Positions 1-64,000 of a stretch of 64,000 bases of DNA are shown here, one piece after another. The notes beneath the pieces were generated by a model. That model ran no database searches. It saw only the letters and a program-made list of their open reading frames with translations, and was not told the origin of the DNA. Source of the stretch: Candidatus Methylomirabilota bacterium (GTDB taxonomy: Bacteria; Methylomirabilota; Methylomirabilia; Methylomirabilales; Methylomirabilaceae). Position numbers and translations under genes: made by a program. The stretch's first letter is position 1, and every line of letters begins with the position of its first letter. The DNA lies in the NCBI GenBank assembly GCA_003104975.1, contig PQAM01000008.1, positions 372,001-436,000 of the forward strand, given 5' to 3'.

Positions 1-75
1 CCGGCAGCGATGGTGAAGGCGATCCATGACGCGATGGCCGGTCATCCGGTACTTGCCAAGGCCTCTGTTCGGTAG
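1..75 (+). CDS. C-terminal end of a CDS cut by the window edge
   Basis: Frame 1 is open from the first base and ends at TAG (73-75), giving 24 residues ending in HPVLAKASVR. An intrinsic-terminator-like hairpin follows 13 bases after the stop, which supports this being a genuine gene end. The segment ends like the C-termini of molybdopterin-type aldehyde/xanthine oxidoreductases (an AIHDAM-type helix), but 24 residues are too few for assignment, so the family is only a guess. Confidence 0.5.
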   Translation, partial: PAAMVKAIHDAMAGHPVLAKASVR

Positions 76-2047
76 CATTCAGTTGGTAAATGGGCTCTGG
101 CCTTCCGGTCAGAGCCCATTCTGTTTTCTCGTTCGAGCCTCACCCCTGCTCGGCCTGATCATTGTCGTCGTCTGTCTCGCCTCGTCGCCGGTCGGCGCAC
201 AGCCGCTCGCCGCCGCCGCATATCTGTCCGAACTGCAGACCCAGGCGCGTGCAGCCAAACTTGCGGATGATCGTGAGTGGCACCTGCTTCTGCATTATCG
301 CCCCCGTCTGTTCGGCGGACTCGAGAGCGAACAGGACGATCCGGGCTTTTTCTTGTCGTCGAAAGGAAAGACCGATCCTCAGGCGGAGCTCGATGCGACG
401 CTGGCGCAATTCTTCTCATCGGAGTTGGTGGGACGGTCGCGGCAGCCGGCTCAATGCGCGTTCGTTGCGCGCTATCACTGGTTAAGGCAGCGATTGCAGT
501 TCGACGATTCGCGCCTGCCGAAGCCGGCGTGCGAGCGATTCGACCGATGGGTTGCGGACTTCGAGGCCCGGTCGATCACGCTGATCTTTCCTTCGGCCTT
601 CATGAACAATCCGGCCTCCATGTTCGGTCATACCTTGCTGCGGGTCGATCAGAAGGGCCAGACCGAGCAGACACGGATCCTCGCCTACACGATCAATTAT
701 GCGGCGGATGTCCCGCCGGACGCCGGTATCGCCTATCCGGTTCGCGGCGTCTTCGGACTCTACAGGGGCTACTTCTCAACGATCCCGTACTATCTGAAGG
801 TCCAGGAGTATCGCGACATCGAGGACCGTGACATCTGGGAGTATCGCCTCAATTTTACCGATCAGCAGGTAGAGCGGCTGCTGATGCATGCGTGGGAGCT
901 GGGTAATGCCTCCTTCGACTATTTTTTCTTTAAGGAAAATTGTTCCTATCACCTGCTGACGCTGCTCGATTACGCCGACCCGTCACTCCACCTTGCGGAC
1001 CGGTTTCTGTTCTGGACGGTCCCGGCCGATACGGTTCGACTGATTGCATCCAAGCCGGGGTTGGTATCGGAGGTCACGTATCGACCAGCCCGCAGCAATA
1101 TGATTCGGCGCAAACGGGCATCCCTCCCGCCGGGCGACCGCGCCCTGGCCGACCGCATCACACGCGATCCGGGTGAGCTGACGTCGCCGTCATTCGTCGA
1201 CCGGAATCCCCAGCAACAGGCGTTCCTGCTCGATCTGGCATCGGACGTCTTGCGATACCGCATCGACACGGCTGATGAGCCATCCCCTGAACTGCGAGAG
1301 CAAAACCGGACACTCTTGACGGCCCGCAGCCGCATCAGGTTGCCGTCTGAGGATTTTGAGGTGGCGCCGTTTGCGAAACAGCCGGAGTCAGGGCATAAGA
1401 CCTCCCGCGTCGGCGTGGGAACGGGGTGGCGGAATCGAGATACGTTTGAAGAGGTCACGATACGGGCGGGCTATCACGATCTGCTGGATCCGGAGGATGG
1501 CTATACCCCGGATGCTCAGATCGAGATCGCATCCGTGACGGTCCGTCATTACAATCGGGCGGATGAGACACGCGTTGAACGGGCGACCCTGGCCGATGTC
1601 TTCTCCCTGTCGCCGATTGATGCGGTGACCCATGCCCCGTCGTGGAAGATCAATGTCGGCATGCAGACGATCCGGCATCATGGCTGTCGACTGTGCCGTA
1701 ATGGGGTCTTGGGTGGCGGCATCGGGGCCGCCGTTGAGTCTCGACTGCTGGGGCGTGAGGTCCTGTTCGCGTTTGCGGAGGCCGAGGGCAATTATAGTCG
1801 TGCCTACGACAAGCGGCATCGTATCGGCGGCGGCGGCACCGTCGGAATCGTGGCTGATCTGACGCCGTCTTGGCGAGCGATGGCGACGGGGACGTATCTG
1901 GGGTATGCGGTAGGCGAGCGATCCGACGATATTCGATGGTCTATCGGATCGCGCTACACGTTATCGCGGAATTGGACCCTTCGCATCGAGTATCACCATC
2001 GGGATCGCGATGACGATGCGGCGTTTGCGCTCCAGGCATTTTTTTAG
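26..2047 (+). CDS. DUF4105 / Lnb N-terminal periplasmic domain protein
   Basis: A predicted envelope protein of up to 673 residues. After a hydrophobic signal segment (about residues 40-58, ending SSPVGAQ) comes the Lnb N-terminal periplasmic domain (DUF4105), with the family motifs FMNNPASMFGHTLLRVD (His202) and FFFKENCSYHLL (Cys306); in Lnb-type lipoprotein N-acyltransferases a His/Cys pair of this kind is catalytic. The last 250 residues look like a beta-barrel-type C-terminal domain and end in an aromatic residue (ALQAFF), as outer-membrane barrels do. The start is unsettled: ATG26 overlaps the preceding CDS, TTG83 is the only other usual start codon before the signal segment, and both lie before or within the terminator hairpin at 89-129. 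The domain call is secure; the acyltransferase activity is inferred from the family only. Confidence 0.8.
   Translation: MTRWPVIRYLPRPLFGSIQLVNGLWPSGQSPFCFLVRASPLLGLIIVVVCLASSPVGAQPLAAAAYLSELQTQARAAKLADDREWHLLLHYRPRLFGGLESEQDDPGFFLSSKGKTDPQAELDATLAQFFSSELVGRSRQPAQCAFVARYHWLRQRLQFDDSRLPKPACERFDRWVADFEARSITLIFPSAFMNNPASMFGHTLLRVDQKGQTEQTRILAYTINYAADVPPDAGIAYPVRGVFGLYRGYFSTIPYYLKVQEYRDIEDRDIWEYRLNFTDQQVERLLMHAWELGNASFDYFFFKENCSYHLLTLLDYADPSLHLADRFLFWTVPADTVRLIASKPGLVSEVTYRPARSNMIRRKRASLPPGDRALADRITRDPGELTSPSFVDRNPQQQAFLLDLASDVLRYRIDTADEPSPELREQNRTLLTARSRIRLPSEDFEVAPFAKQPESGHKTSRVGVGTGWRNRDTFEEVTIRAGYHDLLDPEDGYTPDAQIEIASVTVRHYNRADETRVERATLADVFSLSPIDAVTHAPSWKINVGMQTIRHHGCRLCRNGVLGGGIGAAVESRLLGREVLFAFAEAEGNYSRAYDKRHRIGGGGTVGIVADLTPSWRAMATGTYLGYAVGERSDDIRWSIGSRYTLSRNWTLRIEYHHRDRDDDAAFALQAFF
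89..129 (+). terminator. Rho-independent terminator-like hairpin
   Basis: AATGGGCTCTG (89-99) pairs perfectly with CAGAGCCCATT (110-120), separated by a 10-nt loop and followed by CTGTTTTCT. It would end transcription of the cut-off CDS at 1-75, yet it lies inside the 5' part of the open frame of the next gene. Confidence 0.7.
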
Positions 2048-2396
2048 CTGCGCCTCCGGCTCCTGTCATAGCCACTCGATGTCCGGGAGAGTCCATACGC
2101 GAACGGCAGTGTCAGGCGGCGAGAGTCCGACATTCGCATGTCAACACTCAATACTGACACACAACCGAATTGAAAGATGGTTTACGTGTGACTTTACTGT
2201 TTCCAATCTCCCACTGTTTCATCTTGACTTCTTCTCCTGTCGCTGATAGCCTCGCGCCGTCAGCGGGATTCGGAACCATGACGCTTCACGAGGTCCGCCG
2301 CCGCCGTCCGAACCTGTGTTCCAGACAGGCGAAGTCGCCCATCGCATAGAGGCGACCGGGGGTCCAAGCGCTTTACTCTGATTCGGAGGAGGAAAT
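2048..2396. other. Intergenic region before the metalloprotease
   Basis: No convincing gene is seen in these 349 bases. TTGACT (2224-2229) and TAGCCT (2247-2252), 17 bases apart, could be a weak sigma-70 promoter for the metalloprotease; GGAGGAGG ends about four bases before its ATG. Confidence 0.4.
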
Positions 2397-3275
2397 ATGG
2401 CGAAAAGGCATGCTCAACTCCGTCGCAGTTGCGGGACGATGGCCGCACACATGATGTTGTTGGAGACGTTCCCGGCGTTTCGCGGCAACCAGATGCGCCT
2501 CGAAGGAGTCACGGACAAACGGCGTCAATTGGCGTTCGATATCAAGGCCGTTCCCATTGTCACCGTCAAGACGTTCGTCCACGTCGTCTACAAGACCGAT
2601 GAACAGAATATCTCGAACGCGCAGATCAAGAGCCAGATAGCCGTTCTCAACCGGGATTTCCGGGCTGCCAATCCGGATAAAGCCCATGTACCGGCGCCGT
2701 GGAAGGGCCTCGTGGCCGATTCGCGCATCCAGTTCAAACTCGTCAAGGTGACGCGTACGAAGACCAATGTCGCTGCGTTCACGCACGATGACAAGGTCAA
2801 GAAGGCCGCGACCGGCGGCATCGCGCCGATCACGCCCAAGACGCATCTGAATATCTGGGTGTGCCCCCTGAGCGGCGGGCTGCTCGGCTATGCGCAGTTC
2901 CCCGGCGGGCCGCCGTCAACGGACGGTGTCGTCATCAATGTTCGGGCATTTGGTACGATGGGAACGGCGGAGGCCCCGTTCAACAAGGGACGCACGGCGA
3001 CCCATGAAGTCGGACACTATTTCAACCTGCGCCACATCTGGGGCGATACCCCCGATTGCAGCGGTTCGGATATGGTGGCCGATACACCGAACTGCGCCGG
3101 ACCGAACTACGGCACGCCCGCCTTCCCCACGATCACCTGCGGCAACGGGCCTCATGGCGATATGTTTGTGAATTACATGGACTACACCGACGACGCAGCG
3201 ATGTGTATGCTGACGACCCAGCAGACGGTGCGCATGCGGGCGGCGCTTGATACGAATCGGAGTGGACTGAAGTAG
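2397..3275 (+). CDS. M43-type (cytophagalysin/pappalysin-like) zinc metalloprotease
   Basis: A 292-residue metzincin-type zinc endopeptidase. The active-site helix HEVGHYFNLRH (His203, Glu204, His207, His213) and the downstream Met-turn region FVNYMDYTDDAAMCML are hallmarks of the M43 family, and the preceding strand with the IWGDTPDC cysteine-rich loop is typical of cytophagalysin-like members. The ribosome-binding site GGAGGAGG is strong, so the ATG at 2397 is well supported. No classical signal peptide is visible at the N-terminus, unusual for this mostly secreted family; residues 1-35 may act as a propeptide or use another export route. A second, unrelated metallopeptidase lies about 500 bp downstream, suggesting a proteolysis locus. 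Substrate unknown. Confidence 0.88.
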   Translation: MAKRHAQLRRSCGTMAAHMMLLETFPAFRGNQMRLEGVTDKRRQLAFDIKAVPIVTVKTFVHVVYKTDEQNISNAQIKSQIAVLNRDFRAANPDKAHVPAPWKGLVADSRIQFKLVKVTRTKTNVAAFTHDDKVKKAATGGIAPITPKTHLNIWVCPLSGGLLGYAQFPGGPPSTDGVVINVRAFGTMGTAEAPFNKGRTATHEVGHYFNLRHIWGDTPDCSGSDMVADTPNCAGPNYGTPAFPTITCGNGPHGDMFVNYMDYTDDAAMCMLTTQQTVRMRAALDTNRSGLK

Positions 3276-3383
3276 GCTCCGCGCAGAAGCTGGGCTGTTC
3301 GCCACAGCCGAATACCTGTCGTCGACGGGGCGCCGGTATCCGACAACTGATTGCGCCATGGCTCTCTCGCAGGAAAGGCACGC

Positions 3384-3707
3384 ATGGATCCGTCGACGAT
3401 CTGCGGCATCAGGTGGATCCACGTATTCGAGCAGGATACCGAGGCCGGGGCGGTCTATTGCCCTGAAACCGACCGGATTCCGCTTGCGCGTCGCCCGCGT
3501 GAACGATTCGAACTGGCGGCTGGAGGTGTCGCTCGGGTGTTCGTGGGCGGCGCCGACGATAGACCGGTGCTCCGGACGGGGCGATGGCGATCCACGTCGA
3601 CGGGTGTGTTGATCGAACTGCCCGCGACCGGTTGCGAACACGCAATAACGTGGCGCATCATCGAGGCGACGCCGACGCGCGTTGTGGTGTCCACAACCCC
3701 GCTGTGA
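3384..3707 (+). CDS. Small hypothetical protein between two metallopeptidases
   Basis: A 107-residue protein starting MDPSTICGIRWIHVF, preceded by AGGAAAGG at a good distance from ATG3384. It has no signal peptide or membrane segment and looks beta-rich, with FELAAGGVARVFVGG and TWRIIEATPTRVVVS stretches. I recognise no family. Its place between an M43 protease and a gluzincin, all on the same strand with short gaps, makes a role as inhibitor, chaperone or propeptide-like partner conceivable, but that is context only. The open frame could be extended to 3351; the ribosome-binding site favours 3384. Confidence 0.55.
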   Translation: MDPSTICGIRWIHVFEQDTEAGAVYCPETDRIPLARRPRERFELAAGGVARVFVGGADDRPVLRTGRWRSTSTGVLIELPATGCEHAITWRIIEATPTRVVVSTTPL

Positions 3708-3798
3708 CGTGTGGAATAGCCCGGGGCCGGATCGTGTTCGATTGACCCGGTACATAGCCGATCCTCGGACCCCAACCGATCTCAACGTCACCTGTACC

Positions 3799-5697
3799 AT
3801 GATGACCACAAAGACAAGACCCGCATCACCGCCGTTCGAGATCAGTTCTCGCGTAGAGCGACAGGCGCTGACTCGCCCGTATCAGCGGCCGCACGGGGCG
3901 CCCCTTTTGCGCCCGCTCAAAATCTATACCTTGGATCCGTCGGTCTCACACCGAATCGGTGGCGTTGCCACCGTGGGCGTACCGTACGAGGATGTGGAGC
4001 CTGGGCCGGTCGGGTCGGTATTCCACATCGATCCCTCCGGCGCGCCCAAGCCGCTCGAGGCGTCGACCCTGGATCTCGATGATCCGTACCTGTTGATGTC
4101 CGGTGGGCTGGCGCCGTCGCCCGCCGACGGTCGGTTTGCGTTACAGATGGTGTATGCCGTCTGCAGCCTCACGTACGCGGCGTTTCGGCGTGCGCTCGGT
4201 CGGGATATCTCCTGGGCGTGTGAAGGGATCGATGGGACGCCGCGCGCCAGGCTCGTCGTCCGCCCATTCGGCATGTACGCGCGCAATGCGGGCTATTCGC
4301 GAGAGGCGGGCGAGTTGTCGTTCGGCTATTTCAGGGCCGGCGTGAAGCCGGCCGGCTTCGTGGTGAGCAAAGGGCTTATCCTGACGGCCCTCTCGCACGA
4401 TGTCGTTGCGCACGAGACCACGCACGCGCTGCTCGACTCGCTGCGATCATCGTTTGCGGTACCCACGAATCCTGACGTACCCGCGTTTCACGAGGGCTTC
4501 GCGGATCTCGTGGCGCTGTTCCTGCACTTCAGCTATCCGGGTGTCGTGGAGCAGGCCATTCGCGAATCACGCGGCGCCATTGCGCAAGGATCGTTGCTGG
4601 CGGATGTGGCGCGCGAGTTCGGATATGCGCGCTCAACACCGGGTCGAGCCGCCGCCCTCCGATCGGCCATTGACGTGGCCGGTCTCGTGCCGTTTGATTC
4701 CGACGCGCCGCCAGGCGAAGGCAAGGGCCCGCTCTGTTACGACCCTGCGCTCGAGGCGCATCAGCTTGGATCGGTGCTTGTGTCGGCGGTGTTCGAGGCG
4801 TTTGTCACGGTTGTACGACGCAAGGGGGAACGGTTGTTCCGGATTGCCGGTCTCGACCCGCAGGCGATCGGTCAGGCGCAGCTCAGTGAGGAGTTGGTGC
4901 GCGCGCTGGCACAGGACGCCTGCGACGTGGCCGGCCGGTTCCTCGACATCTGCATCCGCGCCATCGACTACTGCCCGCCTGTCGACCTTGAGATGGGCGA
5001 GTACCTTCGCGCGCTTGTCACCGCCGATTCCGAGTTGGTTCCGGACGATAAGTTGGGCTACCGAGAGGCGCTGATGCGATCGTTCCGACGGCGGCGAATC
5101 TTTCCCGATCACGTACAGTTCATGACGGAGGACGCGGTCCGATGGCAGGAGCCGCCCGTAGAACTCTATGTTCCCGGGCTCGCCTTCAAGGAACTTCGTT
5201 TCGACGGCGATCCCGGTCATCCTGCCGACGCCGATGAGTTGCGCCGTCAGGCGACGGCCTTGGGTGCGTTCATCACAACCGGCGACCATGCTCGTTGGTG
5301 TCGTCTCATCGTTCCCGGCCGGCGTCTGCCCAAGGGTATGACCTACGCCTCGCCTCCGCTCATCGAGTCGATTCGATGCGCGCGCCGCACGTCGCCTGAT
5401 GGAACCGTACTGTTCGATCTTGTCGCCGAGGTCACGCAGACCTGTACGCTCATCCAAGGCGGAGAACCGGTGGAACTGCCGGCCGGCTGCACCATTGTCA
5501 TCGATCCCCACGGCCGGATTCGCTTAATCGTTTCAAAAAAGGCCGACAACCACGACCGTGCGGCACGGCAGCGTGCGGCCATCAAGGGGCCGCTGCAACG
5601 ATTGTGGACCAGGCGCGGACGCCGGTATCTGTTGCGGCCGGACGCGCTTCAGCGGCTGCACGACAGGCGACGCAGGTCCGAGATCACCTTGGATTGA
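3799..5697 (+). CDS. Gluzincin-type metallopeptidase (thermolysin-like HExxH...E)
   Basis: A 632-residue protein with a zinc-peptidase core: VVAHETTHALLDSL (His205, Glu206, His209) followed by FHEGFADLVALF, whose Glu232 is in the position of the third zinc ligand of thermolysin-like enzymes. The rest matches no family I can name; the C-terminal third (after about residue 420) looks like a separate alpha/beta domain ending in a basic tail. No signal peptide is evident, so it may act in the cytoplasm or be exported in an unusual way. ATG3799 and ATG3802 are adjacent; the frame is open upstream to 3682, but that part overlaps the preceding gene and has no good ribosome-binding site. It pairs with the M43 protease upstream. 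Peptidase class is supported, function unknown. Confidence 0.75.
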   Translation: MMTTKTRPASPPFEISSRVERQALTRPYQRPHGAPLLRPLKIYTLDPSVSHRIGGVATVGVPYEDVEPGPVGSVFHIDPSGAPKPLEASTLDLDDPYLLMSGGLAPSPADGRFALQMVYAVCSLTYAAFRRALGRDISWACEGIDGTPRARLVVRPFGMYARNAGYSREAGELSFGYFRAGVKPAGFVVSKGLILTALSHDVVAHETTHALLDSLRSSFAVPTNPDVPAFHEGFADLVALFLHFSYPGVVEQAIRESRGAIAQGSLLADVAREFGYARSTPGRAAALRSAIDVAGLVPFDSDAPPGEGKGPLCYDPALEAHQLGSVLVSAVFEAFVTVVRRKGERLFRIAGLDPQAIGQAQLSEELVRALAQDACDVAGRFLDICIRAIDYCPPVDLEMGEYLRALVTADSELVPDDKLGYREALMRSFRRRRIFPDHVQFMTEDAVRWQEPPVELYVPGLAFKELRFDGDPGHPADADELRRQATALGAFITTGDHARWCRLIVPGRRLPKGMTYASPPLIESIRCARRTSPDGTVLFDLVAEVTQTCTLIQGGEPVELPAGCTIVIDPHGRIRLIVSKKADNHDRAARQRAAIKGPLQRLWTRRGRRYLLRPDALQRLHDRRRRSEITLD

Positions 5698-5747
5698 CGC
5701 CTGGACTACGGGCCGGGAGATACTATCTGCCGGCCCGTCGTCATTAT

Positions 5748-6392
5748 TTATTGCCCGACAGCCTGTATGCGCACGACGCGCGCGTCGGCCTCAAGGATGT
5801 CCTCCACGCGCTCGTTCCAGAGGGAGCGGAAACGAGCGACTGAGGCGGGGTCTCCATTACCGAGTGCGGGGCCGATGGCGGCTGCAAGATCTTTGGACGC
5901 CGGTACGACGTTCGGCTCATACGTCACATGAACGGTACGACCGGTGTCGAGGCGCTCGAAGTCGAACTCGCTGTGGCGGAGATCATCGCTTCGAAAGACG
6001 AAGAGATCACGCCGTCGAAAGCGCCCGGCGCCCAACCCGCCAAAACCGGTTTCCGGCGCCGCACCAATGGCGACGTTCACCAGTTGCGAGATCGGCCCAT
6101 AGCCGAAGTCCGTCGGTCCGCCGTATGCCGTGACCCGCACGTTGCCGCGAACAGCCGGCTCATCACCATACAGGGCCTTGAGGCCGTGCCGCAGGACAAG
6201 GTAGGCGCCGGCCACCGTCGGACACATGTGGCCTGCCGCCTTGACGAGCTCATCAAAGCTGACCGCGATCGGCTCGCCGGGCGCGACCAGTCCCAGGAAT
6301 TCGAGAAAGGGGTCGCGCACGATAATCGGTTCGGGATGCACTCGCAACGAGAGTGCCAGGTGTTCACGCGGTGTTGCCTTGTCCATGCTCAT
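5748..6392 (-). CDS. FmdE-like domain protein
   Basis: A 214-residue soluble protein. Residues 45-85 carry SFDELVKAAGHMCPTVAGAY, with the GHxCP motif and the following helix of the FmdE family (named for formylmethanofuran dehydrogenase subunit E; most bacterial members are of unknown, possibly metal-binding, function). The C-terminal zinc-ribbon of archaeal FmdE is not seen. AAGGAGG lies 11 bases before ATG6392; ATG6386 is an alternative. It starts 18 bases after the stop of the DUF542-NnrS gene and is probably cotranscribed with it, so a role in redox or nitrosative stress response is plausible but unproven. Confidence 0.7.
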   Translation of the reverse strand: MSMDKATPREHLALSLRVHPEPIIVRDPFLEFLGLVAPGEPIAVSFDELVKAAGHMCPTVAGAYLVLRHGLKALYGDEPAVRGNVRVTAYGGPTDFGYGPISQLVNVAIGAAPETGFGGLGAGRFRRRDLFVFRSDDLRHSEFDFERLDTGRTVHVTYEPNVVPASKDLAAAIGPALGNGDPASVARFRSLWNERVEDILEADARVVRIQAVGQ

Positions 6393-6410
6393 AACGGTTG
6401 AATCCTCCTT

Positions 6411-8216
6411 TTACGCTTCGCGCGATGTCGCCGCCAGCTTCCCCAATTCGGCCAGCAGCGGTTCCAGTTCGATGCTGTGAATCCGGCACGCCTGTCGCAG
6501 TGTGACCGTGGGGGCCATGGCTGCCCGCATCTCCGGGTTCTGGAGCGGACGCAGGCCGCGACTGACGAGCAGTTCAAGGGCACCAGGGATGGTGAGGAGA
6601 TCGGAGACGAAATTATCCGCCATCGGTTCGATTTCGGTCGAGGCGAGTCCGGATGATGGGCGGGTCCGGACGGTCATGATGACGTTGACGGCAAACGCCG
6701 CAAAGGCCCCGACACCCAATACGCCGGAGATAGAGATGTACGGCCACACCTCGTCCAGACCGGCCAGCTCAACCAGCAGTTCAAGGCCGCGTGTGGCGAT
6801 TGCCGCATTCAGCAGATAGAAGGTCGTGTCGCGCCAGCCTCTGCTCCATAACGGCGTACCGGCAAATACCGGGATGAGGCGCGCAGCGACACCGATGATG
6901 ATCTGCGTCAGAAAGCCGAGGGTGAAGGCGTGACGACCGACGTCTAAGACCAGCGCGGGTACGGGCTGACCCGTCAATGCCGACACAGCGCTCCAGACGG
7001 GTATGAATACCAGCGCAACCAGCAACCACGCATAGGCGGCTACCAGGAACTTTTCATAGCCGCGGTCGCCCACTACCGTCTGATTCTCCCACGATCCAAG
7101 GATACCGAGCCGCAGGACGAATGCCCCCACCATAAGCGCCAGCGCAACCCCGGCCGGCGCGCGCAACCCCGGCAGCGGTATCCACGTCTCGATGACGGCG
7201 ACGAGGATCCACGCCGAAGCCGCCACTTGATAGCCGATAAACAGCGCCGTGTTCATCCGCGCCGGCGGGAGCGTCAGACCCAGGAAGACCGGGGCGATGC
7301 GCAGACTCATGCCGAGGATCCACGAGCCGGCGAACCCCCACAGTGCCGTCTCCCAGACCGCCGGTTGGAGCGAATCCGCGCCGGCTGCCGTCACAACGGC
7401 CAATGCGGCGGCGATGACCAGCCATCCGCAGCCGCTGCGCAGGTAGCGTTCGAAACGCTCGGGGGTCGGCGCGCCCGCATCCAGGCTGTGATGAATGACC
7501 CATCCGAAGGCCAGCGCCGCCGTAAGGAGCATGATGGCCCCTGCAAGCTGTGTCGGTCCGACCACCGGTGGCCCGGCAAGCAGACCGACGGTGATGACCA
7601 GCACGCCGCCCGTTTGCAGCCAGAACGATGCCGACGCGACACCCGGCGCGGTAAGCGGCGCCGCCTTGAAGCGCGGGATCACGTGATAGGCGACACCCAT
7701 GATGAAGAGCGCGGCAAAGCCGAAGACCTGCGCATACCCGTGTGCCACTTTGGTGGCGTCGCTCGACAGGCCGCCCAGAAAGTTCCAGGGAAGGGTGATT
7801 GTCGCCAGGGTCAGCGCGCCCAGCGTGCTGCCGAGGGTCAGCGCAAACAGCAGGCTGGCCGCGAAGAACCGGACGTAGCCGGTCGGCCGCGGGACGGCGG
7901 GCGCCGCCACCGTCGGGCGCGGCGGCTGTACGGGTTGAACCGTGACCTCACAGGCAGGTGAGGCGCAAGGGCGCATCGGCTCGGTCGCGACGGCGACGGG
8001 CCGTTCGCGAGGCTTGCCGTTTCCGTTCAATGCCCCGAGTAATGCATCGAGGTCGATGCCCCGGACATGTGCCGCCTCGGCAAGCGTGGCGCTCCCTCCG
8101 CAACAGGTGTCGATTCCGTGCGCGTTCAGGACCCGACTGAGGGCCGGATCGGCATGGACGACGTCATCAACCGTTGTAGTGCTTGTGAACTGATGTGCGG
8201 CCATTTCGCGGCTCAT
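6411..8216 (-). CDS. DUF542-NnrS-DUF1858 fusion protein
   Basis: A 601-residue three-part protein. Residues about 10-60 form a DUF542/ScdA-N domain with the DTCCGGS cysteine pair, known from RIC/YtfE iron-cluster repair proteins. Residues about 105-520 contain some twelve hydrophobic helices with NnrS-family motifs (AHGYAQVFGFAALFIMGVAYH, where histidines may bind heme or metal). The last 65 residues are DUF1858-like (IPGALELLVSRGLRPL, then a second helix pair). NnrS proteins are heme/copper membrane proteins that protect against nitric oxide stress. A separate promoter lies upstream (8292-8320) and the FmdE-like gene follows closely. DUF542 and DUF1858 at opposite ends of one NnrS is unusual and suggests the soluble domains sense or repair on the cytoplasmic face. 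Confidence 0.85.
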   Translation of the reverse strand: MSREMAAHQFTSTTTVDDVVHADPALSRVLNAHGIDTCCGGSATLAEAAHVRGIDLDALLGALNGNGKPRERPVAVATEPMRPCASPACEVTVQPVQPPRPTVAAPAVPRPTGYVRFFAASLLFALTLGSTLGALTLATITLPWNFLGGLSSDATKVAHGYAQVFGFAALFIMGVAYHVIPRFKAAPLTAPGVASASFWLQTGGVLVITVGLLAGPPVVGPTQLAGAIMLLTAALAFGWVIHHSLDAGAPTPERFERYLRSGCGWLVIAAALAVVTAAGADSLQPAVWETALWGFAGSWILGMSLRIAPVFLGLTLPPARMNTALFIGYQVAASAWILVAVIETWIPLPGLRAPAGVALALMVGAFVLRLGILGSWENQTVVGDRGYEKFLVAAYAWLLVALVFIPVWSAVSALTGQPVPALVLDVGRHAFTLGFLTQIIIGVAARLIPVFAGTPLWSRGWRDTTFYLLNAAIATRGLELLVELAGLDEVWPYISISGVLGVGAFAAFAVNVIMTVRTRPSSGLASTEIEPMADNFVSDLLTIPGALELLVSRGLRPLQNPEMRAAMAPTVTLRQACRIHSIELEPLLAELGKLAATSREA

Positions 8217-8291
8217 CGTGCAGAATCTGCATACATCAGATAGTCAACCGGAACGTGCCGGGTAGGTAGGCCCGTCTCCTATCTTGTCAAA

Positions 8292-8320
8292 AATATAGCT
8301 GAAGCGCCGGACGCGGTCAA
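8292..8320 (-). promoter_or_regulatory. Sigma-70-type promoter for the DUF542-NnrS gene
   Basis: Read on the minus strand: TTGACC (8320-8315), a 17-base spacer, and TATATT (8297-8292). It lies between the cytochrome stop and the NnrS start, so the NnrS-FmdE pair can be transcribed separately from the cytochrome. Confidence 0.65.
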
Positions 8321-8337
8321 GGCAAACGTCACGGTGA

Positions 8338-8802
8338 TCAGTGCCCTTCGTCGAGTCGATACATGGTATGACAGGCCACGCAATTGCCGGTCAGCCTGGC
8401 AAGCTCACGGAGGATGTCGGCCTGACTGTGACCGGCCTTGATCTGGTCGGCCAAGGCATCAAACCCCCGATGGGTGTGGATGGCCAGCTCCAGGAACTGC
8501 CGGGGAAGTCGTGTCTGAATATGCGGATCCATATCGGCGGATCCTGTCATTCCAGACGTACGGGCCGACTTTTCTGCAGCCGGGCGATCACTGCGTGCAA
8601 GACCCTGAAGGATCCCGCTGACAGACTCGAGCATCAGGCGCATTTCGGCGAGCACCATCTGTCGCTGGGCCGGACCGAGGACCAGACGTTGCCGCGAATC
8701 GGTGGAGGGGTCGTGGAGTTCAACCGCCAGGGCGCCACCGGATAATCCCAGCATGATCAACCCCGTCACCCCGACGACGATGCCGATTGATGAGACCTTC
8801 AT
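8338..8802 (-). CDS. Periplasmic mono-heme c-type cytochrome
   Basis: A 154-residue exported protein with a signal peptide (about residues 1-28, ending GGALAVEL) and a single heme-binding CVACH close to the C-terminus (LTGNCVACHTMYRLDEGH). One C-terminal CxxCH after a helical body is the layout of cytochrome c'/class II cytochromes, a family that binds NO. The body is mostly helical (RQMVLAEMRLMLESVSGILQGL). GAGGAGGT lies 10 bases before ATG8802; the in-frame GTG at 8811 would be too close to it. It sits between two NnrS genes, consistent with a periplasmic electron carrier or NO-binding protein for that cluster. Confidence 0.8.
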   Translation of the reverse strand: MKVSSIGIVVGVTGLIMLGLSGGALAVELHDPSTDSRQRLVLGPAQRQMVLAEMRLMLESVSGILQGLARSDRPAAEKSARTSGMTGSADMDPHIQTRLPRQFLELAIHTHRGFDALADQIKAGHSQADILRELARLTGNCVACHTMYRLDEGH

Positions 8803-8857
8803 GGTACTCACGACCTCCTCTCTCTGTTCTGTGTGTGGGCTTGGGCGGCCCTATGTG

Positions 8858-10345
8858 CTAGGTGCGGTGCTCGCGAGCCCCGCCGCCATCGGGATCTTTT
8901 CCGAAGTGGGAGTGGGCTACGGGCGTCATCCAGCGGCCCGCTAAGAGCTGTCTTGCGGGCGCATTCGCTGTTTGTCGCAGATTGATCGCCAGACAGACAA
9001 CGGCCCCCCATCCGAATATCCCCGAGATCGCAAAGATCGTCTGGATGAGCAGGTCGCCGCCCGGCAGCAGATCGGTGAACCACGACGGCGACAGGAGCGG
9101 AACCACGCGGCAGAATACCGCGGCACTTCCCAACCAAAAGGTCGCATCGACCAATGTTACGTCGGCGACCCGTTTTCTTCTGATAAAGCCGGGCAACATC
9201 CGGACCGACGCGCCGAAGATGAGATGGGTGATAAAGCCGAGAAGATACATATGGCGGATGACGTCCATGGCAACCGGGGCCGAAACGCCGAACAGGGTAG
9301 CCGCGCCGGTCAAAAGTTCCACGAACGCCGCGAGGACGAGCCACGCATAGGCGGCGTAGACCAGCCGTTCGAACCGGCCAAACTCTCCATAATCCGGAAG
9401 GCCGGGCCGCGTGGGCGGGCGGCCAGGCCCGGTGTCAAGGAAGCGGGCATGGCGCCCCAGGGGCCGGCGTCGAGTCAGGATATCCAGTTGCCACACAAAC
9501 CAGAGGATCACACCGCCCTTCAGCATCGTCCCCAGTGCCGCCATCAGTGTGGTGACGTCTGGTGCGCGCGCCGCCAGGGGGGGTATTGCCGGGATCAGTT
9601 GCAACAGGACGGACACGAGATACGTACACCCGATCCTGTAGACCGGCCAATCCGGGGCGGGTAGCGCAAGATAGAGCGGAAAGAGGCGGACCGACAGCGC
9701 GAAGGCCACCGGCAACAGGACCAGGTTGGTGAAGGTCTGAATGGTCAACTCGTTCCAGCCGGAGTCGATGACGGCATGGCCGGTTGTCGCCATTCGGAGC
9801 AGCAGGAACAGGTTGAGACACGCAGAGAGGATCCAACCGGCCGCCATCATCCCAAAATAGGGCTTGACCGCGCTGAGCGCCGGAAGTCTGCTGACCTTGG
9901 TGCTCCCGCGCACGGTCTCGATCAGCAGCGAGACATACAGGACGATGGCGCCTGCCTCCAACATTCCGGATGCGGCGACCAACCAACTGAGGGGTAAAAA
10001 GAGCGGGCTCTCCTCGATGGTGGCCAATACGGGTCCCCCGACGGCTCGGAGCAGCAGCCCCGGAATCATGAACCAGAGGATACCGGTCATCCGTTCCGGA
10101 TGGGGGAGGGGGAAGCTGGCCAGTCGAGGAATAAAGTGCAGGCTGATGCCCATGATGAAGACACCTGCCCACCCTATGAGCTGCAGATGCCCGTGGGTTT
10201 GGATCAGCGCGTAGAAGGCCTGTCCGGCGGGAAAGCCGTAACCGATGACGATCGCCAGGTAGGCGCCGAACGCAAAACCGCCGAGGATCGCCGTTGTCAG
10301 CGATGTCCAGATAAAGCCGGACTCAAACTCGGCATAGTGTTTCAC
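8858..10345 (-). CDS. NnrS family membrane protein
   Basis: A 495-residue polytopic membrane protein with about twelve hydrophobic helices. Family motifs include QTHGHLQLIGWAGVFIMGIS near residue 55, HFIPRLASFPLP, and RHMYLLGFITHLIFGASVRM near residue 355; the conserved histidines are candidate heme or copper ligands. NnrS proteins occur with denitrification genes and limit damage from nitric oxide. Unlike the neighbouring NnrS at 6411-8216 it has no DUF542 or DUF1858 extensions, so the two are probably not redundant. It lies immediately upstream of the mono-heme cytochrome gene on the same strand. Confidence 0.88.
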   Translation of the reverse strand: MKHYAEFESGFIWTSLTTAILGGFAFGAYLAIVIGYGFPAGQAFYALIQTHGHLQLIGWAGVFIMGISLHFIPRLASFPLPHPERMTGILWFMIPGLLLRAVGGPVLATIEESPLFLPLSWLVAASGMLEAGAIVLYVSLLIETVRGSTKVSRLPALSAVKPYFGMMAAGWILSACLNLFLLLRMATTGHAVIDSGWNELTIQTFTNLVLLPVAFALSVRLFPLYLALPAPDWPVYRIGCTYLVSVLLQLIPAIPPLAARAPDVTTLMAALGTMLKGGVILWFVWQLDILTRRRPLGRHARFLDTGPGRPPTRPGLPDYGEFGRFERLVYAAYAWLVLAAFVELLTGAATLFGVSAPVAMDVIRHMYLLGFITHLIFGASVRMLPGFIRRKRVADVTLVDATFWLGSAAVFCRVVPLLSPSWFTDLLPGGDLLIQTIFAISGIFGWGAVVCLAINLRQTANAPARQLLAGRWMTPVAHSHFGKDPDGGGAREHRT

Positions 10346-10483
10346 CGTGAAGTGTACCTTACAGGTAGGCGACGACGGCGTAGAAAGGGAGGGCAGGACG
10401 AGACTGTCGCATGAGGAGGTCCGGGGTGGTCGGCGCAGGCGGTTACAGGGTCCGTCTCACGCGACCACCCCTTCCCATAATCC

Positions 10484-11083
10484 TTACAATTTCGCCGCCT
10501 CGCTGGCGAGGTAGCTGGCTACACCCGCGGCGGTAGGCTGCATCGCCTTAGCCCCCTGTGTCCACCCGGCCGGGCAGACCTCTCCGTGTACCTCGGTGAA
10601 CTGGAGCGCATCAACCATGCGAAGCATCTCGTCGATATTGCGGCCGAGCGGCAGGTTGTTGACCACCTGATGCTGCACGATGCCGTTTTTGTCGATCAGG
10701 AACGAGCCGCGCAGGGCGATACCGCCAGGCAGCAGGACGTCGTAATCACGGGCAATGTCCTTATTGAGGTCGGCGACCAGCGGATATTTCACCGGACCGA
10801 TGCCGCCGTTCTTCACAGCGGTATTGCGCCATGCGCAATGGGTGAAATGCGAGTCGACCGAGCAGCCGACGACCTGCACGCCGCGCTTCTCAAACTCGGC
10901 CACGCGATGATCAAAGGCGATGATCTCTGAAGGGCAGACGAAGGTGAAATCAAGGGGATAGAAGAAGAGCACCACATACTTGCCCCAGTAGTCGGATAGC
11001 ATGAAGTTGTCCTTAAGGCTGCCATCCGGCATGACGGCGGTTGCGGTAAAAACTGGTGCGGGCTTGCCTACGAGTACGCTCAT
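10484..11083 (-). CDS. Typical 2-Cys peroxiredoxin (AhpC/Prx1 type)
   Basis: A 199-residue thiol peroxidase reducing H2O2, organic peroxides or peroxynitrite. The peroxidatic cysteine is Cys50 in DFTFVCPSE and the resolving cysteine Cys170 in GEVCPAGW, the typical 2-Cys arrangement; GGxG-like [10 protein letters not shown] and the C-terminal helix fit the sensitive Prx1 class. GGAGGAG precedes ATG11083 at normal spacing. No AhpF or thioredoxin reductase lies next to it, so the reductant must be encoded elsewhere. Being adjacent to the NnrS genes on the same strand, it may belong to the same stress response, although the 138-bp gap leaves room for a separate promoter. Confidence 0.93.
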
Positions 11084-11392
11084 GGCTCCTCCATCTGTGT
11101 ATAGGTTAATACGGGAAGACCGATACGACGACGTATTATAGCGTTGTCATAGCCTACGGGCAATGTCGAACTGTCCGACGGATGTCCGGGCCCCCTGCGC
11201 CGGGATAGTATCGCATGCGGGTGCGGAGACTTACGATACACCAGCGCGATATCGAATTCAATGCCTTTTACACGGATTGCCGCGTGAAATCGGATCGAGT
11301 CGGGTACGTTGGGGGGGTCGGTGCGGTATCGCGAAATTGTGGGGTACTGCAGCGGGTTGGAGCGGTCCGCCCCAACCCGCTGCAGGTCACGG
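11084..11392. other. Intergenic region between peroxiredoxin and HbpS-like gene
   Basis: No gene is supported. The only clear structure in these 309 bases is the inverted repeat at 11348-11384. Confidence 0.4.
11348..11384 (-). terminator. Perfect 13-bp inverted repeat after the HbpS-like gene
   Basis: TGCAGCGGGTTGG (11348-11360) pairs exactly with CCAACCCGCTGCA (11372-11384). It lies just past the stop of the minus-strand HbpS-like gene. There is no T-run after the stem, so it may stabilise the mRNA end rather than terminate efficiently. Confidence 0.5.
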
Positions 11393-12196
11393 TCAGTTGC
11401 CCTCGATGGAGCCGCCGTCGTTGGCATCCGTGGGATTGTTGAGGCAGGTGGGATGATTGAAGCCGCCCGGGAAGGCGCCGGCCGACTCTCCCTGAATCAA
11501 GGCATCGTTCCCCACAGAGGAGACACCCCCTGGCAGATTGGCAACCTGGAAGGCTCCGCTCGCCAACGCCTCGCGAACCTTCCAGGCGACGACGTGGTCG
11601 GTGCACGAGGTGTCACCGGAGACGCCGATCGCGCCAACCTTGACGTGGCTGTTGTTATACAGGGCGAGACCGCCGCCGAAGACGTTGATGCCGCCGACCC
11701 GCTCCTTCTCAAGCGGATCCTTGACGCTGCCGAACTTGCCGGAGTCGCCCTCATACGCGACAGTCGGATCGACCGGATTGCTGTGCTGAAGTCCGTACAG
11801 GCTTCCGCCCGGCTGCACCGCCTTATGCAAGTTGGCGGTGGACAGAGCGAGCAGTCCCGTGCTGAAGGCGTTGGCCGTACTGGCCTTCTGCGCCGAGATC
11901 ACGCGGCTGCCCAGCCAGATATCGCGTAAGGCGCTCTGTCCGGAACCCAGCGAGTTGACCACCTCGCACACCCTGCCGCTGTCGTCCACCAGCGTCAGCC
12001 ACATCGGAAAGTCCAGACCGCCGCTGGGGGTATCTGTACCGCCATTGCCCGGCACCACGCCCTGCAGGGCAGTCTTCAGAGCATCATGCGTCAGCCCTTG
12101 GCCGGCCAACTGTGCGCAGGTATCCGCCATCGCCGGCGCCGCCACCATCACCATCCCACCCAACACCATTGCCCCAACCAATCGATTCCGTTTCAT
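11393..12196 (-). CDS. Exported GlcG/HbpS-like (DUF336) protein
   Basis: A 267-residue secreted protein with a clear Sec signal peptide (MKRNRLVGAMVLGGMVMVAAPAMA, cleavage before DT; positions 1-24). The mature part resembles the GlcG/HbpS family: FPMWLTLVDDSGRVCEVV, AQKASTANAFSTG, and the closing VKVGAIGVSGDTSCTDHVVAWK. HbpS-type members bind heme; others are of unknown function. It is longer than minimal family members owing to inserted loops and a Gly/Asn-rich tail with two cysteines, possibly disulfide-bonded. It stands alone, with repeats upstream, so nothing in the context refines the role. Confidence 0.75.
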   Translation of the reverse strand: MKRNRLVGAMVLGGMVMVAAPAMADTCAQLAGQGLTHDALKTALQGVVPGNGGTDTPSGGLDFPMWLTLVDDSGRVCEVVNSLGSGQSALRDIWLGSRVISAQKASTANAFSTGLLALSTANLHKAVQPGGSLYGLQHSNPVDPTVAYEGDSGKFGSVKDPLEKERVGGINVFGGGLALYNNSHVKVGAIGVSGDTSCTDHVVAWKVREALASGAFQVANLPGGVSSVGNDALIQGESAGAFPGGFNHPTCLNNPTDANDGGSIEGN

Positions 12197-13057
12197 GCTG
12201 TTCGGTCCTCCTCTCGAGTGTCGGTACTCGCCTGTTTAGCCATCCAGGATATAGTCGCCTCGTCTCGCTTGAATCGATGCCATTGATCCGGAGGGATCAC
12301 CCACCGTGCCTATCGGCACGGCATCTGTGCAGATTCGAGTGACCCTGCGACGGATATCTTCTTTTGTTTACGCACCGAGCGGTCTTCACAACGGTGCAGA
12401 GTCGGGAGGTCCCCGGCCGGTCTCCAACAACGTGGCTCTCCCTGGCCTTGTGTGGGTAGAGATGATCGCATGCTCCTAAACGGTGTAGCTGTTGAGCGCG
12501 ATCAGAAATACTCTACAGACGACGTGCCGTCAATACGCCTTTTGACGTATATGGTCTAATTGTGGTCATAATTGCCCAGAAAGTCTCCCGTGCGGGTCAT
12601 TGCGAGGGAGCGTAGCGACCGAAGCAATCTCACCGTTCTTCGCCTCTGTCACGACGGGATTGCTTCGGCTCCGCCTCGCAACGACACTGCGTGTCGGATT
12701 GCCACGCTCCCGTTGGTCGCTCGCAATGACGAGCAGGTTACCGGTACGAGCTCGATACCGACTTTCATCCCCATGGGCGCGCCAGCGACGCATGCGGTAT
12801 TCCCGTTCTTGAATGCCGAACTCAGATAAAATCACCATTCGCGATCAAACAATTACCGCAACAATACCAAAAACTATAAGGACGGAGCCCATCAGCGGAC
12901 AGAAGAATAAGTCGATATCAATTATCGGTGAGCTGCTCTACGCGCCTCCCTTCGTGGTGGACATCCCATGCAATCTGTGATAGGAAATCGTAGTGACGTC
13001 GTCTCGAGGAAGTATCGCGCTCAACCTTGTTCAGCGCCGAAGGAAAGGGTGAGAGTA
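12197..13057. other. Intergenic region with one dispersed repeat
   Basis: About 860 bases between the divergently placed HbpS-like and YVTN genes. Apart from the palindromic repeat at 12596-12730, no coding region is convincing; open frames here are translations of the repeat. Promoters for both genes must lie here, but none stands out. Confidence 0.4.
12596..12730. repeat. CGTCATTGCGAG-type palindromic repeat, locus 1
   Basis: Left arm GTCATTGCGAGGGAGCGTAG, right arm GGTCGCTCGCAATGAC, with a third, inverted GATTGCTTCGGCTCCGCCTC segment in the middle. It is a longer, three-arm variant of the family found at 13 loci in the window. Confidence 0.85.
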
Positions 13058-14032
13058 ATGCCAAAATCAGTTCGTCGAAGCTGCTGGTTGCTTATGGTCG
13101 CGTTGCTGTGCTGGTCCGGCGGAATTCCACCGGCCGCCGCGGCGGGACCGATGGCCTATGTTGCGAATGAGAAATCTGATGAGGTCTCGGTCATCGATAC
13201 CACAACCAATACAGTGGTTCGTACGATTGCTGTAGGCAAACGACCGCGAGGGGTGGTGATCTCGCCCGACCGGCGATTTGTGTATACTGCCAACGGCAAT
13301 TCCGATGATATCAGTGTGATTGACGCGGAAGCCGGGAAGGTGTTGGAGACGTGGCCGGCCGGGGTCGACCCGGAGGGACTCTCGCTGAGTCCCGATGGGG
13401 CTCGGCTGTACGCGGTGAACGAGAACGGCGGGACGGTCACGGTGCTGAACACCAAGACTGGTACGATAGTCGCCACCATCGAGGTTCAGGTCGAGCCCGA
13501 GACAATCGCCGTCAGTCCCGACGGAAAAATCGCCTATGTGTCCAATGAGACGTCCAATACGATCTCGGTCATTGATACCGCGGTCCTTAAGGTGACGGCG
13601 AACATCCCGGTGGCGAAGAACCCACGCGGAATCGCCTTCAGCCCTGACGGCAGATATGCCTACGTGACCAGCGAGCAGGTCGAGCCCGGCGTGCTGTCGG
13701 TGATCGACGTCGCCCGGCACAAGGTCATCAAGAGCATCCCGGTCGGGGAGCGGCCGGTTGGGGTCGTGGTGACACGGGATGGCCGAAGGCTCTATGTGGC
13801 GCACGGCCGGAGCAATGCGGTCTACGTGATCGATGCCCGTACGATGACCATTACGAAACAGATCCCTGTGGGGCAGCGGGCCTGGTATCTGGACTTCAGC
13901 CCCGACGAACGCCTCCTGTATGTTGCCTGTGGTCGCAGCGACGCCGTATCGGTGATCGATGTGGCTGCCGAGAAGGTCATCGCCACCGTCCCGGTGGGTA
14001 AGATGCCGTTTGGCGTTGCGATTCCGAAGTAA
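13058..14032 (+). CDS. Exported YVTN-family beta-propeller protein
   Basis: A 324-residue secreted protein: signal peptide (MPKSVRRSCWLLMVALLCW..., ending PPAAAA) then seven repeats of about 42 residues of the YVTN/NHL-like type, each with a strand such as AYVANEKSDEVSVIDT, a TVVRTIAVGKRPRGVV stretch and an SPDGR turn. These repeats close into a seven-bladed propeller. Such proteins often accompany periplasmic dehydrogenases or form surface proteins; no partner is adjacent. GAAGGAAAGG precedes ATG13058; the open frame extends to 12968, but the added 30 residues would mask the signal peptide. Confidence 0.85.
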   Translation: MPKSVRRSCWLLMVALLCWSGGIPPAAAAGPMAYVANEKSDEVSVIDTTTNTVVRTIAVGKRPRGVVISPDRRFVYTANGNSDDISVIDAEAGKVLETWPAGVDPEGLSLSPDGARLYAVNENGGTVTVLNTKTGTIVATIEVQVEPETIAVSPDGKIAYVSNETSNTISVIDTAVLKVTANIPVAKNPRGIAFSPDGRYAYVTSEQVEPGVLSVIDVARHKVIKSIPVGERPVGVVVTRDGRRLYVAHGRSNAVYVIDARTMTITKQIPVGQRAWYLDFSPDERLLYVACGRSDAVSVIDVAAEKVIATVPVGKMPFGVAIPK

Positions 14033-14169
14033 TTACAGCAGGGAGATAGACCGAAGGCTGAAGACTGAAGGATCCTTATCCTCCGCCTTCAGCCTATTGA
14101 CCTTTGGTCTTCAGCCTGCTCTTGAACGCTGAACGCTGACCGCTGAACGCTTTTCTAAGGAGATCGTCC
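14033..14169. other. Short degenerate repeats around GAAGGCTGAAG
   Basis: The spacer carries GAAGGCTGAAGACTGAAGGA facing CCTCCGCCTTCAGCCT, a further TTGGTCTTCAGCC, and tandem copies of GCTGAACGCT. Related GGCTGAAGGTGGAAGG and TAGTCTTCAGTCT strings recur at 14460-14515. They can fold into hairpins on either strand; origin unknown. Confidence 0.5.
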
Positions 14170-14445
14170 ATGCCGAAGTATCTGATTGAGCGAGAGATCC
14201 CGGGGGCGGGTAGGCTGTCGCCTCAGGAGCTTCAGGCCATTTCGCAGAAGTCGTGCGGTGTGCTGGGCGCGTTAGGGCCGCAAATCCAGTGGGTGCACAG
14301 TTATGTGACCGACGAGAAGGTCTATTGTGTCTATATTGCGCCGAACGCCGAGATGGTTCTGGAGCATGCCCGACAAGGCGGTTTTCCGGCCAACCGGGTA
14401 TCGGAGATCAGGTCGGTGATTGATCCCACGACCGCTGAGGGCTGA
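14170..14445 (+). CDS. DUF4242 family protein
   Basis: A 91-residue soluble protein of the DUF4242 family, recognisable by the N-terminal MPKYLIEREIPGAG, the middle IQWVHSYVTDEKVYCVYIAP and the closing HARQGGFPANRVSEI. A characterised member (Streptomyces SCO4226) is a nickel-binding ferredoxin-fold protein; whether this one binds metal is not known. AAGGAG lies nine bases upstream of ATG14170. The gene stands alone between two stretches of GAAGGCTGAAG-type repeats. Confidence 0.85.
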   Translation: MPKYLIEREIPGAGRLSPQELQAISQKSCGVLGALGPQIQWVHSYVTDEKVYCVYIAPNAEMVLEHARQGGFPANRVSEIRSVIDPTTAEG

Positions 14446-14585
14446 AAGTCAGCACGATCCCAGGCTGAAGGTGGAAGGTTCTCAGGCGCCTCAGTCTTTA
14501 GTCTTCAGTCTAACTACCTGATACATATGAATTGATCCGCCACGCGGAGCGGCGATAGTACTGTTTGATAAGGGGAGGTTCATGC

Positions 14586-15176
14586 ATGGCCGAGACGGAA
14601 GAAACAGTAGACACGACCTTTGCCGATAACATATTCGGGGCGGTCACCGACCAGAGGGTCGTCTACCACCCGAATAGAGGCTGGCTGACCGAAGGACACG
14701 AGGAGGATGTGCCTCTCAGTGAGATCGCATCGGTCCAATTCGTCATATCCCGCAGCCTCCTCAATGGACTTCTGCTTATTCTGATTGGGATACCCGCGAT
14801 GGTAGTGCTTGTCGGCGTGATTTTTGTCCTATTCGGCTACTGCCTCCTCAAGGGCACCCCAACGGTCATTGTCAATACCACAGACGGCAAACGAGAGACC
14901 ATGAAGGGCTGGCCCTGGCATCGCGAACAGGCCTATGATTTCGCAAAGGCGCTTCAGGGTCGGATTCGACCTGATCAGGAGGTCCGCGTTGAGTATGTCA
15001 GTTCGGTTTCAGTCGGGTCATCGGGTCGGTTGCTCAGCGGACCGCTGCTGTTTGCCGTCGTCATCATGGTGTTTGTGATTGTTGTCTGCGCCATCGCCTG
15101 GCTGGTCATGCTGTTCGGCCTCTCTCCCTTCTCAATCGAGTCAACCGTCATGACACACGCCGTCAGGAGGAGTTGA
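14586..15176 (+). CDS. Membrane protein with a bPH-like N-terminal domain
   Basis: A 196-residue protein. Residues 1-60 (VTDQRVVYHPNRGWLTEGHEEDVPLSEIASVQF) resemble the first strands of bacterial pleckstrin-homology-like domains. Two hydrophobic segments follow at about residues 64-88 (LLLILIGIPAMVVLVGVIFV), then a soluble stretch whose KGWPWHREQAYDFAKAL looks like the closing helix of the PH-like fold, and one or two more transmembrane segments at about 155-185. GGGGAGGTT precedes ATG14586; ATG14565 is less likely. The next gene starts two bases after the stop, implying an operon of two. Function unknown. Confidence 0.65.
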   Translation: MAETEETVDTTFADNIFGAVTDQRVVYHPNRGWLTEGHEEDVPLSEIASVQFVISRSLLNGLLLILIGIPAMVVLVGVIFVLFGYCLLKGTPTVIVNTTDGKRETMKGWPWHREQAYDFAKALQGRIRPDQEVRVEYVSSVSVGSSGRLLSGPLLFAVVIMVFVIVVCAIAWLVMLFGLSPFSIESTVMTHAVRRS

Positions 15177-15177
15177 G

Positions 15178-15405
15178 ATGTTCCTGAAAGACAAACAGTC
15201 CGGTCATCTGGTCGAGGTCATCGATCTGCCTGCGCTGTTTGATCCCCATCAATCGGTGGTGATGGGGCGAATCCACGCCGGTGAGGAGATGCAGGATCCC
15301 GCCGGTTTTGAGAAGGCCGATCTGATCTTTCCCTCCGGCGAATCGTTGCCGCGTTACTGGGTGGATGTCCGCTATAGAGACGCCGCTGCGACTCGGAAGG
15401 CGTAA
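15178..15405 (+). CDS. Small conserved-looking hypothetical protein
   Basis: A 75-residue soluble protein (MFLKDKQSGHLVEVIDLPAL...) whose ribosome-binding site AGGAGG sits inside the last codons of the preceding membrane-protein gene; ATG15178 starts two bases after that stop, so translation is probably coupled. The sequence is acidic with balanced hydrophobics (SVVMGRIHAGEEMQDPAGFEKADLIFPSGE) and looks like a compact globular domain. I recognise no family. Confidence 0.7.
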   Translation: MFLKDKQSGHLVEVIDLPALFDPHQSVVMGRIHAGEEMQDPAGFEKADLIFPSGESLPRYWVDVRYRDAAATRKA

Positions 15406-15440
15406 GGCGTCAGGGGGAGGGAGGTTACTCCTTACGCCTT
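15397..15440 (+). terminator. Hairpin at the end of the bPH operon
   Basis: AAGGCGTAAGG (15397-15407), which contains the stop codon of the 75-residue gene, pairs perfectly with CCTTACGCCTT (15430-15440). No T-run follows, so it is a weak terminator or a mRNA end-stabilising hairpin. Confidence 0.5.
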
Positions 15441-15462
15441 ACCCTTCACGCTTACGAAGTAG

Positions 15463-15491
15463 TTGACATTGTCAAGCGCCTGTGAAATATT
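15463..15491 (+). promoter_or_regulatory. Probable promoter/operator of the Calvin-cycle block
   Basis: TTGACA (15463-15468), 17-base spacer, AATATT (15486-15491). The -35 is part of a perfect palindrome TTGACATTGTCAA (15463-15475), which could be an operator for a repressor or activator controlling glpX-fba-rpe. Confidence 0.55.
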
Positions 15492-15597
15492 TCTCCCGCA
15501 ATCACGCGCCCTCCGCGGTCTTAAAGACCTGTGATGGCGCAGGCGTGTGAATCCAGCCCTTGACAGGTTCTCGCAGCACATAATAAAGGGGACGTCT

Positions 15598-16611
15598 ATG
15601 AGCGGTGTATCGACGATGAACGGGTGTCTGGGGCGCGATCTTGCCCTGGAGCTGGTCCGTGTGACCGAGGCCGCGGCATTGGCCGCGGGACGGTGGATGG
15701 GACGTGGGCAAAAGGATGCGGGCGATGAGGCGGCCGTCCACGCCATGCGGGCGATGCTCAGAACGGTGGATATCGCCGGCGTCGTCGTGATCGGCGAAGG
15801 CGAAAAAGACGAGGCGCCCATGCTCTTCAACGGCGAGGCGGTTGGGACCGGTCAGGGACCTGCCGTGGACATAGCGGTAGATCCGGTGGAGGGGACCAGT
15901 CTGCTGGCGCATGGTCGACCGGATTCGATCGCCGTCATTGGCGTGGCGCCACGCGGGACGATGTGGTCGCCGGGACCGGGCTTTTACATGAATAAGCTGG
16001 TTGTGGGGCGCGAGGCGCGGGAGGCGATCTCACCTCAGAGCCTGACCGCGCCGGTGACCGAGACGTTGGCGGCAATCGCCGCCGCAAAACACAAGCCGAT
16101 AACGGACCTCACCGTATTTGTGCTGGACAAGCCGAGGCATGCGGAGTTGATCGGCGCGCTACGGACCGCCGGGGCGCGCGTGCTGACACGCACCGACGGC
16201 GACGTGGCGGGCGCGCTGATGGCTGCGACCCCCGGCTCCGGGGTGGATGTGCTGATGGGCATCGGCGGGACCCCGGAAGGGGTCATTGCCGCCTGTGCGG
16301 TTCGCGCGTTGGGCGGGGCGATGCTGGGCCAACTGGCCCCTCAGAAGCCGGGCGAACGCGAGGCGGTGATCGAGGCGGGCCTCGATATCAACCGGGTGCT
16401 GACCGAGCGCGATCTGGTGTCCAGCGATGATGTATTCTTTGCGGCAACCGGCATCACCGATGGGTTGTTGCTGCACGGGGTGCGATATGCCGACAGCCGC
16501 TCAACGACCCACTCGATGGTGATGCGCGGCAAGAGTCGGACGAGGCGCATGATTGAGGCCGAGCATGGTCCGAGCAACCTGAAGTCAGTCAAGTTGTGTC
16601 ACGAGATTTAG
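15598..16611 (+). CDS. glpX: Class II fructose-1,6-bisphosphatase (GlpX type)
   Basis: A 337-residue metal-dependent sugar phosphatase releasing phosphate from fructose-1,6-bisphosphate; in many autotrophs the same enzyme also acts on sedoheptulose-1,7-bisphosphate. Diagnostic segments are [14 protein letters not shown] (metal-binding), [16 protein letters not shown] (active-site loop), and [21 protein letters not shown] lies before ATG15598; the frame extends to 15547 without a better start. An aldolase and a ribulose-phosphate epimerase follow on the same strand. All three work in the regeneration phase of the Calvin cycle as well as in gluconeogenesis and the pentose phosphate pathway, so they are probably one operon. 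Confidence 0.93.
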
Positions 16612-16652
16612 GACAGGCACAGAGGACATACAGAGAGAGACAGGAGGAAGGT

Positions 16653-17717
16653 ATGGCACTCGTTTCGATGCGACAGCTCCTTGATCACGCCGCCGAGCAC
16701 GGGTATGGCGTTCCTGCCTTTAATGTGAACAACATGGAACAGATTCAGGCCATCATGGAGGCGGCCCACGAGACGGATAGTCCCGTGATTATGCAGGCCT
16801 CCGCCGGCGCCCGCAAGTATGCCGGTGAACCGTTCCTCCGCCATCTGTTTCTGGCGGCGTCGGAGATGTATCCCGATATTCCGGTGGTGGTCCACCAGGA
16901 TCACGGCGCATCTCCAGCGGTCTGCATCGCATCGATCCGCTCCGGGTTCAGCAGCGTCATGATGGACGGCTCGCTCCTGGCTGACGGCAAGACCCCGTCG
17001 TCGTATGAGTACAATGTCGCGACAACGGCGCATATTGTTGAGGTGGCCCACGCGATCGGGGTATCGGTGGAAGGAGAGCTCGGTTGCCTCGGATCTCTTG
17101 AAACCGGAACCGGCGAGAAGGAAGACAGCCATGGGGCCGAGGGGACGCTCTCGCGGGATCAACTCCTGACCGACCCCGAGCAGGCCGCCCGGTTCGTCAA
17201 GGCTACAAAGGTGGATGCTCTGGCCATTGCCATCGGCACCAGTCACGGCGCCTATAAATTTTCCCAGAAGCCGAAGGGCGACGTCCTGGTGATGGAGCGG
17301 GTCAAAGAGATCCACGCCCGCATCCCGGACACCCACCTGGTCATGCACGGCTCCTCCAGCGTACCCCAGGAGTGGCTGCAGGTCATTCGGGAGTTCGGGG
17401 GCGACATGCCGACGACCTATGGGGTGCCGATCGAGGAGATCCAACTCGGGATCAAGCACGGTGTACGGAAGGTCAATATCGACACCGATCTGCGCCTGGC
17501 CGCTACCGGCGCCATCCGACGGGATCTGGCGCAAAATAGAAAGAATTTTGATCCGCGTAAGTTCCTGACGGCGGCTACCAAGGGGATGCGAGAGATCTGC
17601 AAACTGCGCTATGAGCAGTTGGGGAGCGCCGGCCATGCGAGCAAGATCCGCCTGATCTCTCTGGATGATATGGCCCGCCGCTACGCAAAGGGCGAACTTG
17701 ATCCGCGTGTCAACTAG
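16653..17717 (+). CDS. fba: Class II fructose-bisphosphate aldolase
   Basis: A 354-residue zinc-dependent aldolase interconverting fructose-1,6-bisphosphate with dihydroxyacetone phosphate and glyceraldehyde-3-phosphate (the CbbA type also makes sedoheptulose-1,7-bisphosphate). Motifs: [18 protein letters not shown], the zinc-binding [38 protein letters not shown], and [23 protein letters not shown] lies directly before ATG16653, so the in-frame ATG inside the end of glpX (16596) is unlikely to be the start. Length and the [17 protein letters not shown] ending fit the long CbbA-like subfamily. The epimerase gene begins three bases after its stop. Confidence 0.95.
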
Positions 17718-17720
17718 TCC

Positions 17721-18404
17721 GTGACCACGTACACCTATAAGATCGCCCCGTCAATCCTGTCCGCCGACTTCGCCCGGCTGGGCGAAGAGGTGCGCGCCGT
17801 GGATGAGGCCGGCGCCGACTATATCCACGTCGATGTGATGGACAATCACTTCGTCCCGAACCTCACCATCGGACCGGCTGTCGTCGCCGCCATCCGCCCT
17901 CATACGACGAAGCCGATGGATGTCCACCTGATGATCGAGCCGGTGGATCCCATCATTCCCGACTTCGCAAGGAGTGGGGCCGATATCATTACGGTCCATC
18001 CGGAGGCGACCCGCCATCTGGATCGGACCATCCAACTGATCAAGAGCCTCGGTTGTCGCGCGGGGGCCTCCCTCAATCCGGCGAGCCCCATCGCCTGGCT
18101 GGACTATGTGCTGGAAGGACTGGATCTGGTGCTGGTCATGAGCGTGAACCCCGGTTTCGGCGGTCAAGGCTTCATCGAGTATGTTTTGCCGAAGATCACA
18201 GCGATTCGTGGGCGCATCGACGCTGTCGGGAAGGCGATTGACCTGGAGGTGGACGGCGGCGTCAAGGTGGACAACATCCGCCGTATCGCCGAGGCTGGGG
18301 CCGATACCTTTGTCGCAGGCTCTGCTGTATTCGGGACCCCGGACTATGTCGCCACCATCGCCCGATTTCGAGCCGCCCTGAGTAGTGCGAGAATTGTGTG
18401 CTGA
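17721..18404 (+). CDS. rpe: Ribulose-phosphate 3-epimerase
   Basis: A 227-residue TIM-barrel epimerase interconverting ribulose-5-phosphate and xylulose-5-phosphate. Family signatures are clear: [37 protein letters not shown] (metal-binding HxD), [26 protein letters not shown], and [12 protein letters not shown]. The GTG start three bases after the aldolase stop implies translational coupling with fba; no strong independent ribosome-binding site is seen. Together with glpX and fba it completes part of the ribulose-5-phosphate regeneration steps. RuBisCO and phosphoribulokinase are not in this window. Confidence 0.94.
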
Positions 18405-18473
18405 CCAATACCCGTTGCGCCGATGGTACGCCCATGCACACGAAGGTCTCGATGAGGGCTCCCGCGCCGCGGT

Positions 18474-18573
18474 CGTCATTGCGAGCGGCCAACGGGAGCG
18501 CGGCAATCTCACCGTTTTTGAGAGTGCGAAGAACGGTGGGATTGCTTCGGTCGCTGCGCTTCCTCGCAATGAC
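18474..18573. repeat. CGTCATTGCGAG-type palindromic repeat, locus 2
   Basis: A 100-bp two-arm unit with CGTCATTGCGAGCGGCCAAC at the left and CGCTTCCTCGCAATGAC at the right, between rpe and the M48 protease gene. Confidence 0.85.
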
Positions 18574-18623
18574 CGACACGAGGGACCTGCTAAGCAGTGA
18601 CCGGGTCTGATCGCTGGCTCACT

Positions 18624-19427
18624 ATGTTTCCCATTCGATTAAAATGGCTGGCCGCTTCCTGCCTCGTCCTCCTTGTCTGCCTCGGCATGACCGCGTGTCA
18701 GACGGTTCCCATCACCGGTCGGTCCCAGCTCCTGCTGCTTTCTGAAGCCGATGAAATGCAGATGGGCATCCAATCCTACCAGGAGGTTGTCAAGAAATCC
18801 AAGCTTTCAACCGATCCCGCGGCCAACGATCTGGTCAAACGGGTGGGAACTCGCATTGCGGCGGCTACCGGTCGGACGGATTTTCCATGGGAGTTTGTGG
18901 TCATCGAGGATCGGCAGGCCAATGCGTTTGCGCTGCCGGGCGGCAAGGTGGCCGTCTACACCGGTATCCTGCCGATCACGAAGGATGAGGCTGGGCTGGC
19001 GGCGGTGCTTGGGCATGAGGTCGCTCATGCCGTTGCGCGACACGGCGCCGAACGGATGAGCCAAGGTCTGCTGGTGCAGGTGGGATTGGCCGGCACCATG
19101 GCGGCGCTCTCGAAACGCGACCCGCAGACCCTGCAGACGGTGGGCGCCTTGTTGGGCGCCGGTGCGGCGGTGGGTCTGATGCTGCCCTGGAGTCGCTCGC
19201 AGGAATCGGAGGCCGACCATCTGGGGCTCATCTATATGGCCAAGGCCGGGTATGATCCGCGCGCTGCCCGCGATCTGTGGATTCGTATGGCCGAGGCCTC
19301 CAAGGGCCATGACCGTCCCCCGGAGTTTCTCTCGACCCACCCGTCGGAGTCGGCCCGTATCAAGCAGATCGAGGCCTGGATCCCCGAGGCGTCACAGTAT
19401 TACCGCCCGGTGCCGAGCACGCGATAG
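18624..19427 (+). CDS. M48 family zinc metalloprotease, lipoprotein
   Basis: A 267-residue peptidase with a lipoprotein-type signal (hydrophobic stretch to LGMTAC, Cys23) and the M48 catalytic helix LGHEVAHAVARHGAERMSQ; the third ligand region is SQESEADHLGLIYMAKAGYDP. The arrangement matches LoiP/YcaL/BepA-type envelope proteases that degrade misfolded outer-membrane proteins. No TPR domain follows, so it is closer to the short LoiP/YcaL type. The frame is open from 18597, but ATG18624 gives the proper signal peptide. It acts in the periplasm, anchored to the inner or outer membrane. Confidence 0.9.
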   Translation: MFPIRLKWLAASCLVLLVCLGMTACQTVPITGRSQLLLLSEADEMQMGIQSYQEVVKKSKLSTDPAANDLVKRVGTRIAAATGRTDFPWEFVVIEDRQANAFALPGGKVAVYTGILPITKDEAGLAAVLGHEVAHAVARHGAERMSQGLLVQVGLAGTMAALSKRDPQTLQTVGALLGAGAAVGLMLPWSRSQESEADHLGLIYMAKAGYDPRAARDLWIRMAEASKGHDRPPEFLSTHPSESARIKQIEAWIPEASQYYRPVPSTR

Positions 19428-19481
19428 CCGGGCACCCTTCGCAACAGCCAATCATGGCGACGGAGACGGGTACGCGGCACC

Positions 19482-20657
19482 TCATCGGCAACGGAGCGTC
19501 TTAAGATCGATGGTCGGTTGCTGCGCCTCGCGGTACAGGATAAGCCCCAGCAGGGCGAGGCTGTTGGCGTAGTAATCGTCGGTTGCCTCAAAGAGCTGCG
19601 CCTTGTCGTTGAACCGACTGCGCAGCCTATCCCATACACCCTCCAGGATCAGACTGTCGGTCACTACCAACGCTGCCAGGCTCATCGCGTAGCTCGCCGT
19701 GTGCTCATACTCCACAATCGGTCGGCCCTCATAGCTATATTCCGCGAAGAACCGACCATCCAGTCTTCGCCATTCCCCGGCGTAAAATCCACTCAGGCGC
19801 GCGAGGTATCGCCTCGCCCGATCTTCGCCGAACCACAGGGCGTCCATTCCGAGTCGCCACGGGGTTCGAACGGCATCCCACCCGAATCGATTCGAGAACC
19901 CTTCGGCCCGTGTCAATGAACCGTCCGGCGCGATGCGCAGCCAGTCCGGCATCAGGCCGACCCCCGATAATCCGGCCAAGCGTCGTGAGGCCGTATCGAT
20001 CAGGTGATAGCTGCTGTCGATGAGGTCGTTCCAACGGGCATCCCCCGTACAGGCGAAGAAGACGCGAAAGTGCGCCGGAGACAGATAAGACGGGTTGATG
20101 ATGGTGCGGTCGTTGTCCTGTCCCCAGTTGCCCGGCAGCAGATACCTTCGGCCATCCACCACCTTGGTATTCAGGCTGAGCAGATCGTTCAGGATCGGTC
20201 GTGCCGCCTGGGCATAGCGCGGGTCGTGCCAGCGGTGAGCGGCGATGATCAGCGCCAGCGCATAGTCGATGTCGGCATCAGAGGCGCTGTTCCAGTCGAC
20301 GACCCCCCGGCCCGGTTGCCAGTGCCAGGCCAGCAGATGGTCGCCGGCGTGCCTCTGACGCGATAGATGCGTGTGGGTCCAGCGCATCACCCTGTCGAAC
20401 GTCGGCCGATCGTCCAGCAGTGAGGCGATGAGCAGCGCGTACGCCTGCCCCTCGGACACGGTGTCCCCCCTGTTGTGCGGACGAAAGACACGCCCATCGG
20501 CGTCGATAAACCGCTGGCGGAACCCCTGCCACGTTTTGGCGATCAGCTCGGTTACTGGAGTCGTGTCGGCCTGGGGGTCGGAGACCGAGGCTGCGCACGA
20601 TACCAGCAGCAGGCCCAACAGCCCGACGACCGTCGCGACCTCTGTCCGTGGGGGCAT
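19482..20657 (-). CDS. GH8 family glycanase (BcsZ-like), lipoprotein
   Basis: A 391-residue glycoside hydrolase family 8 protein, the last gene of the exopolysaccharide operon. Family signatures: DTVSEGQAYALLIASLLDDR (catalytic Glu in SEGQ), SASDADIDYALALI (catalytic Asp region), and NPSYLSPAHFRVF. The N-terminus is a lipoprotein signal (VVGLLGLLLVSCAAS). AAGGA lies seven bases before ATG20657; ATG20672 overlaps the upstream stop and is the alternative. Enzymes of this kind trim nascent cellulose or related beta-1,4-glucans in the periplasm. Here it is coupled to the TPR/barrel gene, so it probably edits the polymer on its way out. Confidence 0.88.
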   Translation of the reverse strand: MPPRTEVATVVGLLGLLLVSCAASVSDPQADTTPVTELIAKTWQGFRQRFIDADGRVFRPHNRGDTVSEGQAYALLIASLLDDRPTFDRVMRWTHTHLSRQRHAGDHLLAWHWQPGRGVVDWNSASDADIDYALALIIAAHRWHDPRYAQAARPILNDLLSLNTKVVDGRRYLLPGNWGQDNDRTIINPSYLSPAHFRVFFACTGDARWNDLIDSSYHLIDTASRRLAGLSGVGLMPDWLRIAPDGSLTRAEGFSNRFGWDAVRTPWRLGMDALWFGEDRARRYLARLSGFYAGEWRRLDGRFFAEYSYEGRPIVEYEHTASYAMSLAALVVTDSLILEGVWDRLRSRFNDKAQLFEATDDYYANSLALLGLILYREAQQPTIDLKTLRCR

Positions 20658-20671
20658 GCCGTCATCCTTCA

Positions 20672-22201
20672 TTAGAATGTATAGCCGATCGATCCCTGAG
20701 CGCCCCACTCGTTATAGACGGTCGACCGGATGGTCTTCAGCGACAGACCAACGTCCAACTGAGGCGCCAACGCGTAGGCAAATCTCCCGCGCCACTCATT
20801 AAACGGGATACCGTTGCTGTCGATGGAGATCCCATAGTAGATGGAGTAGGCATTCCGCGGCGCCTCCGCCAGGTAGTCTTTGTGTGTCGGGTAACCCAAC
20901 CGGTGCTGCCACTCGACGGCGAGCGTATTAGTGGCGTAGGCTGACGGGGAAAAGTAGGCGCGCTCCCGCTGGAACCCGAAGCCGTTGACACGATAGATCA
21001 GACGGAGCGATGTCGGGAACCAGAGCAGTCGATACGCTGCCAGGAACTCACCGCCGATCCTGGTGTTGTTGTCGGAGTAGTCGGTAAAGTCACCCTGGAT
21101 CGTCCACTCCAGCCGTTGCCCGACAACGCCCCTCACGCTTGTCGAGAATCGGTGGGTAACGATCCCATCCAATACGGTGGTCCGATTCTCCCACAGATCC
21201 TTCCGCTCAAAGTCGGCGCGGAGTGTCAGGCCGGACAGCGTCTCGTATGAGACGCCGACGCCGAGGTTGATCCGGTCTCGGTCCGTTCTATCATAGTGCA
21301 GACCGCTGACGAATCCGGTAAACTGCAGAAAGCTGTTCGGGTGATAGCCGAGCCCCACGGTACCTGCGTGTGCCAATAGGCTATCGTGCCCGAAGTGAAA
21401 CTGGGCGTTCTGGTAACCCAATCGGGCCGATACGGTATCGGAGATGCGCACACGGCCCTCGGCGCTGCCAAGCCCGTATCTGATGGATCGCTTGCCGTCA
21501 TAGCCTTGCTGGTCAATGAAGGCGTAGTCAAGCATGAGCAGCGGCTGCTGTAGCCGGGTATTAAGCTCCAGCCCCAGCGCGGCCCGTCGGTGTTCCGGCG
21601 CTACGGCCAGCAGGCGGCGGTAGAGCGCCTGCGCCTGCCATGGGCGTTCCCGCTGTGCGGCGATCTGTGCCAGATCAAAAAGCGCCTCGGTATTGTTCGG
21701 TTCGAGTTCCGCCAGCCGTTCGAATGCCGCTTGTGCCGGTCTCAGTCGCCCCAGCCACAACGCCCGCTTCCCGTTCCGTTCCAACTCTGTAGCGGCGTCA
21801 CTCGGAAACCGCTTGAGGATCACGTCAAAGGTGTCCAAGGCCGGTTCGTACGCGAATGCCCAGCCGTACGCCCTGGCCCTGTTGCGCCATACCGTGAGGT
21901 TGTCGGGCGCGAGGGTTGTAGCGGCCTCAAACTGTCGGATTGCCTCATCGGTACGTCCTATGGCAAGCAGGAGCCACCCCAGTTCCTCCACCGCGTCCCA
22001 TTGGGTGGGATCCCGCTCAATGGCCAGTCGATACCTGGCGATCGCCTGGTCATAGGCGCCGAGCCTCCAGGCGTTCCTGGCGCCCAGCATCAACACCTCG
22101 CGTTCGGTGGGCTCCTGCGCCCCTGCGATGGCGGCGGTCCACATGCCGAGCAGACCGCAGACCATGAGCCCGATGGCGGTTCGGCGGGGTGTTCGGGGCA
22201 T
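20672..22201 (-). CDS. TPR protein with C-terminal outer-membrane beta-barrel (YaiO/BcsC-like)
   Basis: A 509-residue secreted protein: signal peptide (ending AAIAGAQ), about five TPR units from residue 35 to 215 (AYDQAIARYRLAIERDP, TDEAIRQFEAATTLAPDN, ...), then a barrel of alternating strands (about 230-509) ending in GSIGYTF with the terminal aromatic residue used by the BAM machinery. The barrel resembles the YaiO/BcsC C-terminal family. In cellulose- and PNAG-type systems the equivalent protein (BcsC, PgaA) is the export pore guided by periplasmic TPRs. It lies three bases downstream of a small TPR gene and just before the GH8 gene. Export-pore function is inferred. Confidence 0.82.
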   Translation of the reverse strand: MPRTPRRTAIGLMVCGLLGMWTAAIAGAQEPTEREVLMLGARNAWRLGAYDQAIARYRLAIERDPTQWDAVEELGWLLLAIGRTDEAIRQFEAATTLAPDNLTVWRNRARAYGWAFAYEPALDTFDVILKRFPSDAATELERNGKRALWLGRLRPAQAAFERLAELEPNNTEALFDLAQIAAQRERPWQAQALYRRLLAVAPEHRRAALGLELNTRLQQPLLMLDYAFIDQQGYDGKRSIRYGLGSAEGRVRISDTVSARLGYQNAQFHFGHDSLLAHAGTVGLGYHPNSFLQFTGFVSGLHYDRTDRDRINLGVGVSYETLSGLTLRADFERKDLWENRTTVLDGIVTHRFSTSVRGVVGQRLEWTIQGDFTDYSDNNTRIGGEFLAAYRLLWFPTSLRLIYRVNGFGFQRERAYFSPSAYATNTLAVEWQHRLGYPTHKDYLAEAPRNAYSIYYGISIDSNGIPFNEWRGRFAYALAPQLDVGLSLKTIRSTVYNEWGAQGSIGYTF

Positions 22202-22204
22202 GGA

Positions 22205-22705
22205 CTACTCTCCCAGCAGAATGACAATGTGCGCTTCGGCCTCCGCGAACCTCCCGCGGTTATGGAGTTCGAGCGCGAGTTGCATCCGCAGATCGCGGCG
22301 TGCGGGTTCCAACTCGACCAGCCGCTCCAACGACTTGAGGATCTCATGCTGCTTCCCGCCCTTCCGCGCCGCTTCGAGCAGCCCCTTCCAGGCCTCGATG
22401 TCTTTGGGATTCGTCTGGAGAATGATCCGGAACTGCTCCTCCGCCTCCTGAATCCGTCCGGCCGCTACCAGGGCCCATCCGAACTCCTGTCCGGCATCGG
22501 GGTACGAGGGACGGTGTTCGAGCAGCCTCCGGTACCGGGCGATCGCCGTCTCGTGCTTGCCCGCCTTCGCTGCGTTCCTGGCCCCCATCAACAGCAGGAA
22601 GTGTTCGTCGATCTTCGACTCCTCGGCATGGGTCGGCGCGGTGAATACGGCACCGATCAGCGCCGCGGAGAGCATGACCGCACGCCATCGTGTCTGTCTG
22701 ACCAT
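22205..22705 (-). CDS. Small exported TPR protein of the exopolysaccharide operon
   Basis: A 166-residue protein with a signal peptide (MVRQTRWRAVMLSAALIGAV..., ending PTHA) and about three TPR units (HETAIARYRRLLEHRPSYPD, RIQEAEEQFRIILQTNPKD, ELEPARRDLRMQLALELHN). The motif LLLMGARNAAKAGKHETAIA closely parallels LMLGARNAWRLGAYDQAIA in the next gene, so the two share a recent origin. ATG22705 comes one base after the preceding stop. The open frame continues far upstream, but that part is the antisense-like reading of the neighbouring gene. It is probably a periplasmic scaffold linking synthase and export pore. Confidence 0.78.
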   Translation of the reverse strand: MVRQTRWRAVMLSAALIGAVFTAPTHAEESKIDEHFLLLMGARNAAKAGKHETAIARYRRLLEHRPSYPDAGQEFGWALVAAGRIQEAEEQFRIILQTNPKDIEAWKGLLEAARKGGKQHEILKSLERLVELEPARRDLRMQLALELHNRGRFAEAEAHIVILLGE

Positions 22706-22706
22706 G

Positions 22707-23117
22707 TCAGGTCGCCTCCTCTCCCAGCAACTCGGCGAAGTAGCGCTCCGCCTCCGTATAGCGGCCCGCGTTGTGCAGGGCCAGCGCGAGCCGCCACCTG
22801 AATCCGTGATTTTCAGGCGCCACAGCCACCGTGTGCCGCCAGACCAGGATCGCCTCATTCCAGCGTTCTGTACGTTCCAAGAGATCACCGAGGGCCACGA
22901 AGGTCTCGAGATTGGTCCGCTTGACCGGTGAGCGCATGATGGCCTCGTAGACGCGTCCGGTGCGCTCCGGATTCGGCGTCTCCGTGGCGTGCGCCAGTCG
23001 CTGCAGCTCGATCTCAGCCCGATAGATCCATTGGAACCCGCCCCACAGCAGCGCGCCATACAGCAGGAGGGCGACGCCGACGACCCATCTGTTGCTGATC
23101 AGGGAGGTCCCGTTCAC
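22707..23117 (-). CDS. Membrane-anchored small TPR protein
   Basis: A 136-residue protein: one N-terminal transmembrane helix (about residues 11-28, WVVGVALLLYGALLWGGFQ) and a periplasmic part with two or three TPR-like units (ERTERWNEAILVWRHTVAVA, GRYTEAERYFAELLGEEAT). It begins with GTG overlapping the stop of the BcsA-like synthase (GTGA), a sign of translational coupling. In position and topology it could replace the membrane-anchored periplasmic subunit (BcsB) absent here, but it shows none of BcsB's domains. Confidence 0.75.
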   Translation of the reverse strand: MNGTSLISNRWVVGVALLLYGALLWGGFQWIYRAEIELQRLAHATETPNPERTGRVYEAIMRSPVKRTNLETFVALGDLLERTERWNEAILVWRHTVAVAPENHGFRWRLALALHNAGRYTEAERYFAELLGEEAT

Positions 23118-25339
23118 GCGACCCTCTCTTGGCGCCCGGTCTCGCAGAGTTGTCGCAGACGCTCACGAGACGGTTCCGGCAGCCCCACGAATTCGGCCCC
23201 GACCTTGTAGGCGCCCTCGGTTGCTATGGCCCGGCAGTATCGGATCTCGATCGGCGCGTCCAGTCTGCCGAACGGTCCGAAGACCGTCATCGCGGTCCGC
23301 TCGCCCACAGCCAACGCGGTCGGCGCCATGAACGCCACCCCCGCGATACTGATGTCCTCCGTGACCAGGCAGTGGGGCGGGTCGGTATGCAGGAGGGCCG
23401 GCAGGCTGACGACCCTGCGCGCGGCCCGCCGCCGGATGCGCCGACGGTCGTAATAGTCTGCCATCCGCTTGGTCCACAGTGAGGGCCCGACCTCGAATCG
23501 CCGGAGAAGGGTCGGGAGCATCCGGTTGAAACAGAATGTCGTGATCGTGTCCTGCTGCGCCCTGCACGGATCGCTGAATTGAATCCCGTATCGGAAGACC
23601 CCCTCGTTCGTGGGACCCTTGAGCACATACAGGACGATCCCGTCGCATGAGAGGATCCGGGGTCCCAGGTGCAACTGCAGGTTCACCGGCTCCCCGATAG
23701 GCAGGGGTAAAAAGGTCATAAGCGCCATCCCATGCTCGTTCAGGTCGGTGCTGAGCCCCAACCCCTTTGTCGTTCCCTCATCGTAGCCCGCTTGGTACCA
23801 GACCGGCAGGCCGCCGGGAAACCGGAAATCCCTCCGGCGGTGCAGCGGGGCGGTCGCCGTGGCGACCGCCCGACATGCGAGCAGCCCATTCATACCGGTC
23901 CAGAATGCGCCGATGCCAAGTCCGATCAAGTCGCGCGAGACCGTATACAGCCACTTCAGTACTGCCCACTCCACCCCGGCGATGCACAGACCGATCAGCG
24001 TCAACTGGGGCAGGACACCCCGCAGGCTGACCGCCTCGCCGGCCCCCTTGCCGGTCACGATGAATCGCGCCCTCCGGCACAGGAGGCTCCTGACGACCGC
24101 CTTGGTCAGGACAAAGAAGTTCAACATGTTGGACAGCTCTTCATCGAGGATACGTCCGTACCCTCGGCTGACGATCTTGACGCTCAGGATGATAGTTGTC
24201 AGGAACATCCCATACCGCCAGAGAAACGGCCAGTCAAAGGGATAGATAGGATATTGCGCGGTGAGCAGCATGACCGCCGGGGTGACAAAGTAGATCAGTT
24301 TGGGCACGCCGATGAACCAGCCGAACACGGTGGCGAAGAAGCAGATCCGCTGCGGCAGGGTCAGCCCCCTGGTCCATAGCGGGTTGTCGGCAAACAGGAG
24401 GCTGATATTGCCCTCGGCCCAGCGGAGTTTCTGGACGTGATAATTCTTCAGGTCGGTGGCGGCGAGACCGCTGGACAGCAGCTCATTATGATAGACACCC
24501 TTCCAGCCCCTCTTGTAGAGGCGTACGCTGGTATGGAGGTCCTCCGTAATGGTTTCTGTCGCAAATCCGCCGATGTCGGCGAGGGCCGTCCTTCGGAATA
24601 CCGCCGACGTGCCCGCAAAGAAGGCCGAGTCCCAGTAGTCCCGGGCCGGCATCATAAAGCGATAGAAGAGGTCCGCTTCATTCCACATGATCCGCCGCTT
24701 CGGATTGAAATGAAATGAGAACGAGTCGACGTTGTAGTAATTCTGCGGCGTCTGGACGAAGGCCACCCGATCGTCCGTGAAGTACCCGAGCGTCTTGTCA
24801 AGGAAATCTGGTTGAGGCACATAGTCGGCGTCGAAGACGACAATCAGGTTGCCGTCGGTGACCGAGAGGGCGTGATTCAGGTTGCCGGCCTTGGCATGGG
24901 CGCGCTCCGTCCTGGTGACGTACCCGCATCCGAGTTCCGACGCAAGGGCCGCGAATGCCGCCCGATTTCCATCATCGAGAATATAGGTCTGGTGCGGGTA
25001 GGTCATGTTGATGCAGCCCAACACCGTCTTTCTGACCAGATCGATCTCCTCCTTGTAGGTGGGGATGTAGACGTCGACCCGCAGGCCGGGCGAAGCGGGG
25101 GGCGGGGTTCGCCGGATCGGATGCCACAACTGGAAGAAGTAGAGCGCAAGGGAGACGAACCCGTGGCACTCGGCATAGTAGAAAATCAGGGAGAACGCCG
25201 GCGCGTCCTGGTTCATGGTGTACAGCAGTCGATAGACGAGGTAGTACAGGTAGACCGCGAGGGCGAGGACTATGACGGTCTGATAATAGCGTAACGAGCG
25301 CAGTTCTCTCGTTATCGGTACACCGTGTGTCGACGCCAT
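23114..25339 (-). CDS. BcsA-like processive glycosyltransferase with two PilZ-like domains
   Basis: A 741-residue inner-membrane GT2 synthase, first gene of the exopolysaccharide operon. Two transmembrane helices at about 19-75; then the GT2 core with DDG (122-124), DAD (170-172), TED (265-267) and QKLRW (303-307), the D,D,D,QxxRW set of cellulose-synthase-like processive enzymes. Transmembrane helices continue at about 335-480. The C-terminus carries two PilZ-like units: RRDFR (502-506) with TDLNEHG (531-537), and RRAAR (637-641) with EDISIAG (661-667), the RxxxR and DxSxxG elements that bind cyclic di-GMP; the first has Asn in place of Ser. It therefore probably makes a beta-glucan-like polymer under c-di-GMP control. 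Polymer identity is unknown and no BcsB is encoded nearby. Confidence 0.88.
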   Translation of the reverse strand: MASTHGVPITRELRSLRYYQTVIVLALAVYLYYLVYRLLYTMNQDAPAFSLIFYYAECHGFVSLALYFFQLWHPIRRTPPPASPGLRVDVYIPTYKEEIDLVRKTVLGCINMTYPHQTYILDDGNRAAFAALASELGCGYVTRTERAHAKAGNLNHALSVTDGNLIVVFDADYVPQPDFLDKTLGYFTDDRVAFVQTPQNYYNVDSFSFHFNPKRRIMWNEADLFYRFMMPARDYWDSAFFAGTSAVFRRTALADIGGFATETITEDLHTSVRLYKRGWKGVYHNELLSSGLAATDLKNYHVQKLRWAEGNISLLFADNPLWTRGLTLPQRICFFATVFGWFIGVPKLIYFVTPAVMLLTAQYPIYPFDWPFLWRYGMFLTTIILSVKIVSRGYGRILDEELSNMLNFFVLTKAVVRSLLCRRARFIVTGKGAGEAVSLRGVLPQLTLIGLCIAGVEWAVLKWLYTVSRDLIGLGIGAFWTGMNGLLACRAVATATAPLHRRRDFRFPGGLPVWYQAGYDEGTTKGLGLSTDLNEHGMALMTFLPLPIGEPVNLQLHLGPRILSCDGIVLYVLKGPTNEGVFRYGIQFSDPCRAQQDTITTFCFNRMLPTLLRRFEVGPSLWTKRMADYYDRRRIRRRAARRVVSLPALLHTDPPHCLVTEDISIAGVAFMAPTALAVGERTAMTVFGPFGRLDAPIEIRYCRAIATEGAYKVGAEFVGLPEPSRERLRQLCETGRQERVA

Positions 25340-25902
25340 CCCGTCGGGTGGCGTCAGTGAGACGCTATCCGTCGCAGTACCCTCCTATGACCTCTTCGCC
25401 CTATCACCCGGCAAACACCCCATGACATCAGCCCATAGCGGTGCCCGATTACCGGAACTGTACGTTACCAGCGTAGTGTATCTAACGCTTCTTTACAGAT
25501 CCCGTTCACCCTGAGTCTGTCCAAGGGTGAAGTATTTCAAGAGGTTCCGTCAGCCGTCATACCCGCGAAAGCGGGTATCCAGTACAATCAATGGATTCCC
25601 GCTTAAGGACTGCGGGAATGACGTACGGGTATTATTGCAGTCAAATAGTAGCGATAGCGCGTAGATGAGGAACACCACGCGGTCAAGCCGCACCGCTATG
25701 TTTATCGGCAATACCCGGCTTGTTCTGAAGGAGGCGCAGAATTGTCGACGGTCTTCCCGGTGTTTCGGCGATATCCGCTATGACCGTAATAGGATAGTTG
25801 CACAAAAACGGTTGTCAGCCTTCTTCGACGTCACGTACAATGGCAGCCCACACTCGTACAGGGTATATCGAAGGTTGCGGATACTCTGAAACGGAGGAAC
25901 CT
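25340..25902. other. Divergent intergenic region between synthase and acsA
   Basis: About 560 bases separate the minus-strand synthase from acsA. Only the repeat at 25554-25641 stands out; small open frames here have no coding character. Promoters for both directions are expected but none is clear. Confidence 0.4.
25554..25641 (+). repeat. GTCATACCCGC / GCGGGAATGAC dispersed repeat, copy A
   Basis: About 88 bp starting CCGTCATACCCGCGAAAGCG and ending ACGGGTATTATTGCAG. Its near-identical reverse complement occurs at 49541-49627. Internal inverted repeats (ACCCGCGAAAGCGGGT; TTCCCGCTTAAGG/GCGGGAA) let it fold. Confidence 0.85.
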
Positions 25903-27852
25903 ATGGCGATCACGAAAAGCCGGGGCGATGATGCCGTGGCGAGACTGCTGAGCGAGCGGCGACGGTTCAAGCCGACGAAGGCGTTCAGGGCGCGCGCGAT
26001 TGTCAATAGTCCGGCCGTCTACAAGGAGGCGGCACACGATCCGGTTCGGTTTTGGGAGCGCCAGGCCAAGACCCTCCACTGGTTCAAGCCATGGAAGCGG
26101 GCGCTGGAGTGGAAGATTCCGCACGCCAGGTGGTTTATCGCCGGCAAGCTGAACGTCGCCTATAACTGTCTTGACCGTCACATTAACGGCCCGCTGCGGA
26201 CGAAGGCCGCCCTGATCTGGGAGGGGGAACCGGGTGAGACCCGGACCCTGACCTACTGGGATCTCTATCGCGAGGTCAGCCGCTTTGCGGCGGCGCTGCA
26301 GCGGCACGGTGTCAACAAAGGGGATCGGGTCACGATCTATATGCCGATGATCCCGGAGGTCGTGATCGCGATGCTGGCGTGTGCGCGCATCGGCGCGCCT
26401 CATAGCGTCATCTTCGGCGGCTTCTCACCCGAGGCGGTCCGGGACCGGATCCGTGACGCCGACTCGGCCCTGGTGATTACGGCCGACGGCGGCTTCCGTC
26501 GCGGCGGGGCAGTGCCGCTCAAGCGGAACACCGACGAGGCGCTCAGGGCATGTCCCGGCGTCAAGACGGTGGTGGTGGTGAGGCGGACCGGACAGGCGGT
26601 CGAGATGACGCCCGGCCGGGATGTCTGGTGGACCGACTTCATCAAGGATGCCCCGGCGCGGTGCGCGCCCGAGATCATGGACGCCGAGGACATGCTCTTT
26701 CTGCTGTATACCTCCGGCTCGACCGGCAGGCCGAAGGGGATCATCCATACGACGGGCGGCTACCTGACCGGCGTGGTCGCCACCCATAAGTGGGTCTTCG
26801 ATCTCCAGGACGACGATGTCTACTGGTGTACCGCCGACGTGGGGTGGGTGACGGGCCATTCCTATGTGGTCTACGGGCCGCTGGCCAACGGGGCCACGAC
26901 CGTCATGTATGAGGGGAGCCCCGACTACCCCGACAAGGATCGTTTCTGGCGCATCATCGAGAAGTACGGGATCACGATCTGCTACACCGCGCCGACGGCC
27001 ATCCGCACCTTTATGAAGTGGGGCGAGGAGTACCCGAAACGGTGCGACCTGTCCAGCCTCCGCTTGCTGGGGAGTGTCGGTGAGCCGATCAATCCGGAGG
27101 CGTGGATGTGGTATTGGGAGGTCATCGGCGGCGGCCGCTGCCCGGTGGTGGACACCTGGTGGCAGACGGAGACCGGCCATATCCTGATTACACCGCTGCC
27201 GGGGATTACGCCGCTCAAGCCCGGATCGGCCGCTCGTCCCTTTCCGGGGATCGATGCCGAGGTGGTGGATGAAAACGGTCAGCCCGCGACCACCGGCTAC
27301 CTCGTGCTCCGGCAGCCGTGGCCCGGCATGTTGCGCGGCATTTGGGGCGATCCCGATCGCTTTACAAAGCAATACTGGTCGACGTATAAAGGTCTCTACT
27401 TCACCGGTGACGGGGCCAGCCGGGACAAGGACGGCGATTTTTGGTTACTGGGACGCGTCGACGACGTGATGAATGTCTCCGGTCATCGTGTCTCGACGGC
27501 GGAGGTGGAATCCGCCCTTGTCGATCACCCCGTTGTGGCGGAGGCGGCCGTCATCGGCCGCACCCACGAGATCAAGGGACAGGCGGTTGCGGCCTTCGTG
27601 ACCATTCGGGACGGTGTCAAACCGACCCCCGAACTTCAGGCGGAGATCAAGGCGCATGTGGCGAAAAAGATCGGCGCCTTCGCCAGACCGGACGACCTGA
27701 TCTTTACGGCCGAGCTGCCGAAGACCCGGAGCGGGAAGATCATGCGTCGTCTGCTCCGCGACATCGCCGAAGGCCGGGCGTTGGGCGATACGACCACACT
27801 GGCGGATGCCGCTGTCGTGGCTGACCTGAAGGCCAGACACGACGAGGCGTAG
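25903..27852 (+). CDS. acsA: Acetyl-CoA synthetase (AMP-forming)
   Basis: A 649-residue adenylate-forming enzyme that activates acetate (or propionate) to acyl-CoA. The N-terminal ACS domain ([19 protein letters not shown]) is followed by the P-loop-like [14 protein letters not shown], the [16 protein letters not shown] substrate-binding segment, the [12 protein letters not shown] hinge region and a C-terminal [13 protein letters not shown] with the catalytic lysine that protein acetyltransferases modify. CGGAGGAACCT precedes ATG25903, which fits better than the upstream in-frame ATG at 25798. It stands alone between the exopolysaccharide operon and the YdbH/YdbL pair and probably has its own promoter. 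Confidence 0.93.
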
Positions 27853-27854
27853 GA

Positions 27855-28523
27855 TTACTTACGCGTCCAGGCGCCGTCCGGACGCTGCACCCACCAGCCC
27901 GACTTGGCCGCCTCACGGCGGATCGACGCAAAGGTTTCAGCGGCCTCTGTCTTCACCCTTGCCAGATTCGCGGGCGTGCCCTCCTGCCTGGTCAGCTTGA
28001 GGATCGCCCTGGCCATCCCGTTGATGATGACCTCGCGGTCCCGGTTCTCCTCGCCCAGCAGCGCCGTATCGGCCTCGCTGACCTGCGGCGGGCCGGCGCG
28101 AAAGGTGACCCTGCCGTTGTTCGCCTCGCCGACCAATCCCTGTTCTCGGAGCTGGTTCAGTCGGGCAAGCCGCCCGCCGACCCCTTTGTAGGCGGCAACG
28201 ACCTCCGGATAACCCTTGATCTCCTCCGTAATACGCCGCGACAGATCATCCTGAGCCATGGCTTCGGTCACCAGCGCGATTCGCCATGCGCGTGTCGCGG
28301 CGAGGAGTTGTTGCCTGTTCCACAGATGTGACGACGGCGCCTGGCTCGGCGCGGGTTCCTGTTCTTTGTTCGGGGTCTGCAGTAACTCTTCTTCCAGCGA
28401 CTTATAGGCCGATTTGACATCCTTTTCCGGGAAATAGACGTTCACGGTAATGACCGCGCATGCGGCGATGCTCAGCAGCGCGCCGGCGGTGAACATCACA
28501 AGCGGTGTTCGGTATGTGCGCAT
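27855..28523 (-). CDS. DUF1318 (YdbL-like) lipoprotein
   Basis: A 222-residue exported protein. Lipoprotein signal (LLSIAACAVITVNVYFPEKDV; lipid-anchor Cys near residue 22), a Pro/Gln-rich linker, and a C-terminal DUF1318 domain (about 85-222; MAQDDLSRRITEEIKGYPEVVA, EGTPANLARVKTEAAETF). In Enterobacteria DUF1318 protein YdbL works with lipoprotein YnbE and AsmA-like YdbH in phospholipid transport between membranes. Here the gene lies 40 bases downstream of a YdbH-like gene, and the VITVNVYFP lipoprotein head suggests the YnbE and YdbL functions may be joined in one chain. AAGGAGG sits six bases from ATG28523; the ATG at 28529 is too close. Confidence 0.8.
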   Translation of the reverse strand: MRTYRTPLVMFTAGALLSIAACAVITVNVYFPEKDVKSAYKSLEEELLQTPNKEQEPAPSQAPSSHLWNRQQLLAATRAWRIALVTEAMAQDDLSRRITEEIKGYPEVVAAYKGVGGRLARLNQLREQGLVGEANNGRVTFRAGPPQVSEADTALLGEENRDREVIINGMARAILKLTRQEGTPANLARVKTEAAETFASIRREAAKSGWWVQRPDGAWTRK

Positions 28524-28563
28524 CAACATCCTCCTTCCGGTTGAGATTCTGACCGACGATGAT

Positions 28564-31500
28564 TCAGGGATTCGGCGCGCCGGAGACCCTCCTGATACGT
28601 TCGATGGCCTCGCGGAGGCTTTCGAGCAGGTGAGCCAACCCGATTCGGTTGAATGTGGGCGAGACGCGAACATCCAGATCCTTGTAGCCCAAAATAGTGT
28701 GGGAGATCTCCAGCTCATGGAAGACCAGATCGCCTGTGTTCAGCGCGACCTCCAGCACACCGTGATTGTACCGACGCGGCACGCCGAACAGGTTGAAATA
28801 ACGGATCTGTTGTCCTGCCAACTTTTCGATCAAGGCCCGGCTGATCTTCCGCTTTTCTCGTGAAGACTCTATGGCCCAGAACCGCGCGTTCCCGACCGCC
28901 TGATCGATGGCCGGACGCGGGATCGCCAGTTCGACCATCCCGTTGATTCGCCCATGAATATATCCCTTGATGGGCGGAAAGGCATCACAAATCGCGCGCA
29001 GACTCAGTCCATCCGTCAGAATGGTCAACGCGATTCCTCCGCCAAGCGGCGCTATCGTTCCCCATCCGCCCAACCGCCCGTCCCACGCATCAAAGGTAAA
29101 CCGCTGTACGGCAATCCGACCATCGGACGACGCAAGGGAGACGGCGATGCCGCGAAGCTCGATCGGATCGTAGCGAAGCGCCCTGACGGTCAGCGATCCG
29201 GACGCCGTGGCCGGCACCTTCGACAGTTGTGTCAATGCCGCCTCGAATTGCCCTTCCGCCAGGCGGCGCCGCCCGAACTGCCCGGACACCGACGCGCGGT
29301 CTGCAGATGTGGTCGAATGCCGATCGACCGGCGGCAGGCCTGTCGAACCGGTCCGTCCGTCCAACGGAATGACGCCGGTGGCGCCGTCCAGACGGACGCC
29401 CTTCAATTCCACGCCGACGTTCCGCAAGGCGAGGGTTGCGTGATAGTCCCGACCGATCAGTTCCACATCGGTCCGAAGCCGACCGGCGAGCCGAATCGCC
29501 TCGGGCGGGTCTCCTGTCAGGGCGGCGAGTGTCGGGCGAAAGGTGGAGAGCTCCGTCCACGGAACGGCCAGGCGAGCGCGCATGGCGCTGCCGGCGCGTC
29601 CGTCGACCGGCAGACTGCCGGCGAGGATCAACACCTGTCCCGCCTCGTTGCGCAGGGTCGTCTCGGGAATCGTCAGCGCGGCCGCGTCGAGCGCGAAGGG
29701 AATCGAGCCGCCCCATCTTCCGCCAAGCGACGCCGGTCGGGCCTGTGTCCGCGCCAGGTTGAGCGAGAGACCGTGAAGCGTGATCGCGCCGCGGCCGGTC
29801 AGCGGTCGTGATCTGCCGACGGTGGCCTCAATCGCGAGATCGGTGTCGAGCGTGACCCCCTGCGCGTCGGCCGCTGTGTCGGTTGCGGCGGACAGCAACT
29901 GGGGACGAAGGCCGCGGGCTGACAGCGCCATGCGTATCTCCTGTGCGGCCGCAGTGCTGATCAGCGACGCATGGCCCCGAATATCGCCGTTGCCGGCGAT
30001 CACATGAAACGTGGGAATGCGGACCCGGTCTGGGCCGACCGCAAAACCGGCGGTCAGCCCGCTCAGGCGCTGCCCGGCAAAATCGATCCGGTCGACGGTC
30101 AACGCGCCCTCGAGACGACGCCCCGACACCCCGATCCCCCGGACAACGATCTGTGCGTTCTGCAGCGCTGCCGCGCCGTCCGCGGCGGCCATCTGCAGCC
30201 GGATCGATCGGCCCCGCATCTCCGCCTTCCATGGGCGCCTGTCGCCTTGCCACGACAGGCGGATCGAGGGATCGGCGAGTTGCGTCATCGTGAGGCCTCC
30301 GCCGGCCAAACGGGAAAGCTGCGCGAGCAGCGCCGGCTCGATCCGCAGTTCGGTGGTTGTCAGGTCGAGACGGTCGCGTCCCCACCCCCGTCCGGTCCCT
30401 TTGGCGTCGATCCGTGCGCCGGAGATCGATATACGCAGATCGTCGGCGGTCATATCGCCGGTTGTCGGGTCGACGCTGAAGGAGGCGCGGAGCGACGGAT
30501 CACTGTACCGCTGTCCGCGCAGCTCAATCGTCCTGCCGCGCAGCTCCATTCGTCCCTGCAGCCTGCGTCCCTCAAGCTGAAGGTCGAGGTCGCCGTTCAG
30601 TGCGGCGATGGTCACCTGCTGCGCGGGGAGCGCCAATGTGCCGTCCGTGAAGACGGCAGCGGCCTGTCCTGCTGGCAGGTCCGGCCAACGGCCCTGAAGC
30701 GTCGTCGGCCTGCCCTCGATCGTCCCGGTGAGGCCGGACAGTCGGGAGAAGGAGGGGTGTCGGGCCAGGACGCCCACATCCGCGCGCCACTCGGCGACGG
30801 TCAGCGAATAGGCGGGCGGCCAGTCGGCATACCGGACGTCCGCCGTCCCGCGAGCCGACGCCCCCTCTATGGCGAATGACCATTCAGAAATCGCGAGGGC
30901 GCGCGTCGACCCATCAAGATGAAACCGCACTGCGGCCTGCGCCTTGTCCTCCGGGACCTGCGCCTGAATCCGCCCATCAAACAGATGGCTCAGCGCGCCG
31001 TCGATTCGAATCGAGCGTCCGCCGACGACGGCCTGCCCCTGCATCTCGAACAATAACGGAGCGGGCCGCGGCTCGAGCGTGACGTGTATATCGGCGACCC
31101 GGTCGTTGCCGATCTGAACGACGCCGCCGGCGAGCGAGACCCTGGGGATCCGTAATGCGGTGGACCGGGCGGCAGGCTGCACGTGCCGCTGTACCTCCTG
31201 AGCCAATACCTGGAGATTCCACCGGCCATCGTCGAGTTGTCGGAGCAGCAGTTCTGGGTGCTCGATCCGCACCTCGGTCGGCATGACCTCACCGGTACGG
31301 ATCACCGAGGGCAAACCCAGCGTTGCGGCAAGACGCTTCACCCGCAGCGCCGTCTCTCGGCCCTGGGGATCGAACAGCGTCAGATGGTCAATGACCAGGT
31401 CCATGGTCAGGTTCAAATGGGGACGGATGGTGATCTGCCCAACGGCGCAACGAATCCCGTACGGCGTACAGACGAGCCGCGGGATGAGGCTGGGTAGCGC

Positions 31501-31584
31501 GAGCGTAAGTAAGAACAGGCCGACCACAACAGCGGTCGTCAGCCCCAGCAGAAGCACGATCAACGCCGACTTCAGTTTTATCAA
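28564..31584 (-). CDS. AsmA/YdbH-like intermembrane transport protein
   Basis: About 1006 residues: one N-terminal transmembrane helix (LIVLLLGLTTAVVVGLFLLT) then a very long beta-rich periplasmic part with AsmA-like repeats (LTMDLVIDHLTLFDPQGRET, DGRWNLQVLAQEV, SIRLQMAAADG, ...). The C-terminal segment GYIHGRINGMVELAIPRPAI onward is typical of YdbH-like members, which form a rod-shaped lipid conduit spanning the periplasm. A DUF1318 lipoprotein gene follows directly, the expected partner. TTG31584 overlaps the stop of the glycosyltransferase gene (TTGA) with GGGAG upstream; ATG31632 is the alternative start and lacks a ribosome-binding site. Role in phospholipid export is inferred from the YdbH family. 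Confidence 0.8.
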   Translation of the reverse strand: MIKLKSALIVLLLGLTTAVVVGLFLLTLALPSLIPRLVCTPYGIRCAVGQITIRPHLNLTMDLVIDHLTLFDPQGRETALRVKRLAATLGLPSVIRTGEVMPTEVRIEHPELLLRQLDDGRWNLQVLAQEVQRHVQPAARSTALRIPRVSLAGGVVQIGNDRVADIHVTLEPRPAPLLFEMQGQAVVGGRSIRIDGALSHLFDGRIQAQVPEDKAQAAVRFHLDGSTRALAISEWSFAIEGASARGTADVRYADWPPAYSLTVAEWRADVGVLARHPSFSRLSGLTGTIEGRPTTLQGRWPDLPAGQAAAVFTDGTLALPAQQVTIAALNGDLDLQLEGRRLQGRMELRGRTIELRGQRYSDPSLRASFSVDPTTGDMTADDLRISISGARIDAKGTGRGWGRDRLDLTTTELRIEPALLAQLSRLAGGGLTMTQLADPSIRLSWQGDRRPWKAEMRGRSIRLQMAAADGAAALQNAQIVVRGIGVSGRRLEGALTVDRIDFAGQRLSGLTAGFAVGPDRVRIPTFHVIAGNGDIRGHASLISTAAAQEIRMALSARGLRPQLLSAATDTAADAQGVTLDTDLAIEATVGRSRPLTGRGAITLHGLSLNLARTQARPASLGGRWGGSIPFALDAAALTIPETTLRNEAGQVLILAGSLPVDGRAGSAMRARLAVPWTELSTFRPTLAALTGDPPEAIRLAGRLRTDVELIGRDYHATLALRNVGVELKGVRLDGATGVIPLDGRTGSTGLPPVDRHSTTSADRASVSGQFGRRRLAEGQFEAALTQLSKVPATASGSLTVRALRYDPIELRGIAVSLASSDGRIAVQRFTFDAWDGRLGGWGTIAPLGGGIALTILTDGLSLRAICDAFPPIKGYIHGRINGMVELAIPRPAIDQAVGNARFWAIESSREKRKISRALIEKLAGQQIRYFNLFGVPRRYNHGVLEVALNTGDLVFHELEISHTILGYKDLDVRVSPTFNRIGLAHLLESLREAIERIRRVSGAPNP

Positions 31585-32702
31585 TGATGCGAGGCTCCCG
31601 TCATTTCCAGGGTACGTGCCAGATCCGCCCATGAGAACCGTTTCTGCTCCGCAATATTGCGGCGTAACGTCGTCTCCAGCCCCTCTTCAAAAAAACGAAT
31701 CACGGCCGCCGCCAGAGCGGTCGGGTCGCGGGGCTCGACCAGGAGACCGGTTTCGCCCTCACGGACAGCCTCCGGCAGTCCGCCGACGCGGGTGGCGACC
31801 ACCGGGCGCTCGAAGGCGTAGGCGATGGGAACAATCGCGCTCTGGGTCGCCGATTCGTAGGGAAGGACGACCAGATCGGCGGCGGAAAAGTAGAGGCTGA
31901 CCTCATCATCCGGCACAAAGCGATCGATCACTCGGACCCTCGATGCAAGGCCCAGTGTGGTGATGAGGTGCAGGCAGTCGTCCTTTCCCTCATAAAACTC
32001 GCCGACCACGAGCAGGGTACAGTCCGCCTGTTTGAGCACCAGCGGCATCGCGGTCAGCAGTTGCGCGAGCCCCTTATAACGGCGGATCAAGCCGAAGAAG
32101 AGTAGAACCGTCCCCGTAAGACCAAGGCGTTTCTTGGCCGTCTCTTTGTCGATCGGTTCGCCGAATCCTTGCCCCGGAGGTTGGGGGACAACCAGGGGGT
32201 CGCCCCGCAGATTGAGCGACTGGAGCGCCCGTCGGTCGCTTTCCGAGTGGACGAGCCAGGCATCGCCCGCCGTCAGGGCGAAGCGGCTCAGCCCGCGCGC
32301 CAAGGGAAACGGCTCGTGCGGGACTACGTTGTGACAGATGAAGAGCACGCGGTTACGGGATCGCCTCGCCGCCCGTCGCAGCGCGATTCCGAGGCAGGGG
32401 CTAAAAAAAGGATGCCACCAGTGAACGACCGTCAGATCGGGGGCGATCTCTGTGATCCGACGACCGGCGTACAGCCAGCTTACCGGATTGATAGAGTCCA
32501 GAAGCGTCTCCGCGGCAAGTCTCTGGGGCGGGGGGTCCTGGCCGAACTGGGTTCGACCCGGGAACAGCAAGGCCGGATACTGGCGCGAGAACGAGATCAA
32601 TACGATTTCGTGGCGTATGTTAAGTTCCAGCGCGAGCTGCGCGTTGTAATGGGCGATCCCGCCGCGCAGAGGGGGGAAAGGGCCGACGAGGCAAATCCTC
32701 AT
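31581..32702 (-). CDS. GT4 family glycosyltransferase
   Basis: A 373-residue GT-B fold glycosyltransferase: N-terminal acceptor domain starting MRICLVGPFPPLRGGIAHYN and the C-terminal donor domain with LLFFGLIRRYKGLAQLLTA, then EVSLYFSAADLVVLPYESAT and PVVATRVGGLPEAVREGETG, the E(x7)E-type nucleotide-sugar site of family 4. It overlaps the YdbH-like gene by four bases, so the two and the DUF1318 gene probably form one transcript. Donor and acceptor are not evident; lipid or envelope polysaccharide glycosylation is the likely field. Confidence 0.88.
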   Translation of the reverse strand: MRICLVGPFPPLRGGIAHYNAQLALELNIRHEIVLISFSRQYPALLFPGRTQFGQDPPPQRLAAETLLDSINPVSWLYAGRRITEIAPDLTVVHWWHPFFSPCLGIALRRAARRSRNRVLFICHNVVPHEPFPLARGLSRFALTAGDAWLVHSESDRRALQSLNLRGDPLVVPQPPGQGFGEPIDKETAKKRLGLTGTVLLFFGLIRRYKGLAQLLTAMPLVLKQADCTLLVVGEFYEGKDDCLHLITTLGLASRVRVIDRFVPDDEVSLYFSAADLVVLPYESATQSAIVPIAYAFERPVVATRVGGLPEAVREGETGLLVEPRDPTALAAAVIRFFEEGLETTLRRNIAEQKRFSWADLARTLEMTGASHH

Positions 32703-32756
32703 AGCGACCGGGCGCCGCTCGGATGCGTGGGATCCGGCGTGTCCCCGTTCACGCCG

Positions 32757-33653
32757 CTATGGGCCCGGAGGGGTCGAGGCAGCGGACGGGTCGCCGGACA
32801 GTCGAATGGCCATCGCAGAGCCGCTGTTCGGTCCGACCAACGTCTGGATGTACAGACCGACCAGCCCGAACGGGTTCCCCGATTCGTCTGACGCATGATT
32901 CCTGATGGAAAGCCATCCCAACGTGGGAGAGAGCGCGCCCGCGATCGCGCCGATCGGCGAGATGATGTAGTGGCCGTTCAACGCGGAAGAGCGTTGGGTC
33001 ATGGTGCCGTCCTCCTGCTGAAGGAAGACCTCGACCGATGCCTGGATGGGCTTGTCCTGGAGGGGGCTGTCGGGGAGCTCGCCGCCTGGAACGGTCGGGT
33101 GCGGGGCGGCGACGATCAGCAGGCCGTCCGCCAGTACACCGCCCCCAAGTTGTCCCGAGGTCAGGAACGCGGGCAAGAAGAGGCCGGTGGGGTACGGTTC
33201 GAAGGGCGTTACGCCACCCGTTTGTCGCCGCGCCGTCGCCCCGTTATACGCGATCGCCCAGTCATCGACCATATTGACGACGAGCGCCGTGCCTATCAGG
33301 ACGTCTGCGCCGGCAGCGACGTCGATGAAACCCTGCAGAAAGCTCCCGAATGCGGTGCCGGAGATAACCTGGCTCAGATCGAGCGGATCGATATCGCCGG
33401 TTGAAAGGCCCATGACGGTGTCCTGGCGGGCGCATGTCGCATCGTAAAATTCCAAGGCGGCAGACGCGGGGGTCGAGCCGGTATTGGTCAGAAACAGCAA
33501 GGTCGCAAATCCGGGTCGCAGATCATAGTACGGAAACACGATCCTCGATCCCGGCACCAGTTCGGTATTCGTGGCGGCGTCGGCCGCCGGCGAGCACGCA
33601 CAGGCGGCGATCACACCGAAGAGGATAGCGATGGCGGTACCGTGGCGCATCAT
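32757..33653 (-). CDS. Secreted NTELVP-family protein, copy 1
   Basis: A 298-residue secreted protein with a signal peptide (MMRHGTAIAILFGVIAACAC..., cleavage near ADA-ATN; the CAC could also serve as a lipid-anchor site). The mature N-terminus NTELVPGSRIVFPYYDL, the middle DDWAIAYNGATARR, FEPYPTGLFLPAFL and SALNGHYIISPIG closely parallel the protein encoded at 50774-52051. It is likely an extracellular or surface beta-rich protein. I recognise no named family. GGAGGAGG lies upstream of ATG33653; longer in-frame extensions lack a signal peptide. It is separated by about 50 bases from the GT4 gene on the same strand. Confidence 0.75.
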   Translation of the reverse strand: MMRHGTAIAILFGVIAACACSPAADAATNTELVPGSRIVFPYYDLRPGFATLLFLTNTGSTPASAALEFYDATCARQDTVMGLSTGDIDPLDLSQVISGTAFGSFLQGFIDVAAGADVLIGTALVVNMVDDWAIAYNGATARRQTGGVTPFEPYPTGLFLPAFLTSGQLGGGVLADGLLIVAAPHPTVPGGELPDSPLQDKPIQASVEVFLQQEDGTMTQRSSALNGHYIISPIGAIAGALSPTLGWLSIRNHASDESGNPFGLVGLYIQTLVGPNSGSAMAIRLSGDPSAASTPPGP

Positions 33654-33753
33654 AATGTCAACGACGCCTCCTCCAACCTGACCCTCCCCAGGACCCCTGG
33701 GTGCGGGGGAGGGGGCAGTGGGGGGCTTTCGAATCAATTGCCAATTGATAAGC

Positions 33754-33940
33754 TAGTGTCCCGTTTCTGAAATTCGTTGCATAATTCTGGACGTCATTCC
33801 GCCCCCGATCAGGTCGGGGGCCGCATCGCGGGCGCGAGCCGGAATCCAGGGAATAGCGTGAGTTCTGGATTCCCGCTTTCGCGGGAATGACGGCACATGG
33901 GGCACCTACTTCTTCGCCGAACTTCTGACCCAGGACACTA
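33754..33940. mobile_element. MITE-like element with TA-flanked terminal inverted repeats, complete copy
   Basis: A 187-bp non-coding element. Left end TAGTGTCCCGTTTCTGAAAT and the reverse complement of the right end, TAGTGTCCTGGGTCAGAAGT, form imperfect inverted repeats of about 23 bp, both beginning with TA as expected from an IS630/mariner-type target. The interior carries CGTCATTCC...GGAATGACG arms. A second copy begins at 63835. Confidence 0.75.
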
Positions 33941-34010
33941 AGTGTACCATAGCAATGAGCTTGCACCTCTGTCAAGGGTAACGGCAGACCCAAGAATGGA
34001 TGTTGGGATG

Positions 34011-34139
34011 CGTCATTGCGAGCGTAGCGAAGCAATCCAACCGGTCTTCGCCCCAACTGTAGGGGCGGGTTTCAACCCGCCCTCCTCACGAGAACAGGAC
34101 GGTGAGATTGCCGCGCACCCTTCGGGTGCTCGCAATGAC
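34011..34139. repeat. CGTCATTGCGAG-type palindromic repeat, locus 3 (long variant)
   Basis: About 129 bp. The left arm CGTCATTGCGAGCGTAGCGA is followed by a GTAGGGGCGGGTTTCAACCC hairpin insert and CTCCTCACGAGAACAGGACG, then the right arm GGTGCTCGCAATGAC. The same long variant occurs at 36682 and 43571. Confidence 0.88.
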
Positions 34140-34193
34140 AGACAAATGAACGGGGTGCGCGATCAATCCTTATTCTCGGGACGGAGTTTCCGC

Positions 34194-34222
34194 TTGACAG
34201 GGACAAGGGCCGGATGTAAGAA
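34194..34222 (+). promoter_or_regulatory. Sigma-70-type promoter for the secreted protein at 34338
   Basis: TTGACA (34194-34199), 17-base spacer, TAAGAA (34217-34222). It follows a 55-base block that is also found upstream of three other promoters in the window. Confidence 0.6.
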
Positions 34223-34337
34223 AAGCTATCGCACGAAGGGATCGCAAAAGAAGGGGTGTTCGGAGGCGTGGTTTGGCACGCTAACAGGAGGGTGAGCGGC
34301 CTGAAGCCGTTCGTACCCGAAAGGAAGGAGGCAGGCC

Positions 34338-35246
34338 ATGAAGACGAACCGATTCGTCCGACGTACGCTGGCTGCTCTATCGGCGCTGGGTCTCGCGGCT
34401 GCACTATCGCCGCTCTCGCCCGCCTGGGCTAATGGGAACGAGGCAACAGACCTTGTCGCCCCGTATGGCCACTTCGACATGGCGGCCGGAACGGCCCCCG
34501 GCCCCCTGACGACCCACTATCTGATCTCGAACACCGCTGATTTTTTGGGTATTGGTGGCAGTGTCACTGTCAATGTGAAGTGTTTCAACGATGGCATCCA
34601 GCGCGTCGGGCCTGCAGCGGGGACCGATATCACTGTTGGTGCTTTCGAGATGGCGGTGCATAGCCCTCTCAGCTTGGGCCTCACGTCCGATCTTGATTAT
34701 ACCGGCCTCGGCTTCTGCTATTTCGCCGCGACGGGAGGCGATATTGCGGTCAGCTTCCTGGTCGGGGTCTCAGATGGTAACAACCTCATCACCAGCAACA
34801 ATGCCGTCGCGATCATGTCGGATACGGCGCAGAGCCAGGTGATCGAGAGCCCCGGCGGTTTCCCTATCCCGGATGTTTCTGATGCCAACATCCCTTACTG
34901 GACGGAGGAGGGGAGATGGCAAACCTTCGTCTTGGCGCTCAACCCGACGGCAACCGACACGAACCTTGATATGGACGTCTACAGGTCGGACGGGTTCTTG
35001 CTCGGGAGTTGGCTAGGAATCCTTAATCCACCAGGCCTTGATCCTCGAGATCTCGATTTCACCCGGATCGCTGACGCGGTTCCTGGAGCGGCCGGGCTCT
35101 TCGGCCATGCGGACATACACTCTGCCGATCGCGGGTTCATGGGGTGGATCGTGGGGATGAATTTCAACACGTTTCAGGCCTTCATGTACCAGATTCCCTT
35201 GCAGGGTGGCGATGTCAGCCCACTCGCGGCGGGTGACCGGCCATAG
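34338..35246 (+). CDS. Secreted beta-rich protein of unknown function
   Basis: A 302-residue protein with a classical signal peptide (positions 1-31, ending LSPLSPAWA). The mature part starts GNEATDLVAPYGHFDMAAG and is beta-rich with paired Cys (VNVKCFND, GFCYFAATGG) and an SPGGFPIPDVSDANIPYW segment. It shares general size, export and style with the two NTELVP proteins at 32757 and 50774, but I cannot align it confidently with them. GGAAGGAGG precedes ATG34338, and a sigma-70-like promoter lies at 34194. Likely a surface or extracellular protein. Confidence 0.72.
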   Translation: MKTNRFVRRTLAALSALGLAAALSPLSPAWANGNEATDLVAPYGHFDMAAGTAPGPLTTHYLISNTADFLGIGGSVTVNVKCFNDGIQRVGPAAGTDITVGAFEMAVHSPLSLGLTSDLDYTGLGFCYFAATGGDIAVSFLVGVSDGNNLITSNNAVAIMSDTAQSQVIESPGGFPIPDVSDANIPYWTEEGRWQTFVLALNPTATDTNLDMDVYRSDGFLLGSWLGILNPPGLDPRDLDFTRIADAVPGAAGLFGHADIHSADRGFMGWIVGMNFNTFQAFMYQIPLQGGDVSPLAAGDRP

Positions 35247-35291
35247 CGTGTGGCCCTTCCCACTCTTAGTGCTTAAAAGGTCCCTCTCCTG

Positions 35292-35391
35292 CGTCATTGC
35301 GAGGGAGCGTAGCGACCGAAGCAATCTCACCGTTTTTCGCAGCATCAAGTACGGTGAGATTGCCACGCTCCCGTTGGTCGCTCGCAATGAC
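35292..35391. repeat. CGTCATTGCGAG-type palindromic repeat, locus 4
   Basis: About 100 bp: left arm CGTCATTGCGAGGGAGCGTA, centre ACCGTTTTTCGCAGCATCAA, right arm TTGGTCGCTCGCAATGACA. It lies between two plus-strand genes and generates an open frame in front of the HEAT lipoprotein that is not part of that gene. Confidence 0.9.
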
Positions 35392-35485
35392 AGGTTGTGG
35401 GGTCGAAGGTCTCGCCCCCACTTTCATGCCCATGGGCGCAGTACCACTGACGCATGAAGTATGGTTGCAGTCCCATAGTGGCCAA

Positions 35486-36646
35486 ATGAAAAACGACTGG
35501 GTCCGTTCGGCCGCTTGGGCTATCGTCTGCCTCATCTTCGCCGGTCTGACCGGCTGCGCCTCGACGCCGGAACTTCAGAGCCGCCAGCGCCCGGTTCAAA
35601 AGGCGATCAACGTCGAGGCGTTGAGCCCCGTGGTCCGCGACACGACGCGATCGGATCGGGTCCGCATGAAGGCCGCGAGGGCGCTGGCCGCCTCCACCGA
35701 TCCCAAGGCGCTCGATCCTATCTTTTCCGTCATCCAAGACAGGCAAACGCGGCCCACGCTCCGGGCCGCGATGGTCCATGTGGTGGGCCGGTCGTCGCAG
35801 CAGAAAGCCGTCGCAGCCTTCCTCGTGGAGCGGCTGGCCGATGAACAGGAGGCCGCCGAGGTCCGTTTCGCGGCTGCTGCCTCTCTGGGGTCGATGAAGG
35901 ACGCCTCGCAGGAATCCCTCGCGCAGTTGCGCCGTGCCGGCGGCGATGCGGATCCGACCGTTCGGCTGGCCGCCAGGTGGGCGCTGGTGAGGATCGGCGG
36001 GGAAGGGATCGATCCGGTGCCGCTGTTGATCGACATCCTTCAGGACCCTGCCCATCCGGACGCCGCCAAGGCCCCGGCGGCCGAGCGTTTGGGGGAATTG
36101 AAGGATGGGCGGGCGCGGCAGGCGCTGATCCAGGCGCTTGGAGCCAAGAGTCCGGATAGACCGCCGTCACGCACCCGCAGCCCCCAGGAGTTCTTTGCCG
36201 GCCGTGCTGCGGCCAAACGGAATCTGCCGGCCGCCGCCGCAAGGGCCCTCGGCCGCCTCGGCGATCCCGCGACGATTCCACCCCTGATCGATGCCGCTGA
36301 ACAGGCGCAAGGGGAGGCGAAGGTCGCAATGTTTGAGGCGCTGGCCATGCTCAAGGCATCCCAGGCCGTCCGGGCAGCGCGCCAGGCGCTCTCCGACCCG
36401 GATCAGCGGGTGCGGCGGTGGGCGGCCGTGCTCCTTCGCGAGGTCGGCGCCAAGGAAGCGTTGCCGGAGATGCAACGGGCGCTGGTCGATACGGATGCGG
36501 GGGTCCGTCTTCAGGCGGCCATGGCCCTGGAACAGCTCAACGACCGGGAATCGGTGGAGCCGATCAAAGACGCCCTGTCCAAGGAGACCGTTCCGGAGGT
36601 GCGCCAGGCGATGGAGCAGGCCGTCCGGACCCTCAGCCCGCCGTAG
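35486..36646 (+). CDS. HEAT-repeat lipoprotein
   Basis: A 386-residue lipoprotein: signal with lipobox FAGLTGC (Cys near residue 23) and about nine HEAT/PBS-lyase-type helical repeats (RMKAARALAASTDPKALDPI, VRFAAAASLGSMKDAS, AAARALGRLGDPATIPPL, VRLQAAMALEQLNDRESVEP). Such solenoids act as protein-protein scaffolds. A proline-rich break at about residue 230 (KSPDRPPSRTRSPQEF) splits the solenoid. The open frame runs back to 35297 only because it reads through the dispersed repeat; ATG35486 starts a proper lipoprotein signal, though with a weak ribosome-binding site. Partner unknown. Confidence 0.82.
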   Translation: MKNDWVRSAAWAIVCLIFAGLTGCASTPELQSRQRPVQKAINVEALSPVVRDTTRSDRVRMKAARALAASTDPKALDPIFSVIQDRQTRPTLRAAMVHVVGRSSQQKAVAAFLVERLADEQEAAEVRFAAAASLGSMKDASQESLAQLRRAGGDADPTVRLAARWALVRIGGEGIDPVPLLIDILQDPAHPDAAKAPAAERLGELKDGRARQALIQALGAKSPDRPPSRTRSPQEFFAGRAAAKRNLPAAAARALGRLGDPATIPPLIDAAEQAQGEAKVAMFEALAMLKASQAVRAARQALSDPDQRVRRWAAVLLREVGAKEALPEMQRALVDTDAGVRLQAAMALEQLNDRESVEPIKDALSKETVPEVRQAMEQAVRTLSPP

Positions 36647-36681
36647 CCATCGGCCCTCGCATCGATCAGAAAGCCGCCCGT

Positions 36682-36807
36682 GTCATTGCGAGCGTAGCGA
36701 AGCAATCCAACCGTTCTTCGCCCCAAGTGTAGGGGCGGGTTTCAACCCGCCCTCCTCACGAGAACAGGACGGTGAGATTGCCGCGCTCCCCTTGGTCGCT
36801 CGCAATG
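36682..36807. repeat. CGTCATTGCGAG-type palindromic repeat, locus 5 (long variant)
   Basis: About 126 bp, nearly identical to loci 3 and 6, including the GTAGGGGCGGGTTTCAACCC insert and AGAACAGGACGGTGAGATTG. Confidence 0.9.
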
Positions 36808-36853
36808 GTGCGACCCAACGATATCTTGGATATCTTGGGCCACAAAAAAAGAC

Positions 36854-36883
36854 TTGACATCGATGAAGCGACAGTGATACACA
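36854..36883 (+). promoter_or_regulatory. Possible promoter for the IPTL-CTERM gene
   Basis: TTGACA (36854-36859) is followed 18 bases later by TACACA (36878-36883), a poor -10. If used, it would leave a leader of about 190 bases before the start at 37079; AAAGGGGGCC-type purine-rich strings lie in that leader. Confidence 0.35.
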
Positions 36884-37078
36884 AGACGCCATATTCGCCT
36901 TTTTAAGGGTAGAATGAGCGTTGCGAATTAATGATCATGCAAGGGGGCCGAAGGGAGGGCGAAAGCGCTAGGCGATTTCATCCCCGTGTTTTCAGCTATA
37001 CGATCATCCCTGACGTGAACACAGGATAGTATCCGGACTAACTATCATGTCCTGATGGTTGGGACAAGGAGGGTGAGG

Positions 37079-37978
37079 ATGAGTTCTGGAGGAAGGGGTC
37101 GCTTTCGTAAGACGCTGACGCTCTCCCTGGTAGGATCGGCGTTCCTGCTGCAAGGAGTCATTGTTCCATTAACAGCCGACGCCCGCGTGCAGCAGCGGAT
37201 TGATATTGCCGCCGATGGGACTGTGTATCAGTACCTCTGTTCCGACGGACAGCCGGCGGGAACCGACCACGACCGTTTGACAAACGTCTCGATGTCGATC
37301 GCCTTCAATTCAGCGGCCACCGTCGTTCAGACCGTGAGCAGCGGCACGACATTGATTGCCAGGGTGCCGGCGAATCCGCTGACCGCGCTGGCCCAGGGAA
37401 AGCGGACCGGAATCTTGTCGTTGGCCGGATGCGTTCCGGCGGTCGCCTTCACTGCCGCGGGATCCGGATCATGGGCTTCCGGCGTGACCACGGTGTCTGG
37501 ATTCGGCGATGGCGCGCTGACGGCGCTTACCGCAGCCTCACCGGCTTCCCATATCACCAGCGACGTCAATTGCGGCAGCAGCGTGTATGGGTTTGATGGC
37601 GGCACCACCTGTTCGATTGCTGATGGGGCTGCGCAACCTGCCGACGGGATCACCTTGAATAACAACCAGGGCATCCTTTTCGTCTATAACGGCGCCTCAT
37701 TCATCCCCGCGAATACGGCGGGGACTCTGAATGTGTCCGGTGGCGGCGCGGGATTTGATATCACCGGAGCCAACAATGCCGAGGACGCTACGGGCGATTC
37801 GGATACCACCAGCGTGACGGTGACGACGACGACCACGACGACGACCACAACCACCACCACAACCACCACCACAACCGTCATTCCGACGGTCGGTCCATGG
37901 GGTATGGCGGCGCTCGGAGTGGCGTTCTTGGGCGCGATGGCCTGGATGCTCAAGGCCCGCCGAGCTCACATCTCATAG
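37079..37978 (+). CDS. IPTL-CTERM sorted surface protein with poly-threonine linker
   Basis: A 299-residue secreted protein. N-terminal signal (TLTLSLVGSAFLLQGVIVPL), a beta-rich domain with three cysteine-containing loops, then about eighteen consecutive threonines (DNA 37826-37880) and the C-terminal signal VIPTVGPWGMAALGVAFLGA followed by a basic tail (LKARRAH). IPTLxxWG-type signals are recognised by exosortase H, encoded 4.4 kb downstream at 42407. The threonine tract just before the cleavage motif is where O-glycosylated stalks are found in other sorted proteins. AAGGAGGG precedes ATG37079; 37055 is less likely. A strong terminator follows. Confidence 0.85.
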   Translation: MSSGGRGRFRKTLTLSLVGSAFLLQGVIVPLTADARVQQRIDIAADGTVYQYLCSDGQPAGTDHDRLTNVSMSIAFNSAATVVQTVSSGTTLIARVPANPLTALAQGKRTGILSLAGCVPAVAFTAAGSGSWASGVTTVSGFGDGALTALTAASPASHITSDVNCGSSVYGFDGGTTCSIADGAAQPADGITLNNNQGILFVYNGASFIPANTAGTLNVSGGGAGFDITGANNAEDATGDSDTTSVTVTTTTTTTTTTTTTTTTTTVIPTVGPWGMAALGVAFLGAMAWMLKARRAHIS

Positions 37979-38011
37979 TCGGTCTAAATCAGATCAGTTT
38001 GTATGAATATG

Positions 38012-38044
38012 AAAAACGGGGAGCAATCCCCGTTTTTCTTTTTT
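38012..38044 (+). terminator. Rho-independent terminator after the IPTL-CTERM gene
   Basis: AAAAACGGGGA (38012-38022), loop GCAA, TCCCCGTTTTT (38027-38037), then a T-rich tail. The symmetrical A/T tracts would let it work for both strands. Confidence 0.9.
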
Positions 38045-38061
38045 AGAGGGGTTAGTTCACG

Positions 38062-40188
38062 TTGAGTGATGGGGTTGCAGCGGATGAGCAGCCGAACCGG
38101 CTGGAGTGGGCCAGTACGCTGGCCGCGCTGGCGCTGACCTATGGGCTCCTGTTCTGGTACCTGAAGCCCTCCCTTCTGCTGCAGCCGACCATTACCGCTG
38201 GCGGCGACACGATCGCCCACTATGTCGCCGCTCGGTATCTGCGGGATTACCTGCTCCCCAATGGGAAGCTGGTCGGCTGGATGCCGGGCAATTTTGCCGG
38301 CTATCCCCTTTTCCTCTTTTACTTTCCGCTGGCCTTTCTGCTGATCGCCGGCTTGAGCCTTGTCGCGTCATTTCCCGTTGCGTTTAAACTGGGTACCCTC
38401 GCCGGAACCTTTGGACTGCCGGTCGCGTCGCTGGTCGCGCTCCGCTGGATCGGCTGCCCGTTTCCCATACCGGCCATCGGCGCTGTCCTGACGCTTCCAT
38501 TTCTGTTGAACGCAGGCAACAGTATGTGGGGCGGCAACCTCCCCAGTACGCTGGCCGGGGAGTTCTCGCACAGTCTGTCCTTTATGTTGCTGGTGCTCTT
38601 TTTTGGCGCGCTCTATCGTGGCGTATCGGCGCAGCGCCACGTAGGGTGGTGCGGGGTGCTCTTTGCCCTCACCGGTCTGGCCCATGGCTATGGGATGGTG
38701 ATGGCGGCAGGATTTGGGCTTTACTTCCTCGCCGTGAGCACGCAGTTTCGATCGACGCTCCTGTATCTGGTACGCGTCTATGCGGTCGGCGGGCTCTTGC
38801 TGGGATTCTGGCTGGTGCCGCTCGTCGCCTATCTTCACTACACGACGGGATTCCCCATTACGTGGGAGTTCAAATCGCCCCTGGAGATCGCCCCGGTCGT
38901 GCTGTGGCCCATCGTCATCATGGCGGCGATCACCGTCGGCGTGGTGTTGTTACAAAAACAGACGGATAAGGAGTGGGTTCGGATCGTCTACTACCTGACC
39001 TATCCTGTCGTTCTCTCTATCGTCCTGTACTATGCCTCTCCCCGACTGAATCTTGTCGATGTCAGGTTCCTGGCCTTCGCCCAGTTCTTTTTGACGATAC
39101 TGGCGGCAGCCGGTCTTGGTCGCTTCGTCATGCGACTGCCGCCGTCGCTTCGCCAGGCGGCCCCGATCGTCATCGGTGTACTGATGATCGCGTGGGTCGC
39201 GCCCCAGGTCTCATATATCCCCAAATGGATCCGCTGGAACTTCGAGGGGATGGAGCAAAAGCCGTGGTGGCGATACTATCAGATCGTCAATAGTATCGGC
39301 GTGCCGGGCGGCCCTCACAGTCCACGGGTGGTCTATCAGCACTCGCCGGTTCACGACAAGGCCGGGACGGTCAGGGCCTTTGAGGCGTTGCCGCTCTTTT
39401 CGGGACGTCCTACACTTGAGGGCGCCTACATGCAGTCCTCGCCAAGCGCCCCGTTTATCTTTTATATTCAGTCCGAGCTCACCGAGACCCCGTCGTGCCC
39501 GTTCGTTCCATATACGTGTACGACATTCAATCCGGAACAGGCCCTCGCCCATTTGGAGCTGTTCAACGTCAAACAGGTGATTGCCGTGACGGACGAGGTC
39601 AAGGCAGCGCTGGCATCGAGCGCAGGCTACCGTGAGGAGGGGGCGATCGGACCCTACAAAATCTTTGAGGTCCGTCGTGGGAACGGCCAGTATGTCGTCC
39701 CGCTTCGATATCCGCCGGCATCGGTGACGGATGGCGACTGGAAGCGGTTGGCCTATGACTGGTTCCAGAGACCGGAATGGCTGGATGTCCCGCTCCTTTT
39801 TTTGCGCGCGGGTGAACCGACACCAGAGGCTATACAGCCCTTCAGGGGTCTGGACGAGGCGCCGGGGAAACAATCGGCCTTACCTGAATGCCGTGTGAAA
39901 GACGCCCTTGCCAACGAGGAGGTGCGGTTTGAGACCGACTGTCCGGGTCGCCCGCACCTGATCAAGATCTCGTACCATCCAAAATGGCACGTTGAGGGCG
40001 CCGATCGGGTCTATCTGGTCTCGCCGGCCTTTATGCTGGTCTATCCGACGGCCAGACAGGTCCGCCTTGTGTTCGGCAACCGCTGGCCCGATTATGCGGG
40101 GTGGGCCGCCACCGCAGTCGGTATCGCGTGGCTACTCACGGAAGCGCTTGTCGCACGCTCAAGGACACGATATGATCGGTCCTTATAA
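38062..40188 (+). CDS. Polytopic GT-C-like membrane protein (PTPS-related domain)
   Basis: A 708-residue membrane protein with about eleven transmembrane helices in the first 400 residues and a soluble C-terminal half, closing with one more helix. The first loop GGDTIAHYVAARYLRDYLLP and WMPGNFAGYPLFLFYFPL are typical of the '6-pyruvoyl-tetrahydropterin synthase-related' membrane family, whose architecture is that of GT-C glycosyltransferases using polyprenyl-phosphate sugars. TTG38062 follows GAGGGGTT; no better start is seen. It begins a run of five plus-strand genes (this, radical SAM, GT2, XrtH, XrtH partner), so glycosylation of sorted proteins is a fair guess. Confidence 0.72.
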   Translation: MSDGVAADEQPNRLEWASTLAALALTYGLLFWYLKPSLLLQPTITAGGDTIAHYVAARYLRDYLLPNGKLVGWMPGNFAGYPLFLFYFPLAFLLIAGLSLVASFPVAFKLGTLAGTFGLPVASLVALRWIGCPFPIPAIGAVLTLPFLLNAGNSMWGGNLPSTLAGEFSHSLSFMLLVLFFGALYRGVSAQRHVGWCGVLFALTGLAHGYGMVMAAGFGLYFLAVSTQFRSTLLYLVRVYAVGGLLLGFWLVPLVAYLHYTTGFPITWEFKSPLEIAPVVLWPIVIMAAITVGVVLLQKQTDKEWVRIVYYLTYPVVLSIVLYYASPRLNLVDVRFLAFAQFFLTILAAAGLGRFVMRLPPSLRQAAPIVIGVLMIAWVAPQVSYIPKWIRWNFEGMEQKPWWRYYQIVNSIGVPGGPHSPRVVYQHSPVHDKAGTVRAFEALPLFSGRPTLEGAYMQSSPSAPFIFYIQSELTETPSCPFVPYTCTTFNPEQALAHLELFNVKQVIAVTDEVKAALASSAGYREEGAIGPYKIFEVRRGNGQYVVPLRYPPASVTDGDWKRLAYDWFQRPEWLDVPLLFLRAGEPTPEAIQPFRGLDEAPGKQSALPECRVKDALANEEVRFETDCPGRPHLIKISYHPKWHVEGADRVYLVSPAFMLVYPTARQVRLVFGNRWPDYAGWAATAVGIAWLLTEALVARSRTRYDRSL

Positions 40189-40209
40189 TTATAAGAGGAT
40201 GCGCGCAAC

Positions 40210-41571
40210 ATGCAGGCGAGGCGGCTGAAGGTCCTGCTGGTCAATCCGAGTTGGGACGGACTGGTCAGCCGAAAGGGACGCCGGTTCAATCGCGCCTGGA
40301 TGCCGCTCGATCTACTGAACTGCGCGGCGATCCTGGAACAGGACGGGGTGGGCGTCAGCCTGATCGACGCGCGCGCCGTGTCGATCCCGTTATCTGCGAT
40401 TGCCGAGGCGGCGGCGCAGCACGACCTGGTCTTTGTGACTTCGTCTCCCATCGATCGATGGCAATGTCCCAACCTTGACCTCGCACCGTTCCTGGCGGTC
40501 ACCGGTCTGGTGGAGCGGGACAAGCTGTACGTGATGGGGGCGCATGGAACCGTTGCGCCGGAAGAGCTGCTTGAGATGACGGGCGCGCGCGCCGTCATCC
40601 GTGGCGAGCCTGAACTGACCGTACAGGCGCTGTGTCGCGGCGACGATCCGTCGGAGGCTCCGGGTGTGACCTGGCGGTCTGATGGAACCGTTCGCAATAA
40701 CCCGGAGGGACCGGCACTCGACCTGACGGCACTGCCGATGCCGGCATTCCGCCTTCTCGACCTTCGCCATTATCGGTATGAGATCCTCGGCGGCCGTTTT
40801 GCGCTGTTGGAAACGACGCGCGGGTGCCACTACCGATGCCATTTCTGTCTGCTGAAGATGTATGGGAAAGGCTATCGGAGGAAGGACCCCGATCAGGTGA
40901 TCCGCGAGGTGGCCTATCTCGTCAGGGAAGCGGGCGCCCGGACGGGATATTTTATCGATCTGGAGTTTACAGCGAACCGGGACTATGTCGGGCAGGTCTG
41001 TGAGCGGCTGGCATCGGCCGACCTCCCCTTTGAGTGGGCGTGCCAGACGAGGGCCGATTATGTGGACGGTCCGCTGCTGAACCTGATGAAGCGGGCCGGC
41101 TGTCGGCTGATCCATTTCGGTGTGGAAAGCGGGTCGGCTAAGGTCCTGGCCGCCACCAACAAGCGGATTACGCTCGAGCAGATCGAACGGGGCGTCGCGG
41201 AGACACAACGGGCCGGGATCGATCAGGCCTGTTTTTTTATGTTCGGCTTTCCCGGGGAGACCCAAGCGGATATGGACGCCACCATCGCCTTTGCCAAGCG
41301 CCTCAACCCGACGTACGCATCCTTCCACGCCGTCAGTCCCTACCGGGGGACGGCGCTCTTCGAGATGAGCGGCTCGCGCGAGCTGTTCCCCGAGGTATTC
41401 GACAGGGAGCATGACGCGGCCTTCCTGCGTGGGGTGGTGAACCGCGCCTTTCATGAGTTTTACCTGCGTCCGGCCATCCTCTGGTCCAGGCTTCGCCGGA
41501 TGGATCCTGGATTGTGGCGGCGACAGGCGGCCCTGTTTATGGACTTTGTGCGACCGGCGCTCTTCGGATAA
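40210..41571 (+). CDS. B12-binding domain radical SAM protein
   Basis: A 453-residue enzyme. N-terminal cobalamin-binding-like Rossmann domain (KVLLVNPSWDGLV..., LNCAAILEQDGVGVSLIDAR, about 1-140), then a radical SAM TIM barrel with the iron-sulfur motif TTRGCHYRCHFC (Cys206, Cys210, Cys213) and FGVESGSAKVLAATNKRI. The C-terminal 60 residues are helical and basic. Relatives methylate or rearrange lipid, antibiotic and cell-wall precursors. It is flanked by a GT-C-like protein and a GT2, so modification of a lipid carrier or glycan is plausible. GGATG-type ribosome-binding site; start ATG40210 fits. Confidence 0.88.
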   Translation: MQARRLKVLLVNPSWDGLVSRKGRRFNRAWMPLDLLNCAAILEQDGVGVSLIDARAVSIPLSAIAEAAAQHDLVFVTSSPIDRWQCPNLDLAPFLAVTGLVERDKLYVMGAHGTVAPEELLEMTGARAVIRGEPELTVQALCRGDDPSEAPGVTWRSDGTVRNNPEGPALDLTALPMPAFRLLDLRHYRYEILGGRFALLETTRGCHYRCHFCLLKMYGKGYRRKDPDQVIREVAYLVREAGARTGYFIDLEFTANRDYVGQVCERLASADLPFEWACQTRADYVDGPLLNLMKRAGCRLIHFGVESGSAKVLAATNKRITLEQIERGVAETQRAGIDQACFFMFGFPGETQADMDATIAFAKRLNPTYASFHAVSPYRGTALFEMSGSRELFPEVFDREHDAAFLRGVVNRAFHEFYLRPAILWSRLRRMDPGLWRRQAALFMDFVRPALFG

Positions 41572-41580
41572 CGATCCCCT

Positions 41581-42333
41581 ATGATGCCGCCGCCTGTCGT
41601 CAGGCCTCGATTGAATCTCGATCCGCTCACGATCCTGATCCCCGCCTACAATGAAGAGGCCATCCTGGCCGCCAACATCGATCGCCTGAGGGCATTCCTG
41701 AAGGAACTGGAGATCGAGAAGTACGAGATTATCCTGGTCAGCAACGGCTCCACCGATCGGACCGTCGAGATTGCCGATGCGTGCGCGGCGGGCCGGAACG
41801 ATCTGCACGTCGTTGCGCTCGACCGCCGCGGCGTCGGCCGCGCGTTCAAAGAGGGGATCCGCCGCGCGCAATACGACCGGCTGGTCTGTCTGGATCTCGA
41901 TCTGACCATCGACCTGGCCTTCATCGGATCGGCCGCGACGTTGCTCACCGAGGCCGATATCGTCATCGGCTCCAAGCAGACGGGGGCGCAGCAGCGCTCG
42001 TGGCTTCGGCGACTGGCGAGCGCCGCGTTTATCGCCTGTACGCGCACACTGTTGGGTCTGGAGTTCACCGACTATTCGATCGGCGCCAAGGCCTACCGAC
42101 GGTCGGCCGTCATGCCGTACCTTCCTCTTCTGGCCGATGGAAGCGCCTATGTGGTGCAACTCATCGCCTGGGGCCACCGCGACGGCGTGGCTGTGGCCGA
42201 GATCCCTATCTGGTGCGATGATCGCCGTCGCAGCAAGTTCAACCTCCTCCATGAGGGCCTCTACCGATTCGGCAGCCTGTTCCTGCTGTGGCTGCAGGTC
42301 TGCCTGCGAGGCCGCGGGGCGATCAAGTATTGA
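41581..42333 (+). CDS. GT2 family glycosyltransferase (DPM1-like)
   Basis: A 250-residue GT-A enzyme: ILIPAYNEEAILAANIDRLR at the N-terminus, SNGSTDRTVEIADACA, and the metal-binding CLDLDLTID region. The C-terminal WCDDRRRSKFNLLHEGLYR matches the dolichol/polyprenyl-phosphate sugar transferase group (DPM1-like), although no C-terminal transmembrane helices follow. It starts ten bases after the radical SAM gene and likely makes a polyprenyl-phosphate-linked sugar, which a GT-C enzyme such as that at 38062 could use. Confidence 0.87.
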   Translation: MMPPPVVRPRLNLDPLTILIPAYNEEAILAANIDRLRAFLKELEIEKYEIILVSNGSTDRTVEIADACAAGRNDLHVVALDRRGVGRAFKEGIRRAQYDRLVCLDLDLTIDLAFIGSAATLLTEADIVIGSKQTGAQQRSWLRRLASAAFIACTRTLLGLEFTDYSIGAKAYRRSAVMPYLPLLADGSAYVVQLIAWGHRDGVAVAEIPIWCDDRRRSKFNLLHEGLYRFGSLFLLWLQVCLRGRGAIKY

Positions 42334-42406
42334 CAGCAGGCTGACAACTGGTGTATCTCTCTACCCGTATGACTCCTCTTCAACATGACGTGAAGTAGCA
42401 GGGGAT

Positions 42407-42922
42407 ATGATGGCGCAGCCGTTGTTCTTACGTCGACCTGTGGTGACTGCATACGTGACGTTTTTCGTATGCATCGTTGCTTCGTATACCCTGCTGCGTA
42501 CGAGTGTCATGCGGGACTTCGTCGGGCAGCCGCTGGCCACGGCATTCGCATCCATCGGAGGATTGATCCTGAATCTCCTATCAGTTGAGGCGACGGCTAC
42601 GGGTACGGTGCTCCAGGTCGAGGGATTTACGGCCCGAATCGACGATGTGTGCACCGGGCTGTTTGTGGTGGCGATCTATCTCTCCGCCGTCCTGGCCTAT
42701 CCGAGCCGGGCGAAAGAGAAACTGAAGGGGCTGCTGTTTGGCGCCTCGGCGATTCTCTTCTTGAATCTTATTAGAGTCGTCAGCCTGATGTATATCGGCC
42801 GCTACTTCCCATCATTCTTCGAAACGGCGCATCTGTTGATCTGGCAATCGGTGATCATCTTCTGCGCCCTCCTGATATGGCTCTACTGGACGGTGCGTTT
42901 CGTCAGTGCTCCTCAACACTAA
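42407..42922 (+). CDS. xrtH: Exosortase H (IPTLxxWG-CTERM type)
   Basis: A 171-residue polytopic membrane transpeptidase of the exosortase/archaeosortase family. The catalytic set is visible: Cys82 in IDDVCTGLFV, Arg123 in FLNLIRVVSL, and His142 in FETAHLLIWQ. Five or so transmembrane helices and the short length match the single-domain XrtH type. It processes proteins with C-terminal IPTLxxWG signals, such as the one at 37079-37978. ATG42407 and ATG42410 are both possible. The next gene overlaps by 17 bases. Confidence 0.88.
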   Translation: MMAQPLFLRRPVVTAYVTFFVCIVASYTLLRTSVMRDFVGQPLATAFASIGGLILNLLSVEATATGTVLQVEGFTARIDDVCTGLFVVAIYLSAVLAYPSRAKEKLKGLLFGASAILFLNLIRVVSLMYIGRYFPSFFETAHLLIWQSVIIFCALLIWLYWTVRFVSAPQH

Positions 42923-43553
42923 AGCGCTCCTTATCTTTGCCGGCCGATTTCTCTTGAGCTTTTGCCTCGTTCTGCCGCTCTGGTTTCTCGTGACTCCGGC
43001 GTATAATCGCCTCCTGGCGTCGAGTGCCAACCTCGTGCTCCCGCTCATTGAGAGCGCTCCTGCGCCAAGACTTGAGGGTTGGGAACACGACATCCTCCTG
43101 AAGCGTCCCAGTTCGACGCCAGGGGCAGAGATGCGGGTCCAGGGATTCAGAGGCAACTTGACGCATTTCAATCTGATCCTGATGGTTGCCCTCATCTTTT
43201 CACTTCGACGCATCGATTGGCGGTCGCGGTGCAAGCTGCTGGCGATCGCGTTGGGGATCCTGTTGGCGGTCCATCTTGTATACCTTCTGATCGGTGTCAA
43301 GTTCTTTGAGCAACCGGCGCAAGGGGATCCGCAGAGTTCTGCCGGCCGTTTTTACGTGTGGGGGGTCAATTTCTACCTGTCGATAGCGAGTCAACTGCTG
43401 CCGTTCGTGATCGGATGGTTTCTTTATCGATTCCTTGTGCCGTCGCATGAAGCAGGGCTGCCATTTGGGTTAGAGAGCCGGGTCGGCGGAACTGAAGAAA
43501 CTGCAGTGCGAACGAAGGGTGCCCGCAAGATGAAAAAAAAGAAAGACCGATGA
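42906..43553 (+). CDS. Exosortase H-associated membrane protein
   Basis: A 215-residue membrane protein with about four transmembrane helices (LLIFAGRFLLSFCLVLPLWF; NLILMVALIFSL; CKLLAIALGILLAVHLVYLL; FYLSIASQLLPFVIGWFLY) and a basic C-terminus ending KKKKDR. It starts with GTG inside the end of xrtH, implying coupling. The position, topology and length match the partner protein regularly found next to exosortase H; its biochemical role is not known. Confidence 0.75.
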   Translation: MLLNTKALLIFAGRFLLSFCLVLPLWFLVTPAYNRLLASSANLVLPLIESAPAPRLEGWEHDILLKRPSSTPGAEMRVQGFRGNLTHFNLILMVALIFSLRRIDWRSRCKLLAIALGILLAVHLVYLLIGVKFFEQPAQGDPQSSAGRFYVWGVNFYLSIASQLLPFVIGWFLYRFLVPSHEAGLPFGLESRVGGTEETAVRTKGARKMKKKKDR

Positions 43554-43570
43554 CATCGCGTGCTCTTTCG

Positions 43571-43698
43571 CGTCATTGCGAGCGTAGCGAAGCAATCCAA
43601 CCGTTCTTCGCCCCGAGTGTAGGGGCGGGTTTCAACCCGCCCTCCTCACGAGAACAGGACGGTGAGATTGCCGCGCACCCTTGGGTGCTCGCAATGGC
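43571..43698. repeat. CGTCATTGCGAG-type palindromic repeat, locus 6 (long variant)
   Basis: About 128 bp, nearly identical to loci 3 and 5. It separates the exosortase operon from the Tat-exported protein. Confidence 0.9.
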
Positions 43699-43752
43699 AG
43701 ACACACGGATGGGTTGCGTGATCGATCGTTATGCTTGGTACGGTGAAAGGGC

Positions 43753-43781
43753 TTGACGCCTCGGTGTCAATCGGTTAGAAG
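43753..43781 (+). promoter_or_regulatory. Possible sigma-70 promoter for the Tat-exported protein
   Basis: TTGACG (43753-43758), 17-base spacer, TAGAAG (43776-43781). The -35 is preceded by the shared upstream block that starts at 43692. Confidence 0.5.
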
Positions 43782-43851
43782 ATAGACACTGTCGGCGGGC
43801 AACGACACAATCCTGCGTACGTGAATCGGAGATATAAGGAGGACGGAACAG

Positions 43852-45033
43852 GTGCGGTGCTGTTGTGGAGGCGTGACAAGGCGGGACCTGCTTCGGTACG
43901 CGGCGCTCGGCGGGGGCGCACTACTGGTTGGACCCCTTGCCGCGTTGGCGGTCGCTGAACCGGTGACGGCCGGTTCCGGGCAGGGGAACAGCCTGCCGAA
44001 GGCCAAGCAGGCGATGCGCGACATCGTCCGTCGTTACGCCTCGGTCAAGGATGATCCGTGGGCCATGATGCACGGTGTGCGGGCCTTCGGCAAGAACTTC
44101 ATGCTCGACGAGGGTCCGGCTGTCGACTACCTCTGTTCGCATTTCCTCGAGATGCAAACAGTCCGGGGGCGGTCATACCTGAAGATGGCGCGCGGCGCCG
44201 ACGGCCATTTCAATGCCCTCTTGAAGACGTTTCTGGAGGCCGGGGTCGATCCGGACCATTCTTTCATCGTCCAGGGGCGCCGCCGGACGGTGGGCGATCT
44301 CTTACACAGCGGGAAAACCCTTTTTACCTTTGATACGACCTTGAGCCCCCTGCACGACACGAGGGACGAGGCGGCCTGGAGCGTGATCGCCTTCTCCATC
44401 ACGACGCCGCCGGACAAGGCCGTCTGGAAGAACGCCGCCGACCAGGAGATCAGGCTCCACGATGTGATCGCCACCCTCTTCACGGCTATGGAACAGGGGT
44501 CGGCAGCATACGCGACGGCCATGCAGCAGGGGATCATGCCACGCGAACGAGCTCCGATTACACGCTTTACCTGTGGCGGGACCCACGTGATCTACAGTCT
44601 GGCGGTGGCGGTTCGATACGGGCACCTTGGCGAGGAGGGGCGGCGACGTCTCGCGCGTATCCTCGATATGCTGATCTGGCGGATGAAGGCCGAGACCTAT
44701 CTGGCGAATCAGCACTACCAGGCCATGACCAAGACCGACGCGCCTGCCGCTGATGCGCATCTATTTCATCTTGATACCAGGCTGAAGTTCCTCGGCCATG
44801 CCATGGAAATCCTTCAGTACGTCCGGATGTTCGGCCTCTATACCCCGACCCCCGCCCAGGAGGCGGAGATCCGCGCCGCAACCGAGATCCTGGCCGCCGC
44901 GGTCCTGGAGGTGGGCCGGGCCGATATTGCGTCCTTCAGGCACGCGGTTCCACGTCTATACACCCTTCTGATCGGGGATGCCTGCCACGCCTACCACGGC
45001 CTCACGATGACGAAGGGTATCAACCAAGTGTGA
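43852..45033 (+). CDS. Tat-exported helical protein of unknown function
   Basis: A 393-residue protein with a twin-arginine signal (VTRRDLLRYAALGGGALLVG; positions 8-27) following a CCC cluster at residues 3-5. The mature part is largely helical and soluble, with FTCGGTHVIYSLAVAVRYGH and DTRLKFLGHAMEILQYVRMF. Several histidine-rich helices (HLDTRLKFLGHAME, GDACHAYHG) could bind a metal or heme, which would explain folding before Tat export, but no CxxCH is present. GGAGGACGG lies before GTG43852. The Asp-box lipoprotein follows 31 bases later. I recognise no family. Confidence 0.72.
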   Translation: MRCCCGGVTRRDLLRYAALGGGALLVGPLAALAVAEPVTAGSGQGNSLPKAKQAMRDIVRRYASVKDDPWAMMHGVRAFGKNFMLDEGPAVDYLCSHFLEMQTVRGRSYLKMARGADGHFNALLKTFLEAGVDPDHSFIVQGRRRTVGDLLHSGKTLFTFDTTLSPLHDTRDEAAWSVIAFSITTPPDKAVWKNAADQEIRLHDVIATLFTAMEQGSAAYATAMQQGIMPRERAPITRFTCGGTHVIYSLAVAVRYGHLGEEGRRRLARILDMLIWRMKAETYLANQHYQAMTKTDAPAADAHLFHLDTRLKFLGHAMEILQYVRMFGLYTPTPAQEAEIRAATEILAAAVLEVGRADIASFRHAVPRLYTLLIGDACHAYHGLTMTKGINQV

Positions 45034-45064
45034 CAATCCGATAGAAACTATGGAGGTGTTCCGA

Positions 45065-46576
45065 ATGATTGTACGAGTATTGCGCGGGTTCGGGCTGCTG
45101 GCGGTGGTCGTCGCTCTCACCGCCTGCGCCCTGCAAGGGGGGATGGAGAACGAGACGAGCCTCAAGACCCCCCGACCGGCGTCTAAGGCGCTGGAGCAAT
45201 TGATGCCGCAACTGATCGTCGGCCAGGATGGGGCGATCCATCTGTTCTGGCAGGCGGTCGAGCCGCGTACGAGTTGGGAGATCCTGTACGCCCGCTCTCA
45301 GGATTCCGGTGCGACCTGGCAGAAGCCCACGACCTTGTTACAAGCCGATAAGGAGACGATCGTCCAGGGGATGACGGTCGCGGCCGACGCCAAAGGGCAT
45401 CTGTACGCTGCCTGGCGGCAATCGGATCAGGCGACGAAAAAGCAGCACCGACTGATGCTGGCGCGTTCGCTCGATGGAGGAAAGCGCTGGGAGCCGGCCC
45501 GGGAGCTGGCCGCTTCGGCCAACGTCGGGTTGCCGTATCTCCTGGTCGACGACGAGAGCAGCGTCTACGTCGCGTGGCTCGAAGGTCCGCTCCGTGGCCA
45601 CCGCCACCTGCAGTTCAGGACCTCCGTTGACCACGGCGAGACGTTCACGGGCGAGTCGGCGGGTCTGAAATGGGCCGATCCAACCGCCGAACTTGGGCTG
45701 GTTAATGTCCGTCTCGCGTCCGATGGGGCGGGGCGTCTGTACGTCGTCTGGCAGGAGACCGCGAAGGGTAGTTCGTCCAAGATTTTCCTGAATCGATCCG
45801 TCGATTACGGACGGAGCTGGGCTGAGAAGCCGATCCTGGTAAGCCCACCCGGGGACAGCCGATTCGGCGCGCGCAGCCCGCTGATCGTCACGTCGCCGGG
45901 CGGGCGCGTGGCGGTGATGTGGGAGCAGTTCGATGAGCGGGCCATCACCCTGGAGGACGGCAAGCAGGAGACGAGACTCGACAAGGTCCTGGTCGTCAAC
46001 CGATCCCTGGATGAGGGGCAGAGCTGGCCGGCCACACCGATCCGTCTGAACGTGATTGATCCGGCCACTCCGCAGGCGGTCGAGAGCCTGTATTGGGGGT
46101 TGAGCGCCGATGAGCAGGGCCATCTGTATGCCGTCTGGGCCGAGGGGGAGGACAAGGAGCTCAAACGCCTGCTCATGGCCCACTCATCCGACTTCGGTTC
46201 AAGCTGGAGTGTGCCGCCGGTGCAGCTCGAGCGCACCAGCCCCCAGGGAGGCCAGCCGGGCGCGCCGATGATCCGTCATGATAACCGTGGGCATGTCTGG
46301 GTCGCCTGGCTGGAGCAGATCATCCGGCCGGCCGGATGGCAGGTACTGATGAACGGATCGGAGGACCACGGGCAGACTTGGCGCCGTCGCGCAGTGTTCC
46401 TGGCCGATTCGGCCCAACCTCCCGAGATCATCCGAAGCGCGCCGATGATCCGTGCCGACGGCGATGGGCGGCTGTTCGTCGCGTGGAGCGAGGGCCGCCA
46501 CGGGATCGTCATCACCCGGTCCGTGGATGGCGGCCGCTCGTGGCTGCCGCAACCTGTTCGGATCGGCCTGCCATAG
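45065..46576 (+). CDS. Sialidase-fold (BNR/Asp-box) beta-propeller lipoprotein
   Basis: A 503-residue lipoprotein (lipobox ALTACA, Cys near residue 21) carrying at least eight Asp-box motifs of the SxDxGxxW type: SQDSGATW, SLDGGKRW, SVDHGETF, SVDYGRSW, SLDEGQSW, SSDFGSSW, SEDHGQTW, SVDGGRSW. Asp-boxes mark the blades of sialidase-like propellers. The sialidase arginine triad is not obvious, so glycan binding is as likely as hydrolysis. GGAGGTG lies before ATG45065 rather than before ATG45050. It sits between the Tat-exported protein and two glycosyltransferases. Confidence 0.8.
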   Translation: MIVRVLRGFGLLAVVVALTACALQGGMENETSLKTPRPASKALEQLMPQLIVGQDGAIHLFWQAVEPRTSWEILYARSQDSGATWQKPTTLLQADKETIVQGMTVAADAKGHLYAAWRQSDQATKKQHRLMLARSLDGGKRWEPARELAASANVGLPYLLVDDESSVYVAWLEGPLRGHRHLQFRTSVDHGETFTGESAGLKWADPTAELGLVNVRLASDGAGRLYVVWQETAKGSSSKIFLNRSVDYGRSWAEKPILVSPPGDSRFGARSPLIVTSPGGRVAVMWEQFDERAITLEDGKQETRLDKVLVVNRSLDEGQSWPATPIRLNVIDPATPQAVESLYWGLSADEQGHLYAVWAEGEDKELKRLLMAHSSDFGSSWSVPPVQLERTSPQGGQPGAPMIRHDNRGHVWVAWLEQIIRPAGWQVLMNGSEDHGQTWRRRAVFLADSAQPPEIIRSAPMIRADGDGRLFVAWSEGRHGIVITRSVDGGRSWLPQPVRIGLP

Positions 46577-46589
46577 CGGGACGTGGCAG

Positions 46590-48404
46590 GTGCGGAAGAA
46601 AAAGAACCGATCCCTGCAGGTCGGTCAGTCCGGAAATGGAGGGTACCTGCCCAGCCTGCTCGCCATCCTGTTGCTGCTCGCGGTCGTGGCGGCGGTGTAC
46701 GCCAACTCCCTCCAGAACGAATTCCTGTTCGATGATCTCGAGACGATCGTGGAGTTGCACAGCCCAGGCGGATCCGGGCCCCTCGGCCCGCTTCATGCCC
46801 TTCTGAGCGGGCGCGGGGCCTACCGTCCGGTCCGGAGCGCTTCGTATGCCCTGGATTACGCGGTCTCCGGCCTGGAGCCCTGGGGCTATCACCTCGTCAA
46901 CATCGCGCTGCACGCCGGTTCAACCGTCCTGGTCTTCCTGATCGCTAGAGGACTATTCGACCGCCTGCCGGCGGCGCTGCTGACCGCTCTCTTGTTCGCG
47001 GTTCATCCGATTCAGACTGATGCCGTCACGTACCTGTCGGGACGGCGGGACGTGTTGTCGGGCCTCTTTGTTCTGGGCGGCTTCTACGCCTTCTTGCGGT
47101 ACCGCGGAACCGGGCGGGCGGCCTATCTGGTGCTTGCTATCGCGCTCTACCCTCTCGCCTTCCTGAGCAAGGAGAGCGGGATCATCCTGCCGCTGCTCTG
47201 TGTCGGGTACGACATCTACCGCCGCGTTCGGGTACACCATGCCGGCGATACCGCGAGGGAATCTCTGCGCGCGATCCTCACGGCTGCTTGGGCGGCGATA
47301 CGGGAGGGCCGCCGGCTCTATCTGCCGCTCGCGGTCCTGGCCGGGGGATTTGCGGCGTATGTCCTCCTGTTCGTGCGTGGGACCTGGCAGCAGTCGTATC
47401 ACGGCGGGAGCCTTGCCATGACCCTGCTCACCATGTCAAGGGTCGTGCTGCACTATCTCGGTCTGCTGGCCTTTCCGCTGAGATTGAACGCCGACTACTC
47501 GTACAATGCCTTCCCCGTGACGGACTCCTGGACCGATCCCTGGGCCTGGGCTGCACTGCTGGTCCTGGCCGGACTCGGGTATGGGTGGCTCTTCCTGGTC
47601 GCGCGCCGCCCGCTTGCGGCCTTCGGAGGCGCCTGGTTCGCGCTCGCGCTGCTGCCGGTCTCGCAGATCGTCCCTCACCATGAACTGATGGCCGAGCACT
47701 ACCTCTATACGCCGTCTGTGGGATTCTGTCTCCTGCTCGTAGGGCTGCTCGAACCCGCCCTTGCCGAGCGGCAATCGTCTCGAGTCGTGTTCGGGGCCGC
47801 CGCACTTGTGCTCGTCCTGTTCTCCCTGCGCACGGTAACACGGAACACCGATTGGCGGGACGAGCTCACGCTGTGGCGCAAGACGGTGCAAACGGCCCCA
47901 CAGTCGGCGAGGGCCAGGAACAACCTTGGGGCGGCGTACCTGCGCCGGGGAGAACTGGCGCTCGCACAGGCGGAGCTGGAGGCGGCGACCCGGATCAGGC
48001 CCGATTTTTCCACCGCCCACGGCAACCTGGGCAAGCTCCACCTCGATCGTGGCGAACTGGCTTCGGCGAGAACGGCCTTGGAAGCCGCCCTTGCGCTCAG
48101 ACCCAATGAGATGATCCCGCGCCTGTGGCTGGGGGCGGTGCTGTTGCGTGAAGGGCGGGTGACGGAGGCCGAGGCGCAGTTTCAGGCCGCGATGAGCAAC
48201 CGTCGGTCCGCCCCGTATGCCAGAAACAACCTGGGCGTGCTGGCGGCCAGGCAGGGCCGGTTCGAGGAGGCGGCCGCAGCCTTTCGCGAGGCGTTGCGGA
48301 TGATGCCCGAATTGGCAGAGGCCAGGACGAATCTGGCCCGGTTGGCCGACCGCCGGGACCGAATGACTCAATCGGCGCCGTCGGGCGCCGGGGCACGGCC
48401 ATGA
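46590..48404 (+). CDS. GT-C membrane glycosyltransferase with C-terminal TPRs (TMTC-like)
   Basis: A 604-residue membrane protein with about ten transmembrane helices and a C-terminal block of four or five TPR units (ARNNLGAAYLRRGELALAQA, DFSTAHGNLGKLHLDRGELA, YARNNLGVLAARQGRFEEAA). The first periplasmic loop has FLFDDLETIVE, with the acidic pair used by GT-C enzymes, and LLFAVHPIQTDAVTYLSGRR is the family signature. Related eukaryotic TMTC proteins are O-mannosyltransferases. GTG46590 is the likely start; the frame is open further upstream inside the previous gene. It overlaps the following GT2 gene by four bases (ATGA), which would supply the polyprenyl-phosphate sugar donor. Confidence 0.82.
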   Translation: MRKKKNRSLQVGQSGNGGYLPSLLAILLLLAVVAAVYANSLQNEFLFDDLETIVELHSPGGSGPLGPLHALLSGRGAYRPVRSASYALDYAVSGLEPWGYHLVNIALHAGSTVLVFLIARGLFDRLPAALLTALLFAVHPIQTDAVTYLSGRRDVLSGLFVLGGFYAFLRYRGTGRAAYLVLAIALYPLAFLSKESGIILPLLCVGYDIYRRVRVHHAGDTARESLRAILTAAWAAIREGRRLYLPLAVLAGGFAAYVLLFVRGTWQQSYHGGSLAMTLLTMSRVVLHYLGLLAFPLRLNADYSYNAFPVTDSWTDPWAWAALLVLAGLGYGWLFLVARRPLAAFGGAWFALALLPVSQIVPHHELMAEHYLYTPSVGFCLLLVGLLEPALAERQSSRVVFGAAALVLVLFSLRTVTRNTDWRDELTLWRKTVQTAPQSARARNNLGAAYLRRGELALAQAELEAATRIRPDFSTAHGNLGKLHLDRGELASARTALEAALALRPNEMIPRLWLGAVLLREGRVTEAEAQFQAAMSNRRSAPYARNNLGVLAARQGRFEEAAAAFREALRMMPELAEARTNLARLADRRDRMTQSAPSGAGARP

Positions 48405-49339
48405 GCGAAGGCGGCCCGGCGCTCTCGCTGGTCATCCCGCTGTACAACGAGGCCGAGAGCCTTGAAGAGCTCCATACGGCCCTGACGGCCGTGTTGCGGC
48501 CCTATGGCGACCGATGCGAGGTGATCTACGTCGATGACGGCAGCACCGACGGCTCCTTCGACTGCCTCAAGAAGCTTCGCGATGCGGACCCGCGAGTCAC
48601 GATTATCCGGCTGCGCTGCAACCAAGGGAAGACGGTGGCGCTGGTTGCAGGATTTCGGGAGGCGCGGGGCGAGGTGGTCATCACCATGGACGCCGATCTC
48701 CAGGACGATCCGCTGGAGATCCCCCGATTGCTGGGTCGGCTTGAAGAGGGATACGACCTGGTCTCCGGCTGGAAGGTCAACCGGCAGGATCCCTGGTCGC
48801 GCCGCGTCCTGTCCCGACTCTTCAACGCCGTGACCTCCAGAGTGACCGGGGTCAACCTGCATGATCTCAACTGCGGGTTCAAGGCCTACCGGCGCGCGGT
48901 GATCGCCGAGCTTCGACTGCAGGGCGATCTGCATCGATTCATCCCCGTCCTGGCGGGCGGGCGCGGCTTCAGGGTCGCGGAGGTCGAGGTCCGGCACCAT
49001 CCACGTCGGTACGGCCGATCAAAGTACGGAGCTGCCCGGATCACACGCGGCTTCTTCGACCTGCTGACGGTCCTGCTGCTGACGCGCTATACGACCCGCC
49101 CGCTGCATCTGTTCGGGCTGGGCGGCGCGCTGCTGGGAGCGGTCGGGGTCGGCATCGTCGGATATCTGTCGGTCGGCTGGCTGCTCGGGGAGTGGATCGG
49201 AGGTCGGCCATTGTTCCTACTCGCGGTGTTGATGGTGGTAGGCGGGCTTCAACTGGTCTCGTTGGGGTTGCTGGCCGAGATGATCGTGTACGGGTCGAAC
49301 CCGGAGTCCCCGCCTCCCATCGACCGAGTCCTGAAGTAG
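48401..49339 (+). CDS. GT2 polyprenyl-phosphate glycosyltransferase (GtrB/ArnC-like)
   Basis: A 312-residue enzyme: GT-A domain with LVIPLYNEAESLEELHTALT, YVDDGSTDGSFDCLKKL, and VVITMDADLQDDPLEIPRLL, then the KYGAARITRGFFDLL hinge helix and two C-terminal transmembrane helices (about 235-300). This matches bactoprenol-phosphate glucosyl/mannosyltransferases of the GtrB/ArnC group. It is translationally coupled to the TMTC-like gene, a pairing that fits donor synthesis (this enzyme) and transfer on the outer face (the GT-C enzyme). Confidence 0.9.
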   Translation: MSEGGPALSLVIPLYNEAESLEELHTALTAVLRPYGDRCEVIYVDDGSTDGSFDCLKKLRDADPRVTIIRLRCNQGKTVALVAGFREARGEVVITMDADLQDDPLEIPRLLGRLEEGYDLVSGWKVNRQDPWSRRVLSRLFNAVTSRVTGVNLHDLNCGFKAYRRAVIAELRLQGDLHRFIPVLAGGRGFRVAEVEVRHHPRRYGRSKYGAARITRGFFDLLTVLLLTRYTTRPLHLFGLGGALLGAVGVGIVGYLSVGWLLGEWIGGRPLFLLAVLMVVGGLQLVSLGLLAEMIVYGSNPESPPPIDRVLK

Positions 49340-49342
49340 ACC

Positions 49343-49370
49343 TTGACAAGCGTCGGCTTCCTGCTATAGT
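49343..49370 (+). promoter_or_regulatory. Sigma-70-type promoter
   Basis: TTGACA (49343-49348), 16-base spacer, TATAGT (49365-49370). It lies just after the GT2 gene and would read through two repeats (49416-49524 and 49541-49627) towards the lipoprotein at 49775. Confidence 0.65.
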
Positions 49371-49415
49371 GTCGCCAACGTTTCGATCGGGCGCAGTGCT
49401 CTGACAGTCCTCCCG

Positions 49416-49524
49416 CGTCATTGCGAGGGATCCAGAGCGAAGCGAAGGGGACCGAAGCAATCTCACAGTCTTTCAGGACAACGACGGTGAGATTGCCACG
49501 CTCCCGTTGGTCGCTCGCAATGAC
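49416..49524. repeat. CGTCATTGCGAG-type palindromic repeat, locus 7
   Basis: About 109 bp: CGTCATTGCGAGGGATCCAG...ACAGTCTTTCAGGACAACGA...TTGGTCGCTCGCAATGACG. It carries an extra AGAGCGAAGCGAAGGGG in the left arm. Confidence 0.88.
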
Positions 49525-49540
49525 GCTCTAGTGCTTAGTT

Positions 49541-49627
49541 GCAATAATACCCGTACCGTCATTCCCGCAGTCCTTAAGCGGGAATCCATTGATTGTACTG
49601 GATACCCACTTCCGCGGGTATGACGGC
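49541..49627 (-). repeat. GTCATACCCGC / GCGGGAATGAC dispersed repeat, copy B
   Basis: Reverse-complement copy of 25554-25641, nearly identical over the full length, in the leader of the lipoprotein gene. Confidence 0.85.
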
Positions 49628-49774
49628 TTATGTGCGCTACCTTTCACAACGAAGCAGTAGTGGGTGGTATGGACTAAGAGTGAAGTCTTCATGCCCATGG
49701 GTGTGTGCCGCAGGGTGGGTGCGGTGTTGCTCAAAGCAAGGGATGCAAGGCGACAGAATGGGGGATACGAGGTG

Positions 49775-50332
49775 ATGAGACGAAACACGAACGCCTCCGG
49801 ATGGGGCGCCATACTGCTTGCAGGGCTGGTCCTGGCCGGGTGTGCGTCGGCCCCGCTGCGGCCCGCGGAACACCCCGCCGCGCCGCAGGCCGCGTCGCCG
49901 CAGGCCGTTCAACCGCCTCCGGCCGTCACGCTCGACCCTGAGGAGCGGCTGCGCGCCCGGGCCGCCCAATACTGGGAGGCCAGACTTCGCGGCGATCTCG
50001 TCGAGACCTATCAGCTCCATGAGCCCGCCTTCCGGCGGGCCGTCTCTCTGACGGCGTTTGCGCAGGGCCGCGGGTCGACCACTGTTTTTGAGTATACGAT
50101 CCTGGGACAGGAGGTTCAGGGCCAACAGGGGGTGGTACGGATGAAGATCCGGTCGACGTTCCATCATCCGAAGCTGGTCAAACCTGTTGAGCCGAAGTGG
50201 CACGAATTCGAGGAGCGATGGGTCCTGGCCGAGGGTGACTGGTACCGACGGTTCCGCTTTCCGGTGGGCGATCCGTACCCGCCGGTGGACTGGAATGCGA
50301 TGGGGCCTGCGTTAAGGCCAACCCAGAAATAA
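49775..50332 (+). CDS. Lipoprotein of unknown function (NTF2-like?)
   Basis: A 185-residue lipoprotein: lipobox LVLAGCASAP, then a long Pro/Ala/Gln linker (about 30-60) and a small alpha/beta domain with RARAAQYWEARLRGDLVETY, RMKIRSTFHHPKL and FEERWVLAEGDWYRRF. The fold hint, a helix carrying YWEARLRGDLVETYQL followed by curved strands, recalls SnoaL/NTF2-like domains, but I cannot assign it firmly. GAGGTG precedes ATG49775; the upstream in-frame extension reads through a repeat. Confidence 0.7.
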   Translation: MRRNTNASGWGAILLAGLVLAGCASAPLRPAEHPAAPQAASPQAVQPPPAVTLDPEERLRARAAQYWEARLRGDLVETYQLHEPAFRRAVSLTAFAQGRGSTTVFEYTILGQEVQGQQGVVRMKIRSTFHHPKLVKPVEPKWHEFEERWVLAEGDWYRRFRFPVGDPYPPVDWNAMGPALRPTQK

Positions 50333-50367
50333 CGATGACGATCTGTCATTATCCTGACAGTCCCCCG

Positions 50368-50464
50368 CGTCATTGCGAGGGAACGTAGCGACCGAAGCAA
50401 TCTCACAGTCTTTCAGGACAACGACGGCGAGATTGCCGCGCTCCCGTTGGTCGCTCGCAATGAC
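50368..50464. repeat. CGTCATTGCGAG-type palindromic repeat, locus 8
   Basis: About 97 bp two-arm unit: CGTCATTGCGAGGGAACGTA...CACAGTCTTTCAGGACAACG...TTGGTCGCTCGCAATGACG. Confidence 0.9.
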
Positions 50465-50498
50465 GAATCGTAACATCGATCCGAGGCCGATTTTTTTC

Positions 50499-50527
50499 TT
50501 GACAACAGCGCCTGCGAAGAATATAAA
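50499..50527 (+). promoter_or_regulatory. Strong sigma-70 promoter for NTELVP protein copy 2
   Basis: TTGACA (50499-50504), 17-base spacer, TATAAA (50522-50527). The first supported start codon is at 50774, so the leader is about 240 nt long and purine-rich (AAGGGGGAGGACC, GAGGGGAGGTG). No known riboswitch consensus was recognised in it. Confidence 0.75.
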
Positions 50528-50773
50528 GAGCAGAATTCAGTCTCATCCGGATGAGGGGGTCGTCCGGATACAGGTGTACATGCAGATCAAGCGGGAAGTT
50601 GGCGTAAGGTTTTGATAGTGTCAATGGCCCGGACGCGACGTGATCAAGGGGGAGGACCAGCGAGGGGAGGTGATGCGGGGAAGCGGTCCAAGGGGGTTTA
50701 AGTCGAAGAGGAGTTTTGTGTGTTTCACCCGTTCCATAGCCTGTTATCCATCAAGAAGGAGGGGAAAAAACAG

Positions 50774-52051
50774 ATGAAGTCCTTAACGAAGGGTATCTTG
50801 GCGTCCATGCTGGCGGTTGCCCCACTGGTGGCCGCAGTGGGGACGGCCTCCGCGAACACGGAGCTGGTTCCGGCCGCCCGCCTCGCGATCCCGTACTGGG
50901 ATGTCACCAGCGGTAAAAGCACCCTTATCCTGCTTACCAACGTCAGCCGATTCGTCGACCTGACCGGGGCGCCCATGACTGACGGTGTCACCACCCTGAC
51001 CGGTCAAGTCCACATCGAGTGGTACGACAAGTCCTGCACTCGAACCGACGTCCCCGTCGAGCTCAGCCCGGGGGATGTCGATCAGCTTGATCTGACCAAC
51101 CCCTCGCTGGCCCTTCCGGGTACGCAGGGGTATGCCGACATCGATGTCCGGGATACGGCCACCACGACCGGCACCTCGGTCCAGTTTAACGTCCTGTTGG
51201 GGACCGTCGTCATCGGCGACAGCACGAACGACTTTGCGATCGCCTACCCGGCCGCCAGCGGAATCGGCAGCTCTACTTTGGGTGTCGGCGGTAATATCGT
51301 CGCCCGGGCTAACGATGGAAGCGGAAATGCCGCTGTCGGCGGCTGGACCGGTAGCTTCGAGCCGTTCCCGGCGCGCGTCTTCGTGCCGATGTTCTTCGCC
51401 GAGGGTGGCCCCATTAATACCCAGAGTCTGCTGGCCATCGCCGCTCTTCCGAACGGTAACTGGGCCGGCGGCGCCCTGGGCGAACCGCCAGGCGCAGATG
51501 CTGTGAGCACGTCTCTGATCAACCCAGGCACACTGATCACCGCCAACACCGAGGTCTTTGACGGATGTGAAAACCACTCGTCCAGACCGATCAGCGGGCA
51601 CTATATCCTCAGCTCCCTGGGTAGCCTGTTTGGCACCATCATCAACCAGACCAACTGGCACAACATCCTCCCGGAGGACTGCCACGGTGTGTCGAACTTC
51701 CCGCATGTGGATGAGGCCAGCGGCGCCGTCCCCGGCGCCTTCATCGGGTGGATCGATATCCCGAACAGCGCAGATATCGGGCCGCTCAACGTAGCCGGCC
51801 TGTCAACTCGGGGTGATGCCGGTGATGAGTTCGACCGCGGCATGGTCGGGGTGCTGGTGGAGTCTAACGATACGGCCCAGGGTGACGTCACCCGCCTCTG
51901 GGGTGATCCGGCAGGCGGCGGTGATCATCTGAACGTTGCGACCGGTAGCCGGAACACGCGATACACCAACGTTGATTTCGTGGACCACTGCGATATCGAT
52001 GCGTCGATCGACACGGCTGCTGAGTTCTTCCTAGCCTGTTTCGGGTTCTAG
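50774..52051 (+). CDS. Secreted NTELVP-family protein, copy 2
   Basis: A 425-residue secreted protein: signal peptide (SLTKGILASMLAVAPLVAAV, ending TASA), mature N-terminus NTELVPAARLAIPYWDVTSG. Compared with the protein at 32757-33653 it shares the YDKSCTRTD cysteine loop, NDFAIAYPAASG, FEPFPARVFVPMFF, and SGHYILSSLGSLFG, with about 120 extra C-terminal residues containing further Cys-rich loops. AAGGAGGGG precedes ATG50774, a strong promoter lies at 50499 and a strong terminator at 52081, so this is a well-expressed monocistronic gene. It is likely an abundant extracellular or surface protein. No named family recognised. Confidence 0.8.
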   Translation: MKSLTKGILASMLAVAPLVAAVGTASANTELVPAARLAIPYWDVTSGKSTLILLTNVSRFVDLTGAPMTDGVTTLTGQVHIEWYDKSCTRTDVPVELSPGDVDQLDLTNPSLALPGTQGYADIDVRDTATTTGTSVQFNVLLGTVVIGDSTNDFAIAYPAASGIGSSTLGVGGNIVARANDGSGNAAVGGWTGSFEPFPARVFVPMFFAEGGPINTQSLLAIAALPNGNWAGGALGEPPGADAVSTSLINPGTLITANTEVFDGCENHSSRPISGHYILSSLGSLFGTIINQTNWHNILPEDCHGVSNFPHVDEASGAVPGAFIGWIDIPNSADIGPLNVAGLSTRGDAGDEFDRGMVGVLVESNDTAQGDVTRLWGDPAGGGDHLNVATGSRNTRYTNVDFVDHCDIDASIDTAAEFFLACFGF

Positions 52052-52080
52052 ATCGTCGGTATCACGTTACAACGACAGTC

Positions 52081-52119
52081 CACGGGCCAGGGGTTCTCAC
52101 CCCTGGCCCGTGTTTTTTT
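52081..52119 (+). terminator. Rho-independent terminator after NTELVP copy 2
   Basis: CACGGGCCAGGGG (52081-52093) pairs with CCCCTGGCCCGTG (52100-52112) around TTCTCA, followed by seven T: a perfect 13-bp stem. Confidence 0.93.
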
Positions 52120-52126
52120 GGTGGGC

Positions 52127-52322
52127 TCAGGATAACGACCGTGAGATTGCCGCGCTCCCGTTGGTCGCTCGCAATGACCCCCCTTACGTCATTGTGAGGG
52201 AGCGCAGCGATCGAAGCAATCTCACCGTTCTTGTCTGTGTCACCAGGGGATTGCTTCGCCTACGGCTCGCACTGACACTCTGTGCCAGATTGCCACGCAC
52301 CCTTCTGGTGCTCGCAATGACG
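52127..52322. repeat. CGTCATTGCGAG-type repeat cluster, locus 9
   Basis: A half unit (52127-52179; AACGACCGTGAGATTGCCGC...GTCGCTCGCAATGAC) followed by a three-arm full unit (52187-52322) like that at locus 1. Confidence 0.85.
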
Positions 52323-52473
52323 AGCCAGTGATGAGACGGTCTCGCAACAGACGTTCATCCCAATGGGCGCGCCCCCCGCGCAAGCGGGGTTGGTTAGAAT
52401 CATCATGGCCCGTCGGCCACCCATGCATCATGAAAATGCGGGCTATTTTCTAAGCAAAGTCTCCCGTATCGGT

Positions 52474-52566
52474 CATTGCGAGGGAGCGCAGCGACCGAAG
52501 CAATCTCACAGTCGTTCAGGACAACGACGGTGAGATTGCCGCGCTCCCGTTGGTCGCTCGCAATGA
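52474..52566. repeat. CGTCATTGCGAG-type palindromic repeat, locus 10
   Basis: A complete two-arm unit ending in CGCTCGCAATGAC, 17 bases before the start of the GIY-YIG gene. Confidence 0.9.
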
Positions 52567-52583
52567 CGGACAAACGAACGACA

Positions 52584-52871
52584 ATGCAAAGGCCCGGTTA
52601 CATCTACATCATGACAAATAAGACGCACACCACGCTCTATGTCGGCGTCACGAGCGACCTGATCAAGCGGGTCTATGAGCATCGTGCCAAACTGGCGGAG
52701 GGCTTTACGAAGCGCTACAATCTTACCAAGTTGGTCTACTACGAGGTGTGTGACGATATCAAGACTGGGATTGTTCGGGAGAAGCGGCTCAAAGCGGGTT
52801 CACGAGCGAAGAAGCTCCAGTTGATCAACGGAATGAATCCGACCTGGTGTGATTTGTCTGAAGGACTGTGA
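52584..52871 (+). CDS. Small GIY-YIG endonuclease nested between repeats
   Basis: A 95-residue single-domain nuclease of the GIY-YIG superfamily (UPF0213-like): GYIYIMTNKTHTTLYVGVTS gives the GIY..YIG core (here YIY and YVG), followed by the catalytic-region Arg (DLIKRVYEHRAK) and KLVYYEVCDDIKTGIVREKR with the acidic residue. It lies exactly between a full repeat (locus 10) and a half repeat (locus 11): an alternative in-frame ATG (52563) lies in the repeat, and the stop codon TGA is part of the following repeat's TGTGAGATTGCC. This suggests the nuclease and the repeats move or evolve together. Independent small GIY-YIG proteins are otherwise of unknown role. Confidence 0.85.
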   Translation: MQRPGYIYIMTNKTHTTLYVGVTSDLIKRVYEHRAKLAEGFTKRYNLTKLVYYEVCDDIKTGIVREKRLKAGSRAKKLQLINGMNPTWCDLSEGL

Positions 52872-53033
52872 GATTGCCACCCCTTCGCTTCTGGCTTCGG
52901 CTTTCTTCGGGTGCTCGCAATGACCCCCCTCACGTCATTGCGAGGGAGCGCAGCGACCGAAGCAATCTCACCGTTTTTCGCAACGGCAAGTACGGTGAGA
53001 TTGCCGCGCTCCCGTTGGTTGCTCGCAATGACG
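52868..53033. repeat. CGTCATTGCGAG-type repeat cluster, locus 11
   Basis: A half unit (52868-52923; GTGAGATTGCC...GGTGCTCGCAATGAC) starting inside the GIY-YIG stop codon, then a full unit (52933-53033). Confidence 0.88.
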
Positions 53034-53056
53034 TCCGCGCCGAGCGGGAACGAGCG

Positions 53057-53650
53057 TTATTGGTGGGTGGTCTCAGGTCGAGGCCTTAGGCCCTCGATCC
53101 AGATCGTCTCATCGTTCAGGGATTGCCGGGTGATGGCCCCGGCGCTGACGGTGACGGGCACCGCCCAAAGGAGGGTGGAAATGGGTGAGTGGAGCTCCGC
53201 CAGCAGGAGCCAGCGCCCAGCCGGGACGTCCTGAAACCGGAACTCGGGATCGGTCCCTGATGCCGTCCTGACCGCACGCGCCAGGTCGCCGTACTCCGTC
53301 CGTAACCGCGTGACGGCGGTGGTGATCGGCTGATGGGCCTTGTCGAACGCCTCGGTCGAGAGGGGCTGAAAGCCGCCCGCCGCATACTGCGCCCTGGCAT
53401 CGGCCACGACCGTCTCGAGTTCAGGCGGAAGGGGTATGAGGGTCACCGGCGTATCCCGGAGGGGGATGGGGATCCCTGTTCGTCCAAGGTAGAGCAGGCC
53501 CTCGACGGCGCCGACCTCGCCACGGTCCTTGCGCGCCTGGACGGTCTGCAGCATGCCCTGCCAATCAGGTTCCTGAAGGCCGCGAGTGAGGCCCGCGCAG
53601 CCGGCCAGAAGCAGAAAGCCGATCACCCACCTGCCTGCCCTTCGTCGCAT
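53057..53650 (-). CDS. Lipoprotein of unknown function (intact member of a broken local family)
   Basis: A 197-residue lipoprotein: lipobox FLLLAGCAG (Cys near residue 18), helical middle part, and a beta-sandwich-like C-terminal domain (about 130-190) with FRFQDVPAGRWLLLAELHSP and VPVTVSAGAITRQSLNDETI. The C-terminal 60 residues recur in damaged form at 54599-54844 and 56134-56200, so this is the only complete copy here. That domain resembles the surface-exposed carboxypeptidase-regulatory-like/prealbumin sandwich, but I cannot name the family. Confidence 0.7.
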   Translation of the reverse strand: MRRRAGRWVIGFLLLAGCAGLTRGLQEPDWQGMLQTVQARKDRGEVGAVEGLLYLGRTGIPIPLRDTPVTLIPLPPELETVVADARAQYAAGGFQPLSTEAFDKAHQPITTAVTRLRTEYGDLARAVRTASGTDPEFRFQDVPAGRWLLLAELHSPISTLLWAVPVTVSAGAITRQSLNDETIWIEGLRPRPETTHQ

Positions 53651-53861
53651 CCGATTCCCTCCTGTGCGTCGTCATGTTGTCCCGCGCGCGTGACGAAGCA
53701 CAGTATACCGTTCTATCTTAGACTGTCAACCGTGAAATCGCGAGTTGTCCTGAAAAGCCTTGACAAGTAAAAGTGGGAGAATTAGGTTTGGAGTCAGAGC
53801 ATTGGACTTATTCAGCATGACAGGGAGAGCGCCTAGACGTTTTGCGCAGGAGGTGTTTCCG

Positions 53862-54173
53862 TTGTTGACCGAAACCCACTACGAGCACATTCGACTCGAT
53901 GCTGATCAGGTTCCGATAATTGGCGGTACTACCATGAAAGTCGTAGAACTTGTTTTGGATCATCTCAGCTACGGTTGGAGTCCGGAAGAACTGCACTTCC
54001 AGCATTCAGATTTGACCATGGGTCAAATCTACTCTGCGCTGGCGTATTATTGGGATCATAAAACGGAGCTTGACCAGGATATCGAACGACGCCTGCAGTC
54101 CGTTGATCGCATGCAGCAGGCAACGGAGTCTTCCGCGCTGAGAGATCGGTTGAGGGCCACAGGGCGGATCTGA
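53862..54173 (+). CDS. DUF433 antitoxin-like protein
   Basis: A 103-residue protein with the DUF433 helix-turn-helix core: VPIIGGTTMKVVELVLDHLS, YGWSPEELHFQHSDLTMGQI, YSALAYYWDHKTELDQDIER. DUF433 proteins are the antitoxin half of modules with PIN-like DUF5615 toxins. AGGAGGTG lies eight bases before TTG53862; longer in-frame starts (53760, 53817) lack a ribosome-binding site. The DUF5615 gene starts in the TGATG overlap with its stop. TTGACA at 53760-53765 may belong to its promoter. Confidence 0.85.
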   Translation: MLTETHYEHIRLDADQVPIIGGTTMKVVELVLDHLSYGWSPEELHFQHSDLTMGQIYSALAYYWDHKTELDQDIERRLQSVDRMQQATESSALRDRLRATGRI

Positions 54174-54520
54174 TGCCCCTGGCCTTTTATATGGATCAGC
54201 ATGTTCCACGAGCGATTACTCTCGGGCTCCGGCTTCGTGGAATAGACGTACTCACTGCATATGAGGATGGCGCCAGCAAGCTGGATGATGCGGCCTTATT
54301 GGACCGAGCCAACGAATTGAGACGGGTGCTCTTCACTCGAGATGATGATCTATTGGCGGAAGCGGCGACACGACAGGGGGCAGGCATTCCGTTCCACGGC
54401 GTGATTTACGCTCACCAATTTCGGTCTTCGATCGGCGGGTGCGTACAGGACTTAGCAATTATCGCCGAGGCTGGGGAGCCTGCAGATCTGATTAACCGGG
54501 TGATGTTCCTGCCGCTTTGA
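54173..54520 (+). CDS. DUF5615 PIN-like toxin
   Basis: A 115-residue PIN-like (Mut7-C related) protein. FYMDQHVPRAITLGLRLRGI supplies the first acidic residue, LDDAALLDRANELRRVLFTR the second region, and RDDDLLAEAATRQGAGIPFHG the further acids, the layout of a Mg-dependent RNase. It overlaps the DUF433 antitoxin stop (TGATG), the usual operon form of this toxin-antitoxin type. Confidence 0.85.
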   Translation: MPLAFYMDQHVPRAITLGLRLRGIDVLTAYEDGASKLDDAALLDRANELRRVLFTRDDDLLAEAATRQGAGIPFHGVIYAHQFRSSIGGCVQDLAIIAEAGEPADLINRVMFLPL

Positions 54521-54598
54521 AGACAAGAGCGACAGGCTAACCCAAAGGACACCAACTCCCAGCTAGGGCAGAACTGACAACACCTCCCTCCTTCTCGC

Positions 54599-54844
54599 CT
54601 ATTGAACTAGCCCTTCAATAACAGTCTGGTCATTAAGCGACTGCTTGGTGGCCGCACCGGCGGTCACGGTCACCGGAACCACCCAGACCGCCAGCGCTGG
54701 CGGTCTGGGCAACTCGACCAGCAGCAGCCACTGCCCTTCCGGGACCTCGGGAAATTCGAATTTCGCATCGTCGCCGGTCTCCGTACGCGCCTGCCGGATC
54801 AGGTCGTCGCTGGTGCGCCCACCTGTCTGCGTGCGGGCACGCAC
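54599..54844 (-). pseudogene. C-terminal remnant of the 53057-53650 lipoprotein
   Basis: An 81-residue open frame whose last 60 residues (FEFPEVPEGQWLLLVELPRP, VPVTVTAGAATKQSLNDQTV, IEGL) align with the C-terminal domain of the lipoprotein at 53057-53650. No signal peptide or lipobox is left; upstream sequence runs into repeat locus 12, so the 5' half has been lost. Confidence 0.75.
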
Positions 54845-54882
54845 AGGCAGATGGGCATGTGCGAGACCGCCCCGTCACTGGC

Positions 54883-54983
54883 TCGTCATTGCGAGCGACC
54901 AACGGGAGCGCGGCAATCTCACCGTTTTTCAAGGTGCGAAGAACGATGAGATTGCTTCGGTCGCTGCGCTCCCTCGCAATGAC
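54883..54983. repeat. CGTCATTGCGAG-type palindromic repeat, locus 12
   Basis: About 101 bp: CGTCATTGCGAGCGACCAAC...CACCGTTTTTCAAGGTGCGA...GCGCTCCCTCGCAATGACC, at the breakpoint of the lipoprotein remnant. Confidence 0.88.
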
Positions 54984-55065
54984 CGAGACGGGGGGCTTTC
55001 TGAACAATGACAGGCACACGAATGGCTGCGTGATCAATCTCTATTCTTGCGTGGTCCGTCCCGGC

Positions 55066-55095
55066 TTGACCGGATCTGAACATGATGCCTATAAT
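55066..55095 (+). promoter_or_regulatory. Duplicated sigma-70 promoter (broken copy)
   Basis: TTGACC (55066-55071), 18-base spacer, TATAAT (55090-55095). Sequence and spacing are almost identical to the promoter at 56701-56730, but here it leads into a broken GT2 start. Confidence 0.75.
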
Positions 55096-55127
55096 GCACC
55101 CCTGCGAACCAAGGAGAAGCAGAATGA

Positions 55128-55182
55128 ATGGGAACGCGTAGCGCCGATCTCTCTGTCATTATTGTCAATTATAACGCCGGCG
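55128..55182 (+). pseudogene. 5' fragment of a GT2 glycosyltransferase (duplicate)
   Basis: ATG55128 opens a frame whose first 18 residues (M-G-T-R-S-A-D-LSVIIVNYNAG) match the start of the intact GT2 at 56764 almost base for base; after GCCGGCG (to 55182) similarity stops and the frame ends within about eight codons. It marks the left boundary of a rearrangement. Confidence 0.85.
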
Positions 55183-55233
55183 ACTTTCACATATATGACA
55201 CTAGCTACGAATTATAACAAATTATGAAAAAGC

Positions 55234-55262
55234 TTGACAACTGGAAGAAAGATGCGTAAGTT
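55234..55262 (+). promoter_or_regulatory. Probable promoter of the HTH/PIN module
   Basis: TTGACA (55234-55239), 17-base spacer, TAAGTT (55257-55262), about 70 bases before the HTH gene. Confidence 0.5.
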
Positions 55263-55331
55263 CAAAGATAGATTGGTGGATCAACTCAGACGGCAGGGAA
55301 GCGCTGACGCGGATTTTGAGAAAAGGCGAGG

Positions 55332-55676
55332 TTGGGAGCAAGGAAGGTGAACACAATAGCAGCGGTGCGCAACGACGTCATGCGGGAATTTCCAGAGGTC
55401 ATGAATCTGAACCAGCTCGCGGCGTATCTTCAGCTTTCTCCGCAGACCCTTTACAGGAAGGTGGAATGTGGGGAGGTTCCCGGCGCGAAGATCGGCCGAC
55501 AGTGGCGGTTTAAGAAGACGGTGATCGACGAGTGGCTGGAGCAGACGGCCCTTTTATCCCCCTCCGGTCTTGATCTGCTGATGCGAGAGACGAAGGCGGC
55601 GGCCGAGCGGGCGGGTTATCGGCCTGAAGAGCTCGATCGCCTCATTGAGAAGGTGAGAGCCGAGGTCGGGCGTTAG
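55332..55676 (+). CDS. Excisionase-type helix-turn-helix protein (antitoxin)
   Basis: A protein of up to 114 residues. The core PEVMNLNQLAAYLQLSPQTL, YRKVECGEVPGAKIGRQWRF, KKTVIDEWLEQ is the HTH_17/excisionase (MerR-like) fold. Such proteins are antitoxins to the PIN toxins of the COG1569 group, which is what follows three bases after the stop. The start is uncertain: TTG55332, GTG55347 and ATG55380 all keep the HTH; GCAAGGAAG favours none strongly. The module lies between the broken and the intact GT2 copies. Confidence 0.8.
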   Translation: MGARKVNTIAAVRNDVMREFPEVMNLNQLAAYLQLSPQTLYRKVECGEVPGAKIGRQWRFKKTVIDEWLEQTALLSPSGLDLLMRETKAAAERAGYRPEELDRLIEKVRAEVGR

Positions 55677-55679
55677 ACG

Positions 55680-56105
55680 GTGGTCAGACGGAAGCTTCGG
55701 GATCGCGTGGTGCTCGACACCAGCGTCCTGATCTCCAGCCTCTGGGGTGGAGCTTCGCAGCAGGTGGTGCATCGCTGGAAACATGGGCTGATTCAGCCTA
55801 TTGTTTCCGATGAGATCGTCGAGGAGTATTTACGGGTCCTGGCCAGATTTGATCTTTCAAGACGGGCCTTGAGAGGATGGGCGCTGTGGTTGACCCATCC
55901 CTCGAAGGTCACCGTGGTCAACCCGGCCAGACACTTTGCCGCGAGTCGCGATCAGACCGACAACAAGTTTCTTGATGCGGCGACGGCCGGCAACGCCGCA
56001 TTGATCATCACGAGGGATAAGGATCTCCTGGCGTTAAAGCGACATCGGCGAGCCCGCATTCTCACTCCGGAAGAAGCGCTGAACGAGTTGGGCAGCACCT
56101 CGTGA
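55680..56105 (+). CDS. PIN domain toxin (COG1569 type)
   Basis: A 141-residue PIN-domain RNase: DRVVLDTSVLISSLWGGASQ with the first catalytic Asp, VSDEIVEEYLRVLARFDLSR with the conserved Glu, and DQTDNKFLDAATAGNAALII then TRDKDLLALKRHRRARI with the remaining acids. It starts with GTG three bases after the HTH gene, as a toxin-antitoxin pair. All key acidic residues are present, so it appears functional. Confidence 0.85.
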   Translation: MVRRKLRDRVVLDTSVLISSLWGGASQQVVHRWKHGLIQPIVSDEIVEEYLRVLARFDLSRRALRGWALWLTHPSKVTVVNPARHFAASRDQTDNKFLDAATAGNAALIITRDKDLLALKRHRRARILTPEEALNELGSTS

Positions 56106-56133
56106 CGCTCGAAGAAACTCCCCCTCCGCGTCA

Positions 56134-56200
56134 CTATTTAACCAGCCCCTCGATCCAGATCGTGGCATCGTTCAGGGATTGCCGGGTGGTGGCCCCGGAC
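56134..56200 (-). pseudogene. Third remnant of the lipoprotein C-terminus
   Basis: Read on the minus strand this encodes GATTRQSLNDATIWIEGLVK and a stop, matching the end of the lipoprotein at 53057-53650 (ITRQSLNDETIWIEGL). The forward sequence CATCGTTCAGGGATTGCCGG is identical in both places. It joins directly to the MNT remnant at 56201. Confidence 0.8.
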
Positions 56201-56374
56201 CTTCGGCGTTCGCTGTTCGACCACTACCAGCATGTCGTAATCCGAATCCTCCCGAGCGCTTCCTCTCGCCCTCGAGTCGAACAAAAGGACCTGTCGCATG
56301 GACGAGCCCAGCCGTTTTCGCAACTCGGCCACATACTCTTTCACAACCTGATCCATTGTTGACGCCCTTCGCAT
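56201..56374 (-). pseudogene. Truncated MNT-type nucleotidyltransferase
   Basis: About 58 residues of a minimal nucleotidyltransferase: MDQVVKEYVAELRKRLGS, then FDSRARGSAREDSDYDMLVV. The GSx10DxD signature is present except that the first Gly is Asp. The frame breaks at the junction with the lipoprotein remnant, so the protein lacks its second half and the usual HEPN partner. It is probably inactive. Confidence 0.75.
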
Positions 56375-56534
56375 TGCCCAATCATCGCATCGAAACGGAC
56401 GAGCTGCATAATACTGTTCATTGCACTTCGCATACTCTCATAATGTGTCGAATCCTTTGGAGCCTCCGTCAGTATACTCCAGGCGGGTGAGCGGTCAAAG
56501 CCCAATGGCGGCCCCGAGAATCAACATCGGGATG

Positions 56535-56645
56535 CGTCATTGCGAGCGTAGCGAAGCAATCCAACCGTTCTTCGTCGCCATTCCTCTACGCTTGCGACAA
56601 CAGAACGGTGAGATCGCCGCGCACCCTTCAGGTGCTCGAAATGAC
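56535..56645. repeat. CGTCATTGCGAG-type palindromic repeat, locus 13
   Basis: About 111 bp, degenerate: CGTCATTGCGAGCGTAGCGA...CTTCGTCGCCATTCCTCTAC...CAGGTGCTCGAAATGAC, directly upstream of the intact GT2 promoter block. Confidence 0.85.
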
Positions 56646-56700
56646 AGACACGCGAATGGGTGGCGCGGTCAACTTATATCCGAAGGCGGTCCGTCCCGGC

Positions 56701-56730
56701 TTGACCTGGTCCGAACATGATGCCTATAAT
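56701..56730 (+). promoter_or_regulatory. Sigma-70 promoter of the GT2-GT4 pair
   Basis: TTGACC (56701-56706), 18-base spacer, TATAAT (56725-56730), a perfect -10, 33 bases before ATG56764. Confidence 0.82.
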
Positions 56731-56763
56731 TCACCGCGGTAAGTCGAAAGGAAAGCGGAACGG

Positions 56764-57903
56764 ATGGGTACGCTCAGCGTCGATCTCTCTGTCATTATTG
56801 TCAATTATAACGCCGGCGGCCTGGTCCTGGAGGCGGTGGCCTCGCTTCAGGCGCAGAAGTTTGCTGCGCCGGACGGGGACGCCGGGCGCCTCGAGATCCT
56901 GGTCATTGATAACGCCTCTTCGTCCGAGGATGTGGCCTGTCTTGAGCGACTGCCGTCCGACGTCGTCCTGGTAAGGAACGATGCCAACGTCGGCTTTGCC
57001 GTCGCCAACAATCAGGGGATCGCGCGCGCGTCGGGGCGGTACCTCTGCTTTCTCAATCCCGACACCGTCGTACTGGACGGGGCCTTGGATGCCCTGCTTC
57101 AGTATTGCTATCGTCATCCGGAGGTCGGGGCGGTGGGGCCTCGGATCTGGGCCGACCAGGATCGCACGCTCCTGCTGCCGCCCGGCGACCCGCCGACGCT
57201 CGCCTTTCTTATGGGCCGGTTCATAGCGGATCTGCTGCCGGCGTGGGGCGGTTCCCTGGATAGTCGATGGCACCGCGATGCGATGACCGTCTGGCGAAGC
57301 CGCGAACCGATGGAGGTCCCGATGCTCTCCGGGGCCTGCATTCTGACTCGCCGGTCCGTCCTCGATCGGATTGGTCGGCTTGACCCCGGCTATTTTCTGT
57401 ACTATGAAGATGCCGACTGGTGTCGCCGGGTGCGCCTGGCCGGATATCGGCTCGTCCATGTCCCGGACGCGGAGATCGTCCACTATTTCAACCAGAGCGC
57501 GCAACAGGACGTTGGAGCGACCCAAGGTCATGCGCGCCGGTCACAGGCCAGGTTTGTGCAGATCCACTATGGCCTGCCCGGCCGGCTCCTCTACTTGGCG
57601 CTCCGGGCGCTTCACGGGCGGCTGGCCCGCCGGGCGCTCATCATGCCCCCGGGTGTCATCGATTTCGGTGTCTTGGCTGATCCTCCGAAATGGCGCCTTC
57701 CTGAGGCCCCTGAGCGCGAGCGGGTGGTCGAGATCGGCTTTGATCCGCGTCTGATTCCGTCGGCTGCGGCCTTTGTGAGCGGTGATGAGTACCGGTTTCC
57801 GGCGGCGGTATGGGTCAGGCTGCAACCTGGACGGTATTATGCCAGGATGCTGGATGTCGAGACCCTTGACCCGCTGGGGGTGTGGTCATGGGTGAAGGAG
57901 TAG
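56764..57903 (+). CDS. GT2 family glycosyltransferase (rhamnosyltransferase-like)
   Basis: A 379-residue GT-A enzyme: LSVIIVNYNAGGLVLEAVAS at the N-terminus, DNASSSEDVACLERL, ARASGRYLCFLNPDTVVLDG, and YFLYYEDADWCRRVRLAGYR, the ED-W acceptor-side motif of rhamnosyl- and galactofuranosyltransferases. The last 70 residues are a separate beta-rich tail. A perfect -10 promoter is 33 bases upstream; GAAAGGAAAG is the ribosome-binding site. The GT4 gene follows after five bases. Promoter and first 18 codons exist a second time at 55066-55182. Confidence 0.9.
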   Translation: MGTLSVDLSVIIVNYNAGGLVLEAVASLQAQKFAAPDGDAGRLEILVIDNASSSEDVACLERLPSDVVLVRNDANVGFAVANNQGIARASGRYLCFLNPDTVVLDGALDALLQYCYRHPEVGAVGPRIWADQDRTLLLPPGDPPTLAFLMGRFIADLLPAWGGSLDSRWHRDAMTVWRSREPMEVPMLSGACILTRRSVLDRIGRLDPGYFLYYEDADWCRRVRLAGYRLVHVPDAEIVHYFNQSAQQDVGATQGHARRSQARFVQIHYGLPGRLLYLALRALHGRLARRALIMPPGVIDFGVLADPPKWRLPEAPERERVVEIGFDPRLIPSAAAFVSGDEYRFPAAVWVRLQPGRYYARMLDVETLDPLGVWSWVKE

Positions 57904-57908
57904 ACCAG

Positions 57909-59018
57909 GTGCGGATTGTCTATCTTCTGGAAGGGACTGAGACCTGGGGCGGCGTCAAGGCCGTCTTGGAGCAGGCCAACGGCCTGGTCCGATCGGGTCA
58001 TCGGGTGATCGTCCTCTCCAAAGGGCCTTGGCCGAACTGGTTTCCCCTGCGGGCCGAATTTCGGCAGGTGACGGCGTTTAGCCGCGACGACATTCCCGAG
58101 GCGGACTTCATCATCGGCACCTACTGGACCACCGTGGCGCCCGCCGTAGCCGCCGGACGCGGCAGGGCGGTCCATTTCTGCCAGGGGTATGAGGGCGATT
58201 TGTACGATGATGGCGTGTTGCGGGCCGAGGTCGAGCGCATCTATCGGCTGCCGCCGGATCTCGTGCCGACCCCAGAGAGATGCGCCGCGCTTCGAGCCGA
58301 GATCGAGGCGACCTATCGTCTGCCCACGCTGAAGGTGACCGTAGGACCGCACCTGAGGGCGCTGATCGAATCGCGGTTCGGTCAACCGTGCGTTGAGATC
58401 GGGAACGGGATCGATCTGACGCGCTTTACTCCGGGACCGATTCGACCGCAGGGCGAACTGCGGCGGATACTGGTCGTGGGGCCATGGGAGTGGCCTGTCA
58501 AGGGGATTCCGTATGCGCTCGAGGGACTCAGGCGTCTACGCGATAGGCGGCATCACCTCCGGATCGTTCGCGCGTCTCAGACGCCGCAATCGGGGCCCGA
58601 GCAGGCGATGGGTGTGGTTGATGAGTATCACCAAGGAGTCGCTCCGTATGCGATGCCCGACCTGTATCGAGACTGCGATCTGCTGGTGGGTGCCTCGACG
58701 GAGGCGGAAGGGTTCGGACTGACGGCCATCGAGGCCATGGCCTGCGGGGTGCCGTGTGTGTTGACGGCGATCCCCTCGTATCTGAGCTTGGGGCACGCCC
58801 ACGATTACGCCATCTTCGTACCGCCCCGCGATCCGATCACTACAGCGGACGCCATCGACCAGATTCTCAGCGATCAGGCGCTCTGGGAGCGCTTGCGGAA
58901 AGCCGGCCTCGAGGTCGCTGCCGGCTATCCGGTCGAGGCGGTGGTCACGCGGTTGGAGCGTGCGCTGCTTGGCCATCTTAAAGAATGCGCGACATTAGAT
59001 GCGTCGCACCGCCGATAG
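57909..59018 (+). CDS. GT4 family glycosyltransferase
   Basis: A 369-residue GT-B enzyme: IVYLLEGTETWGGVKAVLEQ, then RRILVVGPWEWPVKGIPYAL and the donor-site LVGASTEAEGFGLTAIEAMA, CGVPCVLTAIPSYLSLG. GAAGGAG lies eight bases before GTG57909, which fits better than ATG57882 and ATG57888 inside the end of the GT2 gene. With the GT2 it likely builds part of a surface glycan. Sugar specificity is not readable from sequence. Confidence 0.87.
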   Translation: MRIVYLLEGTETWGGVKAVLEQANGLVRSGHRVIVLSKGPWPNWFPLRAEFRQVTAFSRDDIPEADFIIGTYWTTVAPAVAAGRGRAVHFCQGYEGDLYDDGVLRAEVERIYRLPPDLVPTPERCAALRAEIEATYRLPTLKVTVGPHLRALIESRFGQPCVEIGNGIDLTRFTPGPIRPQGELRRILVVGPWEWPVKGIPYALEGLRRLRDRRHHLRIVRASQTPQSGPEQAMGVVDEYHQGVAPYAMPDLYRDCDLLVGASTEAEGFGLTAIEAMACGVPCVLTAIPSYLSLGHAHDYAIFVPPRDPITTADAIDQILSDQALWERLRKAGLEVAAGYPVEAVVTRLERALLGHLKECATLDASHRR

Positions 59019-59128
59019 CTCGCTAGATAGTCATGGAGCCTACGATAAAAGTCGAGGCCCGGGTCGCGCGATTCTTGCTTTCTATCAGTTCGTGTCAGTT
59101 GTGGTACCTCTGTGTTTCCCTCTCTCGA

Positions 59129-60079
59129 CTACCATTGAGAGCCCGGGGCCGGATCGGATGGCGGGTACTGAGATTCACATGTGAAGCCGGGGCCTTGTAC
59201 TTTGTAGGCGGAGAGTACGCTGGTACTCCGACTCCAAGTCTGAACTGCCTTGCCATTGATTGACGAAAGCGTGGGATGGTTTGGAGCAAGCCACAGCCAC
59301 CATCTTAGGTCACTCAACACACCCTCGAACCCCGCATACCCCAAAGTATCATTGAACAGCCATGTAGGAGCATAGGAAATGGGATGAATCGACCCTTGGG
59401 GCTCTCTCCGATGTCCCCACGTATACTCCATGCCGGTACGACCGGGTCCGATAGCTGGCAGGACTATATAGGCATCTCCGTCAGCATCGGTAATGATGAA
59501 TGCCTCGAAGTCCCAATCCTTGTAGTTAGGACCAACGGTGCTATCAAGCTTGGTCATGGTGCAGCCATTGTCGGTTTTTTTATGACCCCATTGGAGTGAG
59601 AAGAAAACCCCATCCCTGGAGCTAGTGCCAAAGAACGGATTACCATAGGCATCGATGTGATTGTTCAGGGTCAGGAATAGTTGTGAGCCACGAAAGACCC
59701 TTCCGTCCTGGAAGATGTAATAGGTTACATCGTTAGTAGTGCTTTGAATTGTGTTCCCTTGTTCATGCATGTACGCATACAACGTGGTGCCATACATCCT
59801 TCCCCAACCGCGCAGGATCTTACATGTTGTGTTCCCATCGTTCAACACCTCCTTATCACAACTGGAATCGTTCTTCCACATAAGTACTTGGTAATATGTA
59901 TCCGTAGCGTCGTTGTAAATCAATACGGCCCACGGCACGTTGGGCGACGAGACCTCATTTCCGGCGTACCAACCGATTTTGTTGTCTGCCGGGAAGAATA
60001 AGGCTTCCGCCATTGAGGACAGACCAAATAGACTACCAGCCAGTAGAAATGCGCCCATTAGTTTCTGTCGAACTTTCAC
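59129..60079 (-). CDS. Secreted protein of unknown function (orphan, lower GC)
   Basis: A 316-residue secreted protein with a signal peptide (VRQKLMGAFLLAGSLFGLSS, ending MAEA) and a mature part rich in Tyr, Trp, Asn and Asp (WYAGNEVSSPNVPWAVLIYN, DDATDTYYQVLMWKND-like strands, WGRMYGTTLYAYMHEQGNTI). Four cysteines (SSCDKE, TTCKIL, NGCTMT, FTCESQ) could form two disulfides. Codon use and GC are lower than in the neighbours, suggesting acquisition. AAAGGAGG lies before GTG60079; ATG60103 overlaps that site. I recognise no family. Confidence 0.7.
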   Translation of the reverse strand: MKVRQKLMGAFLLAGSLFGLSSMAEALFFPADNKIGWYAGNEVSSPNVPWAVLIYNDATDTYYQVLMWKNDSSCDKEVLNDGNTTCKILRGWGRMYGTTLYAYMHEQGNTIQSTTNDVTYYIFQDGRVFRGSQLFLTLNNHIDAYGNPFFGTSSRDGVFFSLQWGHKKTDNGCTMTKLDSTVGPNYKDWDFEAFIITDADGDAYIVLPAIGPGRTGMEYTWGHRREPQGSIHPISYAPTWLFNDTLGYAGFEGVLSDLRWWLWLAPNHPTLSSINGKAVQTWSRSTSVLSAYKVQGPGFTCESQYPPSDPAPGSQW

Positions 60080-60740
60080 CCCAGCTCCTCCTTTCTTCAG
60101 CATGAACTACGCCTCGGGCGACGAAAGGCTCCCGACCAATTGACGTCGTCTGCTCCACCTGTTTGCGAACTTCGAAGGAAGCGCGAATGTCCGTTATGGG
60201 GTCAGGCTCACCTCCTGAGAAAGATTCTCGAAGTTTCCTCATTGAAGTTGAGCATCTTCCGTCACGCGTTGTTGATGCTTGCGCAGTTGGACCCACCTTG
60301 AATCACCCTTGCTAGCGTCATATATAGTTAGCCGATTTATACAGATTTTGGCACGATTAAACCACTATTGATGTTAAGTAACCATATTTTAATAAAGTAA
60401 CGAACACTTCCGTCATTGTCAATCACAACTCGCAAAGCGATATCTTCCGATATAGTATCTTGCGTGTTAGATGACTGACGGCTCCAAGTCACTGAATCTC
60501 TAATGGCACACCTTCTTGATGAACGCGCCTTGCGATCAGCAGGGCATGTTTGGCGCCGGTAGCCCAGCGCAACGACTGCTCGGATTACGACAAGCGCTTC
60601 TCTAATCTGCGGTCTTGTCGCCGACCTTTCTTCCAGTCTTTTCTGTTTGACATTGACAGGGCATTGGGTGAGACTTTCGTTTGTTTCGCTGGGTGGCTGT
60701 GGCGATCTCCCGCTGTAACGAGGCTCGTAGGAGGAACAAG
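60080..60740. other. AT-rich intergenic region
   Basis: About 660 bases, markedly AT-rich between 60310 and 60440. No gene is supported; open frames here have no coding character. TTGACATTGACA at 60647-60658 may contribute to a promoter for the MNT/HEPN pair. Confidence 0.4.
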
Positions 60741-61220
60741 GTGGCAGGCCAGGAAATCACTGAGAGCGCGTGCCTGAGTGATGTCGTAGCTGCGCTCCGA
60801 GAGGGGCTCGGTGACGACTTGGTCGCTGTCGCCCTTTTTGGCTCGCGCGCGCGAGGGGATGCCGGGGAGGGGAGTGATTGGGATGTCTTTGTGCTGGCGC
60901 ACCACCTTCCCGGCCGGATTCTTGAGCGACATCAGCGGCTGAAGCGCTTGCTTCCCGATGCATGGAGGGGACGTGTCGCCCTCCTCGCGAACACCCCTCA
61001 GGAGTTTGCCGCCCATCTGCCTCCTCTGTGGCTGGATATTGCCCTGGACGGCATTGTGCTCTATGACCCCGAGGGGTATGCCACCGATCGGTTGGCGCAA
61101 CTCAGAGAGTTGATTCGCAGGCGCGGCTTGATCCGAGAGCGGGCCGGTCGTGATCTGGTCTGGCGTTGGGAACGTTTTCCCGGTTTCAACTGGTCGCTGC
61201 AATGGGACCAAGCATCATGA
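60741..61220 (+). CDS. MntA-like nucleotidyltransferase antitoxin
   Basis: A 159-residue minimal nucleotidyltransferase: VAVALFGSRARGDAGEGSDW contains the full GSx10DxD signature (GS..DWD), followed by DVFVLAHHLPGRILERHQRL. MntA proteins AMPylate and so neutralise HEPN toxins. AGGAGG lies six bases before GTG60741, so the in-frame ATG60681 is not needed. Its stop overlaps the start of the HEPN gene (ATGA). Confidence 0.85.
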   Translation: MAGQEITESACLSDVVAALREGLGDDLVAVALFGSRARGDAGEGSDWDVFVLAHHLPGRILERHQRLKRLLPDAWRGRVALLANTPQEFAAHLPPLWLDIALDGIVLYDPEGYATDRLAQLRELIRRRGLIRERAGRDLVWRWERFPGFNWSLQWDQAS

Positions 61221-61648
61221 CCGGCCGGGAGCAGGTGCAGTATCGCCTCCGGATCGCTCAGGGCTTTTTGAGCGAGGCGCGTCAGGATGTGGAATTGACA
61301 CGCTGGCGCGCTGCAGTGGACAACGCGCAATTGGCGGTGGAGAATGCCGCTAAATCGGTGCTGGCGTTGCTGGGACCGGTCGGTCGTACGCATCACCCTG
61401 CTGTGGCCCTCCGCCAAGCGTTGGATGACGGGCTGTTTCCGGGTCCCGCGCAAGATCGGATAAGATGCCTCATTGAATTGGCGGAGCTGATGGGTCCTGA
61501 TATCCACGTACAAACCGACTACGGAGATGAAATGGGAGGTCGCACACCCTGGGAGCTTTTCAGTGAGACCGACGCCCGTCAGGCGTTGGCCAACGCAGAA
61601 GAGGCTGTCACCCTGGCGCAGGACCTGATGCAGGAGTTGAGCCGGTAA
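61217..61648 (+). CDS. HEPN domain protein (HepT-like toxin partner)
   Basis: A 143-residue helical protein: REQVQYRLRIAQGFLSEARQ, RAAVDNAQLAVENAAKSVLA, then RTHHPAVALRQALDDGLFPG and ELFSETDARQALANAEEAVT form the four-helix HEPN bundle. The strict Rx4-6H RNase motif is not clear, as in several COG1895/COG2250-type members, so RNase activity is uncertain. It is coupled to MntA by an ATGA overlap, the standard arrangement of this toxin-antitoxin class. Confidence 0.82.
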   Translation: MTGREQVQYRLRIAQGFLSEARQDVELTRWRAAVDNAQLAVENAAKSVLALLGPVGRTHHPAVALRQALDDGLFPGPAQDRIRCLIELAELMGPDIHVQTDYGDEMGGRTPWELFSETDARQALANAEEAVTLAQDLMQELSR

Positions 61649-61665
61649 GCGCAGAGGGAGGTGCG

Positions 61666-61923
61666 ATGTCTCGTCCGTTGCCCACGGACCTCGTCAGCTT
61701 CTCCTCAATACCGATGCCCGCCGTCCAGTCCTTTGCGGTGCCCGACCTGCCCAACCCGTTACCGATCACGACGCTGAGAGTATCCTCGGATCTCCTCCCG
61801 GGGACCTACACCTTTTCGGCCTTTGGGGTCGTGCCCGGGAGTAATCCCCTCGACCCCTCTAACCGCCGGACCAATGTGGCGATCACCAGCGTGTCGCTCG
61901 CCACGACCCCGTGTTGTCCTTAG
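61666..61923 (+). CDS. Small orphan protein, probably a remnant of a secreted protein
   Basis: An 85-residue open frame with GGGAGGTG before ATG61666. The segment LLPGTYTFSAFGVVPGSNPL followed by RTNVAITSVSL resembles the C-terminal beta-sandwich end of many secreted or surface proteins, but there is no signal peptide. It is either the 3' end of a lost larger gene that now has its own start, or a chance frame. It lies between two toxin-antitoxin modules. Confidence 0.5.
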   Translation: MSRPLPTDLVSFSSIPMPAVQSFAVPDLPNPLPITTLRVSSDLLPGTYTFSAFGVVPGSNPLDPSNRRTNVAITSVSLATTPCCP

Positions 61924-62113
61924 GGGTGAACCACCGATCGCATGTTAAGTCTTCCATGCATACATATGACGCGAGAGGGTATCGCTCCCACCGGAACAGT
62001 GCTCGATGGCGTTTGTCGTAAGGAAGTCGTTGCCACCTATCAGACCAAAATAGACTGCTCTCCGTCCTTCCCCGAGTCAGTTGAGAGTTGGAATCACACC
62101 CCACCGACCGTGC

Positions 62114-62152
62114 TTGACACATTTTAACTTGACAGGTAAATTAATTATGTCA
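62114..62152 (+). promoter_or_regulatory. Promoter and operator of AbrB/VapC module 1
   Basis: TTGACA (62114-62119), 17-base spacer, TAAATT (62137-62142). The -10 lies in an imperfect palindrome from TGACAGGTAAATTA (62130) to ATTATGTCA (to 62152), a likely binding site for the AbrB-type antitoxin; a further TTGTCTGTCA half-site follows at about 62167. Confidence 0.6.
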
Positions 62153-62192
62153 GGCGAATTGCTAATTTGTCTGTCAAAGGAGTATTAATCCG

Positions 62193-62444
62193 ATGAATGT
62201 GACAAAAGTCGGACGTCGGGGACAAATTACGGTTCCCAAAACGATTCGCCGTTGGCTCAATCTTCAAGAGGGCGATCGCCTCCTCTTCGTCCGTCGGGGC
62301 GACGAAGTCATCCTGCAGCCCCTCACCCGCACCTTGCTGGACCTGCGGGGAAGTGTCCCTGTCTCTGGACCCCAGGATTTCACCGCCATCCGTCGGCAGA
62401 TACTCGAACTCCATGCTCGCAAGGTGATCGAGAATGAAACCTGA
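62193..62444 (+). CDS. AbrB/SpoVT-family antitoxin (VapB type)
   Basis: An 83-residue swapped-hairpin DNA-binding protein: VTKVGRRGQITVPKTIRRWL then LQEGDRLLFVRRGDEVILQP. AAGGAG precedes ATG62193. The C-terminal half would bind the PIN toxin, whose gene overlaps by 11 bases. Autoregulation through the palindromic promoter region upstream is probable. Confidence 0.88.
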   Translation: MNVTKVGRRGQITVPKTIRRWLNLQEGDRLLFVRRGDEVILQPLTRTLLDLRGSVPVSGPQDFTAIRRQILELHARKVIENET

Positions 62445-62865
62445 ACGCCTCTTCGTCGACACCAATCTCTTCCTGCGCTATCTCACCAACGATGTGCCGG
62501 AACAAGCGGATGCCGTCGAGCAGTTGCTCCGTCGTGCAGCGGCGGGAGGGCTGGCCCTGGTCACCAACACCTTGGTTATGGCAGAAATGGTGTGGACGCT
62601 GGAAGCCTTCTATCAACTTCCCAGGAGCGACATCAAAGAGAAGGTACTGACCATCCTGAACACACCAGGGCTGGAGGTGGCAGATGGCGAGCTGATACTG
62701 CAGGCTATGCTCTGCTATGCCGAAAAGAATGTAGACTTCATCGATGCCTATAGCGCGGTCTGGATGCGGGGGCTCGGGCTGACGATTGCCTGTACGTTCG
62801 ACCGGAAACACTTCTCTCGCCTTGAAGGGGTGACCGTGATGGTTCCGGGCGCCGATACGCTGTGA
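62434..62865 (+). CDS. VapC-type PIN domain toxin
   Basis: A 143-residue PIN RNase: RLFVDTNLFLRYLTNDVPEQ carries the first catalytic Asp, NTLVMAEMVWTLEAFYQL the Glu, and NVDFIDAYSAVWM with CTFDRKHFSRL the remaining acids. All four positions are intact, so it should be active. It overlaps the AbrB antitoxin gene by 11 bases. Confidence 0.9.
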   Translation: MKPERLFVDTNLFLRYLTNDVPEQADAVEQLLRRAAAGGLALVTNTLVMAEMVWTLEAFYQLPRSDIKEKVLTILNTPGLEVADGELILQAMLCYAEKNVDFIDAYSAVWMRGLGLTIACTFDRKHFSRLEGVTVMVPGADTL

Positions 62866-63173
62866 TCGCCACCACGCTTTACCGTCGCTGGGTCAGGCCA
62901 ACAGCCGCCTAGGGCGATTCCCGCGTATCTCAACTTCGGTCAACAATTGAAGCGTCTGCTGCTGAGTCATCCTTATCTTAAGAGTGGGTGATAACAGGCG
63001 CCCGAGTTACCAATAGCTCGCCAAGTAGTCGTCAGCAGAAAACGCTCGTCCTGTGATTCATCACGTTCTTTCGCGCTTTGCGCGAAAGCTGTTACGCATG
63101 CACGTCTTCGCGAAACCCACCGCCTTGCCCAGTAAGGAGTGCTATGCTAAAGTAAGAACGATAGGAGGCGATC
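62866..63173. other. Spacer between the two AbrB/VapC modules
   Basis: No gene is seen in these 308 bases. The one structure is the hairpin at 63068-63088. Confidence 0.4.
63068..63088. repeat. Short GC hairpin
   Basis: CTTTCGCG (63068-63075), loop CTTTG, CGCGAAAG (63081-63088): a perfect 8-bp stem without a T-run. Confidence 0.6.
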
Positions 63174-63413
63174 GTGAAGAATGCAGCACGTATGACCAGT
63201 AAGGGTCAGATCACCGTGCCACAGGATGTTCGGCTGGCCCTGGGTGTTCGGCCCGGCGACACGCTACTTTTCGAGAAGGACAGCATCGGCATTCGCGTGC
63301 GCCCCGTGCGAGTCGAGAGTCCGTTTGAAAAGTACCGGGGGATCGGGACTCCAGGCATTCAGCGCGGCAAAAAGGCCGTGATGCGCTGGGTGCGCGCAAT
63401 ACGCGGCCGATGA
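63174..63413 (+). CDS. AbrB/SpoVT-family antitoxin, module 2
   Basis: A 79-residue swapped-hairpin protein: ARMTSKGQITVPQDVRLALG then VRPGDTLLFEKDSIGIRVRP, closing with a basic tail (RGKKAVMRWVRAIRGR). AGGAGG precedes GTG63174. It overlaps the following PIN gene by four bases (ATGA). It is only distantly related to the AbrB antitoxin at 62193, so the two modules are not a recent duplication. Confidence 0.87.
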   Translation: MKNAARMTSKGQITVPQDVRLALGVRPGDTLLFEKDSIGIRVRPVRVESPFEKYRGIGTPGIQRGKKAVMRWVRAIRGR

Positions 63414-63805
63414 CGACGGCGATCGACAGCAACGTCCTGATCGCGCTCTGGAACGAGGACGACAGTCTGAACACGTCGGCGCGTTCGGCACTGGATGCTG
63501 CGTTGGGGCGAGGGAGTCTCGTGATTGCCGCTCCTGCCAGATCGGAAGCGTTTCTCGATTCGTTCTGCAGGGAGACCAGCATTGCGGTAGACTGGCATCT
63601 CAACGAAGCGGTCTGGCGCGCGGCGGGCCGTGCCTTCCAATAGTATGTGACCCACCGCAGAGCACACCGTGACGCCGGTCCTCGTCGCATTCTTGCCGAT
63701 TTTGTCATTGGGGCTCATGCTCTGCACAATGGATTCCGCCTACTCACCCTTGACGACCGACTCTATCGCGCAACCTTTCCGCGCCTGACGATTCTGACGG
63801 TGTAA
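63410..63805 (+). pseudogene. VapC-type PIN toxin interrupted by an in-frame amber codon
   Basis: The frame encodes a full-length PIN protein of 131 codons if one TAG (63641-63643) is read through. Before it: TTAIDSNVLIALWNEDDSLN with the first Asp and the Glu of PARSEAFL. After it, in the same frame: RRILADFVIGAHALHNGFRL and LTLDDRLYRATFPRLTIL, carrying the remaining acids, ending at TAA 63803-63805. The context AFQ-TAG-YV suggests a single base change in a codon such as CAG, AAG or GAG. As it stands the toxin is truncated at 77 residues and should be inactive, while the antitoxin is intact. Confidence 0.85.
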
Positions 63806-63834
63806 TCGCGGCGTTCGCAGTCCAAGAGGGAGCC

Positions 63835-64000
63835 TAGTGTCCCGTTTCTGAAATTCGTTGCCTATTTGCGGACGTCATTCCGGCCAAGCCCGCATCGCGG
63901 GCGCGAGCCGGAATCCAGGAAATAACGGGGGTTCTGGATTCCCGCTTTCGCGGGAATGACGACACATGGAGCGCCGACTTCTTCATCGAACTTTTGACTC
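63835..64000. mobile_element. MITE-like element, second copy (cut by window end)
   Basis: Starts TAGTGTCCCGTTTCTGAAAT like the copy at 33754-33940 and follows it with few differences (GGATTCCCGCTTTCGCGGGA, CGAACTTTTGACTC) until the window ends about ten bases before the expected right end. Same orientation as the first copy. Confidence 0.8.

Follow-up and report, generated by a model that had tools for sequence, protein, structure and literature searches.

Several BcsA-like synthases that work without BcsB are known. The cyanobacterial XcsAB-TolC (PMC12430437) and the clostridial CcsAB (PMC7710045) contain a PilZ-bearing cellulose synthase without BcsB; in view of these exceptions, the statement of our initial annotation that cellulose systems need BcsB was too strong. 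The BgsBA system of Rhizobiales, described for a mixed-linkage beta-glucan, also has a BcsB-free BcsA-like synthase under the control of c-di-GMP (PMC5567048, PMC9495663). In E. coli, NfrA-NfrB (NGR) combines a GT2 enzyme with a TPR/barrel exporter, is activated by c-di-GMP and lacks BcsB (PMC8669472). Proteins with two PilZ domains were reported for Myxococcus (PMC8316039). BcsB-free systems are thus not new, but a TPR partner or two PilZ domains occurred in none of those found. No relevant account of such a system in anammox bacteria or Methylomirabilis was found in the openly accessible literature searched.

The window, i.e. the whole analysed stretch of 64,000 nucleotides from a Candidatus Methylomirabilota genome, contains five closely spaced genes on the minus strand. 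The first encodes a BcsA-like GT2 polysaccharide synthase of 741 aa with two C-terminal PilZ domains (23114..25339), assigned by Pfam matches to GT2 and PilZ, by the best solved relatives, which are BcsA proteins, and by the family alignment. It overlaps by 4 bases with the gene of TPR1 (22707..23117), a small TPR protein of 136 aa with a single-pass membrane anchor. One base separates TPR1 from TPR2 (22205..22705), a secreted TPR protein of 166 aa with a signal-peptide-like N-terminus. After 3 bases the gene of a 509 aa protein with TPR and an outer-membrane beta-barrel of the BcsC/PgaA type follows (20672..22201), and after 14 further bases that of a BcsZ-like GH8 glycoside hydrolase with the lipobox LLLVSC (19482..20657), its start taken at the ATG. 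For the GH8 gene an alternative in-frame GTG lies upstream, at 20708. All three TPR proteins matched TPR families of Pfam. The hydrolase matched PF01270 (E = 1.4e-55) and keeps SEGQ and GWDAVR in the alignment with E. coli BcsZ. Besides TPR, weak matches to PgaA_barrel and BCSC_C were obtained for the barrel protein. Its model, of moderate confidence (pLDDT 63), matched E. coli BcsC best (9b8a, E 6.5e-12), and the PgaA barrel and PelB were also among the structure matches; judged by this model, it is a BcsC-type TPR/barrel exporter. The components of synthase-dependent exopolysaccharide secretion in general, an inner-membrane GT2, periplasmic TPR, an outer-membrane barrel, a hydrolase and a c-di-GMP receptor, are found in one operon. 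Coordinates, Pfam domains and motifs bear out the five-gene operon of the initial annotation, and its classification as a c-di-GMP-type export operon is supported as well. The locus likely encodes a distinct type of synthase-dependent exopolysaccharide secretion system, complete and regulated by c-di-GMP, with TPR1 in the place of BcsB. It probably makes and exports a cellulose-like polymer under c-di-GMP control.

The same gene order was sought in other genomes. Within the genus, three further genomes carry the operon or its synthase-TPR1 core, and so do 12 genomes of the Brocadia class and two of a deltaproteobacterial group. Since the five-gene order recurs within the genus and in another phylum, the operon is no chance arrangement. 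The system is common to nitrite-dependent methane oxidisers and Brocadia-type anammox bacteria. BcsB (PF03170) was not detected in the genome of the window, with positive controls for E. coli and B. subtilis, and a co-conserved bcsB elsewhere in the genome, which would have contradicted the initial annotation, was thus not found. Furthermore, BcsB was found in none of the 95 searched genomes of the phylum, in none of the first five carrier genomes identified outside it and in none of the 12 Brocadia-class carriers. Four anammox genomes of the Brocadia class possess an ordinary BcsA, and BcsB was detected in all four. These genomes are a clean internal control for the search.

The synthase shows the hallmarks of Bcs enzymes. 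Its GT2 domain was recognised by Pfam (E = 2.2e-24). The catalytic core (residues 86-312; 24404..25084, minus strand) contains DDG, DAD, TED and QKLRW in the alignment with BcsA of E. coli and R. sphaeroides, i.e. the D, D, TED, QxxRW pattern, and is followed by the gating-loop signature FIVTGKG (FxVTxKG; 24044..24064, minus strand), which is conserved across the family and in BcsA/BgsA. A PilZ domain after the last membrane helix, GH8 and the TPR/barrel exporter are further common features with BcsA-BcsB-BcsZ-BcsC. In contrast, the system described here has no BcsB, two PilZ domains, short separate TPR proteins and a synthase core that belongs to another clade. A low-confidence model apparently shows two membrane helices at the N-terminus, compared with four in BcsA (PMC6821405). 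NfrB is more remote, with a core identity of only 17.8%, and uses MshEN, to which the synthase gave no Pfam match. It might be argued that the locus is an ordinary Bcs cellulose system, in which BcsB was lost or became unrecognisable, TPR1 merely belongs to the scaffold and plain cellulose is made. The close relation to solved BcsA structures, the BcsZ-kind GH8 and the BcsC-like barrel would fit, but this explanation is distinctly improbable. No tested carrier has BcsB, although the same search detects it in the sister anammox genomes with BcsA, and the operon holds no further uncharacterised periplasmic gene. The synthase reached 377.1 bits with TIGR03030, the equivalog model of cellulose synthases, and so stays below the cut-off of 699.1. 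Moreover, its catalytic core forms a clade of its own (FastTree, support 1.0) outside BcsA and BgsA, which group together with a support of 0.878.

Which glucan is formed is a sub-question, and a mixed-linkage or other non-cellulosic product is compatible with a distinct TPR1-containing secretion system. Such a synthase would resemble BgsA in function, with PilZ and the TPR partner replacing the BgsA tail and its HlyD partner. BgsA, the relative on S. meliloti pSymB, is 41.8% identical over residues 88-366, compared with about 36% for BcsA matches. Additionally, DAD[F/Y]VP and QTPQ are shared with BgsA, in place of the D[A/C]DHVP and QTPH of cellulose synthases. Over the whole core, however, the distances are equal (36.9% identity to BgsA, 33.6-36.4% to BcsAs), the tree places the synthase outside both groups, and QTPH and, in some cases, DTDC occur in the anammox members. 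A BgsA-like function is therefore possible, but rather unlikely. Membership in BgsA itself, considered for the local match of about 42%, was ruled out by full-core identity and by the tree, in which the synthase does not group with BgsA. BgsBA has the missing BcsB, the FxVTxK loop, DAD[F/Y]VP and the control by c-di-GMP in common with the system described here; however, BgsA carries no PilZ domain, compared with two here, its partner is HlyD-like instead of a TPR protein, and neither a GH8 nor a barrel gene lies alongside bgsBA. The synthase probably forms a beta-glucan. Its core is about as far from cellulose synthase as from mixed-linkage glucan synthase, which bears on the earlier suggestion that the polymer may not be ordinary cellulose.

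The two small TPR proteins were initially proposed to replace BcsB together. This applies to TPR1 only. In each of the 17 loci with sequence beyond the synthase gene, that of TPR1 comes after it, with an overlap or at most 35 bases between them in 14 loci, about 150 bases in two and 2.1 kb in one. The pair is kept even in Brocadia loci without the other genes. Residues 6-24 (23046..23102, minus strand) are predicted as membrane anchor by hydropathy and a conserved W/F/Y pattern, and this N-terminal hydrophobic anchor is conserved among the homologues. TPR2, on the other hand, is fused with TPR1 in locus L046, and in Brocadia it forms a single protein of about 1,200 residues with the barrel protein. 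Because of the constant pairing and the anchor of TPR1, and the fusion or merger of TPR2 elsewhere, TPR1 is the candidate BcsB substitute and the only credible one of the two, whereas TPR2 looks like a part of a split, BcsC-like periplasmic conduit. XcsAB-TolC and CcsAB likewise have a non-homologous membrane-anchored partner and no BcsB, but the partner is an HlyD-like or CBM-like protein instead of a TPR protein, and only one PilZ domain is present. Unlike XcsAB-TolC, the operon has no HlyD gene according to gene list and Pfam. This suggests that BcsA-like synthases can exchange their periplasmic partner, with TPR proteins now added to BcsB and the HlyD-like and CBM-like proteins, so the actual contribution of BcsB can be tested in a naturally BcsB-free system.

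As described in the initial annotation, the synthase ends with two PilZ units. Scored separately against PF07238, both exceed the Pfam cut-off of 22.5 bits, and both were matched in the genome search. The first (RRDFR/DLNEHG; 23528..23839, minus strand; 32.0 bits) lies at the PilZ position of BcsA, the second (RRAAR/DISIAG; 23141..23434, minus strand; 41.3 bits) is additional. Compared with the reference RxxxR and (D/N)x(S/A)xxG, the motifs of the second unit are canonical, and the first has N at the S/A site (DxNxxG). With a mean pLDDT of 51.5 (nine sequences), the AlphaFold model of the synthase is poor; it weakly supports two beta-barrel units. Both units putatively bind c-di-GMP. Alternatively, one unit could be degenerate and of structural use only, with a single unit sensing c-di-GMP. 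The canonical S/A is missing from the first unit in most family members, the same-genus homologue Mir_L012 lacks the motifs of the second, and the C-terminal part of the low-confidence model also matches the two-domain YcgR-like proteins PlzA, MrkH and MotI. Nevertheless, almost all homologues retain RxxxR and DxxxxG in the two units, and a third canonical unit is present in two Brocadia copies. We therefore lean against a single sensor, without regarding it as remote. The Myxococcus two-PilZ proteins and YcgR-like folds (PlzA, MrkH) have similar tandem beta-barrel units, but are not fused to a glycosyltransferase.

For the system with TPR1, we propose the following mechanism. The synthase would polymerise a UDP-sugar, most likely UDP-glucose, to a beta-glucan and push the chain through a membrane channel of its own. 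Binding of c-di-GMP to the PilZ units may release the FxVTxKG gating loop in a way similar to that of BcsA. In place of the Glu that forms the autoinhibitory salt bridge of R. sphaeroides (E371), the synthase has Thr and the anammox members have Lys, with Asp one position on; since E371 is replaced, the switch cannot be identical to that of R. sphaeroides BcsA. We infer that anchored TPR1 docks on the synthase in the membrane, where it would take up the chain in the role of BcsB. TPR2, together with the TPR region of the barrel protein, could extend the conduit to the outer-membrane barrel, and the GH8 lipoprotein might trim or clear misdirected chains. More speculatively, and less likely than not, the system could be a separate class with an obligatory single-pass TPR translocation partner, two (sometimes three) signal-integrating PilZ domains and a polymer that is neither cellulose nor a known mixed-linkage glucan. 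It would then have passed by horizontal transfer between anammox bacteria and nitrite-dependent methane oxidisers, as a system that forms the matrix of granules or biofilms. The operon also gives a concrete gene set for the biomass matrix of NC10 and Brocadia-type anammox bacteria; granules of this biomass are important in wastewater treatment.

An Rfam search of the window revealed no c-di-GMP riboswitch or other RNA upstream of the operon. No EAL protein is encoded in the genome. A single GGDEF protein with intact GGDEF and RxxD motifs, which would provide the c-di-GMP for the synthase, and one PilZ protein besides the synthase were identified. Thus, the c-di-GMP network of this genome is reduced to one cyclase and two PilZ proteins.

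The operon is a new form of synthase-dependent exopolysaccharide secretion; c-di-GMP systems without BcsB are already known. XcsAB (PMC12430437) and BgsBA (PMC5567048, PMC9495663) use a HlyD-like partner, CcsAB (PMC7710045) a CBM-like partner, and NfrAB (PMC8669472) was also described without BcsB. Neither a TPR partner nor two PilZ units, both present in the window's operon, occur in the descriptions of these four systems. No earlier description of this operon type was found in the open-access literature.

The five genes (19482-25339, minus strand) are separated by a 4-base overlap and then by gaps of 1, 3 and 14 bases. They encode a GT2 synthase (741 residues), a TPR protein with N-terminal hydrophobic anchor (TPR1, 136 residues), a secreted TPR protein (TPR2, 166 residues), a TPR/barrel protein (509 residues) and a GH8 lipoprotein. 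The motifs DDG, DAD, TED and QKLRW and the gating loop FIVTGKG were present in the alignment of the synthase, and BcsA of E. coli and R. sphaeroides were its nearest solved structures. With the cellulose-synthase equivalog TIGR03030 it reached 377 bits, far below the cut-off of 699. The catalytic core (354 columns) showed 36.9% identity to BgsA of S. meliloti, a mixed-linkage glucan synthase (PMC9495663), and 33.6-36.4% to BcsAs. Rhizobial relatives were identified as BgsA on the basis of PMC9495663 and of the R. etli p42e locus, which contains an HlyD gene. In the FastTree phylogeny the synthase family formed a separate clade (support 1.0) outside the group of BcsA and BgsA (0.878). Judged from the sequence, a beta-glucan formed from UDP-glucose is the likely product.

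The two C-terminal PilZ units reported in the initial annotation were confirmed, as each scored as PilZ when scanned alone (PilZ1 32.0 bits, PilZ2 41.3 bits; Pfam cut-off 22.5). In the alignment PilZ1 starts where the single PilZ of BcsA starts; therefore, PilZ2 is the additional unit. Since nearly all aligned homologues retain RxxxR and DxxxxG in both units, and a third C-terminal unit with canonical motifs was detected in two synthases from the class of Brocadia-type anammox bacteria (L040:4579-7119, L042:5821-8280), at least two PilZ units can be regarded as a family trait with some drift. The S/A position of the (D/N)x(S/A)xxG motif is mostly N in PilZ1, and one same-genus synthase copy has lost the PilZ2 motifs.

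The lack of BcsB, also stated previously, was borne out by profile searches with PF03170: no match was obtained in the window's genome, in 95 genomes of its phylum, in the five carriers of a close synthase homologue found first outside the phylum or in the 12 carriers of the Brocadia class. All four genomes of this class with an ordinary BcsA contain BcsB (E <= 1.3e-104); hence, the absence in the carriers is not a search failure. Their BcsAs share 33-35% identity with the window's synthase, and the three included in the tree group with BcsA.

Both small TPR proteins had been proposed to replace BcsB. TPR1 is a credible candidate for this role: it follows the synthase gene in all 17 loci reaching far enough, in 14 of them at <=35 bases or overlapping, and in the alignment its hydrophobic segment is among its most conserved parts, with invariant W, F and Y. 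Several Brocadia-class loci keep TPR1, with TPR2, barrel and GH8 genes absent from the vicinity. On the simplest reading, TPR1 would be the membrane partner of the synthase, presumably in physical contact with it. TPR2 is a less likely candidate, as one protein of about 1,200 residues spans TPR2 and barrel in Brocadia; in L046 TPR1 and TPR2 are fused. TPR2, together with the TPR portion of the barrel protein, is most simply read as a divided form of BcsC's long TPR stem.

The barrel-protein model (pLDDT 63, three sequences) contained 12 TPR helices and 14 strands, and a low-confidence stretch could contain two more. Compared with the PDB, this model matched E. coli BcsC first, and also the PgaA barrel and PelB. 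By alignment, the window's GH8 retains the glutamate of SEGQ of E. coli BcsZ and the aspartate of GWDAVR, aligned with that of SYDAIR in BcsZ. The anammox GH8s (L003, L042, L043, L044) have E at this aspartate position.

Of the 15 genomes of the genus, 4, including the window's, contain close homologues of the synthase. Such homologues were also found in 12 of 75 Brocadia-class genomes (in G119 the only copy is broken) and, among 395 sampled genomes of the phylum to which a deltaproteobacterial MAG belongs, in 2. Ca. Brocadia MAGs are among the named homologue loci. This patchy occurrence in three phyla suggests horizontal transfer. The five-gene order, which the initial annotation proposed to look for in other NC10 genomes, was found complete in genomes G025 and G030 and in the deltaproteobacterial locus L001. 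The flanks of G025, named from sequence, correspond to those of the window, with glpX-, fba-, rpe- and M48-peptidase-like genes on one side and an acetyl-CoA synthetase-like gene on the other; those of G030 differ. The Brocadia-class loci L003, L042, L043 and L044 contain synthase, TPR1, a large TPR/barrel protein and GH8, the barrel reading frame being split in L042. Tandem pairs of synthase genes are frequent in this class (L003, L004, L044, L047, L048, L050), and several copies at these loci are disrupted by stops or frameshifts. A different BcsA-like synthase (39% core identity), followed by a 305-residue ORF, is encoded in G008 of the same order (L014:11754-14057), a genome also without BcsB.

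Regarding regulation, the position of the salt-bridge glutamate E371 of R. sphaeroides, described for the original BcsA switch (PMC5567048), is occupied by Thr or Lys in the synthase family, and a conserved Asp is next to it. This suggests a c-di-GMP switch that is probably BcsA-like, but not identical. The window's genome encodes a single GGDEF protein (L052:1438-2700), which has both the GGDEF and the RxxD motif, and no EAL domain was found in this genome; by this content its c-di-GMP network is very small. Besides the synthase it has one PilZ protein, which is YcgR-like and occurs within the genus in all four carriers and in none of the 11 others. The corresponding gene (L075:1465-2244) adjoins an M23-peptidase-like gene and flagellar-looking ORFs. 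Two other members of the genus, G031 and G022 (entries L073:46-1875 and L074:601-1845), encode, respectively, a cyclase-PilZ protein whose N-terminal part is CHASE2-like and a GGDEF-PilZ fusion.
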